Of a stretch of 64,000 nt of DNA, positions 1 through 64,000 are shown piece after piece. The number at the start of each line of letters is the position of its first letter. Position 1 is the stretch's first letter. Location of the stretch: assembly GCA_024637035.1 (NCBI GenBank), contig JAGXFW010000016.1, positions 372,001 through 436,000 of the forward strand. Direction: 5' to 3'. Below the pieces are notes generated by a model. That model saw nothing but the letters and a program-made list of their open reading frames with translations. It was not told where the DNA came from and did not search any database. The position numbers and the translations under genes are program-made. The stretch comes from Actinomycetes bacterium (GTDB taxonomy: Bacteria > Actinomycetota > Thermoleophilia > RBG-16-64-13).

Positions 1-873
1 CAGGGCGCCCACATGCAGGCCGCTCACAGCCAGCAGATGGGCGGTACCGGCCCGGCGAAAGGAGTCGAGTACGTCGTCGGGCATGCCTCCTTTCTCACCC
101 AGGATCACACCGCGCAGCAAGCCCGAACTCGCCGGGTGGACACCGAGGGACAGATGCCTCCTCGCACCGTCTCGGAGCCGATCGAGGGCACCCTCGGTGC
201 CGCCCCTACGCCCCAGGGCGTGCAACTGGTTGGGCGTCGTCGCAAGCACCGAGGCGATGCCTTGCCGTCGCAGCCACCCGACCTCGTCGAATTCGCCATC
301 CTCCGCCGCCTCAAGGGGCGCACGCAGGACGCCCTCGACGCGGATCTCCCAGCCTTCACCGATCGATCCGGACAAGGCCGAACCGTCGCCGTTCCGCAAA
401 ACCGACCGTCCATCCTCGATGCCTTCGATCTCGAGCAGCACCCCTTCACCCCGGCCTCGCGGGCCGAGCGATCGGGCGGGCGCGATGAGCGAACCCCCAC
501 GCTCCCTTACCTCCCCCGTCACTACGACGGCGCCCTCGAAACGGCCGCCCTCCGCGAGTTCCCCGCTTGAGAACTCGAACATGTACAGCGAACCCCAGGC
601 CGCTCCCACGCTAAGAGAGAGAGCGACCAGCACCAACGGCAGGACGCCGACGGCGGGCGTACTAACAGCCGGGCCCACGCTGTCGCGCCAGGCGACGGCC
701 ACCGCGACGCCGGCGAACAGGGCCGTGAGGAGGAAGAGCGGAAGCGGGTCCGGGGACAGCACGCCGGCCGATGCGATGCCGATGGATGCCGCGAGCAAGG
801 CCGAGCGGGAAAGTCCCGCGCGGTCTATCAGCCAAATCGAAAGCCGAGACGCGAGGACTTCCGGGCGCTTCAC
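1..873 (-). CDS. comEC: ComEC/Rec2 competence channel, N-terminal part (cut by window edge)
   Basis: Inner-membrane channel of natural transformation that carries single-stranded DNA into the cytoplasm. The minus-strand frame is open from a GTG at 873 to base 1 (291 codons, no stop), so the rest lies outside the window. Seen: hydrophobic stretches in the first ~110 residues, then a soluble region of about 150 residues like the extracellular N-terminal domain of ComEC, then HLLAVSGLHVG at residues 279-289, the family signature at the start of the Competence domain. The GTG overlaps the comEA stop as GTGA, implying translational coupling in a comEA-comEC operon. The plus-strand ORFs over this interval look like shadows. 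Confidence 0.88.
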   Translation of the reverse strand, partial: MKRPEVLASRLSIWLIDRAGLSRSALLAASIGIASAGVLSPDPLPLFLLTALFAGVAVAVAWRDSVGPAVSTPAVGVLPLVLVALSLSVGAAWGSLYMFEFSSGELAEGGRFEGAVVVTGEVRERGGSLIAPARSLGPRGRGEGVLLEIEGIEDGRSVLRNGDGSALSGSIGEGWEIRVEGVLRAPLEAAEDGEFDEVGWLRRQGIASVLATTPNQLHALGRRGGTEGALDRLRDGARRHLSLGVHPASSGLLRGVILGEKGGMPDDVLDSFRRAGTAHLLAVSGLHVGAL

Positions 874-1601
874 AGCGTGCAGAGGGGGCGCAATCTCTCC
901 ACAGTGCTGGGGCCGATACCGGGAATGGCGTCGAGATCTTCGATCGAGCGGAAGGGTCCGTGCTGGTCGCGATACTCGATGATGCGCTGGGCCGTCTTCT
1001 CGCCTACTCCGGGCAGAGTATCCAGCTCCGCGACGCCGCTTGTGTTCAGGTTCACCATGACCCCGCCCGAGCCCGAGCCGGGCGCCGCCCCGGGTTCGGA
1101 GGTGCCCCCCGGCTGGCCCGCACCAGGCTGAAGGGTCGCTGCGTTCGGCGGCCGAGGATCCTCACCGACGCGCGGCACCCAGATGCAGCCGCCATCGAGA
1201 ACTCCCGCAGCGAGCGGTACGGCGTCACGATCGGCTTCGTCCGTCATCCCGCCCGCGAGAAGCAGCACTTGGAACACACGGGCGTCGGATTGCACCTCGT
1301 AGACGCCCGGACGGACAACGGCCCCCGCAAGCTGCACGAAGACATGGGCGATGGTGGTGCTCGTGACGGATACCGTCGGCGCCGCCGGATCCATCGAAGC
1401 ACCCTCGAGCGACACGGCCGCCGACCCCGGGTCGCCGGGACGGTCCAGGCCCGGGTTGGTCGCCACCCACGTGGCCTCCCCCTCAGTGTCGGGTCGGGCC
1501 TTGTCGCCCACACCCCACCACCCGACCGCCATGACTATCAACGCCGCCACGACATAGGGGACGACACGTTTGAGGGGCACTCTTGTCATGCCGACGAGCA
1601 T
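870..1601 (-). CDS. comEA: ComEA, helix-hairpin-helix DNA receptor for competence
   Basis: Membrane-anchored protein that binds double-stranded DNA outside the membrane and hands it to ComEC. Order seen: short N-terminus, one transmembrane helix at residues ~13-29, a variable linker, an SLBB-type domain at ~85-145, a Gly/Pro linker, then two helix-hairpin-helix units at ~182-243 with LPGVGEKTA and IPGIGPSTV. I chose the ATG at 1601 (243 aa); ATG 1589 is also possible. A longer reading from 1679 puts about 26 non-membrane residues before the anchor and is less likely. No strong ribosome site precedes either start. Confidence 0.9.
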   Translation of the reverse strand: MLVGMTRVPLKRVVPYVVAALIVMAVGWWGVGDKARPDTEGEATWVATNPGLDRPGDPGSAAVSLEGASMDPAAPTVSVTSTTIAHVFVQLAGAVVRPGVYEVQSDARVFQVLLLAGGMTDEADRDAVPLAAGVLDGGCIWVPRVGEDPRPPNAATLQPGAGQPGGTSEPGAAPGSGSGGVMVNLNTSGVAELDTLPGVGEKTAQRIIEYRDQHGPFRSIEDLDAIPGIGPSTVERLRPLCTL

Positions 1602-1751
1602 ATGCGGCGGCGACGGCCGGACGATATCCGCCAAAAGTACCAGGGTGGCGCTCGGGGATTCCGGGCGGTGGTGGGGCAAAGAAGAAGGCGGCCCGGCCGG
1701 CGATCTTAAGCCGGCACGGACCGCCCGAGCATGCGCCCGTTTGTCGAGCCC

Positions 1752-1829
1752 CAGCAGGCTGCTGAAAAGTGACGCCGCGCCGCCCAGTGCGCCTGGGGGC
1801 CGAGGCTTCCCTCTTCAGCAGCTTTCTAG
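1752..1829. repeat. Short inverted-repeat element, internally deleted copy of the one at 46101
   Basis: Left end cagcaggctgctgaaaag is mirrored by the right end cttcagcagctttctag. The interior (gccgcccagtgcgcctggg) matches the right-hand interior of the 173-bp copy at 46101-46273, so this looks like a copy whose middle has been lost. It sits directly against the rubrerythrin stop codon. No ORF inside. It resembles a MITE or REP-like element. Confidence 0.7.
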
Positions 1830-1830
1830 T

Positions 1831-2406
1831 CTAGTAGGCTTCGACCCAGAGTTCGAAATGAGCCTGTGGGTGGTCGCACGCGGGGCACACGCTGGGAGCG
1901 CCCGCTCCTTCGTGCACGTGTCCGCAATTGCCACACTTCCAACGGGCGTCAGGCACGTCGCTGGTGAACACCGTACCCGCCTCGAGGTTCGCGAGCAGCT
2001 TGCGGAAGCGACGCTCGTGATAGGTCTCTACCGCGCCGATCTTCTTGAAGGCCGCAGCGACCTTCTTGAAGCCCTCTTCCGCCGCGATCTCCGCGAAGTC
2101 GGGATACAACGTGCCCCACTCTTCGAGCTCGCCCTCGGCCGCAGCCAGCAGGTTGGCCGCGGTGTCGTTCGTCGGGCCGGCCGGATAGGCCGCCGTGAAT
2201 TCGACCGTGCCGCCCTCGAGAAGCTTGAAGAACACCTTCGCGTGCTCCTTCTCGTTCTCCGCCGTCTCGAGGAAGAGGTCGCTGATCTGAACGTAGCCTT
2301 CCTTGCGGGCCGCCGAAGACGCATACGTGTAGCGCATGCGAGCCTGGGACTCGCCCGCGAACGCCTTCATGAGGTTCTTCTCGGTCTGCGATCCCTTCAA
2401 CTCCAT
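1831..2406 (-). CDS. rbr: Rubrerythrin
   Basis: Non-haem di-iron peroxidase that reduces hydrogen peroxide in the cytoplasm of anaerobes, using electrons from rubredoxin or NADH oxidoreductases. 191 residues, usual length. The N-terminal four-helix ferritin-like domain has the expected Glu/His metal ligands (GESQARMRY, ENEKEHAKVF, EGELEEW, VETYHERRF). The C-terminal rubredoxin-like domain has the iron site CGNC and CPAC. The stop is TAG. The gene lies alone between the inverted-repeat element and the helicase gene and supports a lifestyle with limited oxygen. Confidence 0.95.
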   Translation of the reverse strand: MELKGSQTEKNLMKAFAGESQARMRYTYASSAARKEGYVQISDLFLETAENEKEHAKVFFKLLEGGTVEFTAAYPAGPTNDTAANLLAAAEGELEEWGTLYPDFAEIAAEEGFKKVAAAFKKIGAVETYHERRFRKLLANLEAGTVFTSDVPDARWKCGNCGHVHEGAGAPSVCPACDHPQAHFELWVEAY

Positions 2407-2429
2407 CTACTCACCCTCCTCTTGTAGCT

Positions 2430-4772
2430 CTACTCGGGATCAGCTGACGTGTCGGGCTTGGCGGACGTCTTCGCGGGCTCCACCGAGATCTCACGCCCTT
2501 TGAACATCGATTCATGCATGGCCTCGATGACCCGTCCGGCCACAGCCTTGCGCACTTCGACGAAGGCGAAGTTGTGTAGGAGGTCGATGCGACCTATGTC
2601 GCTCTCTTGAATACCGGCCGCCTCACGCACCAACTCCTCCAGGCCATCGCGATTCACGCGCGCCCTTCGCCCGATGGACATGAAGAGGCGGGTCATCTCT
2701 CCGGCAGCGGGAGTCACGTCACCGGACACGCCGGCCGCGAACGTCTCGGCGGAGACCGCGACCTCGACAGCCGCATCGCCTCCTATCGGAGTGACGGCCC
2801 CACGACCAGCAAGCTCCTTGAGGAGTCCCGCGGTGATAGTACGCAAGTCGTGATCGAGTTCCAGGCGGCTGACGATAGCGAGGTAGTCGGCGAGACCCTC
2901 GAGCTCCAGGCCGGAGAGCAGCCGGGAGACCCCCTCACGAAGCTGCAGCGCTCGCAGGATCCTGACCTCATCGTCATCGATCGCCGGTGGGATGGAGGCG
3001 GCGACCGGCACCACCTCGGAGCTGGCGGCAGCACGCGCCCGCTCCTTGGCCGGGGCCTTCTCGGCCGCGACATCGCCGCGGGCGGCCGCCTGGGCGGCGT
3101 CCGCCGCGACCGCAGCTTCTGCTGCGCGCATCCTGTCGGCCACGTCGGCGCGACGCGCGGCTTCAGCCGCCGTCAGGGCCGCATCTGCGGCCGTGTCTTC
3201 GTCGCGCCGCTCCTCGACCTCAACACCGTCCGCCAGCGCGATCTCATGCGCAACGTCGACCCGCTCTTCATGCTCGATGCGGTCGGCCTCGCGCAGGGCC
3301 TCCTCGTTCCCCGACCACCCGATGCGCTTGCGAGCGTCCCGGAGCATGTAGCGCCGCTGATCTCGCTCCGCCATGGTGGCCGGCTCTTCACCATTCGACA
3401 TCAACTCGGCCAACGTGAGCTGATCCGACTCCTTCTTCCGGCCCCGTGGCTTGCGAGACGGCGCCGCCTTCGCGTCAGCGGTTTCGTCGACCTCTTCCGC
3501 GACACCGGCTTCCCGCGCGCCGGCCGCCGCCAGCGCGGCAGCCTCTTCCTCATCGGGCAGGGGCGCCATCGGCTCGCCCTTGCGGTCTGCCTCTTGCACC
3601 CGTCTGCGGGCCAGCACGTCACCGCGCGAAGCACGGCGCCTCTCGTCGACCTCACTGGCCGAGGGCAGCTCCCCCTCGGCTATCTGCGCCATCGAGAACT
3701 CCTGGATGCGAAGTAGATCCCAATACTCAGCCGGGGTGACGAACGTGATCGCGACACCCGACCGGCCCATGCGTCCGGTTCGACCGATGCGATGCACATA
3801 CGCCTCTGGATCTTGCGGCACGTGGAAGTTGATCACGTGGGTCACATGGCTGATGTCCAAGCCTCGAGAGGCGACATCTGTGGCCACGAGATAGGCGAAA
3901 CGTTCGTCGCGGAAGCCCTGCATGATCTGGTCCCGCTGTGCCTGTGTCAGGTCGCCGTGGAGACCTTCCGCGTCGTAGCCTCGGGCTTTCAACTTCCGGG
4001 CGAGTTTGTCGACGTTCCGCTTGGTGCGGCAGAAGATGATCGCGCTGGCGCCCTCCTCCTCGAAGTCGAGAAGCCGCATGAGCGCGTCGATCTTCTCGTC
4101 CTCGGGCACCTCGTAGAAGATCTGTTCGGTCTCTGCGAGCGTGAGGGTATCGGGCACCACGGAGACCGATTCCGGGTTGTTCATGTACTCGGTCGCGATG
4201 CGGCGGATGTCGTCCGGGATCGTCGCGGAGAAGAGAAGAGTCTGCCGATCCTTGCCGCACTGCCGAAGGATGCGACGGATGTCGGGCAGGAAGCCCATGT
4301 CGAGCATCATGTCGGCCTCGTCGAGGACGAGCATCTTGATCGAGGAGAGGGAGAGAGTCCTGCGGCCGAGGTGATCGAGGATGCGGCCCGGGGTTCCCAC
4401 CACGACCTGCACGCCCTTCTTCAGAGCGGTGATCTGACGGTCGATGCGCTGGCCTCCGTACACCGGTAGCACCTTGTGACCCGTGAAGAGCGTGATCTCG
4501 TGCACCTCTTCGGCGATCTGCACTGCGAGTTCCCGGGTCGGGGAAAGCACGAGCGCCTGGACCCCTTCCGCGTCGATCGGGAGCATCTCGGCGAGCGGTA
4601 TGCCGAAGGCCGCGGTCTTGCCGGTGCCGGTCTGTGCCTGGCCAAGGACGTCCCTGCCGGCCATCACCAGCGGTATCGTCTTGTTCTGAATAGGGGTGGC
4701 CTCCACGAAACCCATCTTGTCGATGGCGTCGAGGACGGGCTTGCTAAGGTTGAAGGTGGTGAATTCTGCCAT
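2430..4772 (-). CDS. deaD: DEAD-box ATP-dependent RNA helicase (DeaD/CsdA type)
   Basis: Unwinds structured RNA in ribosome assembly, translation and decay. From the ATG at 4772 the protein is 780 aa. Seen: Q-motif region, AQTGTGKT (~46-53), DEAD (~151-154), SAT motif in LLFSATIPDD, HRIGRTGRMGR in the second RecA domain, a long Ala/Glu-rich charged linker (~400-640), and a C-terminal DbpA-type RNA-binding domain with GRIDLLHNFAFVEV. The start was chosen because family homology begins at MAEFTTFNLS. The frame stays open up to 4838, and a start at 4829 (two dozen extra residues, nearly leaderless) is possible. The stop is TAG. Confidence 0.93.
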   Translation of the reverse strand: MAEFTTFNLSKPVLDAIDKMGFVEATPIQNKTIPLVMAGRDVLGQAQTGTGKTAAFGIPLAEMLPIDAEGVQALVLSPTRELAVQIAEEVHEITLFTGHKVLPVYGGQRIDRQITALKKGVQVVVGTPGRILDHLGRRTLSLSSIKMLVLDEADMMLDMGFLPDIRRILRQCGKDRQTLLFSATIPDDIRRIATEYMNNPESVSVVPDTLTLAETEQIFYEVPEDEKIDALMRLLDFEEEGASAIIFCRTKRNVDKLARKLKARGYDAEGLHGDLTQAQRDQIMQGFRDERFAYLVATDVASRGLDISHVTHVINFHVPQDPEAYVHRIGRTGRMGRSGVAITFVTPAEYWDLLRIQEFSMAQIAEGELPSASEVDERRRASRGDVLARRRVQEADRKGEPMAPLPDEEEAAALAAAGAREAGVAEEVDETADAKAAPSRKPRGRKKESDQLTLAELMSNGEEPATMAERDQRRYMLRDARKRIGWSGNEEALREADRIEHEERVDVAHEIALADGVEVEERRDEDTAADAALTAAEAARRADVADRMRAAEAAVAADAAQAAARGDVAAEKAPAKERARAAASSEVVPVAASIPPAIDDDEVRILRALQLREGVSRLLSGLELEGLADYLAIVSRLELDHDLRTITAGLLKELAGRGAVTPIGGDAAVEVAVSAETFAAGVSGDVTPAAGEMTRLFMSIGRRARVNRDGLEELVREAAGIQESDIGRIDLLHNFAFVEVRKAVAGRVIEAMHESMFKGREISVEPAKTSAKPDTSADPE

Positions 4773-4843
4773 GTGATATGCGGTGTCCCAACTGATCCGG
4801 AAAGTTCGCGCGACGCGGTCGCGTCGCATTACCATCAACTATA
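4773..4843 (-). promoter_or_regulatory. Promoter and structured leader of the RNA helicase gene
   Basis: On the minus strand TATAGT (4843-4838) looks like a -10 box. The leader then holds a near-perfect palindrome, gcgacgcg-gt-cgcgtcgc at 4810-4827, before the ATG at 4772. No Shine-Dalgarno is visible. Upstream, cgccct-ga-agggcg around 4852-4866 is a second hairpin, probably the end of the preceding hydrolase transcript. Long structured leaders are known for cold-inducible DEAD-box genes; applying that here is inference. Confidence 0.4.
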
Positions 4844-4899
4844 GCCCAAACGCGCCCTGAAGGGCGGTCTGGGGCACCTCTATTCTGCTTCGCGAAGCA

Positions 4900-5703
4900 C
4901 TACTTCCCCGAAGTCACGCGCCTCAGGAAGCCGCGCACATAGAGGTTCGTCTCGTACGGATTCTCCAGCATGGGGAAGTGACCGACACCCTGCAGCGACT
5001 TCTGGAGAGCTCCGGGGATCCAGTATGCGAGCATGTTCGCGATCTCCACGAAATCGTGCATATCCTGTTGACCGGAGAGCACGAACGTGGGCGTGCTGAT
5101 CTCGGCAAGGCGGTCCAGGTCTGAGACCTCCTGCTTCGGATACCGTGCCCCGTCCAGCCACTCGGCGCCCGACCAGCCTCGACCCATCTCCATCAGGCGT
5201 GCGAACACGTGAGGACTGTGCTCGCGCACCCAGGAGAACAACTCTCCGTGCGACCACACCTCGTCGAAGGCGGCCCGCACTCCCGCCGTGCGCGCCTCCG
5301 CGGCAGCGGTGCGCATGAGCGACGTGAACTCGTCAGACCAGGGGAATCCGCGCAGGACGGTGTCCACGAACACCAGCGACGCCACCCGCTCGGGCCGCGA
5401 GAACGCTTGCGTCATGATCACGCCACCACCCCGGGAGTGACCCACCAGGTGCGCCCGCTCGATCTCGAGCATGTCCATGAGCGCGGTGAGTTCGTCGGCC
5501 AGGTCGGGGTAGTCGTAGCCGGTGGCCGGCGCGCGCGAGGAGCCGCAACCGCGTGCGTCGTATCGGATCAGCCGGAACTCCTCGGCCAGCACCGCCTGCT
5601 CGTTCCACAGAGTGTGATCAAGCCCCAGCCCATGCAGGAGGATGACAGGGGGCCCCGTGCCTTCGTCCACGTAGAAGATCCCGAGTGACTCAGACAGCGG
5701 CAT
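4900..5703 (-). CDS. Alpha/beta hydrolase
   Basis: Soluble hydrolase of the alpha/beta fold, probably an esterase or lactonase; substrate unknown. 267 aa. Seen: oxyanion-hole strand ILLHGLG (~21-27), nucleophile elbow GHSRGG with Ser90, acid-residue region near FVLSGQQDMHDF, and catalytic His in VGHFPMLENP. The ATG at 5703 follows GGAGG by six bases and beats the in-frame TTG at 5709. The gene overlaps the end of the upstream hydrolase by 14 bases, so yajQ, the DLH-like hydrolase and this gene form one transcription unit. Confidence 0.85.
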   Translation of the reverse strand: MPLSESLGIFYVDEGTGPPVILLHGLGLDHTLWNEQAVLAEEFRLIRYDARGCGSSRAPATGYDYPDLADELTALMDMLEIERAHLVGHSRGGGVIMTQAFSRPERVASLVFVDTVLRGFPWSDEFTSLMRTAAAEARTAGVRAAFDEVWSHGELFSWVREHSPHVFARLMEMGRGWSGAEWLDGARYPKQEVSDLDRLAEISTPTFVLSGQQDMHDFVEIANMLAYWIPGALQKSLQGVGHFPMLENPYETNLYVRGFLRRVTSGK

Positions 5704-6397
5704 GTTCAACCTCCTCCGCGAAGAAACGCGCTACCGGGGCACCGACCTCTTCGCCCTTGCCCACGAACAAATGATCCACGTCGGGCACCACTACCATCTC
5801 AGCCTCCACACCCACGCTGAGCAAGAACGCCTGCACTTGAGCCGGCGGGGCGATCGAATCGTTCTCGCCGCACAGGGAGAAGACCGCGCCGGGGTACTCC
5901 CCCAGCCGGTCGAAGAAGCCCGGCATGAACTCGTCCCAGTCCACCGGGAACGCGATCAACCCGAGAGCCTGCGCCGGTTCGCCGTCGATAACCGCGAGGG
6001 CGGACATCACCGCCCCGAACGAGTATCCGGCCAGGAACACGGGGAGACCGTCGGGCATCTCACCGCGAAGGAAGTGGGCGGCCGCCCGGATGTCCCGATA
6101 TTCGTCGGTGCCGCTGTAACGGCCAGAGCTGCCGCCGACGCCCCGGAAGTCGAAACGCAACGTAGCAAGGCCCCGGCGGCGGCAGGCGCGCGCCACGTGG
6201 TGCACCACCGGCTGGTTCATGGTCCCCCCGTGCAGGGGATGGGGGTGAGCGACCACGACCCCGCCGACCACAGCACCTTCCTCCGGCAGCTCCAGGAGCC
6301 CGGCCAGCAGTTCGTCGCCCTCGATCTTGACTTCACGACGATCGTTCAGCGCCTGGCCTACCCGCCCGGACCGCCGGGAGCCGTCACCCATGCTCAC
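5690..6397 (-). CDS. Alpha/beta hydrolase, dienelactone-hydrolase-like
   Basis: Predicted cytoplasmic hydrolase of the family often annotated as CocE/dienelactone-like. 235 aa. Seen: HPHPLHGGTMNQPVV, which is characteristic of this group, RFDFRGVGGSSG, nucleophile motif GYSFGA (Ser), acidic turn CGENDSIAP and a late His in DVDHLFVGK. The GTG at 6397 directly follows the yajQ stop; ATG 6391 is an alternative. Substrate cannot be told from sequence. Confidence 0.85.
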   Translation of the reverse strand: MSMGDGSRRSGRVGQALNDRREVKIEGDELLAGLLELPEEGAVVGGVVVAHPHPLHGGTMNQPVVHHVARACRRRGLATLRFDFRGVGGSSGRYSGTDEYRDIRAAAHFLRGEMPDGLPVFLAGYSFGAVMSALAVIDGEPAQALGLIAFPVDWDEFMPGFFDRLGEYPGAVFSLCGENDSIAPPAQVQAFLLSVGVEAEMVVVPDVDHLFVGKGEEVGAPVARFFAEEVEHAAV

Positions 6398-6889
6398 TCA
6401 GTCCCTCATGTTGACGAATTGCAGGGGGATGCCGACGTCAGCGTCTCGGAGCAGAGTGATGACCTCCTGCAGGTCGTCGCGCTTCTTGCCGGCGACACGC
6501 ACCTCATCGCCTTGTATCGATGCCTGCACCTTGAGCTTCGCCTCTTTGATCAGCTTGACCACCGCGCGAGCGGTGTCGATATCCACACCCACTGAGACTT
6601 TGACCTCTTGCCGCAACATGTCCCCACCGGCTCTCTCGGGGTCGCCGAAATCGAAGACCTTGGTGTCGATGGAGCGCTTGACCGACTTGCTGATCAGGAG
6701 TTCGCGCAGGGCACGTAGCCGCATATCGTCCTCGGTGAGGATCTTGATGACGGCTTCCTTGCGATCGAGGTCGATCTCTGTCTTCGAGCCCCGGAAGTCG
6801 TAGCGGGTGGCCACTTCCTTCTTGATCATGTTGATCGCATTGTCCATCTCCTGCATGTCAACGCGACTGACCACGTCAAAAGTAGGCAT
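6398..6889 (-). CDS. yajQ: YajQ family nucleotide-binding protein
   Basis: Small cytosolic protein of the UPF0234/YajQ family. Members bind c-di-GMP or nucleotides, and some act as effectors of transcription. 163 aa, the usual length, with MPTFDVVSRVDMQEMDNA at the N-terminus, RYDFRGS and VRVAGKKRDDLQEVI, all strongly conserved. It is the first gene of a three-gene minus-strand run with two hydrolases; that link to function is unknown. Confidence 0.93.
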   Translation of the reverse strand: MPTFDVVSRVDMQEMDNAINMIKKEVATRYDFRGSKTEIDLDRKEAVIKILTEDDMRLRALRELLISKSVKRSIDTKVFDFGDPERAGGDMLRQEVKVSVGVDIDTARAVVKLIKEAKLKVQASIQGDEVRVAGKKRDDLQEVITLLRDADVGIPLQFVNMRD

Positions 6890-7110
6890 GGCGACTCACT
6901 CTCCCTCTGGCAGCGCGCTCCGCGCCGCCATCTCATACGCATCCTCGCATCCGCCACAATGATACCAAGCGAGACGGATGCCCACGGGCGACTGGTCGTT
7001 GCCTTCCGTGGCTGCTACACTCCTCCCCCACATTTGCCATGACCCCCCCGAGGCCGGCAACGCTCGATCACAACGAGTATCCCCCCGGTCCCTATCCCTC
7101 GGAGAGTCCC

Positions 7111-8328
7111 TTGCGAAAACCCGCCCTATGGATCGCCGCGCTCGCTTTCACGATGTCCGCCATGTTCTTGGCGGCCCCACAGCAGATACATCCCCGCTTC
7201 ATCGCCACCGCTTCGGCAGCCACCCTCACCGCCGCACAGGCCGAACTGACCGCCGCCAAGGCGGAGCTCGCCGCGCGCCAGGCGGCTCTCGACACGCTCG
7301 CCCAGCGCTACTTCGACGCCGATCACCAACTCGCCGACACCGAGGAACGCATCACTGTGGTGCAGGCCGATGTCGGACGGGCCAGCGCGGACCTCGCCAC
7401 ACTTCAAGTGAGGCTGAACGAACGACTGCGCGGCATCTACATGGACGGCGACATGGGCAGTCTCGTCGTGCTGGACGCCATCTTCGGCTCAGACGAGCTG
7501 ATGAACGTCCTCAACCGACTGGACATGCTGAGCAGAGTGCTCTCCGAAGACGAGGACGTGTTCTCGCAGGTGGAGAGTCAGGTGGCTCTTCTCGAGGGCA
7601 TCAAGGCGGAACTCGGCGAGCAGCAGCAGGCCCAGAAAGGTCTGCTGAGCGAACTCGATCAAGCGAATCAGGACGCGCTCCAGGCGCTCGAAGATACCAA
7701 GGACGAATACAACGCCTTGCGCGAGAAGGTGCGGCGTCTCGAAGCCGAGGAGAAGAAGCGACGCGAGGAAGAAGCCGCCCGGTTGGCCGCCGAGAGCGCC
7801 CGGCAGGCAGCGGCCTCTCAAGCGAGCAACGGAAGCCAGACCACGACAAGCAGCTCGTCGGGTGGCTCACCGTCCGGCGGTTCCTCTTCCGGCGGTTCCT
7901 CCTCCGGGAGCTCGGTGGGGTCAGCCGGGTGGCACTTCCCCGTGCAGGGGCCGAACAGCTTCATCAACGACTGGGGTTACGCGCGCTCCGGCGGTCGCAG
8001 CCACAAGGGCACGGACATCATGACCGCACGCAACACCCCGCTGGTCGCGGTGGTGAGCGGAGTCGTCAGTCGCACGAGCAGCGGGAGCGGTCTGGGCGGC
8101 ATCACCATCTGGCTGAACGGTGACGACGGCAACTCCTACTACTATGCCCACCTCACCTCGATCGCTTCGGGCATCTCAGGCGGTGTTCGAGTCTCGGGGG
8201 GGCAAACGATCGGCTACGCTGGCAACACGGGCAACGCGCGCGGCGGGGAACCTCATTTGCACTTCGAGATCCATCCGGGCGGCGGCTCCGCCATCAACCC
8301 GTACCCCACGCTCATAGCGAACCGCTAG
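7111..8328 (+). CDS. Secreted M23-family peptidase with coiled coil (EnvC-like)
   Basis: Probable cell-wall endopeptidase or activator of wall hydrolases. Starting at TTG 7111 (five bases after GGAGAG) gives a normal signal peptide, RKPALWIAALAFTMSAMF, and 405 aa. The longer reading from 7039 adds 24 Pro-rich residues before it. Order: signal peptide, long coiled coil (~40-225; Leu/Glu/Ala rich), Ser/Gly linker (~235-270), then the M23 (LytM) domain with HKGTDI, YYAHL and GEPHLHFEI, which supply the zinc ligands His, Asp and His. Flanking genes run the other way. The stop is TAG. Confidence 0.9.
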   Translation: MRKPALWIAALAFTMSAMFLAAPQQIHPRFIATASAATLTAAQAELTAAKAELAARQAALDTLAQRYFDADHQLADTEERITVVQADVGRASADLATLQVRLNERLRGIYMDGDMGSLVVLDAIFGSDELMNVLNRLDMLSRVLSEDEDVFSQVESQVALLEGIKAELGEQQQAQKGLLSELDQANQDALQALEDTKDEYNALREKVRRLEAEEKKRREEEAARLAAESARQAAASQASNGSQTTTSSSSGGSPSGGSSSGGSSSGSSVGSAGWHFPVQGPNSFINDWGYARSGGRSHKGTDIMTARNTPLVAVVSGVVSRTSSGSGLGGITIWLNGDDGNSYYYAHLTSIASGISGGVRVSGGQTIGYAGNTGNARGGEPHLHFEIHPGGGSAINPYPTLIANR

Positions 8329-8381
8329 GAACGATCGCTCCGGCGGGACTGATCGCCCCGGGGAGACTCATCGTCCCCGGA

Positions 8382-10427
8382 TCAGGCCGGTCGTTCGAAT
8401 GAGGCCGACGCCTCGGCTAATCGCTCCCACTCGGGGTAGAGTGCCGCGAGCTGTTCGCGGACCTCGGTGGCCTCGCTACTGGCCCCGGTAAGGAGTTCGT
8501 AGTCGGACATGTTCGCCGGATCGGCGAGCACCTGCGCCAACCACTCCTGCCGCGCTTCGAGTTCCATGATGCTCTTCTCCACCTGCCGGTGCCTGCGCTG
8601 GACTTCCTTCCTTTGCCGGTACGGCACCGTCGACTGCGCGCCCGAAGCGGCGGATGCAGAGGATCCGGTCGATGCGGAGGCCGGTTCAGTGGATGAGGAG
8701 GGCCCGGATCGCCGTGCCGGCGTGGCGGACGTGGCGGGTGTGCTCCGGGAGGCGGAGGTCGCGGAAGCCGCGCTCTCCGTTGCCTCCTTGTCCGGCTGAG
8801 CCTTCTTCCAGCTGTAGTACTCCCAGTCGCCCGCATAGTGGGTCAGTGTGCCGGACTCCACATCGATCACCTTAGTTCCGATGGCATTGATCAGATACCG
8901 GTCGTGACTGATGAAGATGATGGAGCCCTCGAACTGGCGTAGAGCTTCGGTCAACACGTCCCGCGAAGCCATATCGAGGTGGTTCGTAGGCTCGTCGAGC
9001 AGCAGGAGTCCCGCGGGGTCGAGGAGCATGCGGGCCAGGGCTAGGCGGGCCTTCTCTCCCCCGGAGAGCACGCTCACCTTCTTGTCCACGTCGTCACCGC
9101 TGAACAGGAAGGCACCCAGGTAGCCGCGCACCTGCTGCAGCTTGTCCACCCGAGCGGCACACTCCTCCATGGTCTTCAGCACCGAGAGGTCCGGATCGAA
9201 CACATCGAGCTGGTGCTGAGCGAAGTACTCGCGCCGTACACTGTGGCCCAGGCGGAACTTCCCGCCGTCGGGTTCGATGACCCCGGCGAGCAACTTGAGC
9301 AGCGTGGACTTGCCCGCCCCGTTCGGTCCGACCAGGGCGATCTTCTCCCCCCGCTCGACCACCAGGTCGAGGCGCCGATACACGACGTTGTCCCCGTAAG
9401 CCTTCCGAACCCCTTCGAGTTCAACCACCACGCGCCCGGTGCGCCCCGGCTGTGGAAATCTGAACGAGATGCGTTTGCGATCAAGAGTCGGCGCGTCGAT
9501 GCGTTCCAGCTTATCGAGCCGCCTGATCTTCTGCTGCACCTGCTTGGCCTTGGTGTTCTTGGCGCGAAAACGTTTGATGAAGCTCTCGGCCGACTCGATC
9601 TCACGCTGCTGGTTCCTGGCCGAGCTGACCAGCGCTTCGTGACGTTGCCGCTTCTCGCTCTCGAACGAGTCGTAGTCGCCGGTGTAGAGGTCGAGTAGGC
9701 CACGATCGAGCTCCACCACGTGCGTGACGATGCGGTTGAGGAAGTAGCGGTCGTGGGCGATCACGATCAGAGCCCCCTGCCAATCGAGCAGGAACTCCTC
9801 CAGCCAGATGAGGCTCTCCAAGTCGAGGTGGTTCGAGGGTTCGTCGAGGAGCAAGAGGTCGGGCTGCTCCATCAAGAGTCGCGAGAGCGCCACACGCATG
9901 CGCCAGCCGCCCGAAAGTTCCTCGATGCGCCGGTAGAAGTCGGCGTCGGTGAAGCCCATGCCCCTCAGGATGGACTGCGCCCGCGACTCGAGTTCGTACC
10001 CCCCCGCGGCCTCGAAGTCGGTCTGCAGCTCGCCCATCTCGTGCAGCAGGGCGTCCGGGTCGTCCTTGCCCGATCGAGGGGTGTCGACGCCGCCGCTGTA
10101 CGCGCTCGCGATGCGGTCGCCCAGCTCCTTCAGGCGCAACTCCATGCGCAACACCTCGCCATACGAGGCGAGCACCTCTTCGAGCACCCCGTGGTCCGCG
10201 ATCTCCTCGATCTCCTGCGGCAGGAAGCCCATGCGCAGGCCCTTGCGCGCGTTGATCTCGCCCTCGTCCAGACTGGTCTCGCCCGCGAGGATGCGCAAGA
10301 GGGTGGTCTTGCCAGCGCCGTTCGGGCCGACGAGGCCGAGGCGCATACCAGGCCGTACGTGCAGGCTCGCGCCATCCAGTATCACCTGGGTGCCGAAGGA
10401 TTTGGAGAGATCGGTGAGATGCAGCAT
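8382..10427 (-). CDS. ABC-F family ATPase (Uup/EttA-like)
   Basis: Soluble tandem-ATPase protein acting on ribosomes or DNA junctions, not a transporter: it has no membrane segments. 681 aa. Domain 1: GPNGAGKTT (~34-42), signature LSGGWRMR, Walker B LLLLDEPSNHLD. An inter-domain linker rich in charged helices follows (~235-310). Domain 2: second GPNGAGKST, LSGGEKARLALARML and DEPTNHLD. The C-terminal ~130 residues are a Ser/Ala-rich linker and a coiled coil, like the Uup DNA-binding tail. It lies 58 bases after mqnD and may be cotranscribed with it. Confidence 0.92.
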   Translation of the reverse strand: MLHLTDLSKSFGTQVILDGASLHVRPGMRLGLVGPNGAGKTTLLRILAGETSLDEGEINARKGLRMGFLPQEIEEIADHGVLEEVLASYGEVLRMELRLKELGDRIASAYSGGVDTPRSGKDDPDALLHEMGELQTDFEAAGGYELESRAQSILRGMGFTDADFYRRIEELSGGWRMRVALSRLLMEQPDLLLLDEPSNHLDLESLIWLEEFLLDWQGALIVIAHDRYFLNRIVTHVVELDRGLLDLYTGDYDSFESEKRQRHEALVSSARNQQREIESAESFIKRFRAKNTKAKQVQQKIRRLDKLERIDAPTLDRKRISFRFPQPGRTGRVVVELEGVRKAYGDNVVYRRLDLVVERGEKIALVGPNGAGKSTLLKLLAGVIEPDGGKFRLGHSVRREYFAQHQLDVFDPDLSVLKTMEECAARVDKLQQVRGYLGAFLFSGDDVDKKVSVLSGGEKARLALARMLLDPAGLLLLDEPTNHLDMASRDVLTEALRQFEGSIIFISHDRYLINAIGTKVIDVESGTLTHYAGDWEYYSWKKAQPDKEATESAASATSASRSTPATSATPARRSGPSSSTEPASASTGSSASAASGAQSTVPYRQRKEVQRRHRQVEKSIMELEARQEWLAQVLADPANMSDYELLTGASSEATEVREQLAALYPEWERLAEASASFERPA

Positions 10428-10485
10428 GACCGAGGAAGGATACCAGCACTCGACGTGCCCGTGCGCTTGAGCCTTCAGCGCGAGG

Positions 10486-11379
10486 TCAGAGAGAGGAGCG
10501 GCCTACCGCGGGATCGTCCCAGAATAGAGGCTGCTCCGGACTCTCGGGGATGATCCCCGCGGCATCGGCCCTCGAGAACAGCTCGCGGATCGCCTCGCGG
10601 CCTTCGGGCCCGTAGTCCATGGAGAAGTCATTGACGTAGAGGGCGATATGCTCCCGACACACTTCGGGGTCCATCTCCTGGGCGTGACGGCGGATATACG
10701 CCGCCGAGGCATCGGGGTGGGAGCGCGCGGCGTCCAAGCTGCGCCTGATCGCCCGTTCGGCGTCAACGGCCACGCCGGCGCCTAGGTCTCTGCGCACGGC
10801 GATACCACCCAGGGGGATCGGTAACCCCGTCGTCTGCTCCCACCAATCGCCAAGATCGAGCACCGCGCGGAGCCCGTGAGCGCGATACGTGAACCGGCTC
10901 TCGTGGATGATCGCGCCCACGTCGACCTCCCCCGAGGCGACGGCGGTCACGATCCGATCGAATGGCATCACCACGCGTCGCCCTTCGTCTCCCGCGGCGA
11001 GACGCACGAGCAGCGCAGCGGTCGTCAGGTCGCCGGGGATCCCCACGACGGCTCCCTCCAGCACTTCCTCCAACGGCTGGTCCTCGGACACACCGATGGG
11101 CGAATCATCACGCACCACCAGGAGGGGGCCGCACCCTCTGCCAAGGGCGCCTCCCGCGTGCAGCAGCGCGTAGCGTTCACGGACGTGGGCCAGAGCGTGG
11201 AACGACAGCTTCACCACATCCGGTTCGCCGCGCAGCGCCATCGCGTTCAGGGCGTCGATGTCCGCAAGCAGTTCGCTCACCGGGGGCGCACCCTCCAGCA
11301 GCCCGTGCACCCAGGCATGGAAGATGTAGGTGTCGTTGGGACAGGGCGAGTATGCCAGGGTGAGCGGCTCGAGCGTCAT
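10486..11379 (-). CDS. mqnD: 1,4-dihydroxy-6-naphthoate synthase (futalosine menaquinone pathway)
   Basis: Converts cyclic dehypoxanthinyl futalosine to 1,4-dihydroxy-6-naphthoate, a late ring-forming step of menaquinone synthesis. 297 aa, fitting MqnD. Seen: N-terminal LAYSPCPNDTYIFHAWVHG, which is the family signature, then VVKLSFHALAHV, GCGPLLVV and IHESRFTY. The fold is that of a periplasmic-binding protein. The ATG at 11379 overlaps the mqnB stop as ATGA, so the two are coupled. The frame is open upstream to 11595, but that stretch is the mqnB gene in another frame. Confidence 0.95.
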   Translation of the reverse strand: MTLEPLTLAYSPCPNDTYIFHAWVHGLLEGAPPVSELLADIDALNAMALRGEPDVVKLSFHALAHVRERYALLHAGGALGRGCGPLLVVRDDSPIGVSEDQPLEEVLEGAVVGIPGDLTTAALLVRLAAGDEGRRVVMPFDRIVTAVASGEVDVGAIIHESRFTYRAHGLRAVLDLGDWWEQTTGLPIPLGGIAVRRDLGAGVAVDAERAIRRSLDAARSHPDASAAYIRRHAQEMDPEVCREHIALYVNDFSMDYGPEGREAIRELFSRADAAGIIPESPEQPLFWDDPAVGRSSL

Positions 11380-12209
11380 CGCGCAGCCGCTCCGAGTAGG
11401 TCGGCGGCGCGGGCGCAAAGGAGCAGGCCCGCGCGACCGGCCACATCGGCGGCCGCTTCCAACTCCCAGGAGTCCCGGTCGCGGTCGACGATCAAGTTGC
11501 TCACGCCGCGCACTTCGACGAACGGCACCTCGTAGAGCGCGCACACATGGGCGGCGGCGGCGCCCTCCATGGACTCCGCCACGGCCCCGGCCCATCGCCT
11601 CTCGAGGCGGTCGGCCAACTCCCGCGTGCCTGTCACCCGCGACGACGTGAGGAACGGCCCCACGATGACGTGCGGCGCGGGTCCATCACAGGGACTCGAC
11701 GAGAGTACATGAGCCGCCGCCGCGACGATGCCCGGATGCAGCTCGACCACACCCCCGGACGCGGATGCGGCGGCCACGATCGGACCGGGGAACACCGAGG
11801 CGGGCAGCCATCCTTCGGGCGCCGCCACGCCGAGATCCGCATACGCTTCGCTCGAGGCCACGACGAGATCGCCCACGACCGCGCCCGAGCCGGCGAAGGC
11901 TCCCGCCACGCCGACCTCGATCACGAGTCGCGGGCGCGCGGCCTCCAGCAGGCTGGTAAGGGCCTGCGCCGTGTTCACCGGCCCCACCCCGGTCTCCACC
12001 ACCGCGACGTCCGACCGACCGGATCCACCGGGCAGCGTGCCGCCCCACCACCGCCTGCCCCAGACTTCGGAGCACGCGGCGCCGCTCAACCCCTGGATCA
12101 CCGTGGTGAGTTCAGCCTCCGTGGCGGCCACGATGACCACCTCGACCGCGCCGAACACCTCACGCACCAGCCTCGACGTGGGGTGTAGCTCTCTCCCCTG
12201 CTCGGTCAC
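11376..12209 (-). CDS. mqnB: Futalosine hydrolase
   Basis: Cleaves futalosine, releasing hypoxanthine, in the alternative menaquinone pathway. 277 aa. Nucleoside-phosphorylase fold: VIVAATEAEL, VVETGVGPVNTAQAL, VIEVGVAGAFAG, SMEGAAAAHVC and VRGVSNLI follow the MTA/SAH-nucleosidase pattern. Paired with mqnD by a four-base overlap, it is clearly the menaquinone enzyme and not a general nucleosidase. The first ~18 residues before VEVVIVAATE may not be translated if a downstream GTG is used. It starts seven bases after the E2 gene of the dehydrogenase complex. Confidence 0.92.
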   Translation of the reverse strand: MTEQGRELHPTSRLVREVFGAVEVVIVAATEAELTTVIQGLSGAACSEVWGRRWWGGTLPGGSGRSDVAVVETGVGPVNTAQALTSLLEAARPRLVIEVGVAGAFAGSGAVVGDLVVASSEAYADLGVAAPEGWLPASVFPGPIVAAASASGGVVELHPGIVAAAAHVLSSSPCDGPAPHVIVGPFLTSSRVTGTRELADRLERRWAGAVAESMEGAAAAHVCALYEVPFVEVRGVSNLIVDRDRDSWELEAAADVAGRAGLLLCARAADLLGAAAR

Positions 12210-12216
12210 GCCGGGA

Positions 12217-13668
12217 TCAGGTCCCTTCCAGCAGAAGCAGGTCGGGGTCTTCCAGGTAGCTGATCACGAGATTCAAGAACCGCGTCGCCTCGGCGCCGTC
12301 GATCACCTGATGGTCGTAGGTCAGCGAGAGGGGGAGCAACTGCCTCACGACCACCTCGCCCTTCCGCACCACGGGCATCTCGCGCACCCGGCCCATGCCC
12401 AGGATAGCGACCTCCGGATAGTTGGTCACCGGAGTCGCATACAGGCCTCCGATGGCGCCATAGTTCGTGATGGTGAAGGTGCCGCCTCGCAGTTCGGAGA
12501 GGTCGAGCCTGCGTTCCTGCGCACGCTCGACGAGATCCACCACCTCTCCAGCTATCTGGAAGATGCTCTTCGAGTCGATGTTCTTGAGGTTCGGCACCAC
12601 GAGCCCGGCCTTGGTGTCGATGGCGATCCCCAGGTTGTAGTAGCGTTTGAGTACCAGTTGCTCGCAGTTCTCTTCGAGGATCGAGTTCATGCGTGGGAAC
12701 CGCCGCAGCGCCGAGGCGCACGCCTTGAGCACGAACGCCAGATACGTGAGACGGATGCCACGCTCGGCCGCCAGGGTGCGCTCCTTCTCGCGGATCCGCC
12801 TGATGATCGTGATGTCGGCATCGTCCGACGTGGTCACCTGGGCCTGCCTAGCCAGCGACTCCGCCATCCTCCTCGCCATGGTCCGGCGGATGCCCTTGAA
12901 GGTCACCCGCTCCACCACGCCGTGCTCGTCTTGCTCGATCGTGCCGTCCATCCACGCCTCGGCCGACTCGATCTCGGCCAGCTGCACCGAGGGCGCCGAC
13001 ACGGTGGGCCGCCCATAGACGGCCGACTCCGCGTGATCCTCGATGTCCTGCCTCAGGATGCGCCCTCCGGGGCCGGTGCCACGCACGCGACCGAGGTCTA
13101 CGCCAAGTTCCTTCGCCATCGCCCGCACCGAGGGCATCGCGAGCACCTTCAGCGTCGCGGCGTCTTCTTCAACCGCCGCGGGCGCGACGGGCGCCGGGGC
13201 TTGTACCTCGTCGGGCTCGTCCGGCGCTTCCTCCAGCTGCCCGATCACCGAACCGGTGTAGAACTCCTCCTCCTCGTCCTCATCGGGAGGAGTCGGGGGC
13301 GCCGCGGGAGGCGCCGCCGGTTCGGACGGGGGCGCAGCGGCCGAGTCGGCGGCGGGTGCCTGGGCGGCAGGCGCCGGCGCAGCTGCCGGCGGCGGAGGCG
13401 TGGCGGGCGCAGCGGCGTCTCCCGCCGTCGCTCCCTCCTCGATGGTCACGATCACCTGGCCGACCTCGATGGTCTCGCCCTCTTCCGCATGGAGCTTGGT
13501 GATACGGCCGGCCCGCGGCGACGGCATCTCCACCACGGCCTTGTCGGTCTCCACCTCGGCCAGGGTCTGGTCCTCGTCGACGATGTCGCCTTCCTTCACC
13601 TTCCAGGAGAGGAGCTCACCCTCGGTGATGCCCTCCCCCACATCGGGGAATGTGAACTCGAATGCCAT
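12217..13668 (-). CDS. 2-oxoacid dehydrogenase E2, dihydrolipoamide acyltransferase
   Basis: Core of a 2-oxoacid dehydrogenase complex; it transfers the acyl group from lipoate to CoA. 483 aa. Lipoyl domain at 1-80 with the lipoylated Lys43 in ETDKAVVEMP; Ala/Pro-rich hinge (~85-150); E3-binding domain (~170-210: MPSVRAMAKELGVD, GTGPGGRI); catalytic domain (~245-483) with the active-site motif DHQVIDGAEATRF. The substrate is most likely branched-chain 2-oxoacids, judging from the E1 subunits, but pyruvate is possible. No E3 (lipoamide dehydrogenase) gene is in the window. Confidence 0.93.
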   Translation of the reverse strand: MAFEFTFPDVGEGITEGELLSWKVKEGDIVDEDQTLAEVETDKAVVEMPSPRAGRITKLHAEEGETIEVGQVIVTIEEGATAGDAAAPATPPPPAAAPAPAAQAPAADSAAAPPSEPAAPPAAPPTPPDEDEEEEFYTGSVIGQLEEAPDEPDEVQAPAPVAPAAVEEDAATLKVLAMPSVRAMAKELGVDLGRVRGTGPGGRILRQDIEDHAESAVYGRPTVSAPSVQLAEIESAEAWMDGTIEQDEHGVVERVTFKGIRRTMARRMAESLARQAQVTTSDDADITIIRRIREKERTLAAERGIRLTYLAFVLKACASALRRFPRMNSILEENCEQLVLKRYYNLGIAIDTKAGLVVPNLKNIDSKSIFQIAGEVVDLVERAQERRLDLSELRGGTFTITNYGAIGGLYATPVTNYPEVAILGMGRVREMPVVRKGEVVVRQLLPLSLTYDHQVIDGAEATRFLNLVISYLEDPDLLLLEGT

Positions 13669-13670
13669 GG

Positions 13671-14657
13671 TCAGAACTCCATCGTCGCGATGACCTCGTC
13701 GACCACTAGGTCGACGCTCGGCTGGTACAGATCCTCGAGCTTCGACAGGGGCGGGATCGTGTCGAAACCCGCGACCCGCTTGACCGGCGCCTCCAGGTGC
13801 AGCACCGCCCGCTCCATGATCTGGGCCGATATCTCGGCTCCGAACCCGCCGCTCTGCGGCGCCTCGTGCACGATGATAGCGCGCCCGGTCTTCTTCACGC
13901 TCGCCACGACCGTGGCGGCGTCGAACGGTGCGATGGTGCGAATGTCGATCACCTCGACGTCGCAGCGTTTGTCGGCGGCGAGACGCTCCGCCGCCTCCTT
14001 GATCGTGCGCACGTGCGCGCCCCAGGCGATCAGCGTCAGGTCTGCCCCTTCCCTGACCACGCGTGCTTCCCCGATGGGCAAGGTGTACTGCTCCTCGGGC
14101 ACGTCCATCTTTATCGCGCGGTACACGCGCGCCGGCTCGAAGAACACTACCGGGTCGGGGTCGCGGATCGCCGAAGTGAGCAGACCCTTCGCCTCATACG
14201 GGTCGGCCGGGATCACCACCTTCAGACCGGGGATGTGGGCGAAGATGGCCTCCATGCTCTCAGAATGATGCTCGAGCGCCCGGATGCCGCCGCCGTAGGG
14301 CATGCGCACCACCATCGGCACCGTCCGCTGTCCGCGAGTGCGAGTGCGGAAGCGAGCGGCATGCGAAAGGAGCTGGTCGTAGGCGGGATAGACGAATCCG
14401 GAGAATTGGATCTCGGCCACCGGTTTGAACCCCCCGATGGCCATGCCGATCGCGAACCCCACGATGCCGCTCTCCGCGAGGGGAGTGTCCATCACGCGGT
14501 CCTCCCCGAAGCGTTCGTACAAGCCGTCGGTCACCCGGAACACGCCGCCGTCCCTGCCCACATCCTCCCCCAGGACGATGACGGTATCGTCTCGGTCCAT
14601 CTCCTGCCGGAGGGCTTGGTCGATGGCCTCTACCATGTTCAGACGAGCCACGGTCAC
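13671..14657 (-). CDS. 2-oxoacid dehydrogenase E1 component, beta subunit
   Basis: With E1alpha it decarboxylates the 2-oxoacid on thiamine diphosphate. 328 aa, normal length. Seen: VIVLGEDVGRDGGVFRVTDG, DTPLAESGIVGFAIGMA, EIQFSGFVYPAYDQL, RMPYGGGIRALEHHSES and a C-terminal transketolase domain with DIRTIAPFD. It closely follows the beta-subunit pattern of branched-chain/acetoin/pyruvate E1 enzymes. It overlaps E1alpha by four bases and is followed after two bases by E2, so the three make one coupled operon. Confidence 0.93.
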   Translation of the reverse strand: MTVARLNMVEAIDQALRQEMDRDDTVIVLGEDVGRDGGVFRVTDGLYERFGEDRVMDTPLAESGIVGFAIGMAIGGFKPVAEIQFSGFVYPAYDQLLSHAARFRTRTRGQRTVPMVVRMPYGGGIRALEHHSESMEAIFAHIPGLKVVIPADPYEAKGLLTSAIRDPDPVVFFEPARVYRAIKMDVPEEQYTLPIGEARVVREGADLTLIAWGAHVRTIKEAAERLAADKRCDVEVIDIRTIAPFDAATVVASVKKTGRAIIVHEAPQSGGFGAEISAQIMERAVLHLEAPVKRVAGFDTIPPLSKLEDLYQPSVDLVVDEVIATMEF

Positions 14658-15739
14658 TCCCTCCCTTCCAGCCGACGGAGTAACCGGTCGCGTTGCTCGG
14701 CCAAGGGTGGAGTGATCTCGGCGAACACGTGGGCGAACACCTCTTCGGGGGGAGGCGGTTCCATCAATTCGAACGCCGTCACCGCTTCCACCACCTTGGC
14801 CACGGCTCCCTCCCGCACCGCGGTCTCACCCGCATCGTCGAGCAAGCCGTTCTTCTTCATGTACCTGCTCAGCCGCTCGATGGGATCGCGCTCGCGCCAT
14901 TCCTCCACCTCGGCGTCCTCCCGATAGCGGCGGGCGTCGTCTGCCGTGGTGTGATCGGTCACCCGGTAGGTGTGCGCCTCGATGAGGGCCGGCCCCCCGC
15001 CGTTGCGCGCGTTCTCGAGCGCGTCACTCACGGTCTTGTACACGGCGAACACGTCGTTGCCGTCCACCTGCGTGCCGGGCATCCCGTAGCCCAGGGCCTT
15101 CTGCGCCACCGTGCAGGCCTGAGACTGCTTGTGGTAGGGCACGGAGATCGCCCACTGGTTGTTCTGGCAGAAGAACACCACCGGGCATTGGAACACCGCC
15201 GCGAAGTTCATCGCCTCGCTGAAATCGCCCTCTGAGGTGGCTCCTTCGCCGAACACGGTGAGCACCGCCGACCGCTCGCCCTTCTTCTTCATCGCCCAAC
15301 CCAGGCCGGCTGCGTGGAGCATGTGGGTGCCCACGGGGATCGAAGCGGGCAGCATCCGCACGCCTTCGGGGAACACGTTGCCCCGTTCGTCTCCTCCCCA
15401 GTACTGGAGGAAGTTCTCCATCTTCATGCCGCGCAGGAGGAAGGCACCCGCCTCACGGAACGCGGGCACCATCCAGTCTTCATCGGCCAAGGCGAAGGCG
15501 GCGCCGACATGGGCCCCTTCCTGTCCCGCCACCCGCGCGAACGTCCCAAGTCGCCCCTGTCTCTGCAGCTTGAGCATCCGCTCGTCGAAGACGCGGGTGA
15601 GTACCATCACCTCATACAGCGCGGTGATACGTTCCGGGGAAAGGGCCGGCATCAGCGAGGCATCCACCTCGCCATCGACATCCATCACTTCCACGCGCTG
15701 AACGGAATACGACACCAACGTGGTAACCGGCACAGCCAC
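14654..15739 (-). CDS. 2-oxoacid dehydrogenase E1 component, alpha subunit
   Basis: Thiamine-diphosphate subunit of the E1 heterotetramer. About 360 aa. Seen: GRLGTFARVAGQEGAHVG, the ThDP/Mg motif GEGATSEGDFSEAMNFA running into FFCQNNQWAIS, and RVTDHTTADDARRYR, the phosphorylation-loop-like region. The first codon is a GTG that overlaps the GGAGG ribosome site; the GTG two codons later (15733), five bases from GGAGG, is the more likely start. First gene of an operon that continues through E1beta and E2 to mqnB and mqnD. Confidence 0.92.
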   Translation of the reverse strand: MAVPVTTLVSYSVQRVEVMDVDGEVDASLMPALSPERITALYEVMVLTRVFDERMLKLQRQGRLGTFARVAGQEGAHVGAAFALADEDWMVPAFREAGAFLLRGMKMENFLQYWGGDERGNVFPEGVRMLPASIPVGTHMLHAAGLGWAMKKKGERSAVLTVFGEGATSEGDFSEAMNFAAVFQCPVVFFCQNNQWAISVPYHKQSQACTVAQKALGYGMPGTQVDGNDVFAVYKTVSDALENARNGGGPALIEAHTYRVTDHTTADDARRYREDAEVEEWRERDPIERLSRYMKKNGLLDDAGETAVREGAVAKVVEAVTAFELMEPPPPEEVFAHVFAEITPPLAEQRDRLLRRLEGRE

Positions 15740-15874
15740 CTCCGATCGTCATGTGTGAGACGGCGCCTCAGGAACGGCACCGTCCGATTGCTTCCAACAA
15801 ACCCTTCCACCCGTTATCACCACTAGGGCGGTCGCCTTACACCCTGCTCAGACGAACGACCGTGCCGCTCATGC

Positions 15875-15880
15875 TATACT
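15875..15880 (+). promoter_or_regulatory. Extended -10 promoter of the small zinc-ribbon gene
   Basis: TATACT preceded by TG (atgctatact), an extended -10. No good -35 is seen. The transcript would start near 15887 and carry a leader of about 50 bases before the ATG at 15940. Confidence 0.5.
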
Positions 15881-15888
15881 CCTTTTCA

Positions 15889-15930
15889 AGACCAAGCGGC
15901 GCTTGCCGTATTTCGTGGTCTGGAAGGAGG
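15889..15930 (+). promoter_or_regulatory. Hairpin leader and ribosome-binding site of the small zinc-ribbon gene
   Basis: The leader can fold two ways: CAAGC-ggc-GCTTG (15893-15905), or a larger hairpin closing AGACCA (15889-15894) on TGGTCT (15916-15921). The latter ends directly in front of GGAAGGAGG (15922-15930). A fold so close to the ribosome site could tune translation; this is inference. Confidence 0.4.
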
Positions 15931-15939
15931 TGATGGCGA

Positions 15940-16080
15940 ATGCGTCACACCCAAACGTGCGATCACTGTCGCACTGAGATTCCGCTGTTCGCCTGGGTTT
16001 GCCCCAGTTGTAACGAGTGGGTAGGGGATATCAACCGCCACTCAGCGGACGATCTCGTAGCAATGCGGGTAACGGTCTAA
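15940..16080 (+). CDS. 46-residue zinc-ribbon protein
   Basis: A tiny gene with all the marks of a real one: an extended -10 promoter, a strong ribosome site GGAAGGAGG nine bases before the ATG, and a T-rich terminator after it. The product begins MRHTQTCDHCRTEIP and contains CDHC and CPSC spaced 11 residues apart, a four-Cys zinc (rubredoxin-like) knuckle. It has no signal peptide or membrane segment. Small proteins of this kind act as nucleic-acid or protein adaptors, but no function can be assigned. An ATG at 15933 is too close to the ribosome site to be used. Confidence 0.75.
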   Translation: MRHTQTCDHCRTEIPLFAWVCPSCNEWVGDINRHSADDLVAMRVTV

Positions 16081-16127
16081 GGAGACCGCACTCGCAAAGT
16101 GGGCCGAAGGCGGTCCGGAGCAAGGAG

Positions 16128-16148
16128 AGCCCCTCGGGGCTTTTTTTG
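16128..16148 (+). terminator. Rho-independent terminator of the zinc-ribbon gene
   Basis: Stem AGCCCC-tc-GGGGCT followed by a run of T (16141-16147). It lies 47 bases after the stop. A second small hairpin, CGGTCT-aagg-AGACCG, straddles the stop codon itself. Confidence 0.9.
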
Positions 16149-16210
16149 TTGGACCGACACGACACCATCCGCGCCCGGCAGCGCACCCAGGTGCCCACAC
16201 TCTCCCCCGC

Positions 16211-16978
16211 CTATCCGGCGGAATGCGGCGGCCGGCGGCCACCCTTCTTCTCGTAGTCGTCTTGCACGAGGATCGACGGGTGACGGAAGTGGCCCTGCAT
16301 GTACTCGTCGATCATCCGATCGATCAAGCGCTCGGGATCCGCCTCGTAGATGATGAGGGCCCCCGTATCCTTGTTGATGGCTTCGACCAGACTCGGGATG
16401 GTGTCGGCGATGCCACCGCTGCCTTCCACCACACCGATGAGTTTGGCCTCGTCGTACGCGATCGAGAACTCCCCCAAGGTGCCGGAGTGGCCGTTGATGA
16501 TGGCGACCATGTCGCTCGAGCGGATATTGACGATCTCACGGCCCATCAAGCCGCTACCGGTGTAGATCATCACGTCGAAGTGGTCGGCGGGAGACTTGTA
16601 GTAGTTCAGATGCTCGTCGAGACTCAGGGCCGGTGACACTCCCACCGACAGACCGCCCTCCGATTGGGCTCCCCGCGCCGACTCCCAGGGCAACCCCGGA
16701 GCCGCGCCCGTCACCACCACGAGTCCCTTGCGAGCCGCCGCCGCCCCCAGATCGAAGGCGGCCTTGACCACCTCAGGCGGGAAGTCACCCGAGGCTGCAC
16801 CCATGACCCCAACACTCAAGGCACCGCCCTTCACCTTGCCGGCGTAGGCCTCCGGATCCGCGTCGAACCGCTCGCGGTCCTTCTGAGAGCAGAAGTAGAA
16901 CAGCCTGCCCTTGTAGAACGTGGTGGCTTTAGCTTTGCGCTCGATGATGAACTTGCCGCACACCGGGTCGATGGTCAT
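16211..16978 (-). CDS. YHS domain fused to a LOG/SLOG-like Rossmann domain
   Basis: 255 aa. Residues 1-50 are a YHS metal-binding domain (DPVCGKFIIE, YFCSQKDRERFDADPEAY), found in copper transporters and metal chaperones. Residues ~53-240 are a Rossmann-like domain of the LOG family (VGVMGAASG, VVVTGAAPGLPWESARGA, GREIVNIRSSDMVAIINGH, SGTLGEFSIAYDE, GALIIYEADPERLI). LOG enzymes normally show PGGxGTxxE; here it reads GHSGTLGE, so phosphoribohydrolase activity is doubtful and nucleotide binding more likely. The C-terminus KKGGRRPPHSAG is basic. The fusion suggests a metal- or redox-sensing role, but this is a guess. Confidence 0.75.
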   Translation of the reverse strand: MTIDPVCGKFIIERKAKATTFYKGRLFYFCSQKDRERFDADPEAYAGKVKGGALSVGVMGAASGDFPPEVVKAAFDLGAAAARKGLVVVTGAAPGLPWESARGAQSEGGLSVGVSPALSLDEHLNYYKSPADHFDVMIYTGSGLMGREIVNIRSSDMVAIINGHSGTLGEFSIAYDEAKLIGVVEGSGGIADTIPSLVEAINKDTGALIIYEADPERLIDRMIDEYMQGHFRHPSILVQDDYEKKGGRRPPHSAG

Positions 16979-17039
16979 CCTGGTCCCCTCGTCTTGGCTG
17001 ATGTTCGCATGCGCGGGACGGCTCGATCGCCCGCGGAGT

Positions 17040-18461
17040 TCAGTTCGACGTGCTCGCCCCCCGCTCGTGGGAACGCTCGACCAGCCCGATGATCTCCAGA
17101 GGCTCCGGCACTATGACCTCCAAGCCCAAGCGCTCTTCGAGGGCATCGCGCAGCGCGAAGGCGGCGTGCGCCTCCCCATGGGTCAGGATTGTGAGCGGAG
17201 CAGATTTGAAGCTCGACGCCCATTCGATGAGTTGCGCTTGGTCGGCATGCGCGGAGAGCCCCGTTATCTCGTGGATCTTGGCCTTCACCGCGATCTCGTC
17301 GCCGAAGAGACGCACCCGTTTCTCACCTTCCAACAGACGCCGGCCGAGCGTGTGATGTGCCTGATACCCCACGATCACGACGTGGGCCTCCGGACGCCAG
17401 AGGTTGTGCTTGAGGTGATGCTTGATGCGCCCCGCCTCCGCCATGCCGCTGGCGGAGATGATGATGGCACCGGTCTTCCCATTGAGCGCCCGTGACTCAT
17501 CGGCGGTCAAGGTGTAGTGCAGGCCGGGGAACTCGAAGATGGGTCCGTTCTCGGCCAGCATCTCTTGGGCCTCGGCGTCGAACTCGGCACGGTGCTTCCG
17601 GAACACTCCCGTCGCCTTGATCGCCAAGGGGCTATCCACGTAGATCTGCATGCCGTGGCAACTCGTCTCACAGATCTCGCGCAGGTAGAAGATCAGTTCC
17701 TGCGTACGCCCCACCGCGAACGCTGGGATGATCACGTTCCCACCCGTGCGGTGCGCCTCTTGCACTATCTCGCGGAGTTCTTCCAGAGGATCCCCGGCCT
17801 CATCGTGCAGGCGGTCACCGTAGGTGGACTCCATGATCAGGTAGTCGGCATCACGCAGCACGTCGGGGTCTCTGATGATCGGTCGATCATGTTGTCCCAG
17901 GTCGCCGCTGAACACCATCTTCACCGACCCAGCCTCGGAATCCAGCCAGATCTCCAGCGCGGCCGAACCGAGGATATGGCCGGCTTCGCGGAACACCACC
18001 CGCACCTCGTCGGAGGCCCGCACCTCCTCGTTGTAGCCCACGGGGTGGAACAGGCGGAGGGCGGCGTCGGCATCCTTCTGCGTGTAGAGCGGCTCGTGAC
18101 CGGCCCGCCCGGCCCGCTTGGCCTTCCGCCCCCGCCACTCCGCATCCATCTCCTGGATGTGAGCGGAGTCGATCAGCATGATGTCCGCGAGATCCGCCGT
18201 GGGAGAAGTCGCGTAGATGGGTCCTTCGAACCCGTTCTTCGCCAGTTTGGGCAGCAACCCCGAGTGATCGATGTGAGCGTGAGTGAGCAGCACGAAATCG
18301 ATCTCACGCGCGTCGAAGGGGAACGGTTCGCGGTTCTGCGCCTGCTCTTTCGCCCCTCCCTGATGAAGACCGCAGTCCACCAGGAACGTGCTCCGGCCTG
18401 CCTCAACCAGATAGCAAGAGCCGGTGACCTCTCGAGCCGCGCCGCAGACCTGCAGGTGCAT
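17040..18461 (-). CDS. MBL-fold beta-CASP nuclease (RNA-processing exonuclease type)
   Basis: Zinc-dependent nuclease of the metallo-beta-lactamase/beta-CASP superfamily, like bacterial homologues of CPSF73 (YsH1/MbpA-like). 473 aa. Seen: DCGLHQGG, the zinc motif HAHIDHSGLLPKL, FSGDLGQHDRPI, ESTYGDRLH, the beta-CASP part with IPAFAVGRTQEL and SPLAIKAT, ISASGMAEAGRIKHHL, and the late His in TGLSAHADQ. No KH or DNA-binding domain, so RNA is the likely substrate. It stands alone between genes of unrelated function. A cytoplasmic role in mRNA maturation or decay is expected. Confidence 0.9.
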   Translation of the reverse strand: MHLQVCGAAREVTGSCYLVEAGRSTFLVDCGLHQGGAKEQAQNREPFPFDAREIDFVLLTHAHIDHSGLLPKLAKNGFEGPIYATSPTADLADIMLIDSAHIQEMDAEWRGRKAKRAGRAGHEPLYTQKDADAALRLFHPVGYNEEVRASDEVRVVFREAGHILGSAALEIWLDSEAGSVKMVFSGDLGQHDRPIIRDPDVLRDADYLIMESTYGDRLHDEAGDPLEELREIVQEAHRTGGNVIIPAFAVGRTQELIFYLREICETSCHGMQIYVDSPLAIKATGVFRKHRAEFDAEAQEMLAENGPIFEFPGLHYTLTADESRALNGKTGAIIISASGMAEAGRIKHHLKHNLWRPEAHVVIVGYQAHHTLGRRLLEGEKRVRLFGDEIAVKAKIHEITGLSAHADQAQLIEWASSFKSAPLTILTHGEAHAAFALRDALEERLGLEVIVPEPLEIIGLVERSHERGASTSN

Positions 18462-18677
18462 GTGCCCCTCCGTCGTTTGAGCTTCGCGGCTACCGTGCCG
18501 CGGTTCCGCTTCTGGATTTCCTCAAGCATCCCCTCGCTCCTCTATAACCACACCCTCGACCCGCCCGCAGGCTTTACACGGACTTTGCACTGCCTTGGCA
18601 CACTCTGCACATGGGAGGCCGACAATGAACACCAGGAACAACACCCGATCCGCTGGGATCTGAGCAAGGAGCGAACG

Positions 18678-19229
18678 ATGAACAAGACACTCGCAGTGAA
18701 GGGAGCGACGCTGATCGCGGTCGGCGCCTTGGGGCTCGTAGGCCTCGGAGCCCTCGGCCCGGTCTTCAGCCCCGGCAGAGCGACGGCCGATACCGCCGCC
18801 CCCGGTTGGCAGCGCCAGACGGCAGCAGTCTCAGTGGCGGCCCAACAGACAGCCACAGACCCGGTGGCCACCGACGAAGGCACGAGTGGCGCAATCCGCG
18901 ATCGCATCACCGACATGGTGCGCGACCACATGGGCCTCACCGGGGAGCAAGCTCAGGAGTGGGCAGCAACCATGGAAGGCATGATGCGCTCCGTGCACGG
19001 CGACCAAGTCGACGAGATGCTCGACTACTGTGACGAGAACGGCGGCCCCGAAGGCATGATGGGCGGCTCCGGATACGGCGACATGATGGGCGACTGGAAC
19101 GGTGACGGCCCGGCCGATGGCACCAGTTGGGGCGACATGATGGGCGGCTCGGGATACGGTTCCGGTGGCGGCATGATGGGCGGCTCCGGGTCCGGTGGCG
19201 GCATGATGGGCGGCTGGGGCAGCAACTAA
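18678..19229 (+). CDS. Secreted Met/Gly-rich repeat protein
   Basis: 183 aa from the ATG at 18678, which follows AAGGAG. Seen: signal peptide (~1-38, hydrophobic LIAVGALGLVGLGALG, cleavage near ATADT), a helical middle (~55-110: RDRITDMVRDHMGLTGEQA, WAATMEGMMRSVHGDQVDE) and a C-terminal tail of repeated MMGGSGYG/GGGMMGG units (~118-183) rich in Met and Gly. Met-rich periplasmic repeats are typical of copper- or silver-binding proteins, but no known family is recognised. The frame is open far upstream, but that is the shadow of the nuclease gene. Confidence 0.75.
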   Translation: MNKTLAVKGATLIAVGALGLVGLGALGPVFSPGRATADTAAPGWQRQTAAVSVAAQQTATDPVATDEGTSGAIRDRITDMVRDHMGLTGEQAQEWAATMEGMMRSVHGDQVDEMLDYCDENGGPEGMMGGSGYGDMMGDWNGDGPADGTSWGDMMGGSGYGSGGGMMGGSGSGGGMMGGWGSN

Positions 19230-19288
19230 GGCACGCCACACGAATAGAGGCGCGGCGCCGGACGATGCCGCTCCTCACTCTGCTGGAT

Positions 19289-19324
19289 CACGAGGCCGGA
19301 CTCTCGCGGGAGCCCGGCCTCGTG
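19289..19324 (+). terminator. Strong hairpin after the Met/Gly-rich protein gene
   Basis: Perfect 11-base-pair stem CACGAGGCCGG / CCGGCCTCGTG with a 14-base loop. No T-run follows, so termination may be Rho-assisted. It ends 13 bases before the start of the transporter gene and could also affect its leader. Confidence 0.55.
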
Positions 19325-19337
19325 CTACGCTCGCCGA

Positions 19338-20330
19338 GTGAAACCGGTTCAACACGCGAAGGTCCGCGGTGACAGCCCCCCTACGAGCGGCGGCTCGGCA
19401 CCCTCCCTCCCCACGCACTTCCCGCTCAAAGCGGCCGCGATCCTGCTGGTACTCTGCGCCATCTGGGGCGCGAACTTCGTGGCCATCAAGCTCGGCAACC
19501 AGGGCTTCCCGCCCTTGTTCTCGGCCGCGGTGCGCTCCACCGGCGCCGCCTGCCTTGTAGCGCTCTGGTCGATGGCGAGCGGCCGCGGTCTCGCCGTCGA
19601 CCGCCGCCGTCTGCTCGACGGCATCATCGTCGGGTCGGTCTTCTCCCTGGAGTTCGTGTTCCTCTACGTGGGGATGGAGTACACGACCGCTTCTCGCTCG
19701 GTACTCTTAATGTACACGAGCCCCTTCTGGGTGGCCCTCGGAGCCCACTTCCTCCTCCCCGACGACAGGCTCACCTGGCTCAAGGTGGGCGGTCTTGTGC
19801 TCTCCTTCGCCGGCGTGGCCGCAGTGTTCCGCGCTCCGGCGGGTGTCCTCGGATCTTCCCATCTGCTCGGGGACGTATTTGAGGTGCTCGCGGGTCTGTT
19901 CTGGGCGCTGACGACCCTCTACATCAAGCGGACCATGCCGAAACGACCCATGACCACCTCGCAGGTGCTCTTCTACCAACTGGTCTGGTCGGCCCCCATA
20001 CTCTGGGCGGCCACATTGATATTCGAGAGCGACCGCGCTCTGGTGCCCACCGTAGCCGCGTCCCTGGCGCTCGCCTACCAGACGGTCATGGTGGCCACGA
20101 TCAGCTACCTGGTATGGTTCTGGCTCATGCGCACGCAGCAGGTGTCTCAACTGCATTCGTTCACCTTCTTCGCCCCGATCTTCGGGGTGGTGTTCGGCGG
20201 TGTCTTCCTTGGCGACCACCTCTCCGCACTCCTGTGGGTGGGCCTGGCCTTGGTCGCGGCGGGCACGTACCTCGTGAACGCGCCCCGAGCGTGGGGGTTT
20301 GGTGTGAGAACGCGAGGCGGGGCCGGCTAG
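19338..20330 (+). CDS. DMT-superfamily (EamA) transporter
   Basis: Inner-membrane exporter or permease of the drug/metabolite family. 330 aa, two EamA repeats, about ten hydrophobic segments (for example AAAILLVLCAIWGANFVAIK, LVWFWLMRTQQVSQLHSF and GVVFGGVFLGDHL). The substrate is unknown; metabolites or amino acids are usual. GTG start at 19338. The first ~30 residues are polar and Pro/Ser-rich, so a later start is possible. The stop is TAG. Confidence 0.88.
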   Translation: MKPVQHAKVRGDSPPTSGGSAPSLPTHFPLKAAAILLVLCAIWGANFVAIKLGNQGFPPLFSAAVRSTGAACLVALWSMASGRGLAVDRRRLLDGIIVGSVFSLEFVFLYVGMEYTTASRSVLLMYTSPFWVALGAHFLLPDDRLTWLKVGGLVLSFAGVAAVFRAPAGVLGSSHLLGDVFEVLAGLFWALTTLYIKRTMPKRPMTTSQVLFYQLVWSAPILWAATLIFESDRALVPTVAASLALAYQTVMVATISYLVWFWLMRTQQVSQLHSFTFFAPIFGVVFGGVFLGDHLSALLWVGLALVAAGTYLVNAPRAWGFGVRTRGGAG

Positions 20331-20541
20331 CGCCGTCGCACTTCCGCAGTGTCGGTCAGGGGGCTTTGCGGGCGTTGGTGGGTGATGTTCAGATACGGAG
20401 ACCCCATGAACCGCCCCGCCTTGCCCGGAGTCGCCCCGGGTTACCGAGAGACTCATCTCGACGAAGCCGCGCTGAACGAAACCCGCTCGGACAAGGCGGC
20501 TATCGGGGTCTACCTCACATGCGATGGCCCGAAAGGCGCAC

Positions 20542-20865
20542 TCAACTACTTCGTTCTAGAGTCGGGACAAGATGGATTTCGACATCACACCCGACTGCTT
20601 GAGCATACTTCTTGAGCGTCGTGACCGAAGGCGAATGTTTGCCGGCAGCCTCCAGACGTGAGACCGCGCTCTTGGTGGTCCCCATCGACTCGGCGACCTC
20701 CTCCTGGGTGAGTCCCGCGCGCATCCGTGCGCCGAGAAGCTCACGCACGAGCAGGTATTCGTCTTCGAGGTCGTCGTAGGCCTCGCCGAAGCCTTTGCGC
20801 TTGAGGGCCTTCTCGAGGAACGCTTCGTGATCGTGGGTGACAGGCCTATGGCCGCGGTCAGTCAT
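20542..20865 (-). CDS. higA: HigA-like antitoxin, XRE-type helix-turn-helix
   Basis: DNA-binding antitoxin of a type II toxin-antitoxin pair. 107 aa. Helix-turn-helix at ~50-95: MRAGLTQEEVAESMGTTK, then AVSRLEAAGKHSPSVTTL, a classic XRE domain. It overlaps the toxin gene by eight bases and is second in the operon, the order typical of higBA. It should bind the toxin and repress the shared promoter. Confidence 0.88.
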   Translation of the reverse strand: MTDRGHRPVTHDHEAFLEKALKRKGFGEAYDDLEDEYLLVRELLGARMRAGLTQEEVAESMGTTKSAVSRLEAAGKHSPSVTTLKKYAQAVGCDVEIHLVPTLERSS

Positions 20866-21184
20866 CCTGTACCTCCTTCATCCTCCGGCGGGCGATCCCC
20901 AAATCGCGCTTGGAGGTCGTCTGCGTCTTCTTCACGAACGCGTGGAGTACGACCACTTGCTGTCCGCGCACGAAACAGTACATCGCACGCCCGATGCCTT
21001 CGCGTCCACGGGGACGGAGTTCAAGGAGTCCGCCGCCGAGCGCGCGCGAATGCGGCATCCGCAGATCGGGACCGAACTCCATCAGGAGTTCGATCAACCG
21101 CGCGTAGTCCGCCAGGATACCCACCGGCCAAGACTCGATCTCGTCGAGCACGCGGCGGTTGAAGTACTCGACGGTGTACGGCAT
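20858..21184 (-). CDS. higB: HigB/RelE-like toxin
   Basis: Predicted ribosome-dependent mRNA interferase of the phage-derived Gp49/HigB family. 108 aa, usual size. Seen: YFNRRVLDEIESW, LRMPHSRALGGGLLELRPRG, GRAMYCFVRGQQVVVLHAF and KKTQTTSKRDLGIARRRM, which match the family core and its C-terminal basic helix. First gene of the pair, 8-9 bases after a palindromic operator. Chromosomal TA modules of this kind are often acquired horizontally. Confidence 0.88.
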   Translation of the reverse strand: MPYTVEYFNRRVLDEIESWPVGILADYARLIELLMEFGPDLRMPHSRALGGGLLELRPRGREGIGRAMYCFVRGQQVVVLHAFVKKTQTTSKRDLGIARRRMKEVQDD

Positions 21185-21192
21185 GGGACTAT

Positions 21193-21210
21193 GTTAGCAA
21201 ATGCGCTAAC
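21193..21210 (-). promoter_or_regulatory. Operator palindrome in front of the toxin-antitoxin operon
   Basis: GTTAGC-aaatgc-GCTAAC, perfect six-base arms, only eight bases upstream of the toxin start codon. It overlaps where the promoter and transcription start must be. A natural binding site for the antitoxin dimer (autorepression). Confidence 0.7.
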
Positions 21211-21290
21211 CTCCGTCAATCGGGCTGTCGACCCGCGCCCCCGCGATGATAGCCTGAGCGCTGGCAAATCACTTATGTCGAGGAGGACCC

Positions 21291-22613
21291 GTGACCGTGA
21301 TGGAACCCCTCAGCGCGCACGAGGAGCAGGTGTCCGACGCCATCCGGCGTAGTGGAGACGAGCTGGTAGCCCTCGCGTCTGAGCTCATCGCCTACGACAC
21401 CACAGCGCGCAATCCCGGCGATCCCGCGCGCGAGGAGGCCGCCCTCCAGGGCTCGCTCGCGAAACGTCTGTCGACTGCCGGCGCCGCCATCGACCTCTGG
21501 GAACCGGAGTCGACACCCGCCGACTCCCGTTTCCTGCCTCCAAGACTCGACTTCTCGGGCCGCCCCCAACTTGCCGCCACGTTCACCGGCGCTGGCGGCG
21601 GGCGCAGCCTCATGCTGAACGGGCACATCGACGCTGTTGACGCCGGCGACGTCTCCCTCTGGACGTCGCCCCCACTCCGGCCCGAGATCCGCGACGGGCG
21701 CCTCTACGGACGCGGAGCGGCCGACATGAAGGGTGGGATCGCGTCGTGCGTGTTCGCGAGCGAGATGCTCGCGCGTATGGGCGTCCGTCTTGCCGGAGAC
21801 CTGATCGTCTCGACCAACACCGACGAGGAGTCGTCCGGAGCAGGAGGGTATGCGCTCGTGGAGCGGGGACTGCGCGCGGACGCCTGCCTCGTCGCGGAGC
21901 CCACCGGGTTCGACGCCTGGGTCTCGTGTCGGGGCACGGTCACTCCCACCATCATCGTCGAGGGACGTGCCGGCCACGCGGAGCTGCGCCAGCCGCATTG
22001 GCGCGAAGGCGGCGCGGTCAACGCGATTGAGAAGATGGGGATCGTGCTCGACGCGGTCCGGTCCCTGCGTGACGAGTGGCGAGACCGAGCCGACCAGAAG
22101 CACCGCTTCTTGCCGCCGGGCGACATCGTGCCCACCATCGTCCGCGGTGGGAACTGGATGGTCACGTACCCCGAGCGGTGCGAGTTGGTGGTGGACATCA
22201 GCTATCTGCCGGGCAACGTAGACGCCGACGGCACCGGGCGGGCTGTGGAGCGCGAGGTCGAAGCCTGGATTGCCGCGGCCACCGCGGCCGACCCCTGGCT
22301 CGCCGAGCACCCTCCGCGCTTCGAGTGGACGGTAGACGTGGTGCCCGCCGAGATCCCCGCCGACCACCCGGCCGTGACCATGGCACTCGGCATCGGAGAA
22401 CACCTCGGGCGCCCGGGTCGCATCAGCGGTCTCGATTCGTGGCACGACGCCGCCACCTTCGCGCGCCTCGGCGGCACACCGAGCTTCTCCTACGGCCCGG
22501 GTGGCATGATGACGGCTCACGCGGTCGATGAGTACGTGCCGGTGGACGACCTGGTCGACCTGGCTGTCGCTGCCGCCCTGCTGGCGATGCGCTGGTGCGG
22601 CGTGGTCGAGTGA
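21291..22613 (+). CDS. M20-family metallohydrolase (ArgE/DapE-like)
   Basis: Zinc-dependent amidohydrolase removing an acyl or carboxyl group from amino-acid substrates; exact substrate unknown. 440 aa. Metal and catalytic residues are in place: His112 in LNGHIDAV, Asp145 in GRGAADMKGG, the Glu179-Glu180 pair in NTDEES, a later Glu in VAEPTG and a late His in MMTAHAVDEYV. A dimerisation insert lies between (~200-330). GTG start behind GAGGAGG. Stands alone between the TA pair and a weakly coding gap. Confidence 0.88.
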   Translation: MTVMEPLSAHEEQVSDAIRRSGDELVALASELIAYDTTARNPGDPAREEAALQGSLAKRLSTAGAAIDLWEPESTPADSRFLPPRLDFSGRPQLAATFTGAGGGRSLMLNGHIDAVDAGDVSLWTSPPLRPEIRDGRLYGRGAADMKGGIASCVFASEMLARMGVRLAGDLIVSTNTDEESSGAGGYALVERGLRADACLVAEPTGFDAWVSCRGTVTPTIIVEGRAGHAELRQPHWREGGAVNAIEKMGIVLDAVRSLRDEWRDRADQKHRFLPPGDIVPTIVRGGNWMVTYPERCELVVDISYLPGNVDADGTGRAVEREVEAWIAAATAADPWLAEHPPRFEWTVDVVPAEIPADHPAVTMALGIGEHLGRPGRISGLDSWHDAATFARLGGTPSFSYGPGGMMTAHAVDEYVPVDDLVDLAVAAALLAMRWCGVVE

Positions 22614-23110
22614 GCGGCCGCTCCAGTCTCAAGCATGCCGCGCCCGGTCCGCCTGCCGACCGTCACCCCGGTGATTGCGCACCGTACTTCGCGGTCGACT
22701 CGCCGGTTCTCTACCACACACGCCTGGACTGCCCCGTGGGCGCCGCCCTTCCCGCGGCCCTCACCCGAGTGGACCACGCTCGCCTCTTGGAACGCCTCCC
22801 CTACTGGTGAGCCCGCAAGTATCGCTGGCGTGGCCGGCACACGTCCGACTACAGCCGGATGCACTGCCCGGACTGCGCGGCCCTCGAATCCTCGGAAGAG
22901 CGCGACCCCCCTGTACCGGCGGCGCGCACCGGGTAGACCGCTCCTCCCCTGCCAGGGCCGGTGGACCCCCACATCCGGCCGCTCGCCGAATGTGTGGAAC
23001 TCGAATTGCCTCCACCACATGCCGTGTGTATGGTTTCTGTGAATCCAACTGTCGCTCTGGCCCGAGGCGGGTGTGTAAGAAGTCGGTACAACGAACTCCG
23101 GAGGTAGAAC
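22614..23110 (+). other. 497-base gap before acs; possible decayed small Cys protein
   Basis: No convincing intact gene. One frame is open from about 22595 to a TGA at 22808-22810 and again from there to a TAG near 22935. The first part has YHTRLDCPVGAALP and the second has YRWRGRHTSDYSRMHCPDC, so together they look like one Cys-containing protein broken by a TGA. No ribosome site precedes it. The 3' end must hold the acs promoter, but no clear -35/-10 pair is visible. Confidence 0.4.
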
Positions 23111-25069
23111 GTGGCGAACGAAGTGTCCCTTGAGGGAAAAGTCTTCGATGTGATCGAGAGCTTCCAGAAGAACGCCTGGATCTCGAGCATGGAGCAGTAC
23201 TACGAGATGTACAAGCGCTCGCTCGAGGACTCCGACGCGTTCTGGGCGGAGACAGCCGAGCGTATCCACTGGTTCAAGAAATGGGACAAAGTACAAGACC
23301 ACGACTTCGCCAATGCCAAGATCGGGTGGTACGTCGGCGGCAAGCTGAACATGAGCTACAACTGCCTCGACCGCCACATGGAGACCGACGTGGCCGACAA
23401 GGTGGCCTTCTACTGGGAGGGCGACAACCCCGAGGTCAGCCGCACCATCACATACCGCGACTTGTGGACCGACGTCACCAAGTTCGCCAACGTCCTGCGC
23501 AAGAAGGGCGTCAAGAAGGGCGACCGGGTCACCATCTACCTTCCGATGATCCCCGAACTGCCCATCGCCATGCTGGCCTGCGCACGCATCGGCGCCATCC
23601 ACAGCGTGGTGTTCGGCGGCTTCTCGGCCGATTCCCTTCGCGATCGTATCCTCGACTGCGAATCCAACATGATGATCACCGCCGACGGCGGCCTCCGAGG
23701 CTCGAAGAGCGTGCCCCTGAAGGCCGCAGCCGACGAGGCCATGGCGGCCTGCCCCAGCATGACCACGTGCATCGTGGTGCGGCACACCGGCCTCGACGTC
23801 GATTGGGTCGACGGTCGTGACAGCTGGTACCAAGACGAGATGGCGGCCGACGATATCACCACCGACTCGCCCTGCGAGGAGATGGACGCCGAGGATCCGC
23901 TCTTCATCCTGTACACATCGGGATCCACCGGCAAGCCGAAGGGTGTCATGCACACCACGGGCGGCTACTCCGTCTACACCAGCTTCACCCACCAGATGGT
24001 CTTCGACTACCATCCCGAGGACATCTTCTGGTGCACCGCCGATATCGGTTGGGTCACCGGCCACAGCTACATCGTGTACGGGCCCCTGCAGAACGGCGCC
24101 ACCTCGGTGATGTTCGAGGGCGTGCCGAACTACCCGGCGCCCGACCGCTTCTGGCAGATCGTCGAGAAGTACAAGGTCAACCAGTTCTACACGGCCCCCA
24201 CCGCCCTTCGGGCCATCGCGCGCGAAGGAGACGATTGGGTCAAGAAGCACGACCTATCCTCCCTGCGCCTGCTCGGCACCGTGGGCGAGCCGATCAACCC
24301 CGAGGTCTGGCTGTGGTACCACGGCCTCGTGGGCGGCGGTAACTGCCCGATCGTCGACACTTGGTGGCAGACCGAGACGGGCGGCATCCTCATCACCCCG
24401 TTGCCCGGCGCCATGAAGATCAAGCCGGGTTCGGCCACGTTGCCCTTCTTCGGAATCGAGCCGCTGCTGGTAGACGCCGATGGCCTCGAAGTCGAAGGCC
24501 CCGGAGTGGGCAACCTCTGCATCAAGAGGCCGTGGCCCGGTCAGATGCGCGGCGTATACGGCGACCCGAACCGCTTCTTCGACACCTACTTCAAGCAGTA
24601 TCCGGGCAACTACTTCACCGGTGACGGCTGCCGGCGCGATGAAGACGGGTACTACTGGATCACCGGCCGCGTGGATGACGTGATCAACGTCTCCGGGCAT
24701 CGCATGGGCACCGCCGAGGTGGAATCCGCACTTGTGAGCCACGACTCTGTGGCTGAGGCGGCCGTCGTCGGCATGCCACACGACATCAAGGGACAAGGCA
24801 TCTACGCGTACGTCACCTTGAACGTGGGCATCGAACCGTCCGATGAGCTCAAGAAGGCGCTGGTCGCTCACGTGCGCAAGGAGATCGGGCCCATCGCCAC
24901 TCCGGACGTCATTCAGTGGGCCCCCGGTCTGCCGAAGACCCGCAGCGGCAAGATCATGCGGCGGATCCTCAAGAAGATCGCGGCTAACGACGTGACCGAC
25001 CTGGGCGACACCTCGACTCTGGCCGACCCGACCGTGGTGGACAACCTGGTGGAGCACCGCAGCGTCTAG
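23111..25069 (+). CDS. acs: Acetyl-CoA synthetase
   Basis: Activates acetate to acetyl-CoA through acetyl-AMP in the cytoplasm. 652 aa, the usual length. Seen: the AMP-binding motif [46 protein letters not shown], the hinge [15 protein letters not shown], and the C-terminal [15 protein letters not shown] with the Lys that is acetylated in the family. GTG start seven bases after GGAGG. A strong hairpin follows. The stop is TAG. Confidence 0.97.
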
Positions 25070-25107
25070 TACCACCGCGCGCTCGGCGCGCTGTGACAGT
25101 CTCGTCT

Positions 25108-25139
25108 GCTTCGGGGCGGCCTTCGGGCCGCCCCGAAGC
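25108..25139 (+). terminator. Hairpin with TTCG loop after acs
   Basis: Perfect 14-base-pair stem GCTTCGGGGCGGCC / GGCCGCCCCGAAGC closed by a TTCG tetraloop. No T-run. Very stable and symmetric, so it may stop transcription from both sides. Confidence 0.75.
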
Positions 25140-25155
25140 CATTCTGGCACTCTGC

Positions 25156-25184
25156 TTGCAGCGGCCCACCAGAAAGGCTAGACT
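25156..25184 (+). promoter_or_regulatory. Promoter of the ferredoxin-like gene
   Basis: TTGCAG (25156-25161), 17 bases, TAGACT (25179-25184). Transcription would begin near 25191, just before the palindrome at 25197. Confidence 0.6.
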
Positions 25185-25196
25185 AGGCTTCGACTA

Positions 25197-25212
25197 ATAC
25201 CCCCCTGGGTAT
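25197..25212 (+). promoter_or_regulatory. CsoR/CstR-like operator
   Basis: Perfect palindrome ATACCC-ccct-GGGTAT placed at the expected transcription start. It closely follows the published operator pattern of CsoR-family repressors (copper or persulfide sensing): ATACC with a G/C centre and GGTAT. No csoR gene lies in the window. Confidence 0.55.
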
Positions 25213-25291
25213 GAATCTCGCGGAAGAGTTGTTTGCGCTATCCGTGCGAGACCCAGCTGGGGCCCCCGGATGGCAGAGGCGAAGGAGAGAC

Positions 25292-25699
25292 ATGAGCAAA
25301 GAGGCCGGATCACGCGGACGACCCGGAGGCCCGGATACTCCACAAGCTGCTCCGACCGCCCACCGCGTCGGCGCGGGCTCACCCTCCCCGCGAACCCGCG
25401 AGCGCGCCGGTGGTCACAGGGTGCCCGGGCCCGACCGGCCCGTGGCCTTCATCGATCCGTCTCTGTGTGACCGTTTAGCCACCTGCCCCGTGCGGGCCAT
25501 CTGCCCCAAGGACGCAGTCGTCGCGGCGCCGGGAAGCCCGAAAGCCAAGACACAGCGCAGGTGGTTCGGTCAGCGTGCGGAACCGGAAGCGCCCGCTTCC
25601 TGGCAGATCGACGAGGATCGCTGCACAGGTTGCCTCTTGTGCGCTCAGTACTGTCACAACGGTGCGGTAGTGCCCGGCACACGGAGCAAGACAGGCTGA
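25292..25699 (+). CDS. Ferredoxin-like iron-sulfur protein
   Basis: 135 aa from the ATG at 25292, which follows GAAGGAGA; an ORF starting at 25211 would begin at the operator and is rejected. A basic, Pro/Arg-rich N-terminus (~1-45) precedes two Cys clusters. The first is CDRLATCPVRAICPKDAV, with odd spacing C-x5-C-x5-C-P; the second is a regular CTGCLLCAQYCHNGAV. Together they can hold one or two [4Fe-4S] clusters. It probably acts as an electron carrier or as a small subunit. The operator upstream suggests a response to copper or sulfide. Confidence 0.75.
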   Translation: MSKEAGSRGRPGGPDTPQAAPTAHRVGAGSPSPRTRERAGGHRVPGPDRPVAFIDPSLCDRLATCPVRAICPKDAVVAAPGSPKAKTQRRWFGQRAEPEAPASWQIDEDRCTGCLLCAQYCHNGAVVPGTRSKTG

Positions 25700-25851
25700 A
25701 CCCAGCTCTACTCGGGCAGGCTGACGGCCCTGCTTCCCCCGTCGGTCGATGCAGCTTCCGACCCCCCCACCCCAGTCGTTAGGAACGTTCTCGCGACACG
25801 CTGTCTAACGGACGCACTATCTTGCCGTTTCGGCAGCCCTAACCCGTTGTC

Positions 25852-25880
25852 TTGACAGATTCGGCATGTCTTGAGATAGT
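25852..25880 (+). promoter_or_regulatory. Consensus promoter of the Lrp-family regulator
   Basis: TTGACA (25852-25857), 17 bases, GATAGT (25875-25880). One of the best sigma-70-type promoters in the window. Transcription from near 25887 rules out the in-frame TTG at 25852 as a start codon, because that codon is the -35 box itself. Confidence 0.75.
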
Positions 25881-25911
25881 GGGGGCTCGGGGGAACCGGA
25901 GGAGGACGATC

Positions 25912-26424
25912 CTGACCATCACGCTCGACACCACCGACAGACGCATCATCGCCTGCCTGCAGGAGGACGGTCGCATGTCGGCCAGCGACATCTCGCGGCG
26001 CCTCGCAGGGGTGCCGGAGCGCACCATCCGGTACCGCATAGAACGCCTCAGCGAACACGATGTGATGCATGTGGGAGCCATCGTCGACCCCAAAGCCCTC
26101 GGCTACAGCGTGACCGCGGACCTCTGGATCGAAGTAGCCCCCGATCGTCTGCGCGAGGTCGCAGGCCGTCTCGCCGAACTCGAAGAAGTGAGCTACGTCG
26201 CCTATTCTACGGGAGAGCGCGACCTCAGCATCCAGGTGTACGCTCGAGACAACCAGAGCCTGCACGCCTTCGTGAGCGACGTGGTCGGCCACATCCCTGG
26301 AGTCACCCGCACGAGCACGATGCTCGTTCCGTGGAAGGTCAAAGATGTACATCAGTGGCGCGTTCCCGAGGAGGCGCCGTCGAACCGGTCGATCACCGGA
26401 CAAGAGACCAGGAGGACAGCATGA
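25912..26424 (+). CDS. Lrp/AsnC-family transcription regulator
   Basis: DNA-binding regulator with a helix-turn-helix (LDTTDRRIIACLQEDGR, then SASDISRRLAGVPERTIRYR) and a C-terminal RAM ligand-binding domain. About 170 aa. The only start consistent with the promoter and with GGAGGAGG (25900-25907) is the CTG at 25912, a rare start codon; upstream candidates lie in the promoter or before the ribosome site. The last codons overlap the aminotransferase start as ATGA, so the regulator probably controls that gene, perhaps sensing its amino-acid substrate. Confidence 0.88.
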   Translation: MTITLDTTDRRIIACLQEDGRMSASDISRRLAGVPERTIRYRIERLSEHDVMHVGAIVDPKALGYSVTADLWIEVAPDRLREVAGRLAELEEVSYVAYSTGERDLSIQVYARDNQSLHAFVSDVVGHIPGVTRTSTMLVPWKVKDVHQWRVPEEAPSNRSITGQETRRTA

Positions 26425-27782
26425 GCGGCACGAAGACCTCGACCAAAGCTTTGGAGATCACGGAGCGCGAGAAGCAGCGCTACGCGCAGATGACCCCGGG
26501 CAGCCAGGCGGCCACCGAGCGGGCCAAGAAGGTGCTCCCCCTCGGCGTGGCCAGCAACTTCCAGTTCTTCGATCCGCACCCCATCGTCGCGGCGCGCGCC
26601 TCGGGCAGCCGACTGTACGACGTCGACGGCAACGAGTTCATCGACTACAACATGGGGTACGGTTCGCTCTTCGCGGGCCACTCGAACCCGATCATGGTGG
26701 AGGCGATCACCAAGCAGGCCGCGGAAGGCACGCTCTACACCACTCCTTCGGTGCTGATCGCCGAAGTGGCCGAAGCCCTGTGCGAGCGGTTCCCCTTCGA
26801 GATGGTGCGATTCACCAACTCGGGCACCGAGTCCACCATGGACGCCATCCGTCTGGCTCGTGGCTACACGGGTCGTGAGAAGATCATCAAGCTCGAGGGC
26901 GGCTACCACGGCCACCACGACCTCGTGATGATGTCGGTGCGGCCTCCGCTCGAGGAAGCCGGCCCGGAAGACTCGCCGAACACCGTGCCATACTACGGCG
27001 GTATCACCAAGGGCACGGCCACAGAAGTAGTGATCATCCCGTTCAACGACCTCCCGGCCCTCGAGCGCGCGTTCGCTGAGCACGCGGGAGAGGTCGCGGC
27101 CTTCATCCTTGAGCCCGTTCCGGAGAACATGGGCATCGTACTTCCCGATGAAGGCTACCTTGCCGCCGCCAAAGAGATCTGCCACAAGCACGGCGCGTTG
27201 ATCATCTTCGACGAAGTCAAGACCGGCATCACGTCGAATTGGGGCGGCGCAGCCGCCGTCTACAACGTCGCGCCGGATCTGGCCTGTCTCGCCAAGTCCA
27301 TCGGCGGCGGAGTACCCATCGGTGCCTTCGGCGGCAGCCGTGAGATCATGGGCAAGATCGCCGACTGGACCGTGGCCCACCAAGGCACATACAACGGCAA
27401 CCCTCTCGTGACCGCAGCCTCGCTGGCCGTGCTCACGAAGATCTGCACTCCGGAAGCCACCGCCGCGGCCATCGCTCGCAACGATCGTCTCATCGCGGGT
27501 TGCCAGGCGATCATCGAAGAAACCGGCCTTCCCGCTCACACGGTGAAGCTGGGCGCCAAGGGATGCGTCACCTACGTTCCCGAGCGCGTGCGCACTTATC
27601 GCGACTACAAGAAGACCGACTTCGAACTGGCGTACGCCCACTGGATCTACATGATGAGCCACGGCATCTTCCTGCCTCCGGGCCTGGACGAGCAGTGGTT
27701 GGTGTCGGTGCTCCATTCGGAGGACGACATCGATAGGCACCTCACCATCTTCGAGGACTTCGTGCGCGAGGTGACCTCCTAG
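26421..27782 (+). CDS. Class-III aminotransferase (GSA aminomutase-like)
   Basis: PLP-dependent enzyme, 453 aa. Seen: NFQFFDPHPIVAARASGS, DVDGNEFIDYNMGYGS, FTNSGTESTMDAIRLAR, KLEGGYHGHHD, IIFDEVKTG and the Schiff-base Lys (~292) in LAKSIGGGVPIGAFGG. It resembles HemL, but the gene stands with an Lrp regulator and not with haem genes, so it is better called an aminotransferase or aminomutase of unknown substrate. Good ribosome site AGGAGG. The stop is TAG, followed by a clean terminator. Confidence 0.85.
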   Translation: MSGTKTSTKALEITEREKQRYAQMTPGSQAATERAKKVLPLGVASNFQFFDPHPIVAARASGSRLYDVDGNEFIDYNMGYGSLFAGHSNPIMVEAITKQAAEGTLYTTPSVLIAEVAEALCERFPFEMVRFTNSGTESTMDAIRLARGYTGREKIIKLEGGYHGHHDLVMMSVRPPLEEAGPEDSPNTVPYYGGITKGTATEVVIIPFNDLPALERAFAEHAGEVAAFILEPVPENMGIVLPDEGYLAAAKEICHKHGALIIFDEVKTGITSNWGGAAAVYNVAPDLACLAKSIGGGVPIGAFGGSREIMGKIADWTVAHQGTYNGNPLVTAASLAVLTKICTPEATAAAIARNDRLIAGCQAIIEETGLPAHTVKLGAKGCVTYVPERVRTYRDYKKTDFELAYAHWIYMMSHGIFLPPGLDEQWLVSVLHSEDDIDRHLTIFEDFVREVTS

Positions 27783-27832
27783 CGAGGACGTCCGAACGCC
27801 CGACCAGCATTCCGGGTTCGACCACCGCGACG

Positions 27833-27861
27833 AAAAGCCGCCGACACGTTCGGCGGCTTTT
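27833..27861 (+). terminator. Rho-independent terminator after the aminotransferase
   Basis: Perfect 12-base-pair stem AAAAGCCGCCGA / TCGGCGGCTTTT with loop cacgt; the T-run is part of the right arm. The A-run on the other side lets it work in both directions. Confidence 0.92.
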
Positions 27862-27936
27862 CTCGTGCGATAAAGTATCCGCGCGGGCGTCGCAATCGGC
27901 GCTCGCGCCTGCGAGGAAACCACGGTCCGGGGAGAG

Positions 27937-28911
27937 ATGATGACCAGCGTCCAAAAGCAGGGCAGTACGATCGTCGTCGTGGGCGCCGGACTGATGGGTG
28001 TGGGAGTCGCACAGACCTTCGCACAAGCCGGTCACCGGGTGGTGGTCACCGACACGGATGCCGGTCGTCGAGGCGAGGTCGCCGGTCGGCTCCGGGTCCA
28101 ACTGGACTTCATGGTGCTGCACGACCTGATCGACGCCGAAGCGGCCGCCGCCGCAGCCGCCTTGGTCGCGACTGCGTCGTCCATCGCGGAGGCCCTCGCT
28201 CCCGCCGCCCAGGGCCTGGTGCCGTATCCTCTCCTGGTGGTGGAGGCGGTGAACGAAGACCTGGCACTCAAGCAGAGACTGTTCGCCGAACTCGATGCCT
28301 TGACGCCGCCCACCACCATCCTCTGCAGCAACACATCGGGGTTGTCGATCACCCAGATCGCGCGCGACACCGCATCTCCCGAGCGGGTCTGCGGAGCCCA
28401 CTTCTGGAACCCCCCACACCTGATCCCTCTCGTCGAGGTGGTCTACGGCGAGCACACCGACAATTCGACCGCGGACACGGTGGTGTCACTTCTCGAGGCA
28501 GCTGGCAAGGCCCCTGTGCGGGTGCGAAAAGACGTACCCGGTTTCGTGGGCAACCGACTCCAACACGCGCTGCAGCGAGAGGCCATGGCTATCGTGGCAG
28601 CCGGCGTCGCTACCGCCGAAGAGGTGGATCTCGTGGTGACCCACGGGTTCGGGCGTCGGCTCGGGGTGGTCGGCCCCCTGGCCGTGTGCGACCTGTGCGG
28701 GCTCGACCTGGTGCTGCAGGTGGACTCGTATCTCCTGCGCGACCTCGAGTCTTCGCCGGAGCCCTCGCCGCTCTTGGCCGGATTGGTGGCCGACGGGGCG
28801 GTGGGTGTGCGCTCGCACAGGGGCTTCCTGGACTGGGATGAAGAGCGGATCACTTCGACGATCGCGGCCCGCGACGCGGCACTCATCGCCGCTCTGAAGG
28901 TCGAGACCTAG
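27937..28911 (+). CDS. 3-hydroxyacyl-CoA dehydrogenase family protein
   Basis: NAD-dependent oxidation of 3-hydroxyacyl-CoA or a related 3-hydroxy acid. 324 aa. Seen: Rossmann motif GAGLMGVGVAQTFAQAG (residues ~16-32), LVVEAVNEDLALKQ, CSNTSGLSITQIA, the catalytic region GAHFWNPPHLIPLVEVV and KDVPGFVGNRLQHAL, then the C-terminal helical domain. The 'WNPP' form is seen in 3-hydroxyacyl-CoA, L-gulonate and carnitine dehydrogenases; which substrate is used cannot be told. Starts ATGATG at 27937. The stop is TAG. Confidence 0.87.
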   Translation: MMTSVQKQGSTIVVVGAGLMGVGVAQTFAQAGHRVVVTDTDAGRRGEVAGRLRVQLDFMVLHDLIDAEAAAAAAALVATASSIAEALAPAAQGLVPYPLLVVEAVNEDLALKQRLFAELDALTPPTTILCSNTSGLSITQIARDTASPERVCGAHFWNPPHLIPLVEVVYGEHTDNSTADTVVSLLEAAGKAPVRVRKDVPGFVGNRLQHALQREAMAIVAAGVATAEEVDLVVTHGFGRRLGVVGPLAVCDLCGLDLVLQVDSYLLRDLESSPEPSPLLAGLVADGAVGVRSHRGFLDWDEERITSTIAARDAALIAALKVET

Positions 28912-28964
28912 GAACCTAGGGCTGCGCGGCTGCCGATCCTCGCCGGGCTGCGCGGATGCAAGTG

Positions 28965-28992
28965 CTCCCCGGGACCATTCGGTCCCGGGGAG
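28965..28992. terminator. Bidirectional hairpin between convergent genes
   Basis: Perfect 12-base-pair stem CTCCCCGGGACC / GGTCCCGGGGAG with loop attc, placed between the convergent dehydrogenase gene and livF. No T-run. Confidence 0.65.
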
Positions 28993-29000
28993 GCAATCGG

Positions 29001-29726
29001 TCAGTGAGTCTCGGCCCCCGTCGGGGAGCCGATATATGCGGCCTTGGTGTGTTCGTCGGCGAGGACGGCTGCGCCGGTCCCCTCGAGTGCCACGGTTCCG
29101 GTCTCCAGCACGTACGCGTAGTCGGAGATCTGAAGCGAATGGCGGATGTTCTGCTCGACGAGCAGCACGGTCAGTCCGCGGTTGCGCAGCTCTTGGATCA
29201 CCGAGAAGATGCTCTGGACGACGATCGGCGCGAGGCCCAGCGAAGGCTCGTCCATCATGAGTATGGTCGGCTGGGACATCATCGCCCGACCGATCGCCAA
29301 CATCTGCTGTTCGCCGCCGGAGAGCGTGCGAGCAGACTGCTTCTCGCGCTCCAACAGCTTGGGGAAGAGGTCGTAGACCTGGGTGAGCGCCTCATCGCGT
29401 CCCGCCCGAGCCCGCTTGTGACTACCTCCCACCAAGAGGTTCTCGTGCACGGTCATGTCGGGGAAGAGCTTCCTGCCCTCGGGCACCTGCACGACACCGT
29501 GGCGCACGATGTCGTGCGCCGACATAGTGGTCAACTCCACCCCGTCGAGCGTGATCGAGCCTTCGGTGGGCCGCAGCAGTCCGGAGACTGTGTTGATGAG
29601 GGTGGACTTCCCAGCGCCGTTCGCTCCGACGATGCTCACGATCTGACCCTGCTCCACCTTGATGCTCACGCCGTGCAGCGCCTTGAAGGCGGAGTATTGC
29701 ACGCTCACGTTCTCTACTCTAAGCAA
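29001..29726 (-). CDS. livF: Branched-chain amino-acid ABC importer, ATPase LivF
   Basis: One of two cytoplasmic ATPases that power a Liv-type importer. 241 aa. Walker A GANGAGKSTL (~35-44), signature LSGGEQQMLAIGRAM, Walker B ILMMDEPSLGL, switch His in VLLVEQNIRHSL. VPEGRKLFPDMTVHENL is typical of LivF. It overlaps livG by eight bases and ends the livJHMGF operon. Liv systems carry leucine, isoleucine and valine, but close relatives import urea or aromatic compounds. Confidence 0.95.
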   Translation of the reverse strand: MLRVENVSVQYSAFKALHGVSIKVEQGQIVSIVGANGAGKSTLINTVSGLLRPTEGSITLDGVELTTMSAHDIVRHGVVQVPEGRKLFPDMTVHENLLVGGSHKRARAGRDEALTQVYDLFPKLLEREKQSARTLSGGEQQMLAIGRAMMSQPTILMMDEPSLGLAPIVVQSIFSVIQELRNRGLTVLLVEQNIRHSLQISDYAYVLETGTVALEGTGAAVLADEHTKAAYIGSPTGAETH

Positions 29727-30447
29727 CGTACTCCTCCTCCCCGAGGTAGGCGTCGAGGACTGCCGGGTTCTTGGAGATCTCGGCCGGAGTACCCTCGGCG
29801 ATCTGGGAACCGAAGTTGAGCACCACGATGCGGTGCGAGAGGTTCATGATCACCTTCATCACGTGCTCCACCACGAGGAAGGTCATGCCTTCGCTGTTGA
29901 GCCGTCGTACGAGGGTGAGGATGTCGTCGATCTCAACCGGGGTCAATCCGGCCGCGACCTCGTCAAGCAGCAGGAGGTCGGGTTCGGTCGCCAGCCCCTT
30001 GCCGATCTCGAGGCGCTTGAGCTCCATGAGCGTGAGATCACGGCCAAGCGTGTCCGCCTTGTGGGCGATTCCCACAACATCGAGCACCTCACGCGCTTTC
30101 CTCTCCGCCGCCCCCGTGGAGCCGTGCCGCACGAACGCGCCGATCATCACGTTCTCGAGCGCGGTGATATCGGGGAACGGTTGCACAACCTGGAAGGTAC
30201 GCGTGAGCCCCAGCTTGCACATCTGATGCGACTTGCGGCCGGTGACGTCCTCTCCCTTGAAGTGCACGGATCCAGACGTCGGCGTCATGGCCCCGGCAAG
30301 CAGGTTGAAGCAGGTGGTCTTGCCGGCGCCGTTCGGCCCGATGAGGCCCACTATCTCGCCGCGGTCGACGTGGAACGTGAGGTCTCCCACGGCCGTGAGG
30401 CCGCCGAAGACCTTGGTGAGGTTCTTCACTTCTAGCAGCGGGGTCAA
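29719..30447 (-). CDS. livG: Branched-chain amino-acid ABC importer, ATPase LivG
   Basis: Second ATPase of the importer. 242 aa. Walker A GPNGAGKTTCFNLLAG, TRTFQVVQPFPDITALENV, LMELKRLEIGKGL in the signature region (ELKRLE replaces the usual SYGxQRRLE, with the same spacing), Walker B LLLLDEVAAGLTP, and the switch His in VVEHVMKVI. The N-terminal VKNLTKVFGGLTAVGDL is typical of LivG. It overlaps livM by four bases. Confidence 0.94.
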   Translation of the reverse strand: MTPLLEVKNLTKVFGGLTAVGDLTFHVDRGEIVGLIGPNGAGKTTCFNLLAGAMTPTSGSVHFKGEDVTGRKSHQMCKLGLTRTFQVVQPFPDITALENVMIGAFVRHGSTGAAERKAREVLDVVGIAHKADTLGRDLTLMELKRLEIGKGLATEPDLLLLDEVAAGLTPVEIDDILTLVRRLNSEGMTFLVVEHVMKVIMNLSHRIVVLNFGSQIAEGTPAEISKNPAVLDAYLGEEEYVA

Positions 30448-31463
30448 GAGGCACCTCCCTCACTGGCCGACACCGACATCGTGTCATCGGGAGTCTTCCC
30501 GAAGCGGGCCCGGATGCTCTTTGCGAGCCCCACGATGCCGTTCGGCATGAAGAGCATGGTGAACACCAGCACGCCGCCGTAGAGGAGCAGGTGTGCCCCT
30601 TGGAACTGCGTGCCTAGTTCGGCCCGGGCGATCTCCGCCACGGGCACGAGTATCACCGCTCCCACGAGGGGACCCCACACCGTACCCAATCCGCCGATGA
30701 TCGCGAACAGCAGGATCTGTACCGACACGACCTCACCGAACACCACCCGAGGGCCCACATACGTGAAGTATTGAGCGAAGAAGGTGCCGCCGGCGGCCGT
30801 CATGACGGCACTAAGCACGTTGGCATTGATCTTGGTGCCCAAGGTGTTCACGCCCATGGCCTCGGCGGCCTCTTCGTTCTCGCGCACCGCGATCAGGCGA
30901 TACCCGAAGCGACGGCGGTTGAGCCACTGCGCGGTGAGCACCGCCAGCAAGGTCATGAACAAGATGATGTAGAAGTAGGGCAACTTGCTGTCGAACTGCA
31001 TCATGAACGGATCGGTGCCGAGGTACTTCACCTCGAGGCCGGCCGCTCCGCCCATCGCCTTCCAGTTGCTCACCACGTAGACAGCCGCTTCCGTGAGCGC
31101 GATGGTCACCAGCGCGAAGTAGGCACCTTTGAGTCCGTAGCGGAACGCAGCGTACCCCACGAACCACCCGGCTATGGCTGCGAAGGCCATACCCACGAAA
31201 ATGCCCACCCATGGGGTGAGGCCGAATTCGAGCGCCAGATACGTCGAGGCGTATGCGCCTATGCCCATGTACAGTCCGTGGCCCAGCGAGTGCTGACCCG
31301 CGTATCCGCCGAGGATGTTCCACGAGGTGGCGAGGTAAGCCCAGATCAGGATCAGGATGGCAATGTGCATGTAGTAGGTCTTCAGGAAGAGCGGCAGGAA
31401 GGCCGCCAGCGCGAAGACCACCAGGGGTACGAGGAACTCCCTGTATTGCTTCATTTGCTTCAT
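30444..31463 (-). CDS. livM: Branched-chain amino-acid ABC importer, permease LivM
   Basis: Inner-membrane permease, 339 aa, eight or more hydrophobic segments. The family loop GYAGQHSLGHGLYMGIGAYAS is present, as is GLGTVWGPLVGA in the cytoplasmic coupling loop. It pairs with LivH to form the channel. It overlaps livH by four bases at its start and livG by four at its end, so translation is coupled along the operon. Confidence 0.95.
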   Translation of the reverse strand: MKQMKQYREFLVPLVVFALAAFLPLFLKTYYMHIAILILIWAYLATSWNILGGYAGQHSLGHGLYMGIGAYASTYLALEFGLTPWVGIFVGMAFAAIAGWFVGYAAFRYGLKGAYFALVTIALTEAAVYVVSNWKAMGGAAGLEVKYLGTDPFMMQFDSKLPYFYIILFMTLLAVLTAQWLNRRRFGYRLIAVRENEEAAEAMGVNTLGTKINANVLSAVMTAAGGTFFAQYFTYVGPRVVFGEVVSVQILLFAIIGGLGTVWGPLVGAVILVPVAEIARAELGTQFQGAHLLLYGGVLVFTMLFMPNGIVGLAKSIRARFGKTPDDTMSVSASEGGAS

Positions 31464-32338
31464 GCTTGCCTCCTGCTGAGGATGCCCTGTGGGCGGAAGA
31501 GCAGGAAGAGGATGAAGATGCCGAAGGTGAGCACCCGCGAGAGCGAGCCGGGCATGATAGCCGCGCCCAGACTCTCCGTGAGCCCGATGATCAATCCTCC
31601 CACGAAAGCACCAAGGAAGTTACCCATGCCGCCCAGCACCACGACCACGAAGGCGATGAGGCCAAGGAAGAGGCCAACGGTGGGCGACACGTAGTAGAAG
31701 GGCAACAGCAGGGAAGCCGCAACGCCCAAACACGCCGATCCTATGCCGAAGGCGAGCAGGTAGGTGAAACGGACGTCGACGCCTTGCAGAGTCGCAGCCG
31801 TGGGGTTCTGGGCCGCGGCACGGATCCAACGACCGATATCGGTGGTCTTGAGAATGTAGTACAGGGCGAGAGTCGCCAGGATGGAGCCGAAGAACGCGAT
31901 GAGTTCGGTGAGGGTCACCACGACCCCGCCGAAGTGGTAGTTGATGCCGGTGTAGCGCGTGCGCACCGAGAGGACATCCGCCTTGAAGAGCACCAGAGCG
32001 AGATTCTGGAGGATCAACGAGATGCCCAAGGTGAGCATGATCTGGTTCATCGGGGGATGCTTGAGGATCGGCTTGATGCTCACTTGGAAGATCCCGATGC
32101 CCACGAAGAACAAGACGGGAGTAGTGATCAGGATGGTCAGGTACGGATCGATGCCGAACTTGGTCACCAGGAAGTAGGCGAGATACAGCCCGATCATGAG
32201 GAATTCGCCGTGGGCGAAGTTGATGATCTTCATGACGCCCCAGATGAGCGTCAATCCGATCGAGATGAGAGCGAACACGCCCCCGATCATCAGACCGCTC
32301 GCGACAGCCTGGAGGATCACTGGTAGTGAGAAGGTCAT
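31460..32338 (-). CDS. livH: Branched-chain amino-acid ABC importer, permease LivH
   Basis: Inner-membrane permease, 292 aa. Seen: GGVFALISIGLTLIWGVMKI, INFAHGEFLMIGLYLAYF (typical of LivH), IRAAAQNPTAATLQGVD and GGMGNFLGAFVGGLIIGL. First permease after the substrate-binding gene, separated from it by a 133-base gap holding a hairpin that may lower expression of the membrane and ATPase genes compared with the binding protein. Confidence 0.95.
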   Translation of the reverse strand: MTFSLPVILQAVASGLMIGGVFALISIGLTLIWGVMKIINFAHGEFLMIGLYLAYFLVTKFGIDPYLTILITTPVLFFVGIGIFQVSIKPILKHPPMNQIMLTLGISLILQNLALVLFKADVLSVRTRYTGINYHFGGVVVTLTELIAFFGSILATLALYYILKTTDIGRWIRAAAQNPTAATLQGVDVRFTYLLAFGIGSACLGVAASLLLPFYYVSPTVGLFLGLIAFVVVVLGGMGNFLGAFVGGLIIGLTESLGAAIMPGSLSRVLTFGIFILFLLFRPQGILSRRQA

Positions 32339-32392
32339 ACCGCCTCCGGGGAGGGTGCATTAGTTTGACGAGGCTTCTTACCGTGAAACCGA

Positions 32393-32415
32393 CCGGCCCT
32401 CACGAGGAGGGCCGG
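32393..32415 (-). terminator. Hairpin between livJ and livH
   Basis: Stem CCGGCCCTC / GAGGGCCGG, loop acgag. No T-run. It probably acts as a partial terminator or RNA-stability element, the usual arrangement giving more binding protein than permease. Confidence 0.6.
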
Positions 32416-32471
32416 CCTGGATCTTCTAAACGATTCGGACCATCGCCTCACGGCACGGTCCGGACTTCATG

Positions 32472-33743
32472 CTACTCCGGGATCCTGATCTCGGCACCGG
32501 CGTACTCAGCCGGCCACACCGGGATCAGCTCGCCATCCTGGATCTGCACCACGAACAGCGGCGCGCTCATGTTCTGACCGTCGGGGCCGAACTCCAGCAC
32601 AGCAGTCGGCAGGACCATGGTCGGACCCGTGGGCATGCTGGTGGTCGCGAGGGCTTCACGCACGGCTTCGCGGTCGGCGGAACCGGCACGCTCGAGGGCG
32701 TCGGCGATCAAGTAGCCGGCCTGATACGCGTAGGCACCGTTGCCGGTGATGTCGCGACCATACGCGGCGGAGAACTTGTCGTTCAGCACCTCAGCACCGG
32801 CAGCGTACTTGGTGTACTCCATCTCGGTGAGGATACCCTCGGCGCCGGCGCCAAGACGGGCGACGAACTCAGGGTCGATCGTACCACCGGCGGCGTCGAA
32901 GAAGAGCTGCTTCATGCCCAGCTTCTCACGAGCCTGAGCGATGAGGATGGAGTCGTTCAGGTAGGTGACCGTAAGCACCACATCCGGGTTCGCGGCCTTG
33001 ATCTTGCTCACCTCGGTGGTGAGGTCTGCCTTGGCGGCGGGATACGCCACCTCCATCACCATCTCCATGCCGGCTTCTTCCAGGTACTTCTTCTGGCCGG
33101 TAGCCGTCGACTCGCCGAAGTCAGTGTCCTCGTGCAGCAGGGCCACTTTCTTCACGTCGAGACCGATCAGGTCTTTGAGGTCCTTCAGCAGTTCTACTTG
33201 GTCCTTGGCGTACCAATCGGCCTTCGGGCAGATGCGGAAGGTGTACTTGAAGTCACGCTCGGTGATCGTGTCCGCGACCGCCATGCTGACGATGAACGGC
33301 GTCTTCAGCTTCTCCGCCGCCTGCGTCGAGGGGATGGCCACGCTGGACTGGTACGTACCGATGATGGCCGTGACTTCCTCTTGCTGCACCAGTCGCTCGA
33401 CTTCGCTGATCGCGACGTCAGGCTTGCCCTGGGAGTCGGCCTCGACAAGTTCGAGCATGGCGCCACCCATGGACTTGATACCGCCTGCGGCGTTGATCTC
33501 TTCGATAGCCAGTTTCAGACCCTGCACGTTCTCCTCGCCGAGTTTCGCGAGGTCGCCGGTGACCGGGTAGAGAGAGGCGATCTTGACGCTGTCCACCATG
33601 GCAGCAGTCGTTTCGGTGGTGCCCGCCGCGGTGGTGTCCGTGGTGCCCGCAGCCGTCGTCGTGGTTGTCGTCTCACCGCACGCTGCGGCGAAGAGAGCCA
33701 CGGCCACGACCAGCACCATGACTACTATCCAACGACCCTTCAT
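32472..33743 (-). CDS. livJ: Liv-type substrate-binding lipoprotein
   Basis: Extracytoplasmic binding protein that delivers the ligand to LivHM. 423 aa. Lipoprotein signal peptide with lipobox AAAC (Cys22), then a Thr/Ala linker (~25-48) with repeated TTAAGTT units, then the type I periplasmic-binding fold: VKIASLYPVTGDLAKLGEE, GAMLELVEADSQGKP, TAIIGTYQSSVAIPSTQAAE, VALLHEDTDFGES. The Thr/Ala linker is usual in lipoproteins of Gram-positive, high-GC bacteria. Ligand could be leucine/isoleucine/valine or another amide. Confidence 0.94.
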   Translation of the reverse strand: MKGRWIVVMVLVVAVALFAAACGETTTTTTAAGTTDTTAAGTTETTAAMVDSVKIASLYPVTGDLAKLGEENVQGLKLAIEEINAAGGIKSMGGAMLELVEADSQGKPDVAISEVERLVQQEEVTAIIGTYQSSVAIPSTQAAEKLKTPFIVSMAVADTITERDFKYTFRICPKADWYAKDQVELLKDLKDLIGLDVKKVALLHEDTDFGESTATGQKKYLEEAGMEMVMEVAYPAAKADLTTEVSKIKAANPDVVLTVTYLNDSILIAQAREKLGMKQLFFDAAGGTIDPEFVARLGAGAEGILTEMEYTKYAAGAEVLNDKFSAAYGRDITGNGAYAYQAGYLIADALERAGSADREAVREALATTSMPTGPTMVLPTAVLEFGPDGQNMSAPLFVVQIQDGELIPVWPAEYAGAEIRIPE

Positions 33744-33918
33744 GTACGTACCCCCGTCTTAGAGAAATGGTGTGGGTCCCGGCTCGAATACAGCGCTCTG
33801 CGCTGTCGCTCGATCAAGAGCCCACAGGTAGGCTCGCGACTCTGATGGTCGCACTCGCAGCCTCATGACCGCATCAGTCTACTGGAAGTCTGAACGCCTG
33901 TACAGGGCATCGCTGAAC

Positions 33919-33940
33919 GGCGGTCAGACCACCGACCGCC
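33919..33940 (-). terminator. Hairpin downstream of leuS
   Basis: Stem GGCGGTC / GACCGCC with an eight-base loop, 16 bases beyond the leuS stop. No T-run, so only a weak candidate. Confidence 0.4.
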
Positions 33941-33955
33941 CGACCACCGGAAGGC

Positions 33956-36487
33956 TCAGCGCACCACCAGATTCACCAGCTTGCCGGGCACCACGATCTC
34001 CTTCACCAGTGACACCCCGTCCAAGTACTTGGCCACGCCGGGCACCTGCTTCGCCGCCGCGAGCACCTCTTCCTGAGTGGCGTCGGCGGACACGGTGACG
34101 CGGTCGCGCACCTTGCCGTTCACCTGCACGGCCAATTCGACCGTCTCGTGAGCGAGGAAGCGAGGATCGGCTACAGGCCACGGTTCGTCCCAGACACGTT
34201 CGCGGCCCATCATCTCCCACAGTTCCGCTCCCATATGCGGAGCGAACGGCTCCAACAACCGCACAAGCGTCTCCGTCGCGAACGCCAGGACCGCCTCCTC
34301 GTCCTGGGTGCGGCCGGACTCCGCATCATCGGTCGCGCCTCGGAAGGCGGTGATCTCGTTGTTCAGTTCCATGATAGCTGCAAGAGCTGTGTTGAAGTGG
34401 AATCGCTGTGCGATATCCACGGTGACCTTCTCGATCACCTGGTTCGTCTTGACTACGAGCCCGCGCATGCGCGGGGTGAACGCGGCCTCGTCGGGCAGGG
34501 CGCGCGCACCTGTTTCCGCGAACAGACCGGCGTCGATCGCGTCGGCAAGCTGCCGCCAGACACGGGTGAGGAACCGGAAGGTACCCTCGATACCCTTATC
34601 GTTCCATTCCACATCGCTCTCCCCCGGCCCCATGAACATGATGTAGCTGCGGAGGGAGTCGGCGCCGTAGCGGGCCACGTGCTCGTCGGGGTTCACCACG
34701 TTGCCCTTGCTCTTGGACATCTTGGCGCCCTTGTAGTAGATCATGCCCTGCGTGAAGAGGTTGTTGAAGGGCTCCTCGAAGCCGACCAACCCCAGGTCGT
34801 AGAGCACCTTCGTGAAGAAGCGCGAATACATCAGATGCAGGATCGCGTGCTCCACCCCGCCGATGTACTGGTCGACCGGTAGCCAGTAGTCCACCGCTGC
34901 GCGGTCGAACGCCACGTCATCGCGCCACGGCGAAGCGTAGCGCAGGTAGTACCAGGAGGAGTCCACGAACGTATCCATGGTGTCGGGGTCGCGCGCTGCC
35001 GGGCCGCCACAGGTGGGGCAGGTGGTGTTGATCCAGTGCTCGGCGGCGGCCAGCGGGGATTTCCCTTTCGGGGCGTAGTCTTTTATCTCGGGGAGCAGCA
35101 CCGGAAGCTGTTCTTCGGGCACCGCCGTCTCACCGCAGGTCTCGCAATAGACGATGGGGATGGGGCATCCCCAGTACCGCTGACGGGAGAGCAGCCAGTC
35201 GCGCAACTTGTAGTTGACGGCGAAGTCGGCCTTGCCCTGCTCTTTCAGCCACTCGGTGACCGCGCGGATGCCCTCGTCCTTCGGCAGCCCGTCGAACCGG
35301 TCGCTGTTGACCAGGAGTCCGTCGCCGGCGTAGGCGGCCGTCAATTCCCCCGCTTCGTCCTTGAACTCAGCCGGACTCTCGATCACCTCGACCACCGGCA
35401 GTCCGTACTTCCGCGCGAACTCATAGTCGCGATCGTCGTGCCCGGGCACGGCCATGATGGCTCCGGTGCCGTAGTCCATGAGCACGTAGTCGGCGACCCA
35501 TATGGGGATCAGCACTCCGTTCACCGGGTTCACGGCGTACCGGCCGGTGAACACCCCGGTCTTCTCCTTCTCGGTGCTGGCCCGATCGATCGCCGACATG
35601 CCCATCGCGGCGACGACGTAGCGCCGAACCTCGGCCTCGTGGACCGAACCCTGGACCAACTCGTCGACCAACGGATGCTCCGGTGCGAGGATGAAGAAGG
35701 TCGCGCCGAACAGGGTATCGGGACGCGTCGTAAAGACCGTGATGTCGTGTTCGTCGACCGAGAAGACCACCTCGGCGCCTTCCGAGCGTCCGATCCAGTT
35801 GCGCTGCATCGTGATGACCCGCTCGGGCCAGGATTCGAGCTTGTCGAAATCGGCCAGCAGGCGCTCGGCGTAGTCGGTGATGCGGAAGAACCACTGGCGC
35901 AGCTTCTTCGCCTCGACGGCGGAGTCGCAACGCTCGCATGCGCCTTGGATCACCTGCTCGTTCGCCAACACCGTCTGACAAGACGGGCACCAGTTCACCG
36001 GAGCTTCCTTCTTGTACGCGAGGCCCTTGTTGTAGAACTGTATGAACAGCCACTGGGTCCACTTGTAGTACTCGGGCCTGCAGGTCGCCAGTTCGCGGCT
36101 CCAATCGATGGACACCCCCAACCTGCGCAGCTGCCGGTTGATGGTGCTGATCGCCCGCTCGGTGAATGCGGCAGGATGCTCGCCGGTCTGGATGGCCACG
36201 TTCTCGGAGTTGAGGCCGAAGGCGTCGTAGCCCATGGGGTGCAACACTCGCTGACCCTGATGCCGCCGGTAGCGTGCGACCACGTCACCCATGGTGTAGT
36301 TCTTCACGTGCCCCATGTGCGCACTGCCGGAGGGATACGGGAACATCTCGAGCACGTACGTCGACCCACCCACCCGGCCGGAGGCCAGATCTTCCTCGGT
36401 GGGGTTCGGGATGATGAAGGTCTGTTCACGCTCCCAGACCTCCTGCCACTTCGTCTCGATGCGTTCCGGATCGTACGCTGCCGCCAT
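33956..36487 (-). CDS. leuS: Leucyl-tRNA synthetase
   Basis: Charges tRNA-Leu with leucine; class I synthetase. 843 aa from the ATG at 36487, which follows AAAGGAA; the longer frame to 36565 is not supported. Seen: class I signature HMGH (57-60, in PYPSGSAHMGH), KMSKS in GAKMSKSKGNVVNPDE, zinc-type Cys pairs CPSCQTVL and CERCDS, the CP1 editing domain with FTTRPDTLFGATF, and a C-terminal anticodon/tRNA-binding domain ending KEIVVPGKLVNLVVR. It lies downstream of nothing related. Confidence 0.97.
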   Translation of the reverse strand: MAAAYDPERIETKWQEVWEREQTFIIPNPTEEDLASGRVGGSTYVLEMFPYPSGSAHMGHVKNYTMGDVVARYRRHQGQRVLHPMGYDAFGLNSENVAIQTGEHPAAFTERAISTINRQLRRLGVSIDWSRELATCRPEYYKWTQWLFIQFYNKGLAYKKEAPVNWCPSCQTVLANEQVIQGACERCDSAVEAKKLRQWFFRITDYAERLLADFDKLESWPERVITMQRNWIGRSEGAEVVFSVDEHDITVFTTRPDTLFGATFFILAPEHPLVDELVQGSVHEAEVRRYVVAAMGMSAIDRASTEKEKTGVFTGRYAVNPVNGVLIPIWVADYVLMDYGTGAIMAVPGHDDRDYEFARKYGLPVVEVIESPAEFKDEAGELTAAYAGDGLLVNSDRFDGLPKDEGIRAVTEWLKEQGKADFAVNYKLRDWLLSRQRYWGCPIPIVYCETCGETAVPEEQLPVLLPEIKDYAPKGKSPLAAAEHWINTTCPTCGGPAARDPDTMDTFVDSSWYYLRYASPWRDDVAFDRAAVDYWLPVDQYIGGVEHAILHLMYSRFFTKVLYDLGLVGFEEPFNNLFTQGMIYYKGAKMSKSKGNVVNPDEHVARYGADSLRSYIMFMGPGESDVEWNDKGIEGTFRFLTRVWRQLADAIDAGLFAETGARALPDEAAFTPRMRGLVVKTNQVIEKVTVDIAQRFHFNTALAAIMELNNEITAFRGATDDAESGRTQDEEAVLAFATETLVRLLEPFAPHMGAELWEMMGRERVWDEPWPVADPRFLAHETVELAVQVNGKVRDRVTVSADATQEEVLAAAKQVPGVAKYLDGVSLVKEIVVPGKLVNLVVR

Positions 36488-36637
36488 GGGGTCGAGTTCC
36501 TTTCGAAAAAAGATACCGATTACCGCGCCGTGCGCGAACCGACGCTGCTTGCCCCGCGTTCTCACCGGGGCCCGGACTTCGGATGACTATTCTAACCTGT
36601 GGAGGAGTCGGAGGACGCATCCAGAAGTCAGGCAACG

Positions 36638-37141
36638 ATGCATGGCCCTCGACACACCCAACCAGCAGTGTCTCTGGTCGCCTCGCTCCTCGTCGCGTTG
36701 CTCTCGCTCGCGGCCATCGTAGCGGGCTGCGCCCCCGAGGCGATCCCGCGCGAGCGGGTCGGGGCCTCCATCGACCCCACCACCCTCGAATTCCCCGCCG
36801 TGGACCCGATCTACGCGCAGTCGATGAGAGATACCGTGGAGCGCTTCCTTGCGCTCAGGCGAGACGGCGGGTGGTCGCAGGCGTACGATCTCTTGGACGC
36901 CGCGAGCAAGGACAACGAGTCTCGCGAGGACTACGTGGCAAGGCTCGGCTCACCCTCGGTCGTCACACTTCTCGATTTCGAGGTAGAGGGGGTCACGTTC
37001 GTGCCGGGGCGCGAAGACCTCGGGGTGGCCAAGGTCGAACTGCAGGTGCACAATCGGAAATCCGACGAGACATGGGTAGACTATGTTTGGATCGTGCGGG
37101 AGGGAGATGCATGGTCCGTGAGTCCGAGCCTATTGCAGTGA
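36638..37141 (+). CDS. Lipoprotein with NTF2-like domain
   Basis: 167 aa from the ATG at 36638. Hydrophobic signal peptide (LVASLLVALLSLAAI) with lipobox IVAGC (Cys ~30), then a domain of ~110 residues (YAQSMRDTVERFLALRRDGG, AYDLLDAASKDNESREDYV, WVDYVWIVREGDAWSVSPS) with the pattern of NTF2/DUF4878-like folds: long helices followed by a beta-sheet ending in Trp. Function unknown; such lipoproteins may bind small molecules or act in the envelope. An upstream in-frame ATG at 36599 would hide the signal peptide. Confidence 0.7.
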   Translation: MHGPRHTQPAVSLVASLLVALLSLAAIVAGCAPEAIPRERVGASIDPTTLEFPAVDPIYAQSMRDTVERFLALRRDGGWSQAYDLLDAASKDNESREDYVARLGSPSVVTLLDFEVEGVTFVPGREDLGVAKVELQVHNRKSDETWVDYVWIVREGDAWSVSPSLLQ

Positions 37142-37213
37142 ACAGCGGCTTGTCGGTGGTCCAGACCCACGAGCGGCGCGGTCACGCCGCCGGGTCGCAC
37201 AAGGAGTCGAGCA

Positions 37214-37894
37214 GTGGAACCACTTGACCTCATACTCCGCGTGGTGCTGGCGGCGGCGCTCGGAGGCGCCATCGGCCTGGAGCGCGAACTGCGTGACCGG
37301 GCGGCCGGTTTCCGCACGCACATCCTCGTGGCGGTGGGTGCCGGCACGTTCGCCATCGCGTCGGTCCACGGGTTCGACTCGTTCTTCGCCGAGACAGCCG
37401 TCACGAACGTACGCGTCGACCCCGGGCGCATAGCGGCCCAGGTCGTGAGTGGCATCGGCTTCCTCGGGGCGGGCGCCATCATCAGGCACGGTGCCTCGGT
37501 GCGAGGCCTCACGACCGCCGCCAGCCTCTGGGCTGCCGCGGCTGTCGGGCTGACGGCCGGTCTCGGTATGTTCTTGCTCTCGGGCGTCACCACGGTCACC
37601 GTCGTCGCCAGCCTCTACGTGCTGCGGTTCGTGGAAGGGCGACTCATCTACCCGAAGGTGCGCGACCTCGCGGATCTGAGTGTCACGTTCAGGAGCAAAG
37701 GATTCGGGCCCCTCACCAGGCTCGTGGACGTCCTCGACCAGAACCGTATCATCGTGCAGCACATGACCGTCGAAGGCCACGACGACGTCAACTCGATCCG
37801 CCTGATCCTTGAACTACCTCGCGGAGCCACGCAGGCATCCGTGGCTCGCCTGCTCGACGGCGACGCCGATATCGAGTCGGTCACGCTGGGGTAG
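37214..37894 (+). CDS. mgtC: MgtC/SapB family membrane protein
   Basis: Inner-membrane protein linked to growth in low magnesium and, in pathogens, to survival in macrophages. 226 aa. N-terminal membrane domain with the family core [35 protein letters not shown] and [19 protein letters not shown]-terminal ~80-residue ACT-like soluble domain. GTG start behind AAGGAG. Its last 14 bases overlap the end of uvrB, which runs the other way. The stop is TAG. Confidence 0.92.
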
Positions 37895-39917
37895 CGGACC
37901 CCGCGGAACTACCCCTCGCTGCTGCGTCTCGAACCCTCCGAAGCTCCCCGGCCAGGCCTTTGATCTCGTCCCGCAAGGTGGCCGCGTACTCGAAGCGCAG
38001 CTCCTCCGCCGCCAAGAACATCTCCTCTTCCAGCGAGATTATGAGCCGCTCGATCTCTTCCGGAGCCATGTCGGCGCCGCTCGCCCCGGTCCTCCTCTTC
38101 TCCTTGTACGGCACTTCGCTGAGCCCGAGAAGTTGGGTGATGTCAGAGATGCCCTTGACGATCGTCTGTGGGGTCACACCATGAGCCTCGTTGAACGCCT
38201 CTTGCGCCGCCCTGCGTCGGTCGGTCTCGCTGAGCGCCCGCTCCATGGCGTTGGTCATCTTGTCGGCATACATGATCACGCGACCGTCGACGTTCCGCGC
38301 GGCCCGCCCGATGGTCTGGATGAGGGCGGTCTCGCCTCGCAGGAAGCCCTCCTTGTCGGCATCGAGGATCGCCACCAAGGTGACCTCAGGCAGGTCGAGC
38401 CCCTCCCGTAGAAGATTGATGCCCACAAGGACGTCGAACTCGCCCAGCCTGAGATCGCGCACTATCTGGATGCGCTGTAACGTGTCGACCTCCGAGTGCA
38501 TGTAGCGCACTCGGAATCCCATCTCGAGTAGGTAGTCGGTGAGGTCTTCCGACATCTTCTTGGTGAGGGTGGTCACCAGCGAACGCTCTCCGCGGTCCGC
38601 GCGCGTCCTCACCTCGTTCATGAGGTCGTCGATCTGATTGAGTGTGGGCCGCACTTCCACCACCGGGTCCACCAGCCCGGTGGGACGTACCAACTGCTCC
38701 ACCACCTGGTCAGATACAGAGAACTCATAGTCCGCCGGCGTCGCGGATACGAACACCACCTGCTTGACACGCTCCTGGAATTCCTCGAATTGGAGGGGGC
38801 GATTGTCGAGGGCCGAAGGCAGGCGGAAGCCGTTGTCGACCAGAGCGGTCTTGCGGCTCCGGTCCCCGTGGTACATGCCTCGCAGCTGCGGCACCGTGTT
38901 GTGCGATTCGTCGATGAACACGAGGAAGTCGCGCGAGAAGTAATCGAGGAGCGTGTGCGGCGGAGTGCCCGCCTCCCTGCCGTCGAGGATACGCGAGTAG
39001 TTCTCGATGCCCGAGCAGTACCCCACCTCGCGCAGCATCTCCATGTCGTACCGAGTGCGTTGCCTCAATCTGAATGCTTCCAGCGGCTTCCCTTTGGACT
39101 CGAGTTCGACGATCTGTGCCTCGAGTTCCTCGCCGATCTCCTGAACGGCACGCTCGACGGCACCCTCGGCGGTCACGAAGTGAGTGGCCGGGTATATCGC
39201 GGCGGCCGGAAGTCGACCGACTATGTTCTGCGTGAGGGGATCGACCCGCACGATCTCCTCGATCTCGTCACCGAACAGGCGTACCCGCACGGCTAGGTCT
39301 TCGTAGGCGGGCCATATCTCGAAGCTGTCGCCCCGCACTCGGAACTTCCCCCGCGTGAACCCCACGTCGTTGCGCTCATAGTGGATCGAGACGAGCTTGG
39401 CGAACACCTCGCTCCGGTCGATCTCGGCACCCTCACGCAGCAGCACGACTTGGCGGAGGTACTCTTCAGGAGATCCCAGACCGTAGATGCACGATACGGA
39501 CGCCACGATCACCACGTCGTCGCGCATCAGGAGGTTGCTGGTAGCCGAGTGCCGCAGGCGGTCGATCTCCTCGTTGATGTGGGAGTCCTTCTCGATGTAA
39601 GTGTCGGTAGCGGCGATGTAGGCTTCCGGCTGGTAGTAGTCGTAGTACGACACGAAGTACTCCACCGCGTTGTCGGGAAGGAACTCACGGAACTCGTTGC
39701 ATAGCTGGGCGGCGAGTGTCTTGTTGTGGGCTATCACGAGCGCGGGCATGCCGGCCTGGGCTATCACGTTGGCCATGGTGAAGGTCTTGCCCGAACCAGT
39801 CACCCCGAGCAGGGTCTGGAACCGGTCGCCGCGCTCGACGCCGGCGAGGAGCCGGTCGATCGCCTCCGGCTGGTCGCCGCGCGGAACGTAGTCGGCCCTG
39901 AGATGGAAGCCGCTCAC
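37881..39917 (-). CDS. uvrB: UvrABC system subunit B
   Basis: Damage-verifying helicase-like subunit of nucleotide excision repair. 678 aa, standard. Seen: P-loop [10 protein letters not shown] (~39-48), the beta-hairpin [28 protein letters not shown], the DESH box in [11 protein letters not shown], motif [26 protein letters not shown], and the C-terminal UVR domain ([20 protein letters not shown]) that contacts UvrC. Neither uvrA nor uvrC is in the window. Confidence 0.97.
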
Positions 39918-39945
39918 GCCGGGCCAGACTCGGATCGAAGGGAGA

Positions 39946-40683
39946 TCACGCGAGGGGTCCGAACGCGTCAGGATGAGCTTCGAGGTAGATCGATCGCAGC
40001 CGCTCTACCCGTTCCACGAAGCCGCGCGTCTCCGGATACGGGATATCGCTCGACTCGAGGAACGCCCCCTCTGCGAAGGACCCGGTGGCCAGCCACTCGG
40101 CGACGGTGCCCTGGCCGGCGTTGTACGCCGCAAGCGTGGTTCGTACGTCGCCATCGAACAGCCCGAGCAAGAAGGCCAGATAGTACGTGCCCAATTCGAT
40201 GTTCGATTCGGGGTCCGTGAGTGCGGTCACCGTGCCCCCCGCCCAATCCTCTCTACCCTCGATCCACTGGGCCGTCGAGGGCATGAGCTGCATCAAGCCC
40301 ACCGCCCCCGCAGGCGAGAGCGCATCCGCCTGGTATCCACTCTCCGCCTTGACCACTGCCGCTACCAGGTAAGGATCGACCCCGTAGCGCTCTGCGGCAC
40401 TGCCGATCATCTCTCTATACTCGATCGGATACAGTCGGCTCTGGACGAACCCTAGACCGAGGCCTCCCGGTACGGCCAGCTGGCTGGCCAAGAACACCAC
40501 GACGACCGCCACGGTCAGCACGGCGAGCGCCAGCCGAGCCCCGGGCAACAACGAGGTGCGCGCCCCGGAGTCGACCGGCAAGAACTCGGTGGCCCCATCG
40601 GCCCGTCGCGAAGACGAGTGCCTCTCGACCGCAGCGGGCTTCCGAGTGCGCCCACGGTGATCTCGAGACCGCTGCACCTTCAT
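39946..40683 (-). CDS. Membrane-anchored lytic transglycosylase
   Basis: Cuts peptidoglycan glycan strands from the outer face of the membrane. 245 aa from the ATG at 40683, 10 bases after the coaE stop; upstream sequence in this frame lies inside coaE. Basic N-terminus, one transmembrane helix (~55-80: [19 protein letters not shown]), then the SLT domain: [16 protein letters not shown] with the catalytic Glu, [27 protein letters not shown] and [16 protein letters not shown]. The layout is that of soluble-lytic-transglycosylase-like proteins. Confidence 0.9.
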
Positions 40684-40693
40684 GAGCGCAGGG

Positions 40694-41383
40694 TCATTCA
40701 CCCCGCAGAACCTGCCACAGTTCCCCCGATGCGACGCGTCTCGCCGCTTCGTACACTTCAGCAACGAATCCAGCCAGGCCGTCTACACCCCCGTCGTTGG
40801 TGTACGCGAAGTCGGCCCCCGCGACACGCACCTGCTCCCCCGCCAACCTGGCGTCGAGGTAATCGAAGACCTCGGAACCGGCTCGGCTTGAGGCCCTCTC
40901 TCGGCGCACCGCTATCGGCGCCTCGACGGTCGCGACCAAGTCGAAGTGGCTCTGGAGACCTGACTCGAACAAGAGAGGCACCTCGCAGACGGTCACCTCG
41001 CCGGGGGGGCCGCCCCTGACGAAGTCTTCCACCACCATCGCCACCCGCGGATGCACCAGTGCTTCAAGCGCGAGAAGCTCCTTCTCCTTCCCCATGACCA
41101 GCCTGCCAAGGGCCGCGCGATCCACCGTTCCCTCGGGGCCGATCACCCCGGCACCGAACCGCGCGCGCAGTGCCATCACGATCTCCGCGCGCTCGTAGAG
41201 CCGGTGGACGACCGCGTCCGCAGAGACAGTCCTTGCGCCCAGGGAGCCGAACATCTCCAACGCGAGGCTCTTCCCCGAGGCCACCCCGCCCGTGAGTGCA
41301 ACGGCTGCGCGGCCATCCGGAATCGCCCGCCGTTCGGAAAGACGGTGCGCACTCGCTGGCATATATGTGCCGGTAGAACCCAT
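40694..41383 (-). CDS. coaE: Dephospho-CoA kinase
   Basis: Last step of coenzyme A synthesis: phosphorylates dephospho-CoA. 229 aa. P-loop in LTGGVASGKSLALEMF, VSADAVVHRLYER, VHPRVAMVVEDF, CEVPLLFESGLQSHFDLV and the lid region RRERASSRAG. The ATG at 41383 begins six bases after a -10 box TACAAT, so the mRNA appears to be leaderless. In-frame codons upstream up to 41455 precede the promoter and are unlikely to be translated. Confidence 0.92.
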   Translation of the reverse strand: MGSTGTYMPASAHRLSERRAIPDGRAAVALTGGVASGKSLALEMFGSLGARTVSADAVVHRLYERAEIVMALRARFGAGVIGPEGTVDRAALGRLVMGKEKELLALEALVHPRVAMVVEDFVRGGPPGEVTVCEVPLLFESGLQSHFDLVATVEAPIAVRRERASSRAGSEVFDYLDARLAGEQVRVAGADFAYTNDGGVDGLAGFVAEVYEAARRVASGELWQVLRGE

Positions 41384-41389
41384 ACTCCT

Positions 41390-41395
41390 ATTGTA
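41390..41395 (-). promoter_or_regulatory. -10 box of coaE (leaderless layout)
   Basis: Minus-strand TACAAT six bases before the ATG of coaE (spacer AGGAGT). Transcription would start at or next to the start codon. The same box and the same six-base spacing occur at polA. No good -35 is seen. Confidence 0.55.
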
Positions 41396-41470
41396 CAGCT
41401 CGGGTCGGCGGGAAAAGGGAATCGCCCAGGTCGTCGTGCCACGAGCGTGGCCCACAGATGCCTGCCGAGC

Positions 41471-41498
41471 GAAGAAAAGGGGCGCCCTCAGGCGCCCC
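41471..41498 (-). terminator. Rho-independent terminator of rpsA
   Basis: Stem AAGGGGCGCC / GGCGCCCCTT, loop of four bases, followed on the minus strand by TTTTCTT. Confidence 0.92.
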
Positions 41499-41527
41499 TT
41501 CGTGAATCACGATCTCAGCTGGAGATA

Positions 41528-43138
41528 CTAGCCTTCGAAAACCTCGTCAGACAGCCCGAGGCTGGTCGCATCGACCTCCGGCTCACTCGCGACGACGACT
41601 TCTTCTTCGACCACAGCGGGGGTCTCAGGCTCGGTCTCTTCAGCGACTTCCGGCTCGGCGACAGTGGGGGCTTCACTTTCGCCCTCGGCGATCGCTTCCG
41701 GCTCGCCGGCGTCTGAGTCATCCGCTTCGACCGCTTCCGCCGCGCCTTCCTCAGCGGCTTCCTCGGCTACTACCTCGGCGGTTTCCTCAGCGGCATCCTC
41801 GGCGGGTTCCTCTGCGGCTTCCTCAGCGACTTCGGTATCCCCATCGGCTTCGCCCACGGAGGGTTCGCCCTGGGTGTCGTCCGCGGTCACCTCGGCCTCG
41901 ACGGCGCCCTCTTCCACCACCGCACCCTCGACGGCACCCTCTTCGGCTGCGCCCTCTTCGGCGGCAGCGTCCTCAGCAGCCTCGAGCTCTTGGGCCATCG
42001 CATCCTCGTGGATGCGGTACTCCGGCTCGAGACGCTTCAGTGAGAGCGAGAGTCGGCGACGATCCGGGTCGATCTCGATGATCTTGACGTTCACTTCCAT
42101 ACCGTTGCGCAACACCTCGGAGGGATCCTCGACGTGATGCTGAGCGAGTTCCGAGATGTGTATCAGGCCCTCGACGCCCTCTTCGATCTCGACGAAAGCA
42201 CCGAACGAGACGAGCTTGGTGACCTTGCCGTGAACGATCTCGTTCACCTGACGGTTCTCGAAGACTTCCTGCCACGGATCCTTCTGGGTCTGCTTGAGGC
42301 CCAGCGAGATACGCTGCCGGTCGCGGTCGATGTCGAGCACCTTCACGGTGACTTCTTGAGCGACCGTGAGCACCTCAGACGGGTGGTTCACGTGGCTCCA
42401 GGAGAGTTCGGAGATGTGGACCAGACCGTCGATGCCGTTCAGATCGACGAAGGCACCGAAGTCCACGATGTTCGAGATGGTGCCGGTGACGAAGTCGCCG
42501 ACGTTCATGCGGTCGAGGATCTGCTCGCGGACCCCGCGACGCTCCTCCTCGAGTACGGCGCGGCGGCTGAGCACCACATTGTTGCGGAAACGGTTCAACT
42601 CGATGACCCGACAGATCAGCGTCTGGCCGAGGAACTCGTCCAGATCGGCCACTCGCCGGATGTCGACCAGCGAAGCGGGCAGGAAGCCACGCACGCCAAG
42701 GTCGATGATGAGCCCACCCTTGACCACTTCGATGACCGTGCCCTCGACGGGTGTGTGCTCTTCGGCAGCCTTCTCGATGCGTTGCCACGCACGCTCGAAC
42801 CGGGCGCGCTTCTTGGACAGGATGAGCCGGCCATCGGCGTCTTCCTTCGTCAAGACCAGCGCGTCGATCACATCACCGACGGACACCTCGTCGCTCGGAT
42901 CCACCGACTTCTTGATGGAGAGCTCGTTGACGGGCACGACCCCTTCACTCTTGTAGCCGATATCGACAAGGACCTCATCCTTGTCGACACGGACCACCGT
43001 GCCGGTCACTATGTCACCCTCCTCGAAGGTGACCATCGTGGCGTCGTAGTTGGGCACCATCACCCCATCGACCTCGATCATGAGGTCATGGCCGCCCATG
43101 AGGGTCTCGGGGCTGTCGTCGGTCAGTTGGTCAGGCAT
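41528..43138 (-). CDS. rpsA: 30S ribosomal protein S1
   Basis: Ribosomal protein that helps bind mRNA in initiation. 536 aa from the ATG at 43138, behind GAGGAGGAAG; the frame is open to 43177, in the leader. Four S1 (OB-fold) repeats at about 38-108, 124-190, 208-280 and 294-366; repeats 3 and 4 carry GFxxFVDL/AFVEI and HISEL. E. coli S1 has six repeats, while four is usual in Gram-positive lineages. The last ~155 residues are an acidic Glu/Ala-rich low-complexity tail that may be disordered. The stop is TAG. Confidence 0.95.
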   Translation of the reverse strand: MPDQLTDDSPETLMGGHDLMIEVDGVMVPNYDATMVTFEEGDIVTGTVVRVDKDEVLVDIGYKSEGVVPVNELSIKKSVDPSDEVSVGDVIDALVLTKEDADGRLILSKKRARFERAWQRIEKAAEEHTPVEGTVIEVVKGGLIIDLGVRGFLPASLVDIRRVADLDEFLGQTLICRVIELNRFRNNVVLSRRAVLEEERRGVREQILDRMNVGDFVTGTISNIVDFGAFVDLNGIDGLVHISELSWSHVNHPSEVLTVAQEVTVKVLDIDRDRQRISLGLKQTQKDPWQEVFENRQVNEIVHGKVTKLVSFGAFVEIEEGVEGLIHISELAQHHVEDPSEVLRNGMEVNVKIIEIDPDRRRLSLSLKRLEPEYRIHEDAMAQELEAAEDAAAEEGAAEEGAVEGAVVEEGAVEAEVTADDTQGEPSVGEADGDTEVAEEAAEEPAEDAAEETAEVVAEEAAEEGAAEAVEADDSDAGEPEAIAEGESEAPTVAEPEVAEETEPETPAVVEEEVVVASEPEVDATSLGLSDEVFEG

Positions 43139-43161
43139 CGTAGTTGTCTTCCTCCTCGCAG

Positions 43162-43199
43162 AAAAAAAGGCGCGCACTATTAGCCGCTTCGCGGTGCGC
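43162..43199 (-). promoter_or_regulatory. Hairpin plus T7 in the rpsA leader (possible attenuator)
   Basis: On the minus strand GCGCAC (43199-43194) pairs with GTGCGC (43177-43172), enclosing an inner CCGC-gaa-GCGG; TTTTTTT follows at 43168-43162. The unit lies after the rpsA promoter and before its ribosome site. It can be read as an attenuator of rpsA or as the polA terminator placed beyond the next promoter. Confidence 0.55.
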
Positions 43200-43207
43200 T
43201 AGCCGCT

Positions 43208-43235
43208 AGTATACCCAGGGGAAGGGCAATTGCAA
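43208..43235 (-). promoter_or_regulatory. Promoter of rpsA
   Basis: Minus strand: TTGCAA (43235-43230), 16 bases, TATACT (43213-43208). Transcription would begin near 43201, giving a leader of about 60 bases. Confidence 0.7.
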
Positions 43236-43290
43236 TAATGGGTGCGATACTGGCCGTCCCGGACACCTGCGGCTTTGGTGACTTCGCCGC

Positions 43291-45981
43291 CTACTTTGCC
43301 GAGAGCCAGTCCTCCCCCGCGCCGACGTCCACGACGAGCGGAGGGTCCATCGCGAAGGCGGCGACCATCTCTTCTACGGCGATCCGACTCACATCGTCGG
43401 CTTCGTCGCGACGGCACTCGAAGACCAGTTCGTCGTGCACCTGCAGCACAAGTCGGGCGTCGGCGGACTCCCGCGCGAGCCGCTCGCGACACCGGATCAT
43501 CGCAACCTTGATGATATCCGCGGCCGTACCCTGGATGATCGAGTTCACCGCAAGGCGTTCGCCGAGTTGTTTCGTCTGATGGTCTCCGGAGCGAAGTTCC
43601 GGGATAGGCCGACGACGGCCCATAAGCGTGGACACGAACCCTTGCCTCGTGGCATCGACGATGGTGGCGTCGATGAAGGCGCGCACCAGCGGTAACCGCT
43701 CGAAATAGCGCGCTATGTACGCCGCAGCCTCCTCGCGCGCGACGCCCAGCTGTTGCGCGAGGCCGAAGGGCGAGATGCCGTACATGATGCCGAAGTTGAC
43801 CGCCTTGGCCCAGCGGCGGCGTGTCTGTTCCGGCACCTGGGTATCACCTCCGAACACCTCCGCCGCCGTGCGCGCATGGATGTCCTCGCCGTGCCGAAAC
43901 GACTCCAGCAGTGCCGGTTCGCGCGAGATGTGGGCCATGACCCGTAGCTCGATCTGCGAGTAGTCGGCCACGACCAGGACGTTTCCCGCCTCCGCCGTGA
44001 AGCACCCCCGGATCCGCGTGCCCAGGTCCGTCCTGATGGGGATGTTCTGCAGGTTGGGATCGCTCGACGAGAGGCGGCCGGTCGCGGCCACGGTCTGGTG
44101 GAAGGTCGTGTGAAGTCGGCCGGTTCCCGGGTCCACCGCGTTCGGCAGAGTCAACAGGTAGGTCGAGAGGAGCTTCGTCAGCTCACGATACGTCTCGATG
44201 AGTCGGACGATGGGGTGCTGCCCGCGGAGCCCCTCCAGTGTGCGTGCGTCGGTCGAGTATCCCGTCTTGATCTTGCGCCCGCGCGGCAACCCGAGTCCAT
44301 CGAAGAGCACCCGGGCCAACTGCTGTGGAGACCCCAGGTTGAACTCCTCCCCCGCTTCCCGGTGGATCTCGTCTTCGAGCCCATCGAGTTGGTCCTCCAC
44401 CTTGGCGGTGATCTCTCCAAGGCGGTAGCAGTCGAGATGGATGCCGGCGTTCTCCATGTCGATGAGCACACGCGTGAGGGGCAGCTCCACTTCCTGGAAC
44501 AGATCCCACATGCCAGACTCCCGCAGCTCGCCCTCCTGCCGGTTCGCGAGTTCCAGGGCAGCCAGAGCCTCAGCGGCACCTCGGTCCACGCCTTCCGGCA
44601 GAGGCGCGAGACCCGCGTCGGCAAGGAGGTCGTCCAACCCGTACGAGCGCTTACCGGGAGACAGCAGATAGGCGGCCACCATGGTGTCGTGGCCGGCTTT
44701 GTCCAGAAGGGTGGTGAGCAGACGGTCGCTCTTGAGGTCGTGGCACACGGGTCGGCCACGGGCGAGAAGACCCTTCACGATACCGGCGACGGCTTCTGGA
44801 TCGTCCAGCCTCCGCGCGAGCGGCCCGACCGCGGCACCGCTCTTGCTGGTCGATGTCTGCACGAACCACACCCGCGACGTCTTGGCGGGCGAGCCATCGC
44901 GCACACCCGACGAGACCCCCAGCGCCTGGGTCCAATCGACAGCCCGTTCGAGGCCGGCGGGGAGCACCGGGCTCGTCGCCAGCAAGGGAGACCCGGCCTC
45001 CGGCGGGTCGGCATCGGGGACCGACGCCTCTTCCAAGACAGACGCCGGCAGCCGAGCGAGCAACGATGTGAACTCGAAACGCCGGAACAGAGTCAAGAGT
45101 CTGTCCCGATCGGGAGCCTGCCTGAGCATCTCGGCCACACGCATGTCGACCGGGACCTCCCGATCGATCAAGGCCAACGTCTTCGACATGCGGGCGACAT
45201 CCGCGTGCTCCGCGAGGAGTTCGCGACGCTTCGGACCCTTCACGCGGTCGATGCCCGCGAGCACACCTTCGAGCGAGCCGAACTCCTGCAGCAGGAGGGC
45301 CGCGGTCTTCTCTCCGATGCCCGGCACCCCGGGGATGTTGTCCGACGTGTCGCCTTTCAGCCCGATCAGGTCTGGGATGAGCAGCGGAGCCACACCGCAT
45401 TTGTCGGTGACTCCCGCCGGATCGTACACCCGCACCTCGGAGATGCCCTTGGTGTTCGCCATCACCGAGACCCGGTCCGTGACCAATTGAAGAGCGTCGC
45501 GATCACCCGTGACGATGACCACCTCGCGACCCTCGGCGTCGCCCTGGCGGGCCAGGGTGCCGAGGATATCGTCGGCCTCATACCCAGGTGCGCTCAGATT
45601 GACGAAGCCGAACGCCTCCGCAAGTTCGTAGAGATGCGGCCACTGCTCACGCAGAAGGTCGGGCATGGGCTTGCGCTGGGCCTTGTACTCCTCGAACTCC
45701 TTGTGGCGGAAGGTCTTCTCGCGCGAATCCCACGCGACTATGACAGCGGAGGGCTCGAACTCCACGAGGACCTTGATCATCATCGAGCAGAAACCGTAGA
45801 GCGCGTTGGTGGGGAACCCCTCCGACGTGGCGATGGTGTCGGGCAACGCGAAGAAGGCGCGGTACGCGAGGTTGTTGCCGTCGATGAGGAAGAGCGGTTT
45901 CCGATCCGTCACCGCGGGGGTGGGGTGCAGCGCCTCCGACTTGGGAGGTGAGGCGTGCTCTGGTGTGAGGTGGTCGTCCAC
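43291..45981 (-). CDS. polA: DNA polymerase I
   Basis: Repair and Okazaki-fragment processing polymerase. 896 aa. N-terminal 5' nuclease (~30-300: LFLIDGNNLAYRAFFALP, YEADDILGTLARQ, GLKGDTSDNIPGVPGIGEK). Middle 3'-5' exonuclease-like domain (~310-500), which lacks the FDTET motif and the third-motif Asp, so proofreading is probably lost. C-terminal polymerase with motif A DYSQIELRVMAHIS, motif B RRWAKAVNFGIMYGIS and motif C LVLQVHDELVFE. GTG start at 45981, six bases after TACAAT, hence probably leaderless. Confidence 0.96.
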   Translation of the reverse strand: MDDHLTPEHASPPKSEALHPTPAVTDRKPLFLIDGNNLAYRAFFALPDTIATSEGFPTNALYGFCSMMIKVLVEFEPSAVIVAWDSREKTFRHKEFEEYKAQRKPMPDLLREQWPHLYELAEAFGFVNLSAPGYEADDILGTLARQGDAEGREVVIVTGDRDALQLVTDRVSVMANTKGISEVRVYDPAGVTDKCGVAPLLIPDLIGLKGDTSDNIPGVPGIGEKTAALLLQEFGSLEGVLAGIDRVKGPKRRELLAEHADVARMSKTLALIDREVPVDMRVAEMLRQAPDRDRLLTLFRRFEFTSLLARLPASVLEEASVPDADPPEAGSPLLATSPVLPAGLERAVDWTQALGVSSGVRDGSPAKTSRVWFVQTSTSKSGAAVGPLARRLDDPEAVAGIVKGLLARGRPVCHDLKSDRLLTTLLDKAGHDTMVAAYLLSPGKRSYGLDDLLADAGLAPLPEGVDRGAAEALAALELANRQEGELRESGMWDLFQEVELPLTRVLIDMENAGIHLDCYRLGEITAKVEDQLDGLEDEIHREAGEEFNLGSPQQLARVLFDGLGLPRGRKIKTGYSTDARTLEGLRGQHPIVRLIETYRELTKLLSTYLLTLPNAVDPGTGRLHTTFHQTVAATGRLSSSDPNLQNIPIRTDLGTRIRGCFTAEAGNVLVVADYSQIELRVMAHISREPALLESFRHGEDIHARTAAEVFGGDTQVPEQTRRRWAKAVNFGIMYGISPFGLAQQLGVAREEAAAYIARYFERLPLVRAFIDATIVDATRQGFVSTLMGRRRPIPELRSGDHQTKQLGERLAVNSIIQGTAADIIKVAMIRCRERLARESADARLVLQVHDELVFECRRDEADDVSRIAVEEMVAAFAMDPPLVVDVGAGEDWLSAK

Positions 45982-45987
45982 CCCCAG

Positions 45988-45993
45988 ATTGTA
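45988..45993 (-). promoter_or_regulatory. -10 box of polA (leaderless layout)
   Basis: Minus-strand TACAAT followed after six bases (CTGGGG) by the GTG start of polA. No ribosome site at a normal position. Same layout as coaE. Confidence 0.55.
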
Positions 45994-46100
45994 TCCCCCC
46001 TGGCGCGGCGGCGCGGCGGCGGCGCCGGAACAGGGGCTCCTCCCGGGTTGGTGGAGCGCGACCGCCCGCCCCCCGGGGTCGGTCGCGCTCCGACTCGAGC

Positions 46101-46273
46101 CCTAGCAGGCTGTTGAAGAATGGACGCTTCGCCGCCAGGGCGCGATGGGCACGCGTGAGGCAAGGACGCAGGGAGCGCTCGTAGCAGCGCTACGTGCGCG
46201 ACCGAGGACGCCGCATCGCGCCGTCCAGTGCGTTCTGGCGGCCAAGGCTTCGATCTTCAACAGCCTTCCTAGG
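46101..46273. repeat. 173-bp terminal-inverted-repeat element (MITE/REP-like), full copy
   Basis: Ends cctagcaggctgttgaaga and tcttcaacagccttcctagg are near-perfect inverted repeats (one extra base and one mismatch). The interior holds smaller palindromes, including gcgctcgtagcagcgc. No ORF of note. The right half matches the shorter copy at 1752-1829. It abuts the TAG stop of the neighbouring FMN-domain gene, as the other copy does with rubrerythrin. Confidence 0.75.
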
Positions 46274-47851
46274 CTACACGCCCAGGATAGTGTCCACTTC
46301 AGCCGCGTCCAGATCCATGATGTAGGGGATGCCCGACACCGCGGATGCCTCTGGCGTCAAACACGTGAGATCGTCCCGCGTGAGGTGCCCGAGCGAGAAC
46401 TTGCGCGAGCCGGCCATCAGCTGACGCAATCCTTGAGCGAGCCGTTGGGTATACCCGTACACGCCCACGGCGCCATCCGGCACCGGTCCGATGTCCGCGT
46501 ACTCCTCGTTCAGCAGGAGGCTTGAAGCGAAGACGGCATCGCGCGTGTGACCGTGCTTCAACACGTGCTTGGGAAGATCGGCATCGTCGATGTGCCGACC
46601 CACTGTCGCCCCGACCATCGCCGCTGTGAGCGGAGCGCGGGCCATGCCGACGAGACTCACGAATGGGGAGCCCATGGCGATGGCTTTGAACAGGTGGTCC
46701 TCAAGGGAGAATCCGCCGGCGATAGCTATGGGAGGTACGTATTCCCCGGCAGCGGCGAGACGCGCCGCGAACTGGTAGGTGAGGGAAGCCAGGTAGAACG
46801 TCGGGATCCCCCACTCGTTCATCATGCGCCACGGGCTCATGCCGGTGCCGCCACCGGCCCCGTCGACAGTAAGTAGATCGAGCTTCGTTTCGGAGGCGAA
46901 CTTTATCGCACGAGCGAGGTCCGCCGGCCGATAGGCCCCCGTCTTCAGGAACACGTAGGAGGCACCGGCGTCTCGAAGCTGACCGACTCGCTCGTGGAAG
47001 CCGTCGCGGGTCACCATGCCCACTCTGCTGTGACGCTCGAACTCTTGGAATGCCCGGCCAAAACCCAACTCGGCCTCATGACCTACGGGATCGGGCAGCA
47101 CCAGGTAGCCACGTTCGCGCAGCATGCGGGCCTTCTCAAGATCGGTGATCTTGACCTCGCCGCCGATGTCCTTGGCGCCCTGCCCCCACTTCAACTCGAC
47201 AGCCCGGATTCCCAACTCCTTCACCGCGTACTCCAACACCCCAAGCCGACTGTCTTCGACATTCTCCTGCACCACGATCGCTCCGCCACCGCGGGCGTAC
47301 TTGCGGTAGAGGTCCACCCGCCTTCTCAACTCCGGCGCGTCTTCGATCCGGCTTCCCGAGCCATTGTTGATGACCGCTTCCTCGTCCATTCCGACGACGT
47401 TCTCACCGATCGTCAGCATGATCCCCGAGATAGCACAACCGATCGCAAGCCCCTCCCAGTGGCGACGGGCCACGTCGGTGGACCCGAGGCCGGGCACCAC
47501 TATGGGCAGTTTCAGCCGGATCGCGCCATCGTGCCCCAGAGCGACCGAGAGGTCGACGTTGGAGAACACCGCCTCGTCTGAGTCGGCCGCGACACCATGC
47601 GCGCCCACGGCGGTGCCCATGATCGAGAGGTGGGAGTAGTCGACCGGGTAGTCCTTCTGCGCGGCCGAAGTCATGTGGCCGTACGGTTGCGGGTAGAGCA
47701 TCTCGGCCCCGCGAAGGGCCGACTGCCCGACCTCGCAATAGCCAGGGCAATCGTCTTGACATACAGCGCACAGCCCGCTTTGCGGGTTTACATCACTCAA
47801 CCTCGAGCGTGTGCCCGTGGCACCCGACCTGTTGTTGTACGAAAGATTCAT
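46274..47851 (-). CDS. FMN-binding glutamate-synthase-family protein
   Basis: 525 aa from the ATG at 47851, behind a G-rich site. An N-terminal Cys-rich part (~18-40: CAVCQDDCPGYCEVGQSALRG) is followed by the FMN-binding barrel of the large glutamate synthase subunit: HLSIMGTAVGAHGVA, ELKWGQGAKDIGGEVK, LLTVDGAGGGTGMSP and IAIAGGFSLEDHLFKAIAMG. It has no amidotransferase or GXGXG domain. Homologues are annotated as glutamate synthase-related; the reaction is not settled. It is separated from glnA by a hairpin, so it may be transcribed alone. The stop is TAG. Confidence 0.8.
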   Translation of the reverse strand: MNLSYNNRSGATGTRSRLSDVNPQSGLCAVCQDDCPGYCEVGQSALRGAEMLYPQPYGHMTSAAQKDYPVDYSHLSIMGTAVGAHGVAADSDEAVFSNVDLSVALGHDGAIRLKLPIVVPGLGSTDVARRHWEGLAIGCAISGIMLTIGENVVGMDEEAVINNGSGSRIEDAPELRRRVDLYRKYARGGGAIVVQENVEDSRLGVLEYAVKELGIRAVELKWGQGAKDIGGEVKITDLEKARMLRERGYLVLPDPVGHEAELGFGRAFQEFERHSRVGMVTRDGFHERVGQLRDAGASYVFLKTGAYRPADLARAIKFASETKLDLLTVDGAGGGTGMSPWRMMNEWGIPTFYLASLTYQFAARLAAAGEYVPPIAIAGGFSLEDHLFKAIAMGSPFVSLVGMARAPLTAAMVGATVGRHIDDADLPKHVLKHGHTRDAVFASSLLLNEEYADIGPVPDGAVGVYGYTQRLAQGLRQLMAGSRKFSLGHLTRDDLTCLTPEASAVSGIPYIMDLDAAEVDTILGV

Positions 47852-48039
47852 GCTGCCCCCCGGCCTCGGATTGTATTGCGACCTGTCGCTCAGTCCTTCG
47901 GAGCGAAGCGAAGACAGCGGCTTCCAGGACATCGGGCCAAGGATATGTGTTCACGTGTAGTCGCCGCTTAGCCATTTGTATGGACTTCCAGGTCGGACGA
48001 TGCTCCATGTGTACACGCGTGTGGGCGGCGAATGTGAAC

Positions 48040-48070
48040 GGCGCGCCCGGGAAGTGATCCCGGGCGCGCC
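48040..48070 (-). terminator. Strong hairpin downstream of glnA
   Basis: Perfect 13-base-pair stem GGCGCGCCCGGGA / TCCCGGGCGCGCC, loop agtga. No T-run. It lies 71 bases past the glnA stop. Confidence 0.6.
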
Positions 48071-48140
48071 ACTGGACGCTACTGCCGCGGCGGCTCTGGG
48101 TCGCCCGGCGGCGGGCCGGGCGCGGAGCCGCTGTTCGCTT

Positions 48141-49472
48141 CTAAAGTACGGCCAGGTACCTGTCCAACTCGTAGGGAGTGACGATGGCCTTGTACTCGTC
48201 CCACTCCGCCTGCTTGTTGCGGATCAGATACTCGAAGACGTGGTCGCCGAGAGCCTCACGCATGAGCGAGGACCCCTTGAACTCCTGGATGGCCTCGTGC
48301 AGATCGACGGGAAGCGACGAGATGCCCGCGGCATCCCGCTCGCCTTCGGTCATCTCGTAGATGTTGTTGGTGGATTCCGGGGCGAGCTCGTAGCCCTCTT
48401 CGATGCCCTTCAGGCCGGCCGCCAGCATCACGGCGAAAGCGAGATACGGGTTGCAGGCGGGGTCGGGGTTGCGCATCTCGACCCGCGTGGCCGTTTCCTT
48501 GCCCGGCTTGTACATGGGCACCCGCACCATCGCCGAGCGGTTGCGCCGCGCCCAGCAGCAGTAGATGGGAGCTTCGTAGCCGGGAACCAGGCGCTTGTAG
48601 GAGTTCACCCACTGGTTGGTAACCAGACACATCTCACGCGCATGCTTCAGCAGCCCGGCGATGTACGACTTGCCCACAGCCGAGAGGTGGTACTCGTCGT
48701 CGGCGTCGAAGAAGGAGTTCCTCGGACCGGTGAACAGCGACTGATGGGTGTGCATGCCCGAGCCGTTCTCGCCGAAGATGGGTTTGGGCATGAACGTGGC
48801 GTACATACCGCGGGCCTGCGCGACCTCTTTGACAGTGAGGCGGTACGTCATCACCTGGTCGGCCATGACGAGAGCTTCCTTGTAGCGCAGGTCGATCTCG
48901 TGCTGCGACGGCGCCACTTCATGATGCGAGTACTCGACATCGATGCCAAGGTCCTGGAGCGCGAGGATGGTGTCGCGACGAAGGTCGGTGGCCACATCGA
49001 GGGGCGTCAGATCGAAGTAGCCGCCACGATCGAGCACCTCCGTGCCCTTGCTGTCCTTGAAGTAGAAGAACTCCAACTCCGGACCCAGATACATCGTGTA
49101 ACCCAAGTCCGACGCCTTCTTCAGAGTGCGCCGCAGGATATGTCGCGGGTCGCCGGGGAAGGGTGTTCCATCGGGCCGCTGGATGTCGCAGAACATGCGG
49201 GCCGTGCCACCCGAACTGCGTCGCCAGGGCAATACGTTGAAGGTGGACGGATCAGGCATGGCGACCATGTCGGATTCCTGGATGCGCGTGAAGCCTTCAA
49301 TGGACGATCCATCGAAACCCATGCCCTCTTCGAACGCCGATTCGAGTTCGGAGGGGGTCACCGCGAAGCTCTTAAGGATCCCGAGGACGTCGGTGAACCA
49401 GAAACGCACGAATTTGATGTCCTGATCCCGTACTACGCGGAGGACGTCGTCCTTCGTCATGCCGTTGCCCAT
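48141..49472 (-). CDS. glnA: Glutamine synthetase, type I-alpha
   Basis: Makes glutamine from glutamate, ammonia and ATP; dodecamer. 443 aa, the length of the alpha subtype (Bacillus-like), without the extra insert of the beta subtype. Seen: RFWFTDVLGILKSF, FDGSSIEGFTRIQESD with the feedback Arg, FGENGSGMHTHQS, KRLVPGYEAPIYCCW, RNPDPACNPYLAFA. NIYEM near the C-terminus keeps a Tyr, but the context does not match an adenylylation site. Regulation is probably by feedback and protein partners. ATG behind AGGAAGG. The stop is TAG. Confidence 0.95.
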   Translation of the reverse strand: MGNGMTKDDVLRVVRDQDIKFVRFWFTDVLGILKSFAVTPSELESAFEEGMGFDGSSIEGFTRIQESDMVAMPDPSTFNVLPWRRSSGGTARMFCDIQRPDGTPFPGDPRHILRRTLKKASDLGYTMYLGPELEFFYFKDSKGTEVLDRGGYFDLTPLDVATDLRRDTILALQDLGIDVEYSHHEVAPSQHEIDLRYKEALVMADQVMTYRLTVKEVAQARGMYATFMPKPIFGENGSGMHTHQSLFTGPRNSFFDADDEYHLSAVGKSYIAGLLKHAREMCLVTNQWVNSYKRLVPGYEAPIYCCWARRNRSAMVRVPMYKPGKETATRVEMRNPDPACNPYLAFAVMLAAGLKGIEEGYELAPESTNNIYEMTEGERDAAGISSLPVDLHEAIQEFKGSSLMREALGDHVFEYLIRNKQAEWDEYKAIVTPYELDRYLAVL

Positions 49473-49514
49473 GAACTGACCTTCCTGGTGAGTCGTTGGT
49501 GGAACCTAGCTGTG

Positions 49515-49543
49515 AGAGTACCGGCCCTTGGCCATAGGAACAA
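49515..49543 (-). promoter_or_regulatory. Promoter of glnA
   Basis: Minus strand: TTGTTC (49543-49538), 17 bases, TACTCT (49520-49515). It sits in the 119-base gap after the glutamate synthase operon, so glnA can be expressed alone. Confidence 0.5.
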
Positions 49544-49591
49544 CACCATGGGGGCCAGCTTTGGACCCAAGTGTATTAGCCATTTGGACAA

Positions 49592-50467
49592 TCAGTACGC
49601 GTAGAGCTTGCCGTACGGACGGTGGGTGAAGGGGGCTATCTTGCCGAAGGGCTGGGATAGCACCTCGGTCGCGTCGAGTGCGTGCACGCGGCAGAAATCG
49701 GTGACCAACTCCTCGATGCGGGCCGCGTCTTCGGGAGTCGGGTCGACCACGCTCACCTCTTTGCCCAGTTGGTGCCCCTGCACCGACCCGCGAACGTAGA
49801 TCACCCCGCCGTGCATGCCCGTGCCCACGTACGAACCCAGGATCGGCTCGCTCGAATCGCCGAGGCCGAGTAGGATCATCTCGCCCCCGGCCATGTACTC
49901 ACCGAAGAAGTCGCGGGCATGGCCGCCGATGACTATGACCGGGTGCTGCTCCCCGTAGGCCTTCATGTGGATGCCCACACGGTAGCCCACGTCGCCGAGG
50001 ACGTAGACCCGGCCGCCGCGCATGCCATAGCCGACCACGTCGCCCGCATCGCCGCGCACGACCACCAGGCCCCTGTTCATGGTGTTGGCGATACCGTCTT
50101 GTGCGTTGTCGTCCACGATGACCGTGGGACCGTCCATGAAGGTGGCCAGGTCGTTGCCGGGCACACCGTTGACCATGATGGTGAGGTGGTCTGCGCTGAT
50201 GCCGGCGCCGATGTAGCGTTGACCGTTGATGTTATCGAGCATGACGGTCGTCATGCCCTCCCCCACAAGCATCCGGATCTGCTCGTTCAGAGTCTTGTAA
50301 TAGACGCCTCTCGCGTCGATGTGGGCCGTGTCGCCGTCGCGGGTCACCAGGCCGTTCTCGAGGCCGGGTTGGCCCGCCGTGATGCGCGCGGGCTCGATGC
50401 CCGTGGGCCCGCGCCGGGCGGGGCCGGTGGGTACGCTGCGCACTGATTCCGACGACGGTGTCATCAT
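49592..50467 (-). CDS. Glutamate synthase GXGXG-domain subunit
   Basis: Stand-alone version of the C-terminal structural domain of the large glutamate synthase subunit. 291 aa. A right-handed beta-helix with repeated Gly motifs: GAGISADHLTIMVNG, GDAGDVVGYGMRGGRVYVLG, GGHARDFFGEYMAGG and GTGMHGGVIYVRG. It should pack against the FMN-domain and amidotransferase subunits encoded just upstream. The ATGATG start follows GGGAGAG. Split synthases of this kind are known in archaea and some bacteria. Confidence 0.9.
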   Translation of the reverse strand: MMTPSSESVRSVPTGPARRGPTGIEPARITAGQPGLENGLVTRDGDTAHIDARGVYYKTLNEQIRMLVGEGMTTVMLDNINGQRYIGAGISADHLTIMVNGVPGNDLATFMDGPTVIVDDNAQDGIANTMNRGLVVVRGDAGDVVGYGMRGGRVYVLGDVGYRVGIHMKAYGEQHPVIVIGGHARDFFGEYMAGGEMILLGLGDSSEPILGSYVGTGMHGGVIYVRGSVQGHQLGKEVSVVDPTPEDAARIEELVTDFCRVHALDATEVLSQPFGKIAPFTHRPYGKLYAY

Positions 50468-50477
50468 CCAGCTCTCC

Positions 50478-52004
50478 CTAGTGGCCGACGCCGGCCTGCT
50501 TCACGCCGATGATGTCCATGGTCGTCTGGTCGAGTCCGAGCGCGCGCAGGCGTTCCCGGCTGCCGCGCAGACTCTCGATGGCGTTCACCCCGACGGCGCC
50601 AAGCACCTCGGCGATCTCGTGACTCCACGCCCGGATGAGGTTGGAGACGCGTTCGGCGCCCCACTCCGGATCAAGGCGGCGCGTCAGTTCCGGGCGCTGG
50701 GTGGTTATTCCCCACGAGCAACAACCCGTGTGGCACTTCTGACAGACGTGACAGCCCATGGCGACCAACAACGCAGTGCCCACCCCGCAGGCGTCGGCGC
50801 CGAGGGCGATAGCCTTGACGATGTCGGCCGAACTCCGGATACCGCCTGCGGCGACGATGGAAGCGCGGTTGCGGATGCCCTCGTCGCGCAGACGCTGGTC
50901 GACGACCGCGATCGCGATCTCGATAGGGATACCCACGTGGTCGCGGATGATGGTGGGAGCCGCCCCGGTGCCGCCCTTGAAACCGTCGAGGTAGACGATG
51001 TCGGCTCCCGCCCGCACGACGCCGGAGGCGATGGCTGCCACGTTGTGCACGCAGGCGATCTTCACCGAGACCGGCTTGTAGCCGGTGGCCTCTTTGATGG
51101 CGTAGATCAGCTGCCGCAAGTCCTCGATCGAGTAGATGTCGTGATGTGGCGCAGGCGAGAGCGCGTCGGTGCCCTGGGGGATCATGCGCGTGGTCGAGAC
51201 CTGTTCGTCGATCTTCTCGCCGGGAAGGTGGCCACCGATGCCGGGCTTGGCTCCCTGGCCTATCTTGATCTCCACCGCCGCGCCGGCCTGCAGGTAGTCG
51301 GCATGCACGCCGAAGCGGCCCGAAGCGCACTGCACGATGATGTTGTCCTGGTAGGGCTCGAGATCGGCGTGCAACCCGCCTTCGCCCGTGTTCATGAACG
51401 TGCCCGACGCCTTCGCCGCCATGGCCAGGGCCCGATGTACGTTCAGCGACACCGACCCGAAGCTCATACCCCCGAACACGATCGGGGTCTCGAGCATCAG
51501 TTGCGGGTCGAGTTCGGTGAGGAGCTTCGGAGGCCCCCCGTCGCCGTTCCCATACCCCACCTCGATGGAGTCGGGCTTGCGGCCCAAGAACGTGCGCAAC
51601 TCCATGGGCTCGCGCAGCGGGTCGATCGAGGGATTGGTCACCTGGCACGCGTCGAGCAACAAATGATCGAATATGCGCAGGTATGGCTTGTCGGTGCCCA
51701 TGCCGGTGAGCAACACGCCGCCCGTCTCGGCCTGCCGCCAGATCGCCTTCCGGAGGCCGGACGACATACTGTCGGACTCCTTGTAGGCGAGGGGGTTCTT
51801 CTCGATGGTTATCGCGTCGGCCGGGCAGAAGGTGACGCAGCGATGGCACGCCGCACACTTGGAGTGGTCGGGCATCGGGCGATCGTCGGCATCGAGATGG
51901 TACACATTCCAGCCGCACTGGTGAACGCAACGCCCGCACTTGATGCACGCCTCGCGGTCGATGCGCACTCGGAACTCGGGTCTGACGAAAGTCATCTCAG
52001 TCAT
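50478..52004 (-). CDS. Glutamate synthase FMN-domain subunit with 2[4Fe-4S] ferredoxin domain
   Basis: Synthase core, 508 aa. N-terminal ferredoxin domain (~18-75) with CIKCGRCVHQCGWNV and CAACHRCVTFCPADAI. Then the FMN barrel: PIVFGGMSFGSVSLNVHRAL, EIKIGQGAKPGIGGHLPGEK, YLDGFKGGTGAAPTI and IVAAGGIRSSADIVKAIALG. CHVCQKCHTGCCSWGITTQ near the C-terminus matches the region that binds the third iron-sulfur cluster in GltB. It makes glutamate from 2-oxoglutarate and ammonia channelled from the amidotransferase subunit. No GltD is nearby; electrons must come through ferredoxin or the Hdr-like protein. Confidence 0.93.
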   Translation of the reverse strand: MTEMTFVRPEFRVRIDREACIKCGRCVHQCGWNVYHLDADDRPMPDHSKCAACHRCVTFCPADAITIEKNPLAYKESDSMSSGLRKAIWRQAETGGVLLTGMGTDKPYLRIFDHLLLDACQVTNPSIDPLREPMELRTFLGRKPDSIEVGYGNGDGGPPKLLTELDPQLMLETPIVFGGMSFGSVSLNVHRALAMAAKASGTFMNTGEGGLHADLEPYQDNIIVQCASGRFGVHADYLQAGAAVEIKIGQGAKPGIGGHLPGEKIDEQVSTTRMIPQGTDALSPAPHHDIYSIEDLRQLIYAIKEATGYKPVSVKIACVHNVAAIASGVVRAGADIVYLDGFKGGTGAAPTIIRDHVGIPIEIAIAVVDQRLRDEGIRNRASIVAAGGIRSSADIVKAIALGADACGVGTALLVAMGCHVCQKCHTGCCSWGITTQRPELTRRLDPEWGAERVSNLIRAWSHEIAEVLGAVGVNAIESLRGSRERLRALGLDQTTMDIIGVKQAGVGH

Positions 52005-52013
52005 GGCAGACCT

Positions 52014-53255
52014 CTACGCTACCGCGTCGTACGCGGCCGAGGTGGCAAGGTTGACGCCGTCTTCCAGTCGAGCGATCACGGGTTCGCCGGCGCGCGGCAT
52101 CCAGGTGAGGTCGGGTTTCGGGCAGATCTCGCGGATCGCCGACTCCTCGCTGGCCACGTACACCGTCGTGCCCTTGCGGGCCGCGGCCAGAGGCCGGAGC
52201 TTGATGCGGTCGCTGAGCGCCACCATGCCCTCGCCCATGCCCAGGACGACGGCGAACGGACCGTTGAGGAGAGCGGGTCCATAGACCGCCCGCAGAGCAG
52301 TGTACAGCTGCCGGTCCTCCTTCTCCATCAGGTCGATGTCCTTCCAGAAGGGGCTGGCCAGCGCCTTGCACGCTATCTCCACCGACAGCCCGTGCCGCCG
52401 CAACAGGAGGTCGAACAGGTACGTGACCACCTCGGTGTCGGTACGCATGGAGCACTTGTACCCGAACATCTCGAGGTAGCGCTGGTTGATGCCGTACGAG
52501 CTGATCTCGCCGTTGTGCACGATGCTGTAGTCGAGCAGACAGAACGGGTGTGCGCCGCCCCACCAGCCAGGCGTGTTCGTGGGAAAGCGACCGTGGCCGG
52601 TCCAGGTCCAACCGCGGTACTCGTCGAGGCGGTAGAACTCACCGATCTCTTCGGGGAACCCGACACCTTTGAAGGCGCCCATGTTGCGGCCCGAAGAGGC
52701 AACGAAGGCTCCCTTGATGTGGTTGTTGATGTCCATGACCGAGTGGACCACGTAGTCCTCGGCGCTGAGCTGAGTCTCGGCCAGGCGCTCGTCGCTGATC
52801 TCGAGGAAGTATCGCCAGAGGATGGGCTCGTCCTCGATACCCCGCACCGACTTCGACGGGATCGGTTCATGGTGCAAGATCACGAAATGGCGCGCCAGAT
52901 AGTACTCGGTGTCGTCCTTGCCCACATCGTCGTTGAACAGCATGTGGAAGCAGAAGGCGTAGGGGAAGTCGGGATAGATGCCGTAACCCGCGAAACCGCC
53001 ACCGAGGCCGTTGCCGCGGTCGTGCATCGAGGACATGCTGCGCAGAGCGAGCTCCCCGCTCATGCGACCGCCCGATTCGTCACACACGCCCATCAGCCCG
53101 CATCCACCCAGGATGCGTTCCTCGGCCTCAGCCGTGTACTCCGGCCGCGGAACCAGGTCGCTGGAGCGTGAACCGGGCGCGGGAAGGCCCCCGTATGGAC
53201 GCCCAGCGCTCCGCCTATCGGCCTCGCCGAATCGGTTGAGACCGCGGGCGCTCAA
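52014..53255 (-). CDS. Glutamate synthase class-II glutamine amidotransferase subunit
   Basis: Hydrolyses glutamine to supply ammonia. 413 aa from a TTG at 53255 that overlaps the previous stop as TTGA and follows AAGGAAGG. The frame is open to 53951, but that part lies inside the hdr-like gene. A 51-residue leader precedes the nucleophile Cys52 in GGCGLMGVCD, so cleavage is expected to expose the N-terminal Cys. Other family motifs: GRFPTNTPGWWGGAHPF, IVHNGEISSYGINQRYLE and MRTDTEVVTYLFDLLL. Between the Hdr-like and FMN-domain genes in a tight operon. Confidence 0.9.
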   Translation of the reverse strand: MSARGLNRFGEADRRSAGRPYGGLPAPGSRSSDLVPRPEYTAEAEERILGGCGLMGVCDESGGRMSGELALRSMSSMHDRGNGLGGGFAGYGIYPDFPYAFCFHMLFNDDVGKDDTEYYLARHFVILHHEPIPSKSVRGIEDEPILWRYFLEISDERLAETQLSAEDYVVHSVMDINNHIKGAFVASSGRNMGAFKGVGFPEEIGEFYRLDEYRGWTWTGHGRFPTNTPGWWGGAHPFCLLDYSIVHNGEISSYGINQRYLEMFGYKCSMRTDTEVVTYLFDLLLRRHGLSVEIACKALASPFWKDIDLMEKEDRQLYTALRAVYGPALLNGPFAVVLGMGEGMVALSDRIKLRPLAAARKGTTVYVASEESAIREICPKPDLTWMPRAGEPVIARLEDGVNLATSAAYDAVA

Positions 53256-54598
53256 CGTTCCGCCTTCCTTGAGGACAGCATCTTCTTGAGTTCCTCTCCC
53301 CCGGCCCGGGGCAGTGGATCCAGCCCCAGCTTCGCCCGGGCGCTCTCCCGCGGTTCGCCCAACGACCCCGTCGAAAGGAACATGTCGTACGCCGAGCGTA
53401 CCGCCGCCGGCATGCTGCCCCGGTCCACAGAGAGCTCCTTCAGCTTGCGGAACACCTCGGCCATGCCCAGCCGGCTGTGACACTTCTCGTAGCACGTGTA
53501 GCACTCGAGGCACTTCCAGAGGTCGGCGCGGTCGATCACCCCGTCGAGATCGCCGGTCAAGATCTCGCCGATGATGCCAGTCGGGCTGAAGCCCGATCCC
53601 GCTTTCGTGACCGGGCAGTCTTCCTCGCAGGCACGGCACTCGGCGCACTTCTGCAGTTCGGTCACCGTGAAGTCTCGCGCGATCACTTGATGTTGTGCGG
53701 TCCTCTGGCCCCACTTCTCGAGGAAGGGCTCGGTGCTCACACGATGCATCGAAAGGCCGAGTTCCTCTGGTTCGTGGCCGAGCGCAAGCGCGAACAGCTC
53801 CGAATAGTAGAAGACGGGGAGACCCGTCCGAGCCTCTACTCCTCGAAGGATCGAGGCCTGATTCAGGTCGAACTGCTGAAGGCAGGAAGGGCACACCACC
53901 ACCAGCGCGTCCACTCCCACGTCGGCGAGGTCGTCGAGCTTGTTCCGGCACAGGTCGAGGGCGCTGTCGCGCTCGCCGACCCGGTCGAGAGCGCCGCCGC
54001 AGCAGTCCATCTTGGTCTCGTAGTCCACGACCGTCGCGCCCAAGGCCCGCACGAGGTCTTCGAGTTTGGTGGGGTTGGTCGAGCTATCCCAGCGCACCGC
54101 CGGGCTCGGCCGCAAGAGGTGGCAGCCGTAGTGCACCGCCACGCGCATGCCCCAAAGAGGCTTGTGCACCATCTTCGCGATGGCGGCGGGCCCGAGCTCA
54201 TCGTACAGCCACTCGGCCAGATGACTCACCGCGGGCAGAGCCACCTCACCCTGTCGAGGCTCACCTTCCGAGACGATGTCGGCGACACGGTCGGCGAGAC
54301 GCCAGTCGGCCCGCAAGGTCGCCGAGACGGACTTGAACGTCGAGTAGCAGCCGTTGCAGGGGGTGACGATGGAGACGCCCGCCTCCTCGGCCAGGAAGAG
54401 GTTCCGCGCGGCCGTAGCGTAGTAGGCCTCTTCGTCCATGGCCTTCATCAGCGTGCCTTCCGGGCAGCACGTGTAGCCTTCCACCGCGACGGGTTGCCCG
54501 CCGGCTGCGGCGATGGCGATCCTCGTGGACTTCTCTATGAACGGGAACCGGGCTGGTATGGTGCAGCCCCAGAAGACCGAGAACGTCTTGGACATCAC
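53252..54598 (-). CDS. HdrB-HdrC-like iron-sulfur fusion protein
   Basis: 448 aa. N-terminal half has two CCG domains as in heterodisulfide reductase HdrB: first GYTCCPEG and CNGCYST, second YGCHLL, MDCCGGA and CPSCLQQF; these may hold noncubane [4Fe-4S] clusters. C-terminal part is HdrC-like: CAECRACEEDCPVT and CLECYTCYEKCHS, for two [4Fe-4S] clusters. No HdrA. Being the first gene of the glutamate synthase operon, it may pass electrons to the FMN subunit; this is inference. GTG start at 54598 or ATG at 54595. Confidence 0.85.
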   Translation of the reverse strand: MMSKTFSVFWGCTIPARFPFIEKSTRIAIAAAGGQPVAVEGYTCCPEGTLMKAMDEEAYYATAARNLFLAEEAGVSIVTPCNGCYSTFKSVSATLRADWRLADRVADIVSEGEPRQGEVALPAVSHLAEWLYDELGPAAIAKMVHKPLWGMRVAVHYGCHLLRPSPAVRWDSSTNPTKLEDLVRALGATVVDYETKMDCCGGALDRVGERDSALDLCRNKLDDLADVGVDALVVVCPSCLQQFDLNQASILRGVEARTGLPVFYYSELFALALGHEPEELGLSMHRVSTEPFLEKWGQRTAQHQVIARDFTVTELQKCAECRACEEDCPVTKAGSGFSPTGIIGEILTGDLDGVIDRADLWKCLECYTCYEKCHSRLGMAEVFRKLKELSVDRGSMPAAVRSAYDMFLSTGSLGEPRESARAKLGLDPLPRAGGEELKKMLSSRKAER

Positions 54599-54778
54599 TG
54601 ATCACCTGCTGAGTCTTGCGCCTCTGCGGCGAGCGAGGCGAGATTGCTGAGCGGCCCGGGGGTCGTTCTTCGACCGGGGTAGGTCAGTCTACCAGGGGGG
54701 ACGGCTCCGCGCTCATGTACATCTGGCCTACCCACCACCCCGTTCACCTAGCCGTATGTACTACGATGGCTCGGAAAG

Positions 54779-55810
54779 TCAGCCGCGGCGGAATCCTGCT
54801 GGAGGCGGAGACGGCACCGCGAGCGGGTTAGCGGGAAGCCCGGGACGAGGTGAGCCGTGGTTGTAGTCTCGCGGCGCGACGTCGTTCGGCGAATCGGGAT
54901 AGAAGATGGAGGCAAGCGTCTGGATGTGGTCCCTCCCGGGCCCCAGCTCGAATTGACCGCCGCCGTACATGGGGATCGACTCCGCCCGGCAGAAGTCGAT
55001 CGCGGCAAGCAGCCGAGCGAGCGACCCGAAGCGGGAGGGTTTGATATTGATGGCCCCCGGTCGAGTGGCGAGCGCCTGGATGTCGGCGACCGAGTGGATG
55101 GGCGCGTCCCAACTGAAACGGTCCTGCGCGTCGGCTATGAGTTCGAGCGCTTCGTCGCACGGCGCGGGGTCCTCGATCCACACATCGGGGAAACTCTCGA
55201 CCACCCTGCGGTACAGGGCGGGATCGAAGTCTTGATCGACCGGAGTCCCATGATAGGCGCCCTTGAGGTCGACCACGCGGACGCGGCCCGTGTCGGCGAG
55301 GGTGCGGCAGAGCTCGGGACTCCATGAACTCTGCGCGTCGAGCTTGAACTCCAGCGAAGGCGTCGCTCCCAACCAACCGAGCACAACCCTCGCGTCGGGA
55401 GGATCGCCCAGCCGGGTCGACACGACGAAGCGCGTGGCGCGTTCCTCCATCCCGAGCGCGGCACCGAGCGAAAGCCTGTTCTGGCGCAAGGCCAGATCGA
55501 GCGCGGCGCTCTCGAACCCCCACCGCGAATAGGCCTCGTTCTCTAACGGAAGCAGTGGTTCGAGCAAGGCGGAGAAGCCCGCGAGATCACCCTCGTAGCG
55601 CAAGTCGAACTCGGAGCGCGCGGGGAGTACGGTCTCGTGTGTGGCGGCATCATAGGTGACGTCTTCGCCACACCCTTCGTCCCCGGCTCCTCGAAAGGTG
55701 ACCACGGTGGTGACCCGCGTGAAGCCGCTGGATACTTCTTGACTCAGCGGCGCGAGCCGGTGCCCCTCCACCACCAGGGAGAGACTGCCCAGACGCTCGT
55801 AGTCGCTCAT
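54779..55810 (-). CDS. Enolase-superfamily enzyme
   Basis: 343 aa from the ATG at 55810, behind GGAAGGAG; the frame is open to 55933 without support. Enolase-superfamily barrel: LEFKLDAQSSW (general base Lys), RVVDLKGAY (metal Asp), WIEDPAP (metal Glu), a later DAPIHS and a second Lys in INIKPSRFG. GGGQFELGPGRDHIQTLAS and NDVAPRDYNHG near the end are typical of a clade with no settled function; it is not clearly o-succinylbenzoate synthase, and mqn genes make that role unnecessary here. The radical SAM gene upstream, 16 bases away, is in the same operon. Confidence 0.75.
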   Translation of the reverse strand: MSDYERLGSLSLVVEGHRLAPLSQEVSSGFTRVTTVVTFRGAGDEGCGEDVTYDAATHETVLPARSEFDLRYEGDLAGFSALLEPLLPLENEAYSRWGFESAALDLALRQNRLSLGAALGMEERATRFVVSTRLGDPPDARVVLGWLGATPSLEFKLDAQSSWSPELCRTLADTGRVRVVDLKGAYHGTPVDQDFDPALYRRVVESFPDVWIEDPAPCDEALELIADAQDRFSWDAPIHSVADIQALATRPGAINIKPSRFGSLARLLAAIDFCRAESIPMYGGGQFELGPGRDHIQTLASIFYPDSPNDVAPRDYNHGSPRPGLPANPLAVPSPPPAGFRRG

Positions 55811-55826
55811 GCCTGCTCCTTCCGTG

Positions 55827-56705
55827 TCAGAGAGCCCGCCGCGATTCGGGACGCAACATGCCGGCGTCTGGAGCGTCGAGGAATGTATCGAGTGCGCGGA
55901 GCATGCCCTCCTTGTCGGCCGGCAACCTGCCACCCACGGAGACGTAGTTCGAGGCGTGGTTCGAACGGAACAGCGCGTCGGTCACGTTCGTGTGCGCGAG
56001 GATCGCGCGGAGCTCGCCCAGCATGGACAAGGGGTCGGGCACCACGAACTCCCCACTCGCCACCAGACGAGCTAGAGGTGTGCCCTCCACCACCATCAGA
56101 CTCAGTACGCCGATGAACTGAGGGTCGATGGCGGAGAGGGCGCGCCCGGTTGCGGCGGCGTGCACCGGCGAACGCTCCGCTCCCGCGAGGCCCAGGATCG
56201 CGGTGATAGACATGCTCATGCCGGCATCGATGGCCCGGCGGGAGGCTTCGACCTGTTCCGCGACCGTGACGCGCTTGTTGCAGGCCTCGAGGGTGGCATC
56301 ATCGCCGGATTCGAGGCCAAGGAAGAGCAGAGTCAAGCCGGCCGCCGCCAATCGGGTCAACTGCTCCGGGCTCTTCCGCAGCAACGATTGCGCGGTGGCA
56401 TAGGAGCTCACACGCTCCAGGTCGGGAAGCTCCTCGTGGAGGAGAGACAGCAGCTCGAGCAAACGGCTCTGGGGGAGCATCAGCGCGTCCCCATCGGCGA
56501 GGAACACACGGCGCACATGTCGCTTGACCGCTTGAGGAAGGGCGTGCACGTCCTCAACAGCCTCGGCGAACGGCCGAACGCGGAAGGGCTTGTCGAGATA
56601 CGTGGAACAGAAGGTGCAGCCGTTGTTCGAGCACCCGTAGGTGACTTGAAGGATGAGGCTGTCGGCTTCACTGGGCGGCCTGATGACGGCGCCTTGGTAA
56701 CGCAT
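55827..56705 (-). CDS. Radical SAM protein
   Basis: 292 aa. N-terminal cluster CSNNGCTFC, spaced C-x4-C-x2-C, a variant of the usual C-x3-C-x2-C known from one radical SAM clade. Then RVFLADGDALMLP, SSYATAQSL, LTLLFLGLESGDDATLEACNK and MSMSITAILGLAG, which fit the barrel strands. A short C-terminal region (~220-292) has no known cofactor-binding motif. Substrate unknown. It probably acts with the enolase-like enzyme encoded 16 bases downstream. Confidence 0.82.
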   Translation of the reverse strand: MRYQGAVIRPPSEADSLILQVTYGCSNNGCTFCSTYLDKPFRVRPFAEAVEDVHALPQAVKRHVRRVFLADGDALMLPQSRLLELLSLLHEELPDLERVSSYATAQSLLRKSPEQLTRLAAAGLTLLFLGLESGDDATLEACNKRVTVAEQVEASRRAIDAGMSMSITAILGLAGAERSPVHAAATGRALSAIDPQFIGVLSLMVVEGTPLARLVASGEFVVPDPLSMLGELRAILAHTNVTDALFRSNHASNYVSVGGRLPADKEGMLRALDTFLDAPDAGMLRPESRRAL

Positions 56706-56744
56706 GCACCGAACGATAGCACAGGGTCGACACGAGGCCTTATA

Positions 56745-56758
56745 CTCGGGTATCCGAG
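56745..56758. promoter_or_regulatory. Small hairpin in the divergent control region of the radical SAM and moxR genes
   Basis: CTCGG-gtat-CCGAG just after TATACT (56741-56746) in the 244-base region between the divergent genes. A second inverted repeat, ACTCCGA/TCGGAGT, lies near 56806-56826. Probably control sequence; no -35 identified. Confidence 0.3.
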
Positions 56759-56949
56759 AACGACGGGAGGTACCCCTAGGCGTGGCGCTACACGGCGCAG
56801 TACGCGACTCCGATGTCCGGTCGGAGTTCGGTCAGCCGGGACCGCTCCAACCATCGCACACGGAATCAGTACACGGGTCATCGGTTTTTTCCGACTCCGG
56901 TAGGGTAAACTCTGCTGGCAACGACTGTGCGGACCTGGAGTGCGGCACT

Positions 56950-57993
56950 ATGCGTGATACATCCCCGATGGACGAGACGGGAGTCGAGCAGACCGGCTCC
57001 ACTGGAACAGGGGCGGCATGCCCGACGCCGGGCACTCTTCCGACGAGTTCGCCGGCACATGGCGCCGGATCCCCCAGCAGGGACATGGTCGCCACGTACC
57101 AGGTGTTCCAACGGGTGCAGGAGGGCGTGGTCGGCCGAAGCCGCGAGGTGCGCGAGATCTTCGCGGCCATCCTCAGCCGCAAGCACATACTCCTCGAAGG
57201 GCCTCCCGGCACGAGCAAGTCGACCATCGTACGTTCGATCGCCCGCTCGATGAACGTACCGTTCTACTTCATCGAGGGCTCCATCGACCTCACACCCTCC
57301 AAACTCCTCGGCTACTTCAACCCGGGGAAGGTGCTGCAGGACAGCTACCAGCGCGAGTATTTCGAGATGGGCCCGCTCACCCAGGCCATGGAAGAGGGCG
57401 GCGTGCTCTACCTCGAGGAGTTCAATCGCATGAGCTCCGAGTCGGCCAATCTCCTGATCACGCCCATGGAAGAGGGCGTGATAAACATCCCTCGCTATGG
57501 CCAGGTCACGGCACTCGACGGCTTCACCATCATCTGTTCGCAGAACCCCTACGACGATGTCGGCACTCTGCAGGTGAGTCGAGCGTTCCTCGACCGGGTG
57601 GTGCGCGTCCGCATGGACTACCAGTCTGAGGATGAGGAGATCGAGATCGTCAGATTGCGCTCCTGTACCGACGACGACAGACTGGCCAAGACCGCCGTGC
57701 GAGTGACCCGCCTCACCCGTGACACGCCCGAGATCAAGCTGGGGGCATCGGTGCGGGCGGCGATCGACGTTGTGACGATCGTCCAGAACCTCGCCCTCCT
57801 CTCCGACGACGAATTGCGCGCCGAAGACCTCGCGGATGCATGCAAGATGGCGCTCTCGAGCAAGATCTGGCTCTCCGAGACCATCAACGTGACCCCCGAG
57901 GAAGTCATCGACCGCGTGATCGATCGCGCCCGTCGCGAACTCGGTGCCGACTTCTACCTCGGCGAGGACCCGGATAAAAAAAAAGTTTCCTAG
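56950..57993 (+). CDS. MoxR-type AAA+ ATPase
   Basis: Chaperone-like ATPase that remodels a partner with a VWA domain. 347 aa from the ATG at 56950; the frame is open to 56704 with non-coding-like sequence. N-terminal ~45 residues Pro/Ser/Thr rich, then Walker A GPPGTSKST (Ser for the usual Gly), Walker B LYLEEFNR, sensor 1 CSQNPYDDVG and the arginine-finger region SRAFLDRVVRVRMDY. The gene ends GAT-A9-GTTTCCTAG; the -1 frame beyond it encodes the VWA protein. The stop is TAG. Confidence 0.9.
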   Translation: MRDTSPMDETGVEQTGSTGTGAACPTPGTLPTSSPAHGAGSPSRDMVATYQVFQRVQEGVVGRSREVREIFAAILSRKHILLEGPPGTSKSTIVRSIARSMNVPFYFIEGSIDLTPSKLLGYFNPGKVLQDSYQREYFEMGPLTQAMEEGGVLYLEEFNRMSSESANLLITPMEEGVINIPRYGQVTALDGFTIICSQNPYDDVGTLQVSRAFLDRVVRVRMDYQSEDEEIEIVRLRSCTDDDRLAKTAVRVTRLTRDTPEIKLGASVRAAIDVVTIVQNLALLSDDELRAEDLADACKMALSSKIWLSETINVTPEEVIDRVIDRARRELGADFYLGEDPDKKKVS

Positions 57994-58008
57994 AGCTCCT
58001 ACAGGAGT
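57976..58008 (+). promoter_or_regulatory. A9 run with features of a -1 frameshift or slippage site
   Basis: Nine A (57976-57984) read as AAA AAA AAA in the moxR frame, so A_AAA_AAA can slip by -1. GGCGAGG lies ~10 bases upstream (a possible stimulatory ribosome site), and a short hairpin CTCC-taca-GGAG lies 11 bases downstream. A -1 shift joins MoxR to the VWA frame. A missing A in the assembly would look the same. Confidence 0.5.
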
Positions 58009-58871
58009 CGGGGATCCAGCTACTCAAGCGTCGCTTCGACACCGGTGAGATCACCGCGTTCGAGATGGCCGAGGCCATCAACCTCGACCCTCAGATGCAG
58101 CAGCAGTTCCTCGACGACGAGGAGTTCATCAAGTACTTCGCCAAGCTGAACCACCTTCTCCGCTCCCGCCTGCGCGACAAGGCGTTCGTCCTGGCGAAGA
58201 GCTTGATCTTGAAGGTAGCGAGCCAACTGGTGGGAACCGGCGTACGCAAGGGCGCCCTGCACCTTCGCCAGGGAGGCTTCACCGACGAGATCGACATCGA
58301 CGCGACGCTCGAGAACCTGGTCACGAACCCGCTCGCGGACCTCGAAGAGAACCTAGCCACCTGGGACCGCAAGCGTGAAGAGATCGGGTTCGTCATGATG
58401 TTCGACCACAGCTACTCTATGCGCGGACCGAAGATCGTGCTCGCTGCGCTCTGCGTGGCCGCCATCGCCATCTACTTCAAGAAGAACTACGGCGTGGTCG
58501 CTTTCAGCACAGACGTTGAGACGGTGAAGACCATCACCGACAAGATGCACCACGAGACGCTGCTGGATCGCGTCTTCGACCTGCCCATCGAAGGACTCAC
58601 CAACATCTCGGGCGCCCTATCCTCCGGCCTCGGCCAACTCAAGAGCTACAACAAGAGGTTCGGTCTCCTGCTCACCGACGGGGGCTGGACCACCGGCGAA
58701 GACCCCCTGGCCGTCGCTTCCCGGTTCGATCGCCTGAACGTCATCGCCTTCCCCCCCGCCAACCCGGACAAGGTGCGCCTCATCGCAGAAGCCGGACGCG
58801 GCACGTTCCAGTTCGTCGAGAACGAGGAGGCCATAACCGGCGCGATCGTGAGGGCCTTGCAGGCGCACTGA
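57984..58871 (+). CDS. VWA-domain protein, in the -1 frame of moxR
   Basis: Partner of the MoxR ATPase. The coding-like frame starts at the A-run (SFLELLQESGIQLLKRRFD) and continues to 58871 (295 codons). No ATG, GTG or TTG occurs before the ATG at 58065, yet the sequence between is clearly protein-like. A start at 58065 gives 268 aa but would cut this helical part. Order: helical N-terminal domain (~1-130), then VWA (~135-295) with the MIDAS motif DHSYSMRG, TNISGALSSGLG and LLLTDGGWTTGED. Metal-binding VWA domains pair with MoxR in cofactor insertion or assembly. Confidence 0.82.
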   Translation, partial: SFLELLQESGIQLLKRRFDTGEITAFEMAEAINLDPQMQQQFLDDEEFIKYFAKLNHLLRSRLRDKAFVLAKSLILKVASQLVGTGVRKGALHLRQGGFTDEIDIDATLENLVTNPLADLEENLATWDRKREEIGFVMMFDHSYSMRGPKIVLAALCVAAIAIYFKKNYGVVAFSTDVETVKTITDKMHHETLLDRVFDLPIEGLTNISGALSSGLGQLKSYNKRFGLLLTDGGWTTGEDPLAVASRFDRLNVIAFPPANPDKVRLIAEAGRGTFQFVENEEAITGAIVRALQAH

Positions 58872-58899
58872 TCCGAGCGCGCGACGCTCGTCACGCCTC

Positions 58900-59685
58900 C
58901 TACCAGCCGACGTGGTATCCCACGGCGAAGCACACCACGACTACGAGGCCGAACGCCATCTGCGACCAGCCGAGGAACTTGGGAGTCGACGGGGGGCGCC
59001 GCACCGAGAGTATGCTCCAGATGGCGACACCTACCATCGCGACCGGCACGAGCCAGGAGGCCCAACCGGCCGAGGCGGCCACCGCTAGAACCATGACTCC
59101 CGCCCAACTCACCACGTGGAGGGCGGTGGTCGAGTAGGGTCGCCCGCGCATGCGGCGTATCTGCACGCGCACCAGGAGGATCGAGGAGGCCACGCGCGCC
59201 GCCAGCGTGAGCCACGCCCCCAGTGCCACACCCGGCCCCACACCGCCCGCCAGGAGCATCGCCGGCGCGAGCGCCGCCAGCGCCAACGGTCCCAAGATCT
59301 CAGGCAGGAGCTCCCGATGACGGTTCTGAAAGTCGTACCATTGCTGCGTGGCGGCGAACGGCAGCGCCGCGGCCAACGGGATCCAGAACGGTCCGGCGGC
59401 CGTGAACGCGGTCACCGCGATCCCTGCCGCCACCAACACGCCGACCACCACGAGGACGCGGATGGCCATCGCAGTGCGGGGGAGTCTGCGGCCGGCCTTC
59501 CGATCCGCGGACAGCAACCGCACAGGGCGCCGCGCGAGGAACACACTCATGCCCACCACCGCGAGCGCTGCGGCGGGCAGGCCGGGGGCCACCAAGAGCC
59601 CCAGGATGAGGGGCTCCGCCGTGAATCCCCACCCCCCGTGTTCGGTGGGCACCACGACTTCTCGCAGCGTCTTATCAGCGGCCAC
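58900..59685 (-). CDS. YwiC-like integral membrane protein
   Basis: 261 aa from the GTG at 59685, preceded by GAAGGAGGG; an ORF from 59790 includes leader sequence. The N-terminal motif VVVPTEHGGWGFTAEPLIL is the hallmark of the YwiC-like family. Seven to eight hydrophobic segments follow, with FAATQQWYDFQNRHRELLPE between two of them. Function of the family is unknown. The gene converges on the VWA gene and is 173 bases downstream of mtbB. Confidence 0.85.
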   Translation of the reverse strand: MAADKTLREVVVPTEHGGWGFTAEPLILGLLVAPGLPAAALAVVGMSVFLARRPVRLLSADRKAGRRLPRTAMAIRVLVVVGVLVAAGIAVTAFTAAGPFWIPLAAALPFAATQQWYDFQNRHRELLPEILGPLALAALAPAMLLAGGVGPGVALGAWLTLAARVASSILLVRVQIRRMRGRPYSTTALHVVSWAGVMVLAVAASAGWASWLVPVAMVGVAIWSILSVRRPPSTPKFLGWSQMAFGLVVVVCFAVGYHVGW

Positions 59686-59858
59686 ATACCCTCCTTCGCC
59701 CTGTATCAGGAGGAAGGGTAGCAGGTCGGGTTCACCAACATCCGCGAACATGAAAAAGCAAGTGCCGAGTCGCGGAGCATCCGTGGGCACCGTGCGTGCG
59801 TACCGGCGACCGGCGATCGCGCCTGCCGTCGCCCGCGTATCGTGGGAGCCTCAGCTGC

Positions 59859-61262
59859 TCAGTCCCCCTCGAGCTTCCTGCGGAGGATCTCCACCGATGC
59901 GATCTCGATGCCCAGCAGCCTCGCGATGCGCGCTTTCGCCGCCAGACCTCGGGCGGCCCCCGGCATCGCCGTCACCACGCCGATATCGAGATCCTCACGC
60001 ACTTCGCGCATCAACACCTCGTCGGAGAGGTCGGCGACACCGACTCCGAGCTTCTCTGCCACGAACGCCTTCGCCTCTGGGATCCGCATCTTGCGATGGA
60101 GTTGCATCCGAGCGACCAGGTCTCCGGCCGTGCGGATGCCCCCCATCCCGGAGGCGAGCACGTGCGCCATGGGCATCCCGACGGGATCGCCCACGCCCAC
60201 CTATAAGCCGTCCACCCGCCCGATCTCCACCATGGCCGCGCTGGCGCGGGTCACGGCGTCCACCGGGGGAGTCTCGCACATGGGCACGCCGCCCACGCCC
60301 ATGCCTACATTCGCATGGATCGGAATGGTGGCGACTTCGGAGCAGGCCTTCACGAACGTTACGGCCCGCGCGACGTTCCAGGCTGTCGACATGCGGGTGT
60401 TGGTGTTGACCACGGGGCCGAAGACGGAAGCGCCGGCCTGTTCCACCAGCTTGACCTGTTTGTGCGGGTAGAGACCCGCCAGGCGCTCCCCCCTGTAGGA
60501 GACCTCGCCGTGCATGCCGAGCACGAACTCCGCGGCCATGCCCACCTGGATCGACAGGTGCGTGTTCGCCGAGAGTTCCTCGATCGCCAGGAGAGTAGCC
60601 AGAAATTCAGCGTCGCCGGCGGAGGCGGTGGTGTCGAAATCGAGGCCGTCGGCGCCGGCCTCCGCCATCTTCCTGCCCACGTAGACCATGTCGCGTGTGC
60701 AGGCCCCGGCCGCCTCCATCTGGGCTACGCGGGCCTCGTCGATCTTGCCCAGCGGCATCAGGTCGGAGGGGTTGCCGAACGGGCCGTCGGGCCGCGCGTA
60801 GGTAGCCAGATTGGGCATGGCCCCGTAGAAGACGGGGATGATCGTGGCGAGGAGAACACTCTCCATGCACTGCTGCTCGTTGGCCACCACCGGCTTCACC
60901 GGCTTGAAGGAGTAGTCGGCGTGGCCGAGTTCGATCGTGTCGAAGCCGAAAGCGCGTTCGAAGAGGCGGATCGCCTGCTCGCGCGAAACGGGCACTCCAA
61001 CGCCGCTGTCGCCCTGTTCCGTGTACAGCGACCCCGCCACGCCGTCGTCGCTGAGCACGACCTCCCGACCGGCCTCCACTCCCACGATACGCCCGGGATA
61101 CGCGAAGAGGTCGAAGAGATGGTCGCGCTCTTGTTCGGTGATGGTGGGGATACCCCCACGGTCGGCGGCGTCTTCGGTGCCGGCTAGGATGTCGGCGCGG
61201 AGTCCTTCGGAAGACACGTGCTCGACCCGTCCGTCGCCCATGCGCATGCGGTGTGTGGCCAT
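59859..61262 (-). CDS. mtbB: Dimethylamine methyltransferase MtbB with in-frame amber codon (pyrrolysine)
   Basis: Transfers a methyl group from dimethylamine to its corrinoid protein, first step of methylamine use. The frame is interrupted by a single TAG (60201-60203), codon 354, in the context [18 protein letters not shown]. Reading through gives 467 aa, matching the length of Methanosarcina MtbB, whose pyrrolysine is at about residue 356. After the TAG the sequence continues with [15 protein letters not shown] and a normal C-terminus. Before it: [49 protein letters not shown]. The ATG overlaps the mttB stop (TGATG). No cognate corrinoid protein gene is in the window. Confidence 0.93.
60201..60203 (-). 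other. In-frame TAG of mtbB, probable pyrrolysine codon 354
   Basis: Amber codon inside mtbB. The protein-like sequence continues without a break for 113 residues to a TGA. Confidence 0.88.
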
Positions 61263-62743
61263 CAGCGTTCTCCTTGAGTCGGGGCCGGGCGGCCCAAATG
61301 TCGCGCGATGACCGCTTCCGCTTCGGGCGGCAGCGGCGGCACCGTGTGCTCGGCGAGGATCTCACGGGCCAACCTCAGGGCACGCGCATGAGCGTCCTCG
61401 CCGCCGCGCTGCTGCCAAGCCCCTCGCATCCGCCGGTCGATCACCCGCACCCGCGACTGCTCGCGGGCCGCTGACTCCCGGGTCTGCTTCTCGCGCAGGA
61501 AGTTGCCGTCGAACCCCACCCTTTGGATGGAGTCGAGACTGATAGAGGATGCGTCGCAGCGGATGCCTTCCAGCACCCTGCGGTTCATTCGAGCAATCTC
61601 GTCATCAAGCACCATCTGGCCGAAATCGAAGGTCAGGCCCAGTTCGAGCATACCCATGCCATAGATCAGGTTGGCCCCTGCCAACGCTGGTAACAGACTG
61701 GTGAGGGTCTTCTCGTGGCCCGCCTGCGCGTCGGGCAGCTTGCTGTCCGCCTAACCACCCGCGACCCAACACGGTAGATAGTAGAAGTCGCTCATCTCGG
61801 CTACCGCGGCAGAGATCAGGGCCAGTTCGGGAGCGCCGACGGGCGCGGTGGCATGGCGCAGATCGAAGGTGGTCGTGCTGCTGCCATAGATGACCGGGGC
61901 CCCGCGGCAGGCAAGTTGAGCGAGCGTGAGCGCCGAGAGCACCTCCGCGTTGTGCGTGACCATGGTGCCTGCCAGGGTGATGGGGCTGGTCGCTCCAGCC
62001 ATGGCCATGGAGATCACGTTCGACGCGATCCCGTGCCGGGCGCACCGCATCATGATCTCCGGCGTGGGCGAGTAGAGGGCCAAGGGGCTCGTGGGACACG
62101 TGTCGACAGAGAAGATAGGACGCTCGCGCAGCGCCTCGGCTCCCCCGACGACCGCCGCGGCGATCTCCACCAGGGTGTCGAGTTGCTCGCCCGTCTCGAC
62201 GCCCGCGTGTACGTGCTTCGTGGTGTTGCGCAACGCCGCGACGAAGCTCTCCAGATATGCGTCCTCCGGGGGCACGTCGGTGGGTGTCACCGCCATCTCG
62301 AAGGTCTCGCACATCTCGAGGGCGTCGCAGAGTCGGGCGATCTGGGCGAGATCGTCCAGAGTGGAGTCGCGGTGGTCGCCGGTCTCCAAGTCGTAGACCT
62401 TGGTGCCCTCGCCGAAGTTCGTATATCCGACCGAGTGGCCGCCCATGACGTAGTCGTGCGCCCCGTCTCGAGAGGCCAACAGGATCGTGCCGGGAGCCGA
62501 CTCCAGTGCTTCTTCCACCACGCGACGAGGGAAGCGGACGGTCTGCGTGGCCGTGTCCACGGCGCACCCGGCGGAGTCGAGCATGTCCAGCGCCTCATCG
62601 ACCGGCACCTTCACCCCCACGGTCTCCAGCACTTGCAGCGTGGCCTCGTGGATCGCCTCCCGACCCGTAGTGCCAAGGACATCGAAGCTTATCCGCGATA
62701 CCCCCGCCCGCTCCTCGCCTCTGGGCTTGTCCCTCCACCCCAT
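61262..62743 (-). CDS. mttB: Trimethylamine methyltransferase MttB with in-frame amber codon (pyrrolysine)
   Basis: Moves a methyl group from trimethylamine to a corrinoid protein. One TAG (61751-61753), codon 331, lies in PCWVAGG-TAG-ADSKLPDAQAGHE. Reading through gives 493 aa; the archaeal enzyme has ~495 with pyrrolysine near 334. Other seen motifs: EATLQVLETVGVKVPVDEAL, GGHSVGYTNFGEGTKVYD, SVDTCPTSPLALYSPTP and, after the TAG, NLIYGMGMLELGLTFDFGQM and RVGFDGNFLREKQT. The presence of an amber codon sets it apart from the pyrrolysine-free MttB relatives that use glycine betaine. ATG behind AAGGAAGGG, four bases after the lrp stop. Confidence 0.95.
61751..61753 (-). other. In-frame TAG of mttB, probable pyrrolysine codon 331
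   Basis: Amber codon inside mttB, followed by 162 further residues of clear MttB sequence up to the TGA that overlaps the mtbB start. Confidence 0.9.
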
Positions 62744-62747
62744 CGCG

Positions 62748-63257
62748 TCACACCCTTCCTTCCAACGCGGGATCCTCGGGTATCTCCCACATATAGCTGA
62801 ACTTCTCATTCCCCAGGATGGTGAAGACCTCGACCGAGATGACGCTCCCGCCCGGGGCCAGCGGCCCGCTGAGGAAGTCAAGCAGTTCCTCGCTACCGCG
62901 GAACACTCCTTCCACCAGCAGGTTGTACCGGCCGGTGCAGTACCCCACCCAACACACTCTGCTGAGCGCGGCGAACGTGCGGCCCACTTCGCGCAGGTCT
63001 CCGGCGACGACATTCACGCCGATCATGACGTTGATCGCGTACCCCGTCGCGGCCGGGTCGAGCAGACCGACGATCTGCACCACCCCACTCTCCATCATCT
63101 TCTCGATCCGCTTGCGTACCGTGGGCACGGACACTCCGGAGACTCGAGCGATCTCCGCGTTCGGCACGCGGCCGTCGCCCTGGAGCAGGGCCAGTATCTT
63201 CCGGTCCAGCGAGTCAAGCCGCTCCGGTCGCGGCTCGCCCTTCTTGTGGTCGTCCAT
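62748..63257 (-). CDS. Lrp/AsnC-family regulator of the methylamine operon
   Basis: 169 aa from the ATG at 63257, behind GGGGGTG; ATG 63281 adds eight residues. Helix-turn-helix (LDSLDRKILALLQGDGR, NAEIARVSGVSVPTVRKR) and a C-terminal RAM domain (INVMIGVNVVAGDLREVGR, VGYCTGRYNLLVEGVFRG). First gene of lrp-mttB-mtbB; its stop is four bases before the mttB start. It may sense methylamines or a product and control the operon; that is inference from position. Confidence 0.87.
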   Translation of the reverse strand: MDDHKKGEPRPERLDSLDRKILALLQGDGRVPNAEIARVSGVSVPTVRKRIEKMMESGVVQIVGLLDPAATGYAINVMIGVNVVAGDLREVGRTFAALSRVCWVGYCTGRYNLLVEGVFRGSEELLDFLSGPLAPGGSVISVEVFTILGNEKFSYMWEIPEDPALEGRV

Positions 63258-63555
63258 CGCACCCCCGATCAGTTGAGGCATGGCTTCGCCAGCGTATACT
63301 TATCGATTCTACACGTCAATACCGTCATGACTTATCGTTTCGGTAACTCATATCGACAAAGTACGCATGAAGCGCGCCGTGGCAACACAGCGTCGCGGCA
63401 GACTGCAGGGAAGAAACAGGCCGGGCTTCCGCTACCTCAGCGCGCTGCGCCGGGCGGTGTGAGTTCCCTCACCTCGTTCTCATCGTGACCTAATGTCCGC
63501 GGCCGATACTGGGTGTAGCATCCGTCACATGGTGATTGGACGAGGAGGTGGACCG
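63258..63555. promoter_or_regulatory. Divergent control region of the lrp-mttB-mtbB operon
   Basis: Holds a possible minus-strand promoter, TTGACG (63319-63314), 15 bases, TATACG (63298-63293), and three TATCG motifs near 63301, 63333 and 63351. The best is the imperfect palindrome TTATCGTTTCGGTAA (63332-63346). These are plausible Lrp sites. The rest holds no gene; a small repeat GTGAG-ttcc-CTCAC lies near 63460. Confidence 0.4.
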
Positions 63556-63816
63556 ATGAACAAGACCCCTTCGGTATCGCTGGGCTCAACAGAGGTGATC
63601 ACCCTGAGTGCCTTGCTTCGAGAGATCCTCGCTGAGGAAGGCGGGGCCTATGCCTCCGTCTTCGCGGGCCCTGAGTTCAGGTCGTACGACGGCCCGTACG
63701 ACGGCCGCGTCGCGGCAGGGTCACCATCGCGGCAGAGAAGCCGGGTTCATGCGGGCCTAGCGTGCGCCAACAACCGGGAGCCCGGACAGAAGTCCCCACG
63801 ACCCGCCCTTCGCTGA
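63556..63816 (+). CDS. Small hypothetical protein
   Basis: 86 aa from an ATG eight bases after AGGAGG, a convincing ribosome site. The N-terminal half (MNKTPSVSLGSTEVITLS, LLREILAEEGGAYAS) looks protein-like; the C-terminal part is Arg/Ser-rich and its last 60 bases overlap the convergent FAD-enzyme gene. A tandem repeat cgtacgacggcc (twice) lies within, at about 63681-63704. It may be a short protein that ended originally elsewhere or a degraded gene. No family recognised. Confidence 0.4.
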   Translation: MNKTPSVSLGSTEVITLSALLREILAEEGGAYASVFAGPEFRSYDGPYDGRVAAGSPSRQRSRVHAGLACANNREPGQKSPRPALR

Positions 63817-64000
63817 GCCGGGCCTCACGCCTGACTGGATCGCCTGGCGCAAGCGCCCTGCGCCCGGCTGCGATCCGAACATGACCGCTCCCACCAGCCG
63901 CCCTTCCTGCAGCCAGAGCGTGCGTGCGCGGCCCGAGACGGGGTCCCCGATCACCGTCCGCACCACGCCCCCGCCCAGGTAGCCCAGGGCTTCTGGACTC
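63757..64000 (-). CDS. C-terminal end of a probable FAD-dependent pyridine-nucleotide oxidoreductase (cut by window edge)
   Basis: 81 codons of an open frame that enters from beyond base 64000 and stops at 63757. Residues LQEGRLVGAVMFGSQPGAGRL, RQAIQSGV match the C-terminal strand-helix unit of NAD(P)H/FAD oxidoreductases and nitrite-reductase-like enzymes (pattern LVGAVLxGD). The tail after it is Gly/Ser-rich and ends LPVVGAR. It may supply electrons to a partner not in the window, possibly a corrinoid reactivation system; that is only a guess from position. Confidence 0.6.
   Translation of the reverse strand, partial: SPEALGYLGGGVVRTVIGDPVSGRARTLWLQEGRLVGAVMFGSQPGAGRLRQAIQSGVRPGSAKGGSWGLLSGLPVVGAR

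Follow-up and report, generated by a model that had tools for sequence, protein, structure and literature searches.

CsoR-family systems closest to the locus

The described systems closest to the locus reported here are CsoR-family repressors that answer either reactive sulfur or copper; they are cited below from excerpts of the respective papers. ScCsoR (SCO0620) of Streptomyces coelicolor is a sulfane-sulfur-sensing repressor that binds the 16-bp sequence ATACCn6GGTAT and represses its own gene together with those for a persulfide dioxygenase and a rhodanese (PMC7533328). The CstR proteins of Staphylococcus aureus and Enterococcus faecalis have the DUF156 fold, two conserved cysteines, and rhodanese and sulfide:quinone oxidoreductase (SQR) genes as targets. 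Direct control by the S. aureus protein likely extends to a single operon (PMC5480029), and the genes under a known CstR are usually close to the regulator gene (PMC10318464). In Thermus, two CsoR-family paralogues use separate sites in one cell, with the sulfur regulon far from the gene of its regulator (PMC10318464). The copper-responsive CsoR of Streptomyces lividans uses 17-bp TAC-X9-GTA operators, found before copZA operons and csoR (PMC3902906).

We have analyzed a 64,000-nt stretch of DNA (the window) from an uncultured actinobacterium, in which a predicted operator of this type precedes the gene for a small ferredoxin. The locus and its genome share with ScCsoR the 16-bp site, an actinobacterial host, a cysteine sensor and sites before the regulator's own gene and before rhodanese genes. 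The ScCsoR targets, however, are a local set of persulfide dioxygenase, rhodanese and sulfite transporter genes (PMC7533328), whereas the sites described here are scattered and lie at ferredoxin, thioredoxin and SQR–DsrC–DsrE genes. Eight separate perfect sites likewise contrast with the single operon of S. aureus CstR. A sulfur regulon distant from the repressor gene is found for the CsoR-family protein TTHA1953 of Thermus thermophilus, but its site, TACNNTACNNNNGTANNGTA, has another spacing and its targets include Sox genes (PMC10318464). With the S. lividans copper operators the sites share half-sites and G tracts, but not spacing (PMC3902906).

The regulator type and the form of the site are therefore already known. 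A ferredoxin as a CstR or CsoR target was not found in a search of an open-licence literature collection that does not include two main CstR papers; given that restriction, we make no claim that such a target is unpublished. The recurrence of a conserved operator at this ferredoxin and at sulfur genes suggests that an uncharacterized ferredoxin helps to handle reactive sulfur, and conserved operator and gene neighbors together would link a ferredoxin family that has no name yet with the response to reactive-sulfur stress.

Operator, promoter and gene start

A perfect palindrome, ATACCC-CCCT-GGGTAT, occupies positions 25197–25212 of the window (no strand assigned), as an initial sequence-only reading had reported, and the ferredoxin-like gene begins 95 nt on. 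The predicted CstR-type operator, ATACCCCCCTGGGTAT, has the same form as the ATACCn6GGTAT site bound by the sulfane-sulfur sensor ScCsoR (PMC7533328). It is the single match in the window at up to two mismatches, where shuffled sequences yield 0.65; one match is thus unsurprising, and recurrence elsewhere is the test.

The same reading had placed the site at the predicted transcription start, and the alignment of six orthologous upstream regions bears this out. Three elements are invariant: (i) the palindrome, with constant arms around four variable spacer bases; (ii) CTTG, which overlaps a −35 element TTGCAG (25156..25161, plus strand) and (iii) TAnACT, represented here by a −10 element TAGACT (25179..25184, plus strand). 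The conservation of these elements supports TTGCAG and TAGACT, separated by a 17-bp spacer, as a sigma-70-like promoter, which is not among the reports of a consensus promoter scan of the window. The operator begins 8–12 nt past the −10 element in the six regions and would extend from approximately +6 to +21 at our locus, so a repressor bound there would block initiation.

The gene itself (25292..25699, plus strand) encodes 135 residues. Translation likely starts at the ATG at 25292, which has a ribosome binding site AAGGAG (25282..25287, plus strand) 4 nt ahead and is shared with the closest orthologue; the ATG at 25211, which overlaps the palindrome, is disfavored. The upstream neighbor encodes an acetyl-CoA synthetase (23111–25069). 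Between it and the ferredoxin promoter lies a perfect 14-bp inverted repeat, GCTTCGGGGCGGCC / GGCCGCCCCGAAGC (25108..25139, plus strand), a possible end of the upstream transcript; it has no T tract and is absent from the output of a terminator scan. Downstream, an AsnC/Lrp gene (25915–26424) starts 216 nt beyond the ferredoxin gene and has a promoter-like site of its own (25852–25880). Elsewhere in the window, two small overlapping genes on the minus strand (20542–21184) have, by eye, the look of a HigB/RelE-type toxin and its antitoxin.

The site accompanies ferredoxin homologues

Eighteen genomes of the order, all from one family, were searched for orthologues, and seven gave matches: six orthologues, our own included, and a partial match within a 505-aa frame. 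The palindrome lies directly upstream of all six orthologues; five copies are perfect and the sixth, in G007, reads ATACCCCTGCCGGTAT. No orthologue was found in the other 12 family genomes. Its presence in only 6 of 18 implies that the ferredoxin is dispensable for some holders of the CstR-like gene described below.

A sample of 396 genomes drawn from the phylum, together with a named collection, supplied 13 additional homologues that share the cysteine pattern. In the 300 nt that precede the first cysteine codon, TACC-N6-GGTA is present for 17 of the 19 homologues, against 0.058 expected from dinucleotide shuffles, and the fuller TACCC-N4-GGGTA for 14 (0.006 expected); with six homologues from f24, three from f46 and two pairs of close relatives within the window's family, these are not 19 independent events. 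Membership of the 19, which include L044 and L058, is defined by patterns that demand C-x5-C-x5-C, so that proteins with other spacings fall outside the count. In the draw of 396, 24 genomes matched, and ten of the matches (L051–L057, L059–L061) were placed outside the 19. L051 proved on reading to be of a different type, L052 lacks the motif, and the other eight resemble mostly the second Fe–S motif.

Two homologues have no TACC-N6-GGTA. One, from G347, is the sole actinobacterial exception, and a search of that genome for CsoR-family genes found none, although at 92% completeness the absence is not certain. The other is from a Bacillota metagenome-assembled genome (MAG), which has a CsoR-family gene 4 kb away.

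Downstream of the ferredoxin gene, the Bacillota MAG has a thioredoxin gene and a zinc-ribbon gene, matching a thioredoxin and a zinc-ribbon gene that form one cluster behind the same operator in our genome. Neighbors were read at three of the six f24 loci and at two of the three f46 loci. In all three f24 loci read, the ferredoxin precedes a gene for a coiled-coil protein and one of DUF1462 type (below the family cut-off for the one searched); in both f46 loci read, it precedes a DUF1462-like gene (above it for the one searched). These neighbors point to thiol and sulfane-sulfur redox chemistry rather than copper.

The small coiled-coil protein, which carries a GxxGVHI motif, stands beside window-type ferredoxins at the three f24 loci and in G347 (L082, L083, L084, L088). 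In G009, a perfect palindrome lies 49 nt ahead of the gene for a similar protein (G009:C1:2209450, L135). A Pfam search with the coiled-coil protein returned no family above cut-off; it is possibly a further member of the regulon.

A dispersed set of sulfur and redox genes

Our genome (G000) contains eight perfect palindromes, and 11 sites with at most one mismatch against two for a reversed-pattern control. The short core TACC-N6-GGTA behaves differently: 29 copies against 98 of the reversed pattern in our genome, and no excess in any of five genomes. Consequently, the core carries weight only in its fuller form or in a position ahead of a gene. All eight perfect sites are in such a position, 36–214 nt ahead of a start codon. 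Their targets comprise three clear sulfur or thiol operons, three Fe–S redox genes, one of which encodes the window ferredoxin, and two others. The sites precede an SQR gene accompanied by DUF1641, DsrC and DsrE-like genes; a gene for a 64-aa ferredoxin followed by two rhodanese genes; a thioredoxin gene with the zinc-ribbon gene in its cluster (site C31:70357); a gene for a 1025-aa FAD/Fe–S oxidoreductase; a gene for an HmcB-like Fe–S protein (128.7 bits, below its cut-off); the window ferredoxin gene; a DUF6951 gene (G000:C8:44647, L014) and a gene for a YchF-like ATPase (G000:C29:36444, L015; TIGR00092, 174.8 bits, cut-off 279.2). The SQR belongs to the type III selenoprotein subtype of NCBIfam (640.7 bits, cut-off 525). 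Sites with one mismatch precede the CstR-like gene (GTACCCTAGGGGGTAT, 128 nt ahead of its start), an OsmC gene and, by eye, a TlpA-like gene with a CcdA-like gene behind it. No persulfide dioxygenase was recognized by eye in the gene lists beside sites of this type. These lists come from a purpose-written gene caller trained on the window and are approximate, since the caller missed the window ferredoxin itself; in the relatives, genes are named by likeness to those of our genome or by eye, except where a family match is cited.

Five relatives together hold 26 perfect sites against none for the reversed-pattern control, and 14 more family genomes hold 25 against two. In the six genomes whose sites were read, a window-type ferredoxin stands behind a site in all six (thus in all five relatives) and a thioredoxin in five (among the relatives G006, G009, G016 and G147). 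Sites also precede the 64-aa ferredoxin (G006, G016), the FAD/Fe–S gene and DUF6951 (G006, G009), HmcB-like genes (G016, G076), TlpA- or CcdA-like genes (G016, G147), DsrE-family genes (G076), a rhodanese and a thioredoxin-like gene (G147), the YchF-like gene (G006), cytochrome-like and coiled-coil genes (G009) and two genes whose role is unclear (L142 in G016, L126 in G147). The YchF-like gene and an MFS-like gene that stands behind a site in G147 have no evident link to sulfur. Of the 13 genomes in the window's family that encode a CsoR-family protein, 12 contain a perfect site; of the five that do not, one does. The exceptions are G003, where a CstR-like gene occurs without any perfect site, and G014, with a single site but no gene of the CsoR family. 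The whole amounts to a predicted, testable genome-wide persulfide regulon for uncultured actinobacteria. The initial reading had regarded a ferredoxin as an odd target for a CsoR-family repressor; here the ferredoxin recurs behind the site, and a second small ferredoxin, the one encoded with two rhodaneses, has the same site.

Two target types merit separate mention. The YchF-like ATPase stands behind a perfect site in both our genome and G006 (L132), and a role for it in sulfur metabolism is not obvious. A DUF6951 protein or look-alike is found behind a site in three genomes (L014, L129, L136) and is possibly an unrecognized sulfane-sulfur protein.

Two CsoR-family paralogues as candidate readers

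A CsoR/CstR-type operator had been proposed from the palindrome, with a search for csoR-like genes and for the site upstream of orthologues among the checks. These two checks agree with the proposal: the site recurs as described above, and the genome has two CsoR-family genes, one copper-type (C31:71717) and one CstR-like (C7:183648-183950). The CstR-like protein has 100 residues and matches DUF156/PF02583 (92.1 bits, cut-off 22.8). Its Cys42 and Cys71 are 29 residues apart, as in the reference proteins, a pair that the search pattern demanded. At the copper-ligand position, four residues before the second cysteine, it has Arg in place of His, and a His one place earlier. The ligand position is Arg or Gln in the rest of its clade within the family except for His in L068, L070 and L072, and elsewhere is Ser (f46 and G269) or Val (f24); with His in three of 13 clade members, the ligand residue is no clean mark.

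TACC-N6-GGTA lies within 400 nt upstream of 12 of the 13 family genes in the clade of the CstR-like protein, L068 (one of the three with His) being the exception, and upstream of none of the seven in the copper clade. L080 (G010; His type, no site) is outside both counts, and L081, the same open frame as L078, was counted once. The tree is without L080, which escaped the search pattern, and without L081, L092, L093 and L095–L097, partly through choice of representatives. In it the copper clade falls together with 4m1p and 4adz, copper CsoRs of solved structure, at a support of 92/91 that does not reach the starred level. Its member in our genome has a His four residues ahead of the second cysteine, completing a Cys–His–Cys ligand set, and a neighbor that looks CopZ-like by eye.

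Similarity to solved structures does not name the effector of the CstR-like protein, because it scores highest against a copper CsoR (63.8 bits), next against InrS, a nickel sensor (61.5 bits), and lower against 7mq1 (52.7 bits). The companion entry of 7mq1, 7MQ2, is called CstR in PMC9774590. That 7mq1 is not the closest match sets the protein apart from known CstRs, and in our trees 7mq1 is on a long branch and unplaced. The CstR-like gene also sits apart from the sulfur genes of the predicted regulon, which we weighed as a departure from a usual, not a defining, feature of CstR.

Each of the three f46 genomes has one CsoR-family match, with Ser replacing the copper-ligand His; G147, the one of these genomes whose sites were listed, contains five perfect sites. 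The f24 and f46 regulators have no TACC-N6-GGTA before their own genes. A single 215-aa open frame in G007 (G007:C54:20293-20787; L078, L081) has two CsoR-family domain matches and is possibly a tandem or fused regulator.

Signal and proposed mechanism

The window site, TAC-X8-GTA over 16 bp, has the ScCsoR form and not the S. lividans copper form, and from this spacing together with the set of target genes, the signal is likely to be persulfide or a different form of sulfane sulfur. The initial reading had left copper and persulfide side by side. On present comparisons the persulfide branch is favored, given (i) the spacing; (ii) the targets; (iii) a CstR-like paralogue with the site before its own gene and (iv) a genome in which the sites persist although its one CsoR-family protein is CstR-like. 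Spacing, paralogues and targets alike make copper the less likely main signal.

We consider it highly probable that a CstR-like repressor binds the palindrome and is released by persulfide or polysulfide, and that the ferredoxin belongs to a dispersed sulfur regulon. The repressor we infer is the product of the CstR-like gene at C7:183648-183950, unlinked to the window. At low sulfane sulfur, the reduced protein would sit just downstream of the −10 element and prevent transcription. As persulfide or polysulfide builds up, its cysteine pair would be modified or cross-linked and the repressor would leave the DNA. The ferredoxin would then be made together with SQR, the DsrC/DsrE sulfur carriers, rhodaneses, thioredoxin and OsmC, and would most likely serve as an electron carrier in sulfane-sulfur handling, with partners of the thioredoxin type.

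Alternatives to this assignment differ in which protein reads the site. The copper-type CsoR could do so, the ferredoxin then answering copper, for example by replacing Fe–S clusters damaged by Cu(I). The genome does encode a Cys–His–Cys CsoR with a CopZ-like neighbor, and of the eight perfect sites the one at thioredoxin (C31:70357) lies as close as 1.36 kb to its gene, with the CopZ-like gene between (the site is near csoR in G006 too); published copper operators, moreover, have the same TAC...GTA ends and G tracts (PMC3902906). However, all seven copper-clade genes are without an upstream site, the S. lividans copper sites are one base longer, and no copper exporter was seen by eye in the gene lists adjacent to our eight perfect sites. 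In the f46 genomes a copper-type CsoR was not found, and yet G147 keeps its sites. We therefore give copper control a low probability. Equally improbable in our judgment is that both paralogues bind the site and the ferredoxin answers copper and persulfide alike. The half-sites of the two published operator types are alike and the spacing differs by one base (PMC7533328, PMC3902906), but the Thermus paralogues show little to no cross-binding of each other's sites in the cited excerpt (PMC10318464), and G147 retains sites with one CsoR-family match.

Least credible, to the point of rejection, is a reader outside the CsoR family or a chance palindrome. The AsnC/Lrp protein encoded downstream is the obvious candidate for the former, and its gene lies close to that of the ferredoxin in three relatives as well (G006, G009 and G007). 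At the loci read in G016, G017, f24 and f46, though, the site accompanies the ferredoxin with no AsnC gene seen adjacent. The site thus goes with the ferredoxin whether or not AsnC is present beside it, and on this ground we reject AsnC/Lrp as the regulator. The site also recurs ahead of sulfur genes and tracks CsoR-family genes. Chance is rejected on the genome-wide excess over the reversed control and on the 17 homologues with a site where 0.058 were expected.

With the CstR-like repressor as the preferred reader of 16-bp sites, the 17-bp form can be considered separately. TACCC-N5-GGGTA shows no excess over control in G000 (2 versus 3), which speaks against copper control in our genome, or in G006 (2 versus 3). 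It numbers 5 versus 4 in G009 and is in excess in G016 (3 versus 0) and G017 (4 versus 0). Such sites occur at G000:C3:26929 and 28571 (L161, L166), G006:C97:70786 (L160) and G017:C3:22797 (L164); their neighbors, by eye, are SHOCT/cytochrome-like genes, ABC-transporter genes and the gene for a small protein that carries the motif AAP(R/Q)GF. That these are copper CsoR sites is suggestive only. The comparison suggests a candidate actinobacterial rule, in which a 16-bp site would mark a response to sulfane sulfur and a 17-bp site a response to copper, that could aid annotation of CsoR-family operators.

The ferredoxin

The protein had been called a small iron–sulfur protein from its sequence, and Pfam Fer4 agrees (25.3 bits, cut-off 21.1). 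A structure model has the EHE-EHE ferredoxin fold, with core blocks at pLDDT 85–91, a mean of 68.8, a pTM of 0.50 and a low-confidence N-terminus; a Foldseek search with the model returned ferredoxin-domain Fe–S proteins, none below an E-value of 0.001.

Seven cysteines are invariant among eight aligned homologues, in the arrangement C59-x5-C65-x5-C71 and C111-x2-C114-x2-C117-x3-C121. The second motif is the canonical CxxCxxCxxxC. The first is C-x5-C-x5-C, so the protein departs from the two-motif pattern of 2x[4Fe–4S] ferredoxins: the usual second cysteine is missing, and five residues, not three, stand ahead of the last. Ligation by three cysteines would suggest a putative [3Fe–4S] cluster or a [4Fe–4S] cluster with an open iron. 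Seven-iron [3Fe–4S][4Fe–4S] bacterial ferredoxins have the ferredoxin fold and seven cysteines, with one ligand position replaced. The window protein shares the fold and the cysteine number but differs in the spacing of its first motif.

A bolder reading makes the ferredoxin a dedicated sulfane-sulfur protein, in which the open iron site of the three-cysteine cluster would take up or reduce persulfide and pass electrons or sulfur to thioredoxin, as a main output of the persulfide regulon over several actinobacterial lineages; we regard this as unlikely, if conceivable. The first motif reads CDRSPxCP in 15 of the 19 homologues. In the 64-aa ferredoxin encoded beside the rhodaneses, the second cysteine is present and the five-residue gap is the same.

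Follow-up and report, generated by a model that had tools for sequence, protein, structure and literature searches.

A trimethylamine methyltransferase gene crossed by a single in-frame amber codon raises two questions: whether the codon is read as pyrrolysine, the 22nd amino acid, and whether the genome encodes the means to make and insert that residue. The window analysed here is a stretch of 64,000 nucleotides (bases 372001-436000 of the 466,484-base contig C33) from a genome of 3.57 Mb in 34 contigs (G000). Comparisons were made across a sample of 99 genomes, comprising G000 and relatives drawn from its genus, family and class. The congener G001 (JAHJSA01, Actinomycetota bacterium OS_PC_MetaG.mb.176) has nearly the same arrangement of Pyl and methyltransferase genes. 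The actinobacterial host proposed in a sequence-only reading of the locus fits these comparisons, in which the congener is an Actinomycetota bacterium and a member of the same family is a Thermoleophilia bacterium. Coordinates are given in Table 1.

Table 1. Coordinates of features in the window and at other loci; unprefixed positions refer to the window.
Feature	Position	Strand	Remarks
mtbB, dimethylamine:corrinoid methyltransferase	59859-61262	minus	467 codons, one in-frame amber; TIGR02368 585.5 bits, cut-off 369.1
mtbB TAG, codon 354 (putative pyrrolysine codon)	60201-60203	minus	sole internal TAG; RF02509 PYLIS_2, 85.3 bits, beginning at the TAG
mttB, trimethylamine:corrinoid methyltransferase	61262-62743	minus	493 codons, one in-frame amber; TIGR02369 641.5 bits
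Rfam RF02510 PYLIS_3 (mttB) stretch	61654-61753 (= L025:5654-5753)	minus	83.5 bits, gathering threshold 38
mttB TAG, codon 331 (putative pyrrolysine codon)	61751-61753	minus	aligns with residue 334 (Pyl) of 7xcm
Lrp/AsnC-family regulator	62748-63281	minus	directly upstream of mttB; best NCBIfam match AsnC, 60 bits, below equivalog cut-off
Aldehyde ferredoxin oxidoreductase-region genes	L025:7757-15660, reaching back into window 63757-64000
pylSc	L026:3381-4328
pylSn	L026:4265-4630
tRNA-Pyl (anticodon CUA)	L026:4676-4747		ARAGORN tRNA-Pyl (cta)
3-hydroxyisobutyrate-dehydrogenase-like gene	L030:2602-3519 (G000:C28); G001:C24:40192-41103		diverges from amber mtbB in both species

The amber codon of mttB and its counterparts

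The mttB frame, for which the sequence-only reading gave no strand, lies on the minus strand and runs from ATG to TGA over 493 residues. Its sole in-frame stop is the TAG at codon 331, in agreement with the earlier description of one frame split by a single TAG. The fused product matches the NCBIfam model for Pyl-type trimethylamine methyltransferases (TIGR02369) over residues 20-479, above the curated cut-off of 525, and aligns over nearly its full length with Methanosarcina MttB (PDB 7xcm, 387 bits). Residue 334, which is pyrrolysine in 7xcm (PMC9842639), is matched in that alignment by codon 331; the amber stands exactly in the Pyl column. The protein thus belongs to the same family as the Methanosarcina proteins MttB (PDB 7xcl/7xcm/7xcn) and MtmB (1l2q, 1tv2), with its amber at the MttB pyrrolysine position. 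Unlike Methanosarcina, the host is a bacterium with a split synthetase, and no methanogenesis is inferred. From its sequence, MttB is predicted to transfer a methyl group from trimethylamine to MttC.

The adjoining mtbB gene is likewise crossed by one TAG, and genome-wide the amber genes comprise four mttB, four mtbB and one mtmB, the last with a full-length match of 570 bits to Methanosarcina MtmB. TAG occupies the Pyl334 column in all four mttB copies, two of which are cut by contig ends just past the TAG, and a sense codon occupies it in several non-Pyl mttB paralogues. The TAG in a further mttB match, at C32:72427, lies upstream of the start codon and was set aside as not being a Pyl-column amber. 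Other amber genes of the contig have corrinoid protein genes of the appropriate family beside them, and RACo/RamA-type reductive activators are encoded in the genome. The Lrp/AsnC-family gene upstream of mttB is a possible regulator of the mttB and mtbB pair.

The congener carries TAG at the same place in mttB. By a simple Nei-Gojobori count on the single species pair G000/G001, dN/dS in mttB is 0.16 after the TAG and in mtbB is 0.24 after and 0.07 before it; over all post-amber halves compared it is 0.04-0.24, indicating purifying selection. A sequencing error or pseudogene stop in mttB, the former having been considered in the sequence-only reading, would have to recur in one and the same column of four mttB copies and in the congener, on a contig that also carries Pyl machinery. 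We found no point in its favour; recurrence in effect refutes it, and we give this explanation next to no chance. Matches to the Rfam PYLIS families at the mttB and mtbB ambers support family membership. They do not prove an RNA element because both sites are coding regions, the mttB stretch being mostly conserved coding sequence.

Pyl genes on the same contig

The genes pylC, pylB, pylSc, pylSn and tRNA-Pyl(CUA) lie on contig C33, 13-17 kb beyond the window end. Past the window, on the same strand, a second mttB stands beside the gene for its corrinoid protein, and pylC, pylB, pylSc, pylSn and tRNA-Pyl(CUA) come next. These are followed by an MtaA/MtbA-like methyltransferase, a second amber mtbB, a corrinoid protein, a transporter of the TMAO-permease family, the amber mtmB and another corrinoid protein. 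All four proteins exceed their model cut-offs: PylSc (TIGR02367, 291.9 bits against 178.15), PylSn (TIGR03912, 100.7 against 51.15), the methylornithine synthase PylB (TIGR03910, 444.9 against 348.2) and the 3-methylornithine-lysine ligase PylC (TIGR03909, 331.3 against 248.3). A genome devoid of pyl genes, the outcome that the sequence-only reading had named as refuting its interpretation, is therefore not what was found. Of the gene set named there, tRNA-Pyl(CUA), pylS (as pylSn and pylSc), pylB and pylC are present, and pylD was found nowhere.

In both G000 and G001 the pylSn and pylSc genes, read in different frames, share about 60 bases, and the true pylSc start may lie further downstream. 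The stretch of C33 that separates its two mttB loci encodes two aldehyde ferredoxin oxidoreductases, an NrfD-type membrane protein, a pyridine-nucleotide oxidoreductase and a ThiS-like protein; the corresponding place in G001 holds AOR-like and 4Fe-4S genes.

The decoding and biosynthetic components are conserved between the two species. PylB, PylC, PylSn and PylSc have dN/dS values of 0.12-0.20 by the same pairwise count, and the tRNA-Pyl sequences are identical. We looked for a changed synthetase pocket and saw none: the PylS pocket residues checked, numbered on an M. mazei reference sequence (which served for numbering only), are the same as in the PylD-bearing family members G005 and G012. 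Four PylC residues reported to bind D-ornithine (PMC10176472) are also retained. The substrate chain therefore looks unchanged.

These observations point to a mechanism in which the TAG codons of mttB and mtbB specify pyrrolysine rather than termination. The tRNA-Pyl(CUA), charged by the split PylSn and PylSc of the same contig, would read TAG and yield full-length MttB and MtbB, which would pass methyl groups of tri- and dimethylamine on to corrinoid proteins. Judged from sequence, the amber codons of the methyltransferase genes are almost certainly decoded by the Pyl machinery; that the inserted residue is pyrrolysine we infer.

TAG also serves as an ordinary stop. In a sample of about 124 strongly coding ORFs from the window and loci L026-L035 (rather than a full annotation), about 49 end in TAG, 71 in TGA and 4 in TAA. 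TAG thus ends about 40% of sampled ordinary genes, and decoding would therefore have to be restricted by context or induction. The pylSc and pylB genes themselves terminate in TAG, and among the sampled ORFs in-frame back-up stops are not enriched behind TAG.

pylD in the genus and its relatives

The described route to pyrrolysine requires PylB, PylC and PylD. PylB would convert lysine to 3-methyl-D-ornithine, which PylC would join to a second lysine; PylD oxidises the resulting 3-methyl-D-ornithyl-lysine, allowing ring closure (PMC11467909). We found no pylD with the TIGR03911 profile in the whole of G000 (34 contigs, approximately 100% complete) or the whole of G001 (110 contigs, 99%). A profile built from the PylD sequences of eight relatives gave best scores of 30 and 27 bits in G000 and G001, from Rossmann-fold fragments only, and 388 and 376 bits in the positive controls G005 and G010. 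A diverged or relocated PylD was thus sought in both whole genomes by two HMM searches, each accompanied by positive controls, and none appeared; such profile searches can be escaped by extreme divergence.

PylC scores above its cut-off in 20 of the 99 genomes, and PylD is recognisable in 17 of these (in one it is split into two fragments, each at the end of a contig). The three others are G000, G001 and G074, the last being incomplete, with its pylC at the edge of a contig. In G010 the gene order is pylC-pylD-symporter-mttC-mttB. In G000 only 178 bp separate pylC from a sodium symporter gene at the place of G010's pylD, and in G001 an EamA-like transporter gene follows pylC by 322 bp. The pylC-side loci contain no N stretches and the site is assembled through in both genomes. 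In a PylB tree G000 and G001 group with the PylD-bearing G005 and G012 (support 99/98). This placement among PylD-bearing relatives makes loss of pylD within the genus the simplest history suggested by the sequences. The genus is represented here by two species, both as draft assemblies and G001 as a metagenome assembly; from these sequences pylD is probably truly absent from it.

Elsewhere, PylB and PylC occur without a PylD in a Syntrophaceticus MAG, a Methanosarcinales MAG and Desulfobacula co234_bin15, all three indistinguishable from incomplete assemblies. In the last of these, a 4.4 Mb MAG (G107, L153), PylC scores 392 bits. PylD is present in 10 of 26 Desulfobacula genomes, and this MAG is possibly a second pylD-less case or possibly an assembly gap.

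Explanations for the missing step

The chief rival explanation is an ordinary, complete Pyl system whose pylD is missing from both assemblies (on an unbinned plasmid, in a repeat gap or as a copy in an unassembled place), with the amber decoded as pyrrolysine. Fragmentation of both genomes leaves room for this, as several contigs of G000 break off within repeated copies of mttB and six of ten other genomes without pylD beside pylB had it elsewhere. The completeness estimates nevertheless make an omission from both less credible, as do the agreement of two species, the unbroken assembly of the site used by a relative and the fact that, among PylC genomes, the only other one to lack PylD is incomplete. 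We consider a hidden pylD unlikely.

Two further explanations take the loss of pylD as real. The genus might load tRNA-Pyl with 3-methyl-D-ornithyl-lysine, which PylC makes, or with a compound derived from it, and UAG would then encode a natural variant of pyrrolysine. Retention of PylB and PylC under selection after the loss of PylD would fit, and there is an engineered precedent in D-Cys-Lys, a PylC product that is made and used by engineered PylC and PylRS variants without the PylD step (PMC10176472). However, the synthetase pocket is that of PylD-bearing family members, and the mechanism proposed for MttB from its structure relies on the imine created by PylD (PMC9842639); we regard such a variant as improbable. 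Alternatively, the loss of pylD might be recent and the pathway dead or fed pyrrolysine by neighbours, the ambers acting as stops in the genus. The lack of a detectable pylD agrees with this, but PylB, PylC, PylS and the post-amber sequences are under purifying selection between the two species, tRNA-Pyl is identical, and retention of PylB and PylC would be unexpected if pyrrolysine were imported. We looked for such decay and did not see it, and consider a dead or neighbour-fed pathway very improbable.

A putative replacement for PylD

We favour a mechanism in which the genus has lost PylD, the canonical enzyme of the third step, and the final oxidation and ring closure are carried out by a hypothetical, non-homologous enzyme encoded elsewhere, perhaps an unrelated dehydrogenase, aminotransferase or oxidase. 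Replacement appears the most likely course because PylB, PylC, PylS and tRNA-Pyl are under purifying selection and the active-site residues are unchanged. If pylD is absent, we are rather confident that such an enzyme takes its place. The complete proposal, comprising amber decoding by the Pyl machinery, loss of pylD and a last step performed by a non-homologous enzyme, we hold to have a somewhat better than even prospect. The working pyrrolysine system supposed in the sequence-only reading is thus supported in sequence for decoding and the first two biosynthetic steps; for the last step, with pylD absent, an enzyme can only be postulated.

No replacement enzyme lies beside pylC, where the neighbour is the sodium symporter gene in G000 and the EamA-like transporter gene in G001. 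A 3-hydroxyisobutyrate-dehydrogenase-like gene was considered elsewhere in the two genomes. Its G000 and G001 orthologues are 91% identical, a second G001 copy is 75% identical, and searches of other family members gave best matches of just 30-38%. Its neighbours are genes for an FGGY kinase and a GlcD-like oxidase, and its own matches are to hydroxyacid dehydrogenases; for these reasons it was set aside as a weak candidate.

Relation to known pyrrolysine systems

The cluster resembles those of Desulfitobacterium hafniense, Acetohalobium arabaticum and Bilophila in its split PylSn/PylSc, tRNA-Pyl(CUA), PylB and PylC, and in its amber mtmB, mtbB and mttB genes with nearby corrinoid proteins. 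It differs from their pylT-pylSn-pylSc-pylB-pylC-pylD arrangement in that G000 and G001 have no detectable pylD; this comparison draws on the literature (PMC11467909, PMC7593587) rather than a genome search. The Thermoleophilia/Actinomycetota genomes JAOSKU01 FR_37, JADQBG01 Soudan_30 and JAJZQZ01 SKS1.bin6 have PylB proteins 59-76% identical to that described here and share the pylB-pylC gene order, the tRNA-Pyl type and amber mttB and mtbB, but carry pylD directly after pylC.

Related Pyl systems are known to us from the literature in Stordalen Mire Actinobacteriota, whose pyrrolysine mttB and mtbB genes have been reported and found to be expressed (PMC10805028), and a review lists two Actinobacteria with PylRS and assigns all bacterial cases to the split PylSn+PylSc type (PMC11764691). 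The description of such systems as uncommon among bacteria is fair, but needs tempering in view of that reported expression and of the 20 sampled genomes with pylC. An actinobacterial pyrrolysine-type MttB is thus already known, and the gene described here is a further instance. The pylD-less cassette is new relative to the literature searched: an exact-phrase search of the open-licence literature found no pylD-less system.

Since about two-fifths of the sampled genes end normally in TAG, the discrimination between stop and pyrrolysine in bacteria is directly testable in this organism. A natural genus with decoding, PylB and PylC and without PylD would reveal either a second pyrrolysine route or a natural pyrrolysine analogue. 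If an unrelated enzyme finishes pyrrolysine, the genus would have a second route to this amino acid; if instead the PylC product is used, UAG would be decoded with a genetically encoded amino acid different from pyrrolysine. Either outcome would bear on the evolution of genetic code expansion and would be useful for engineering it.
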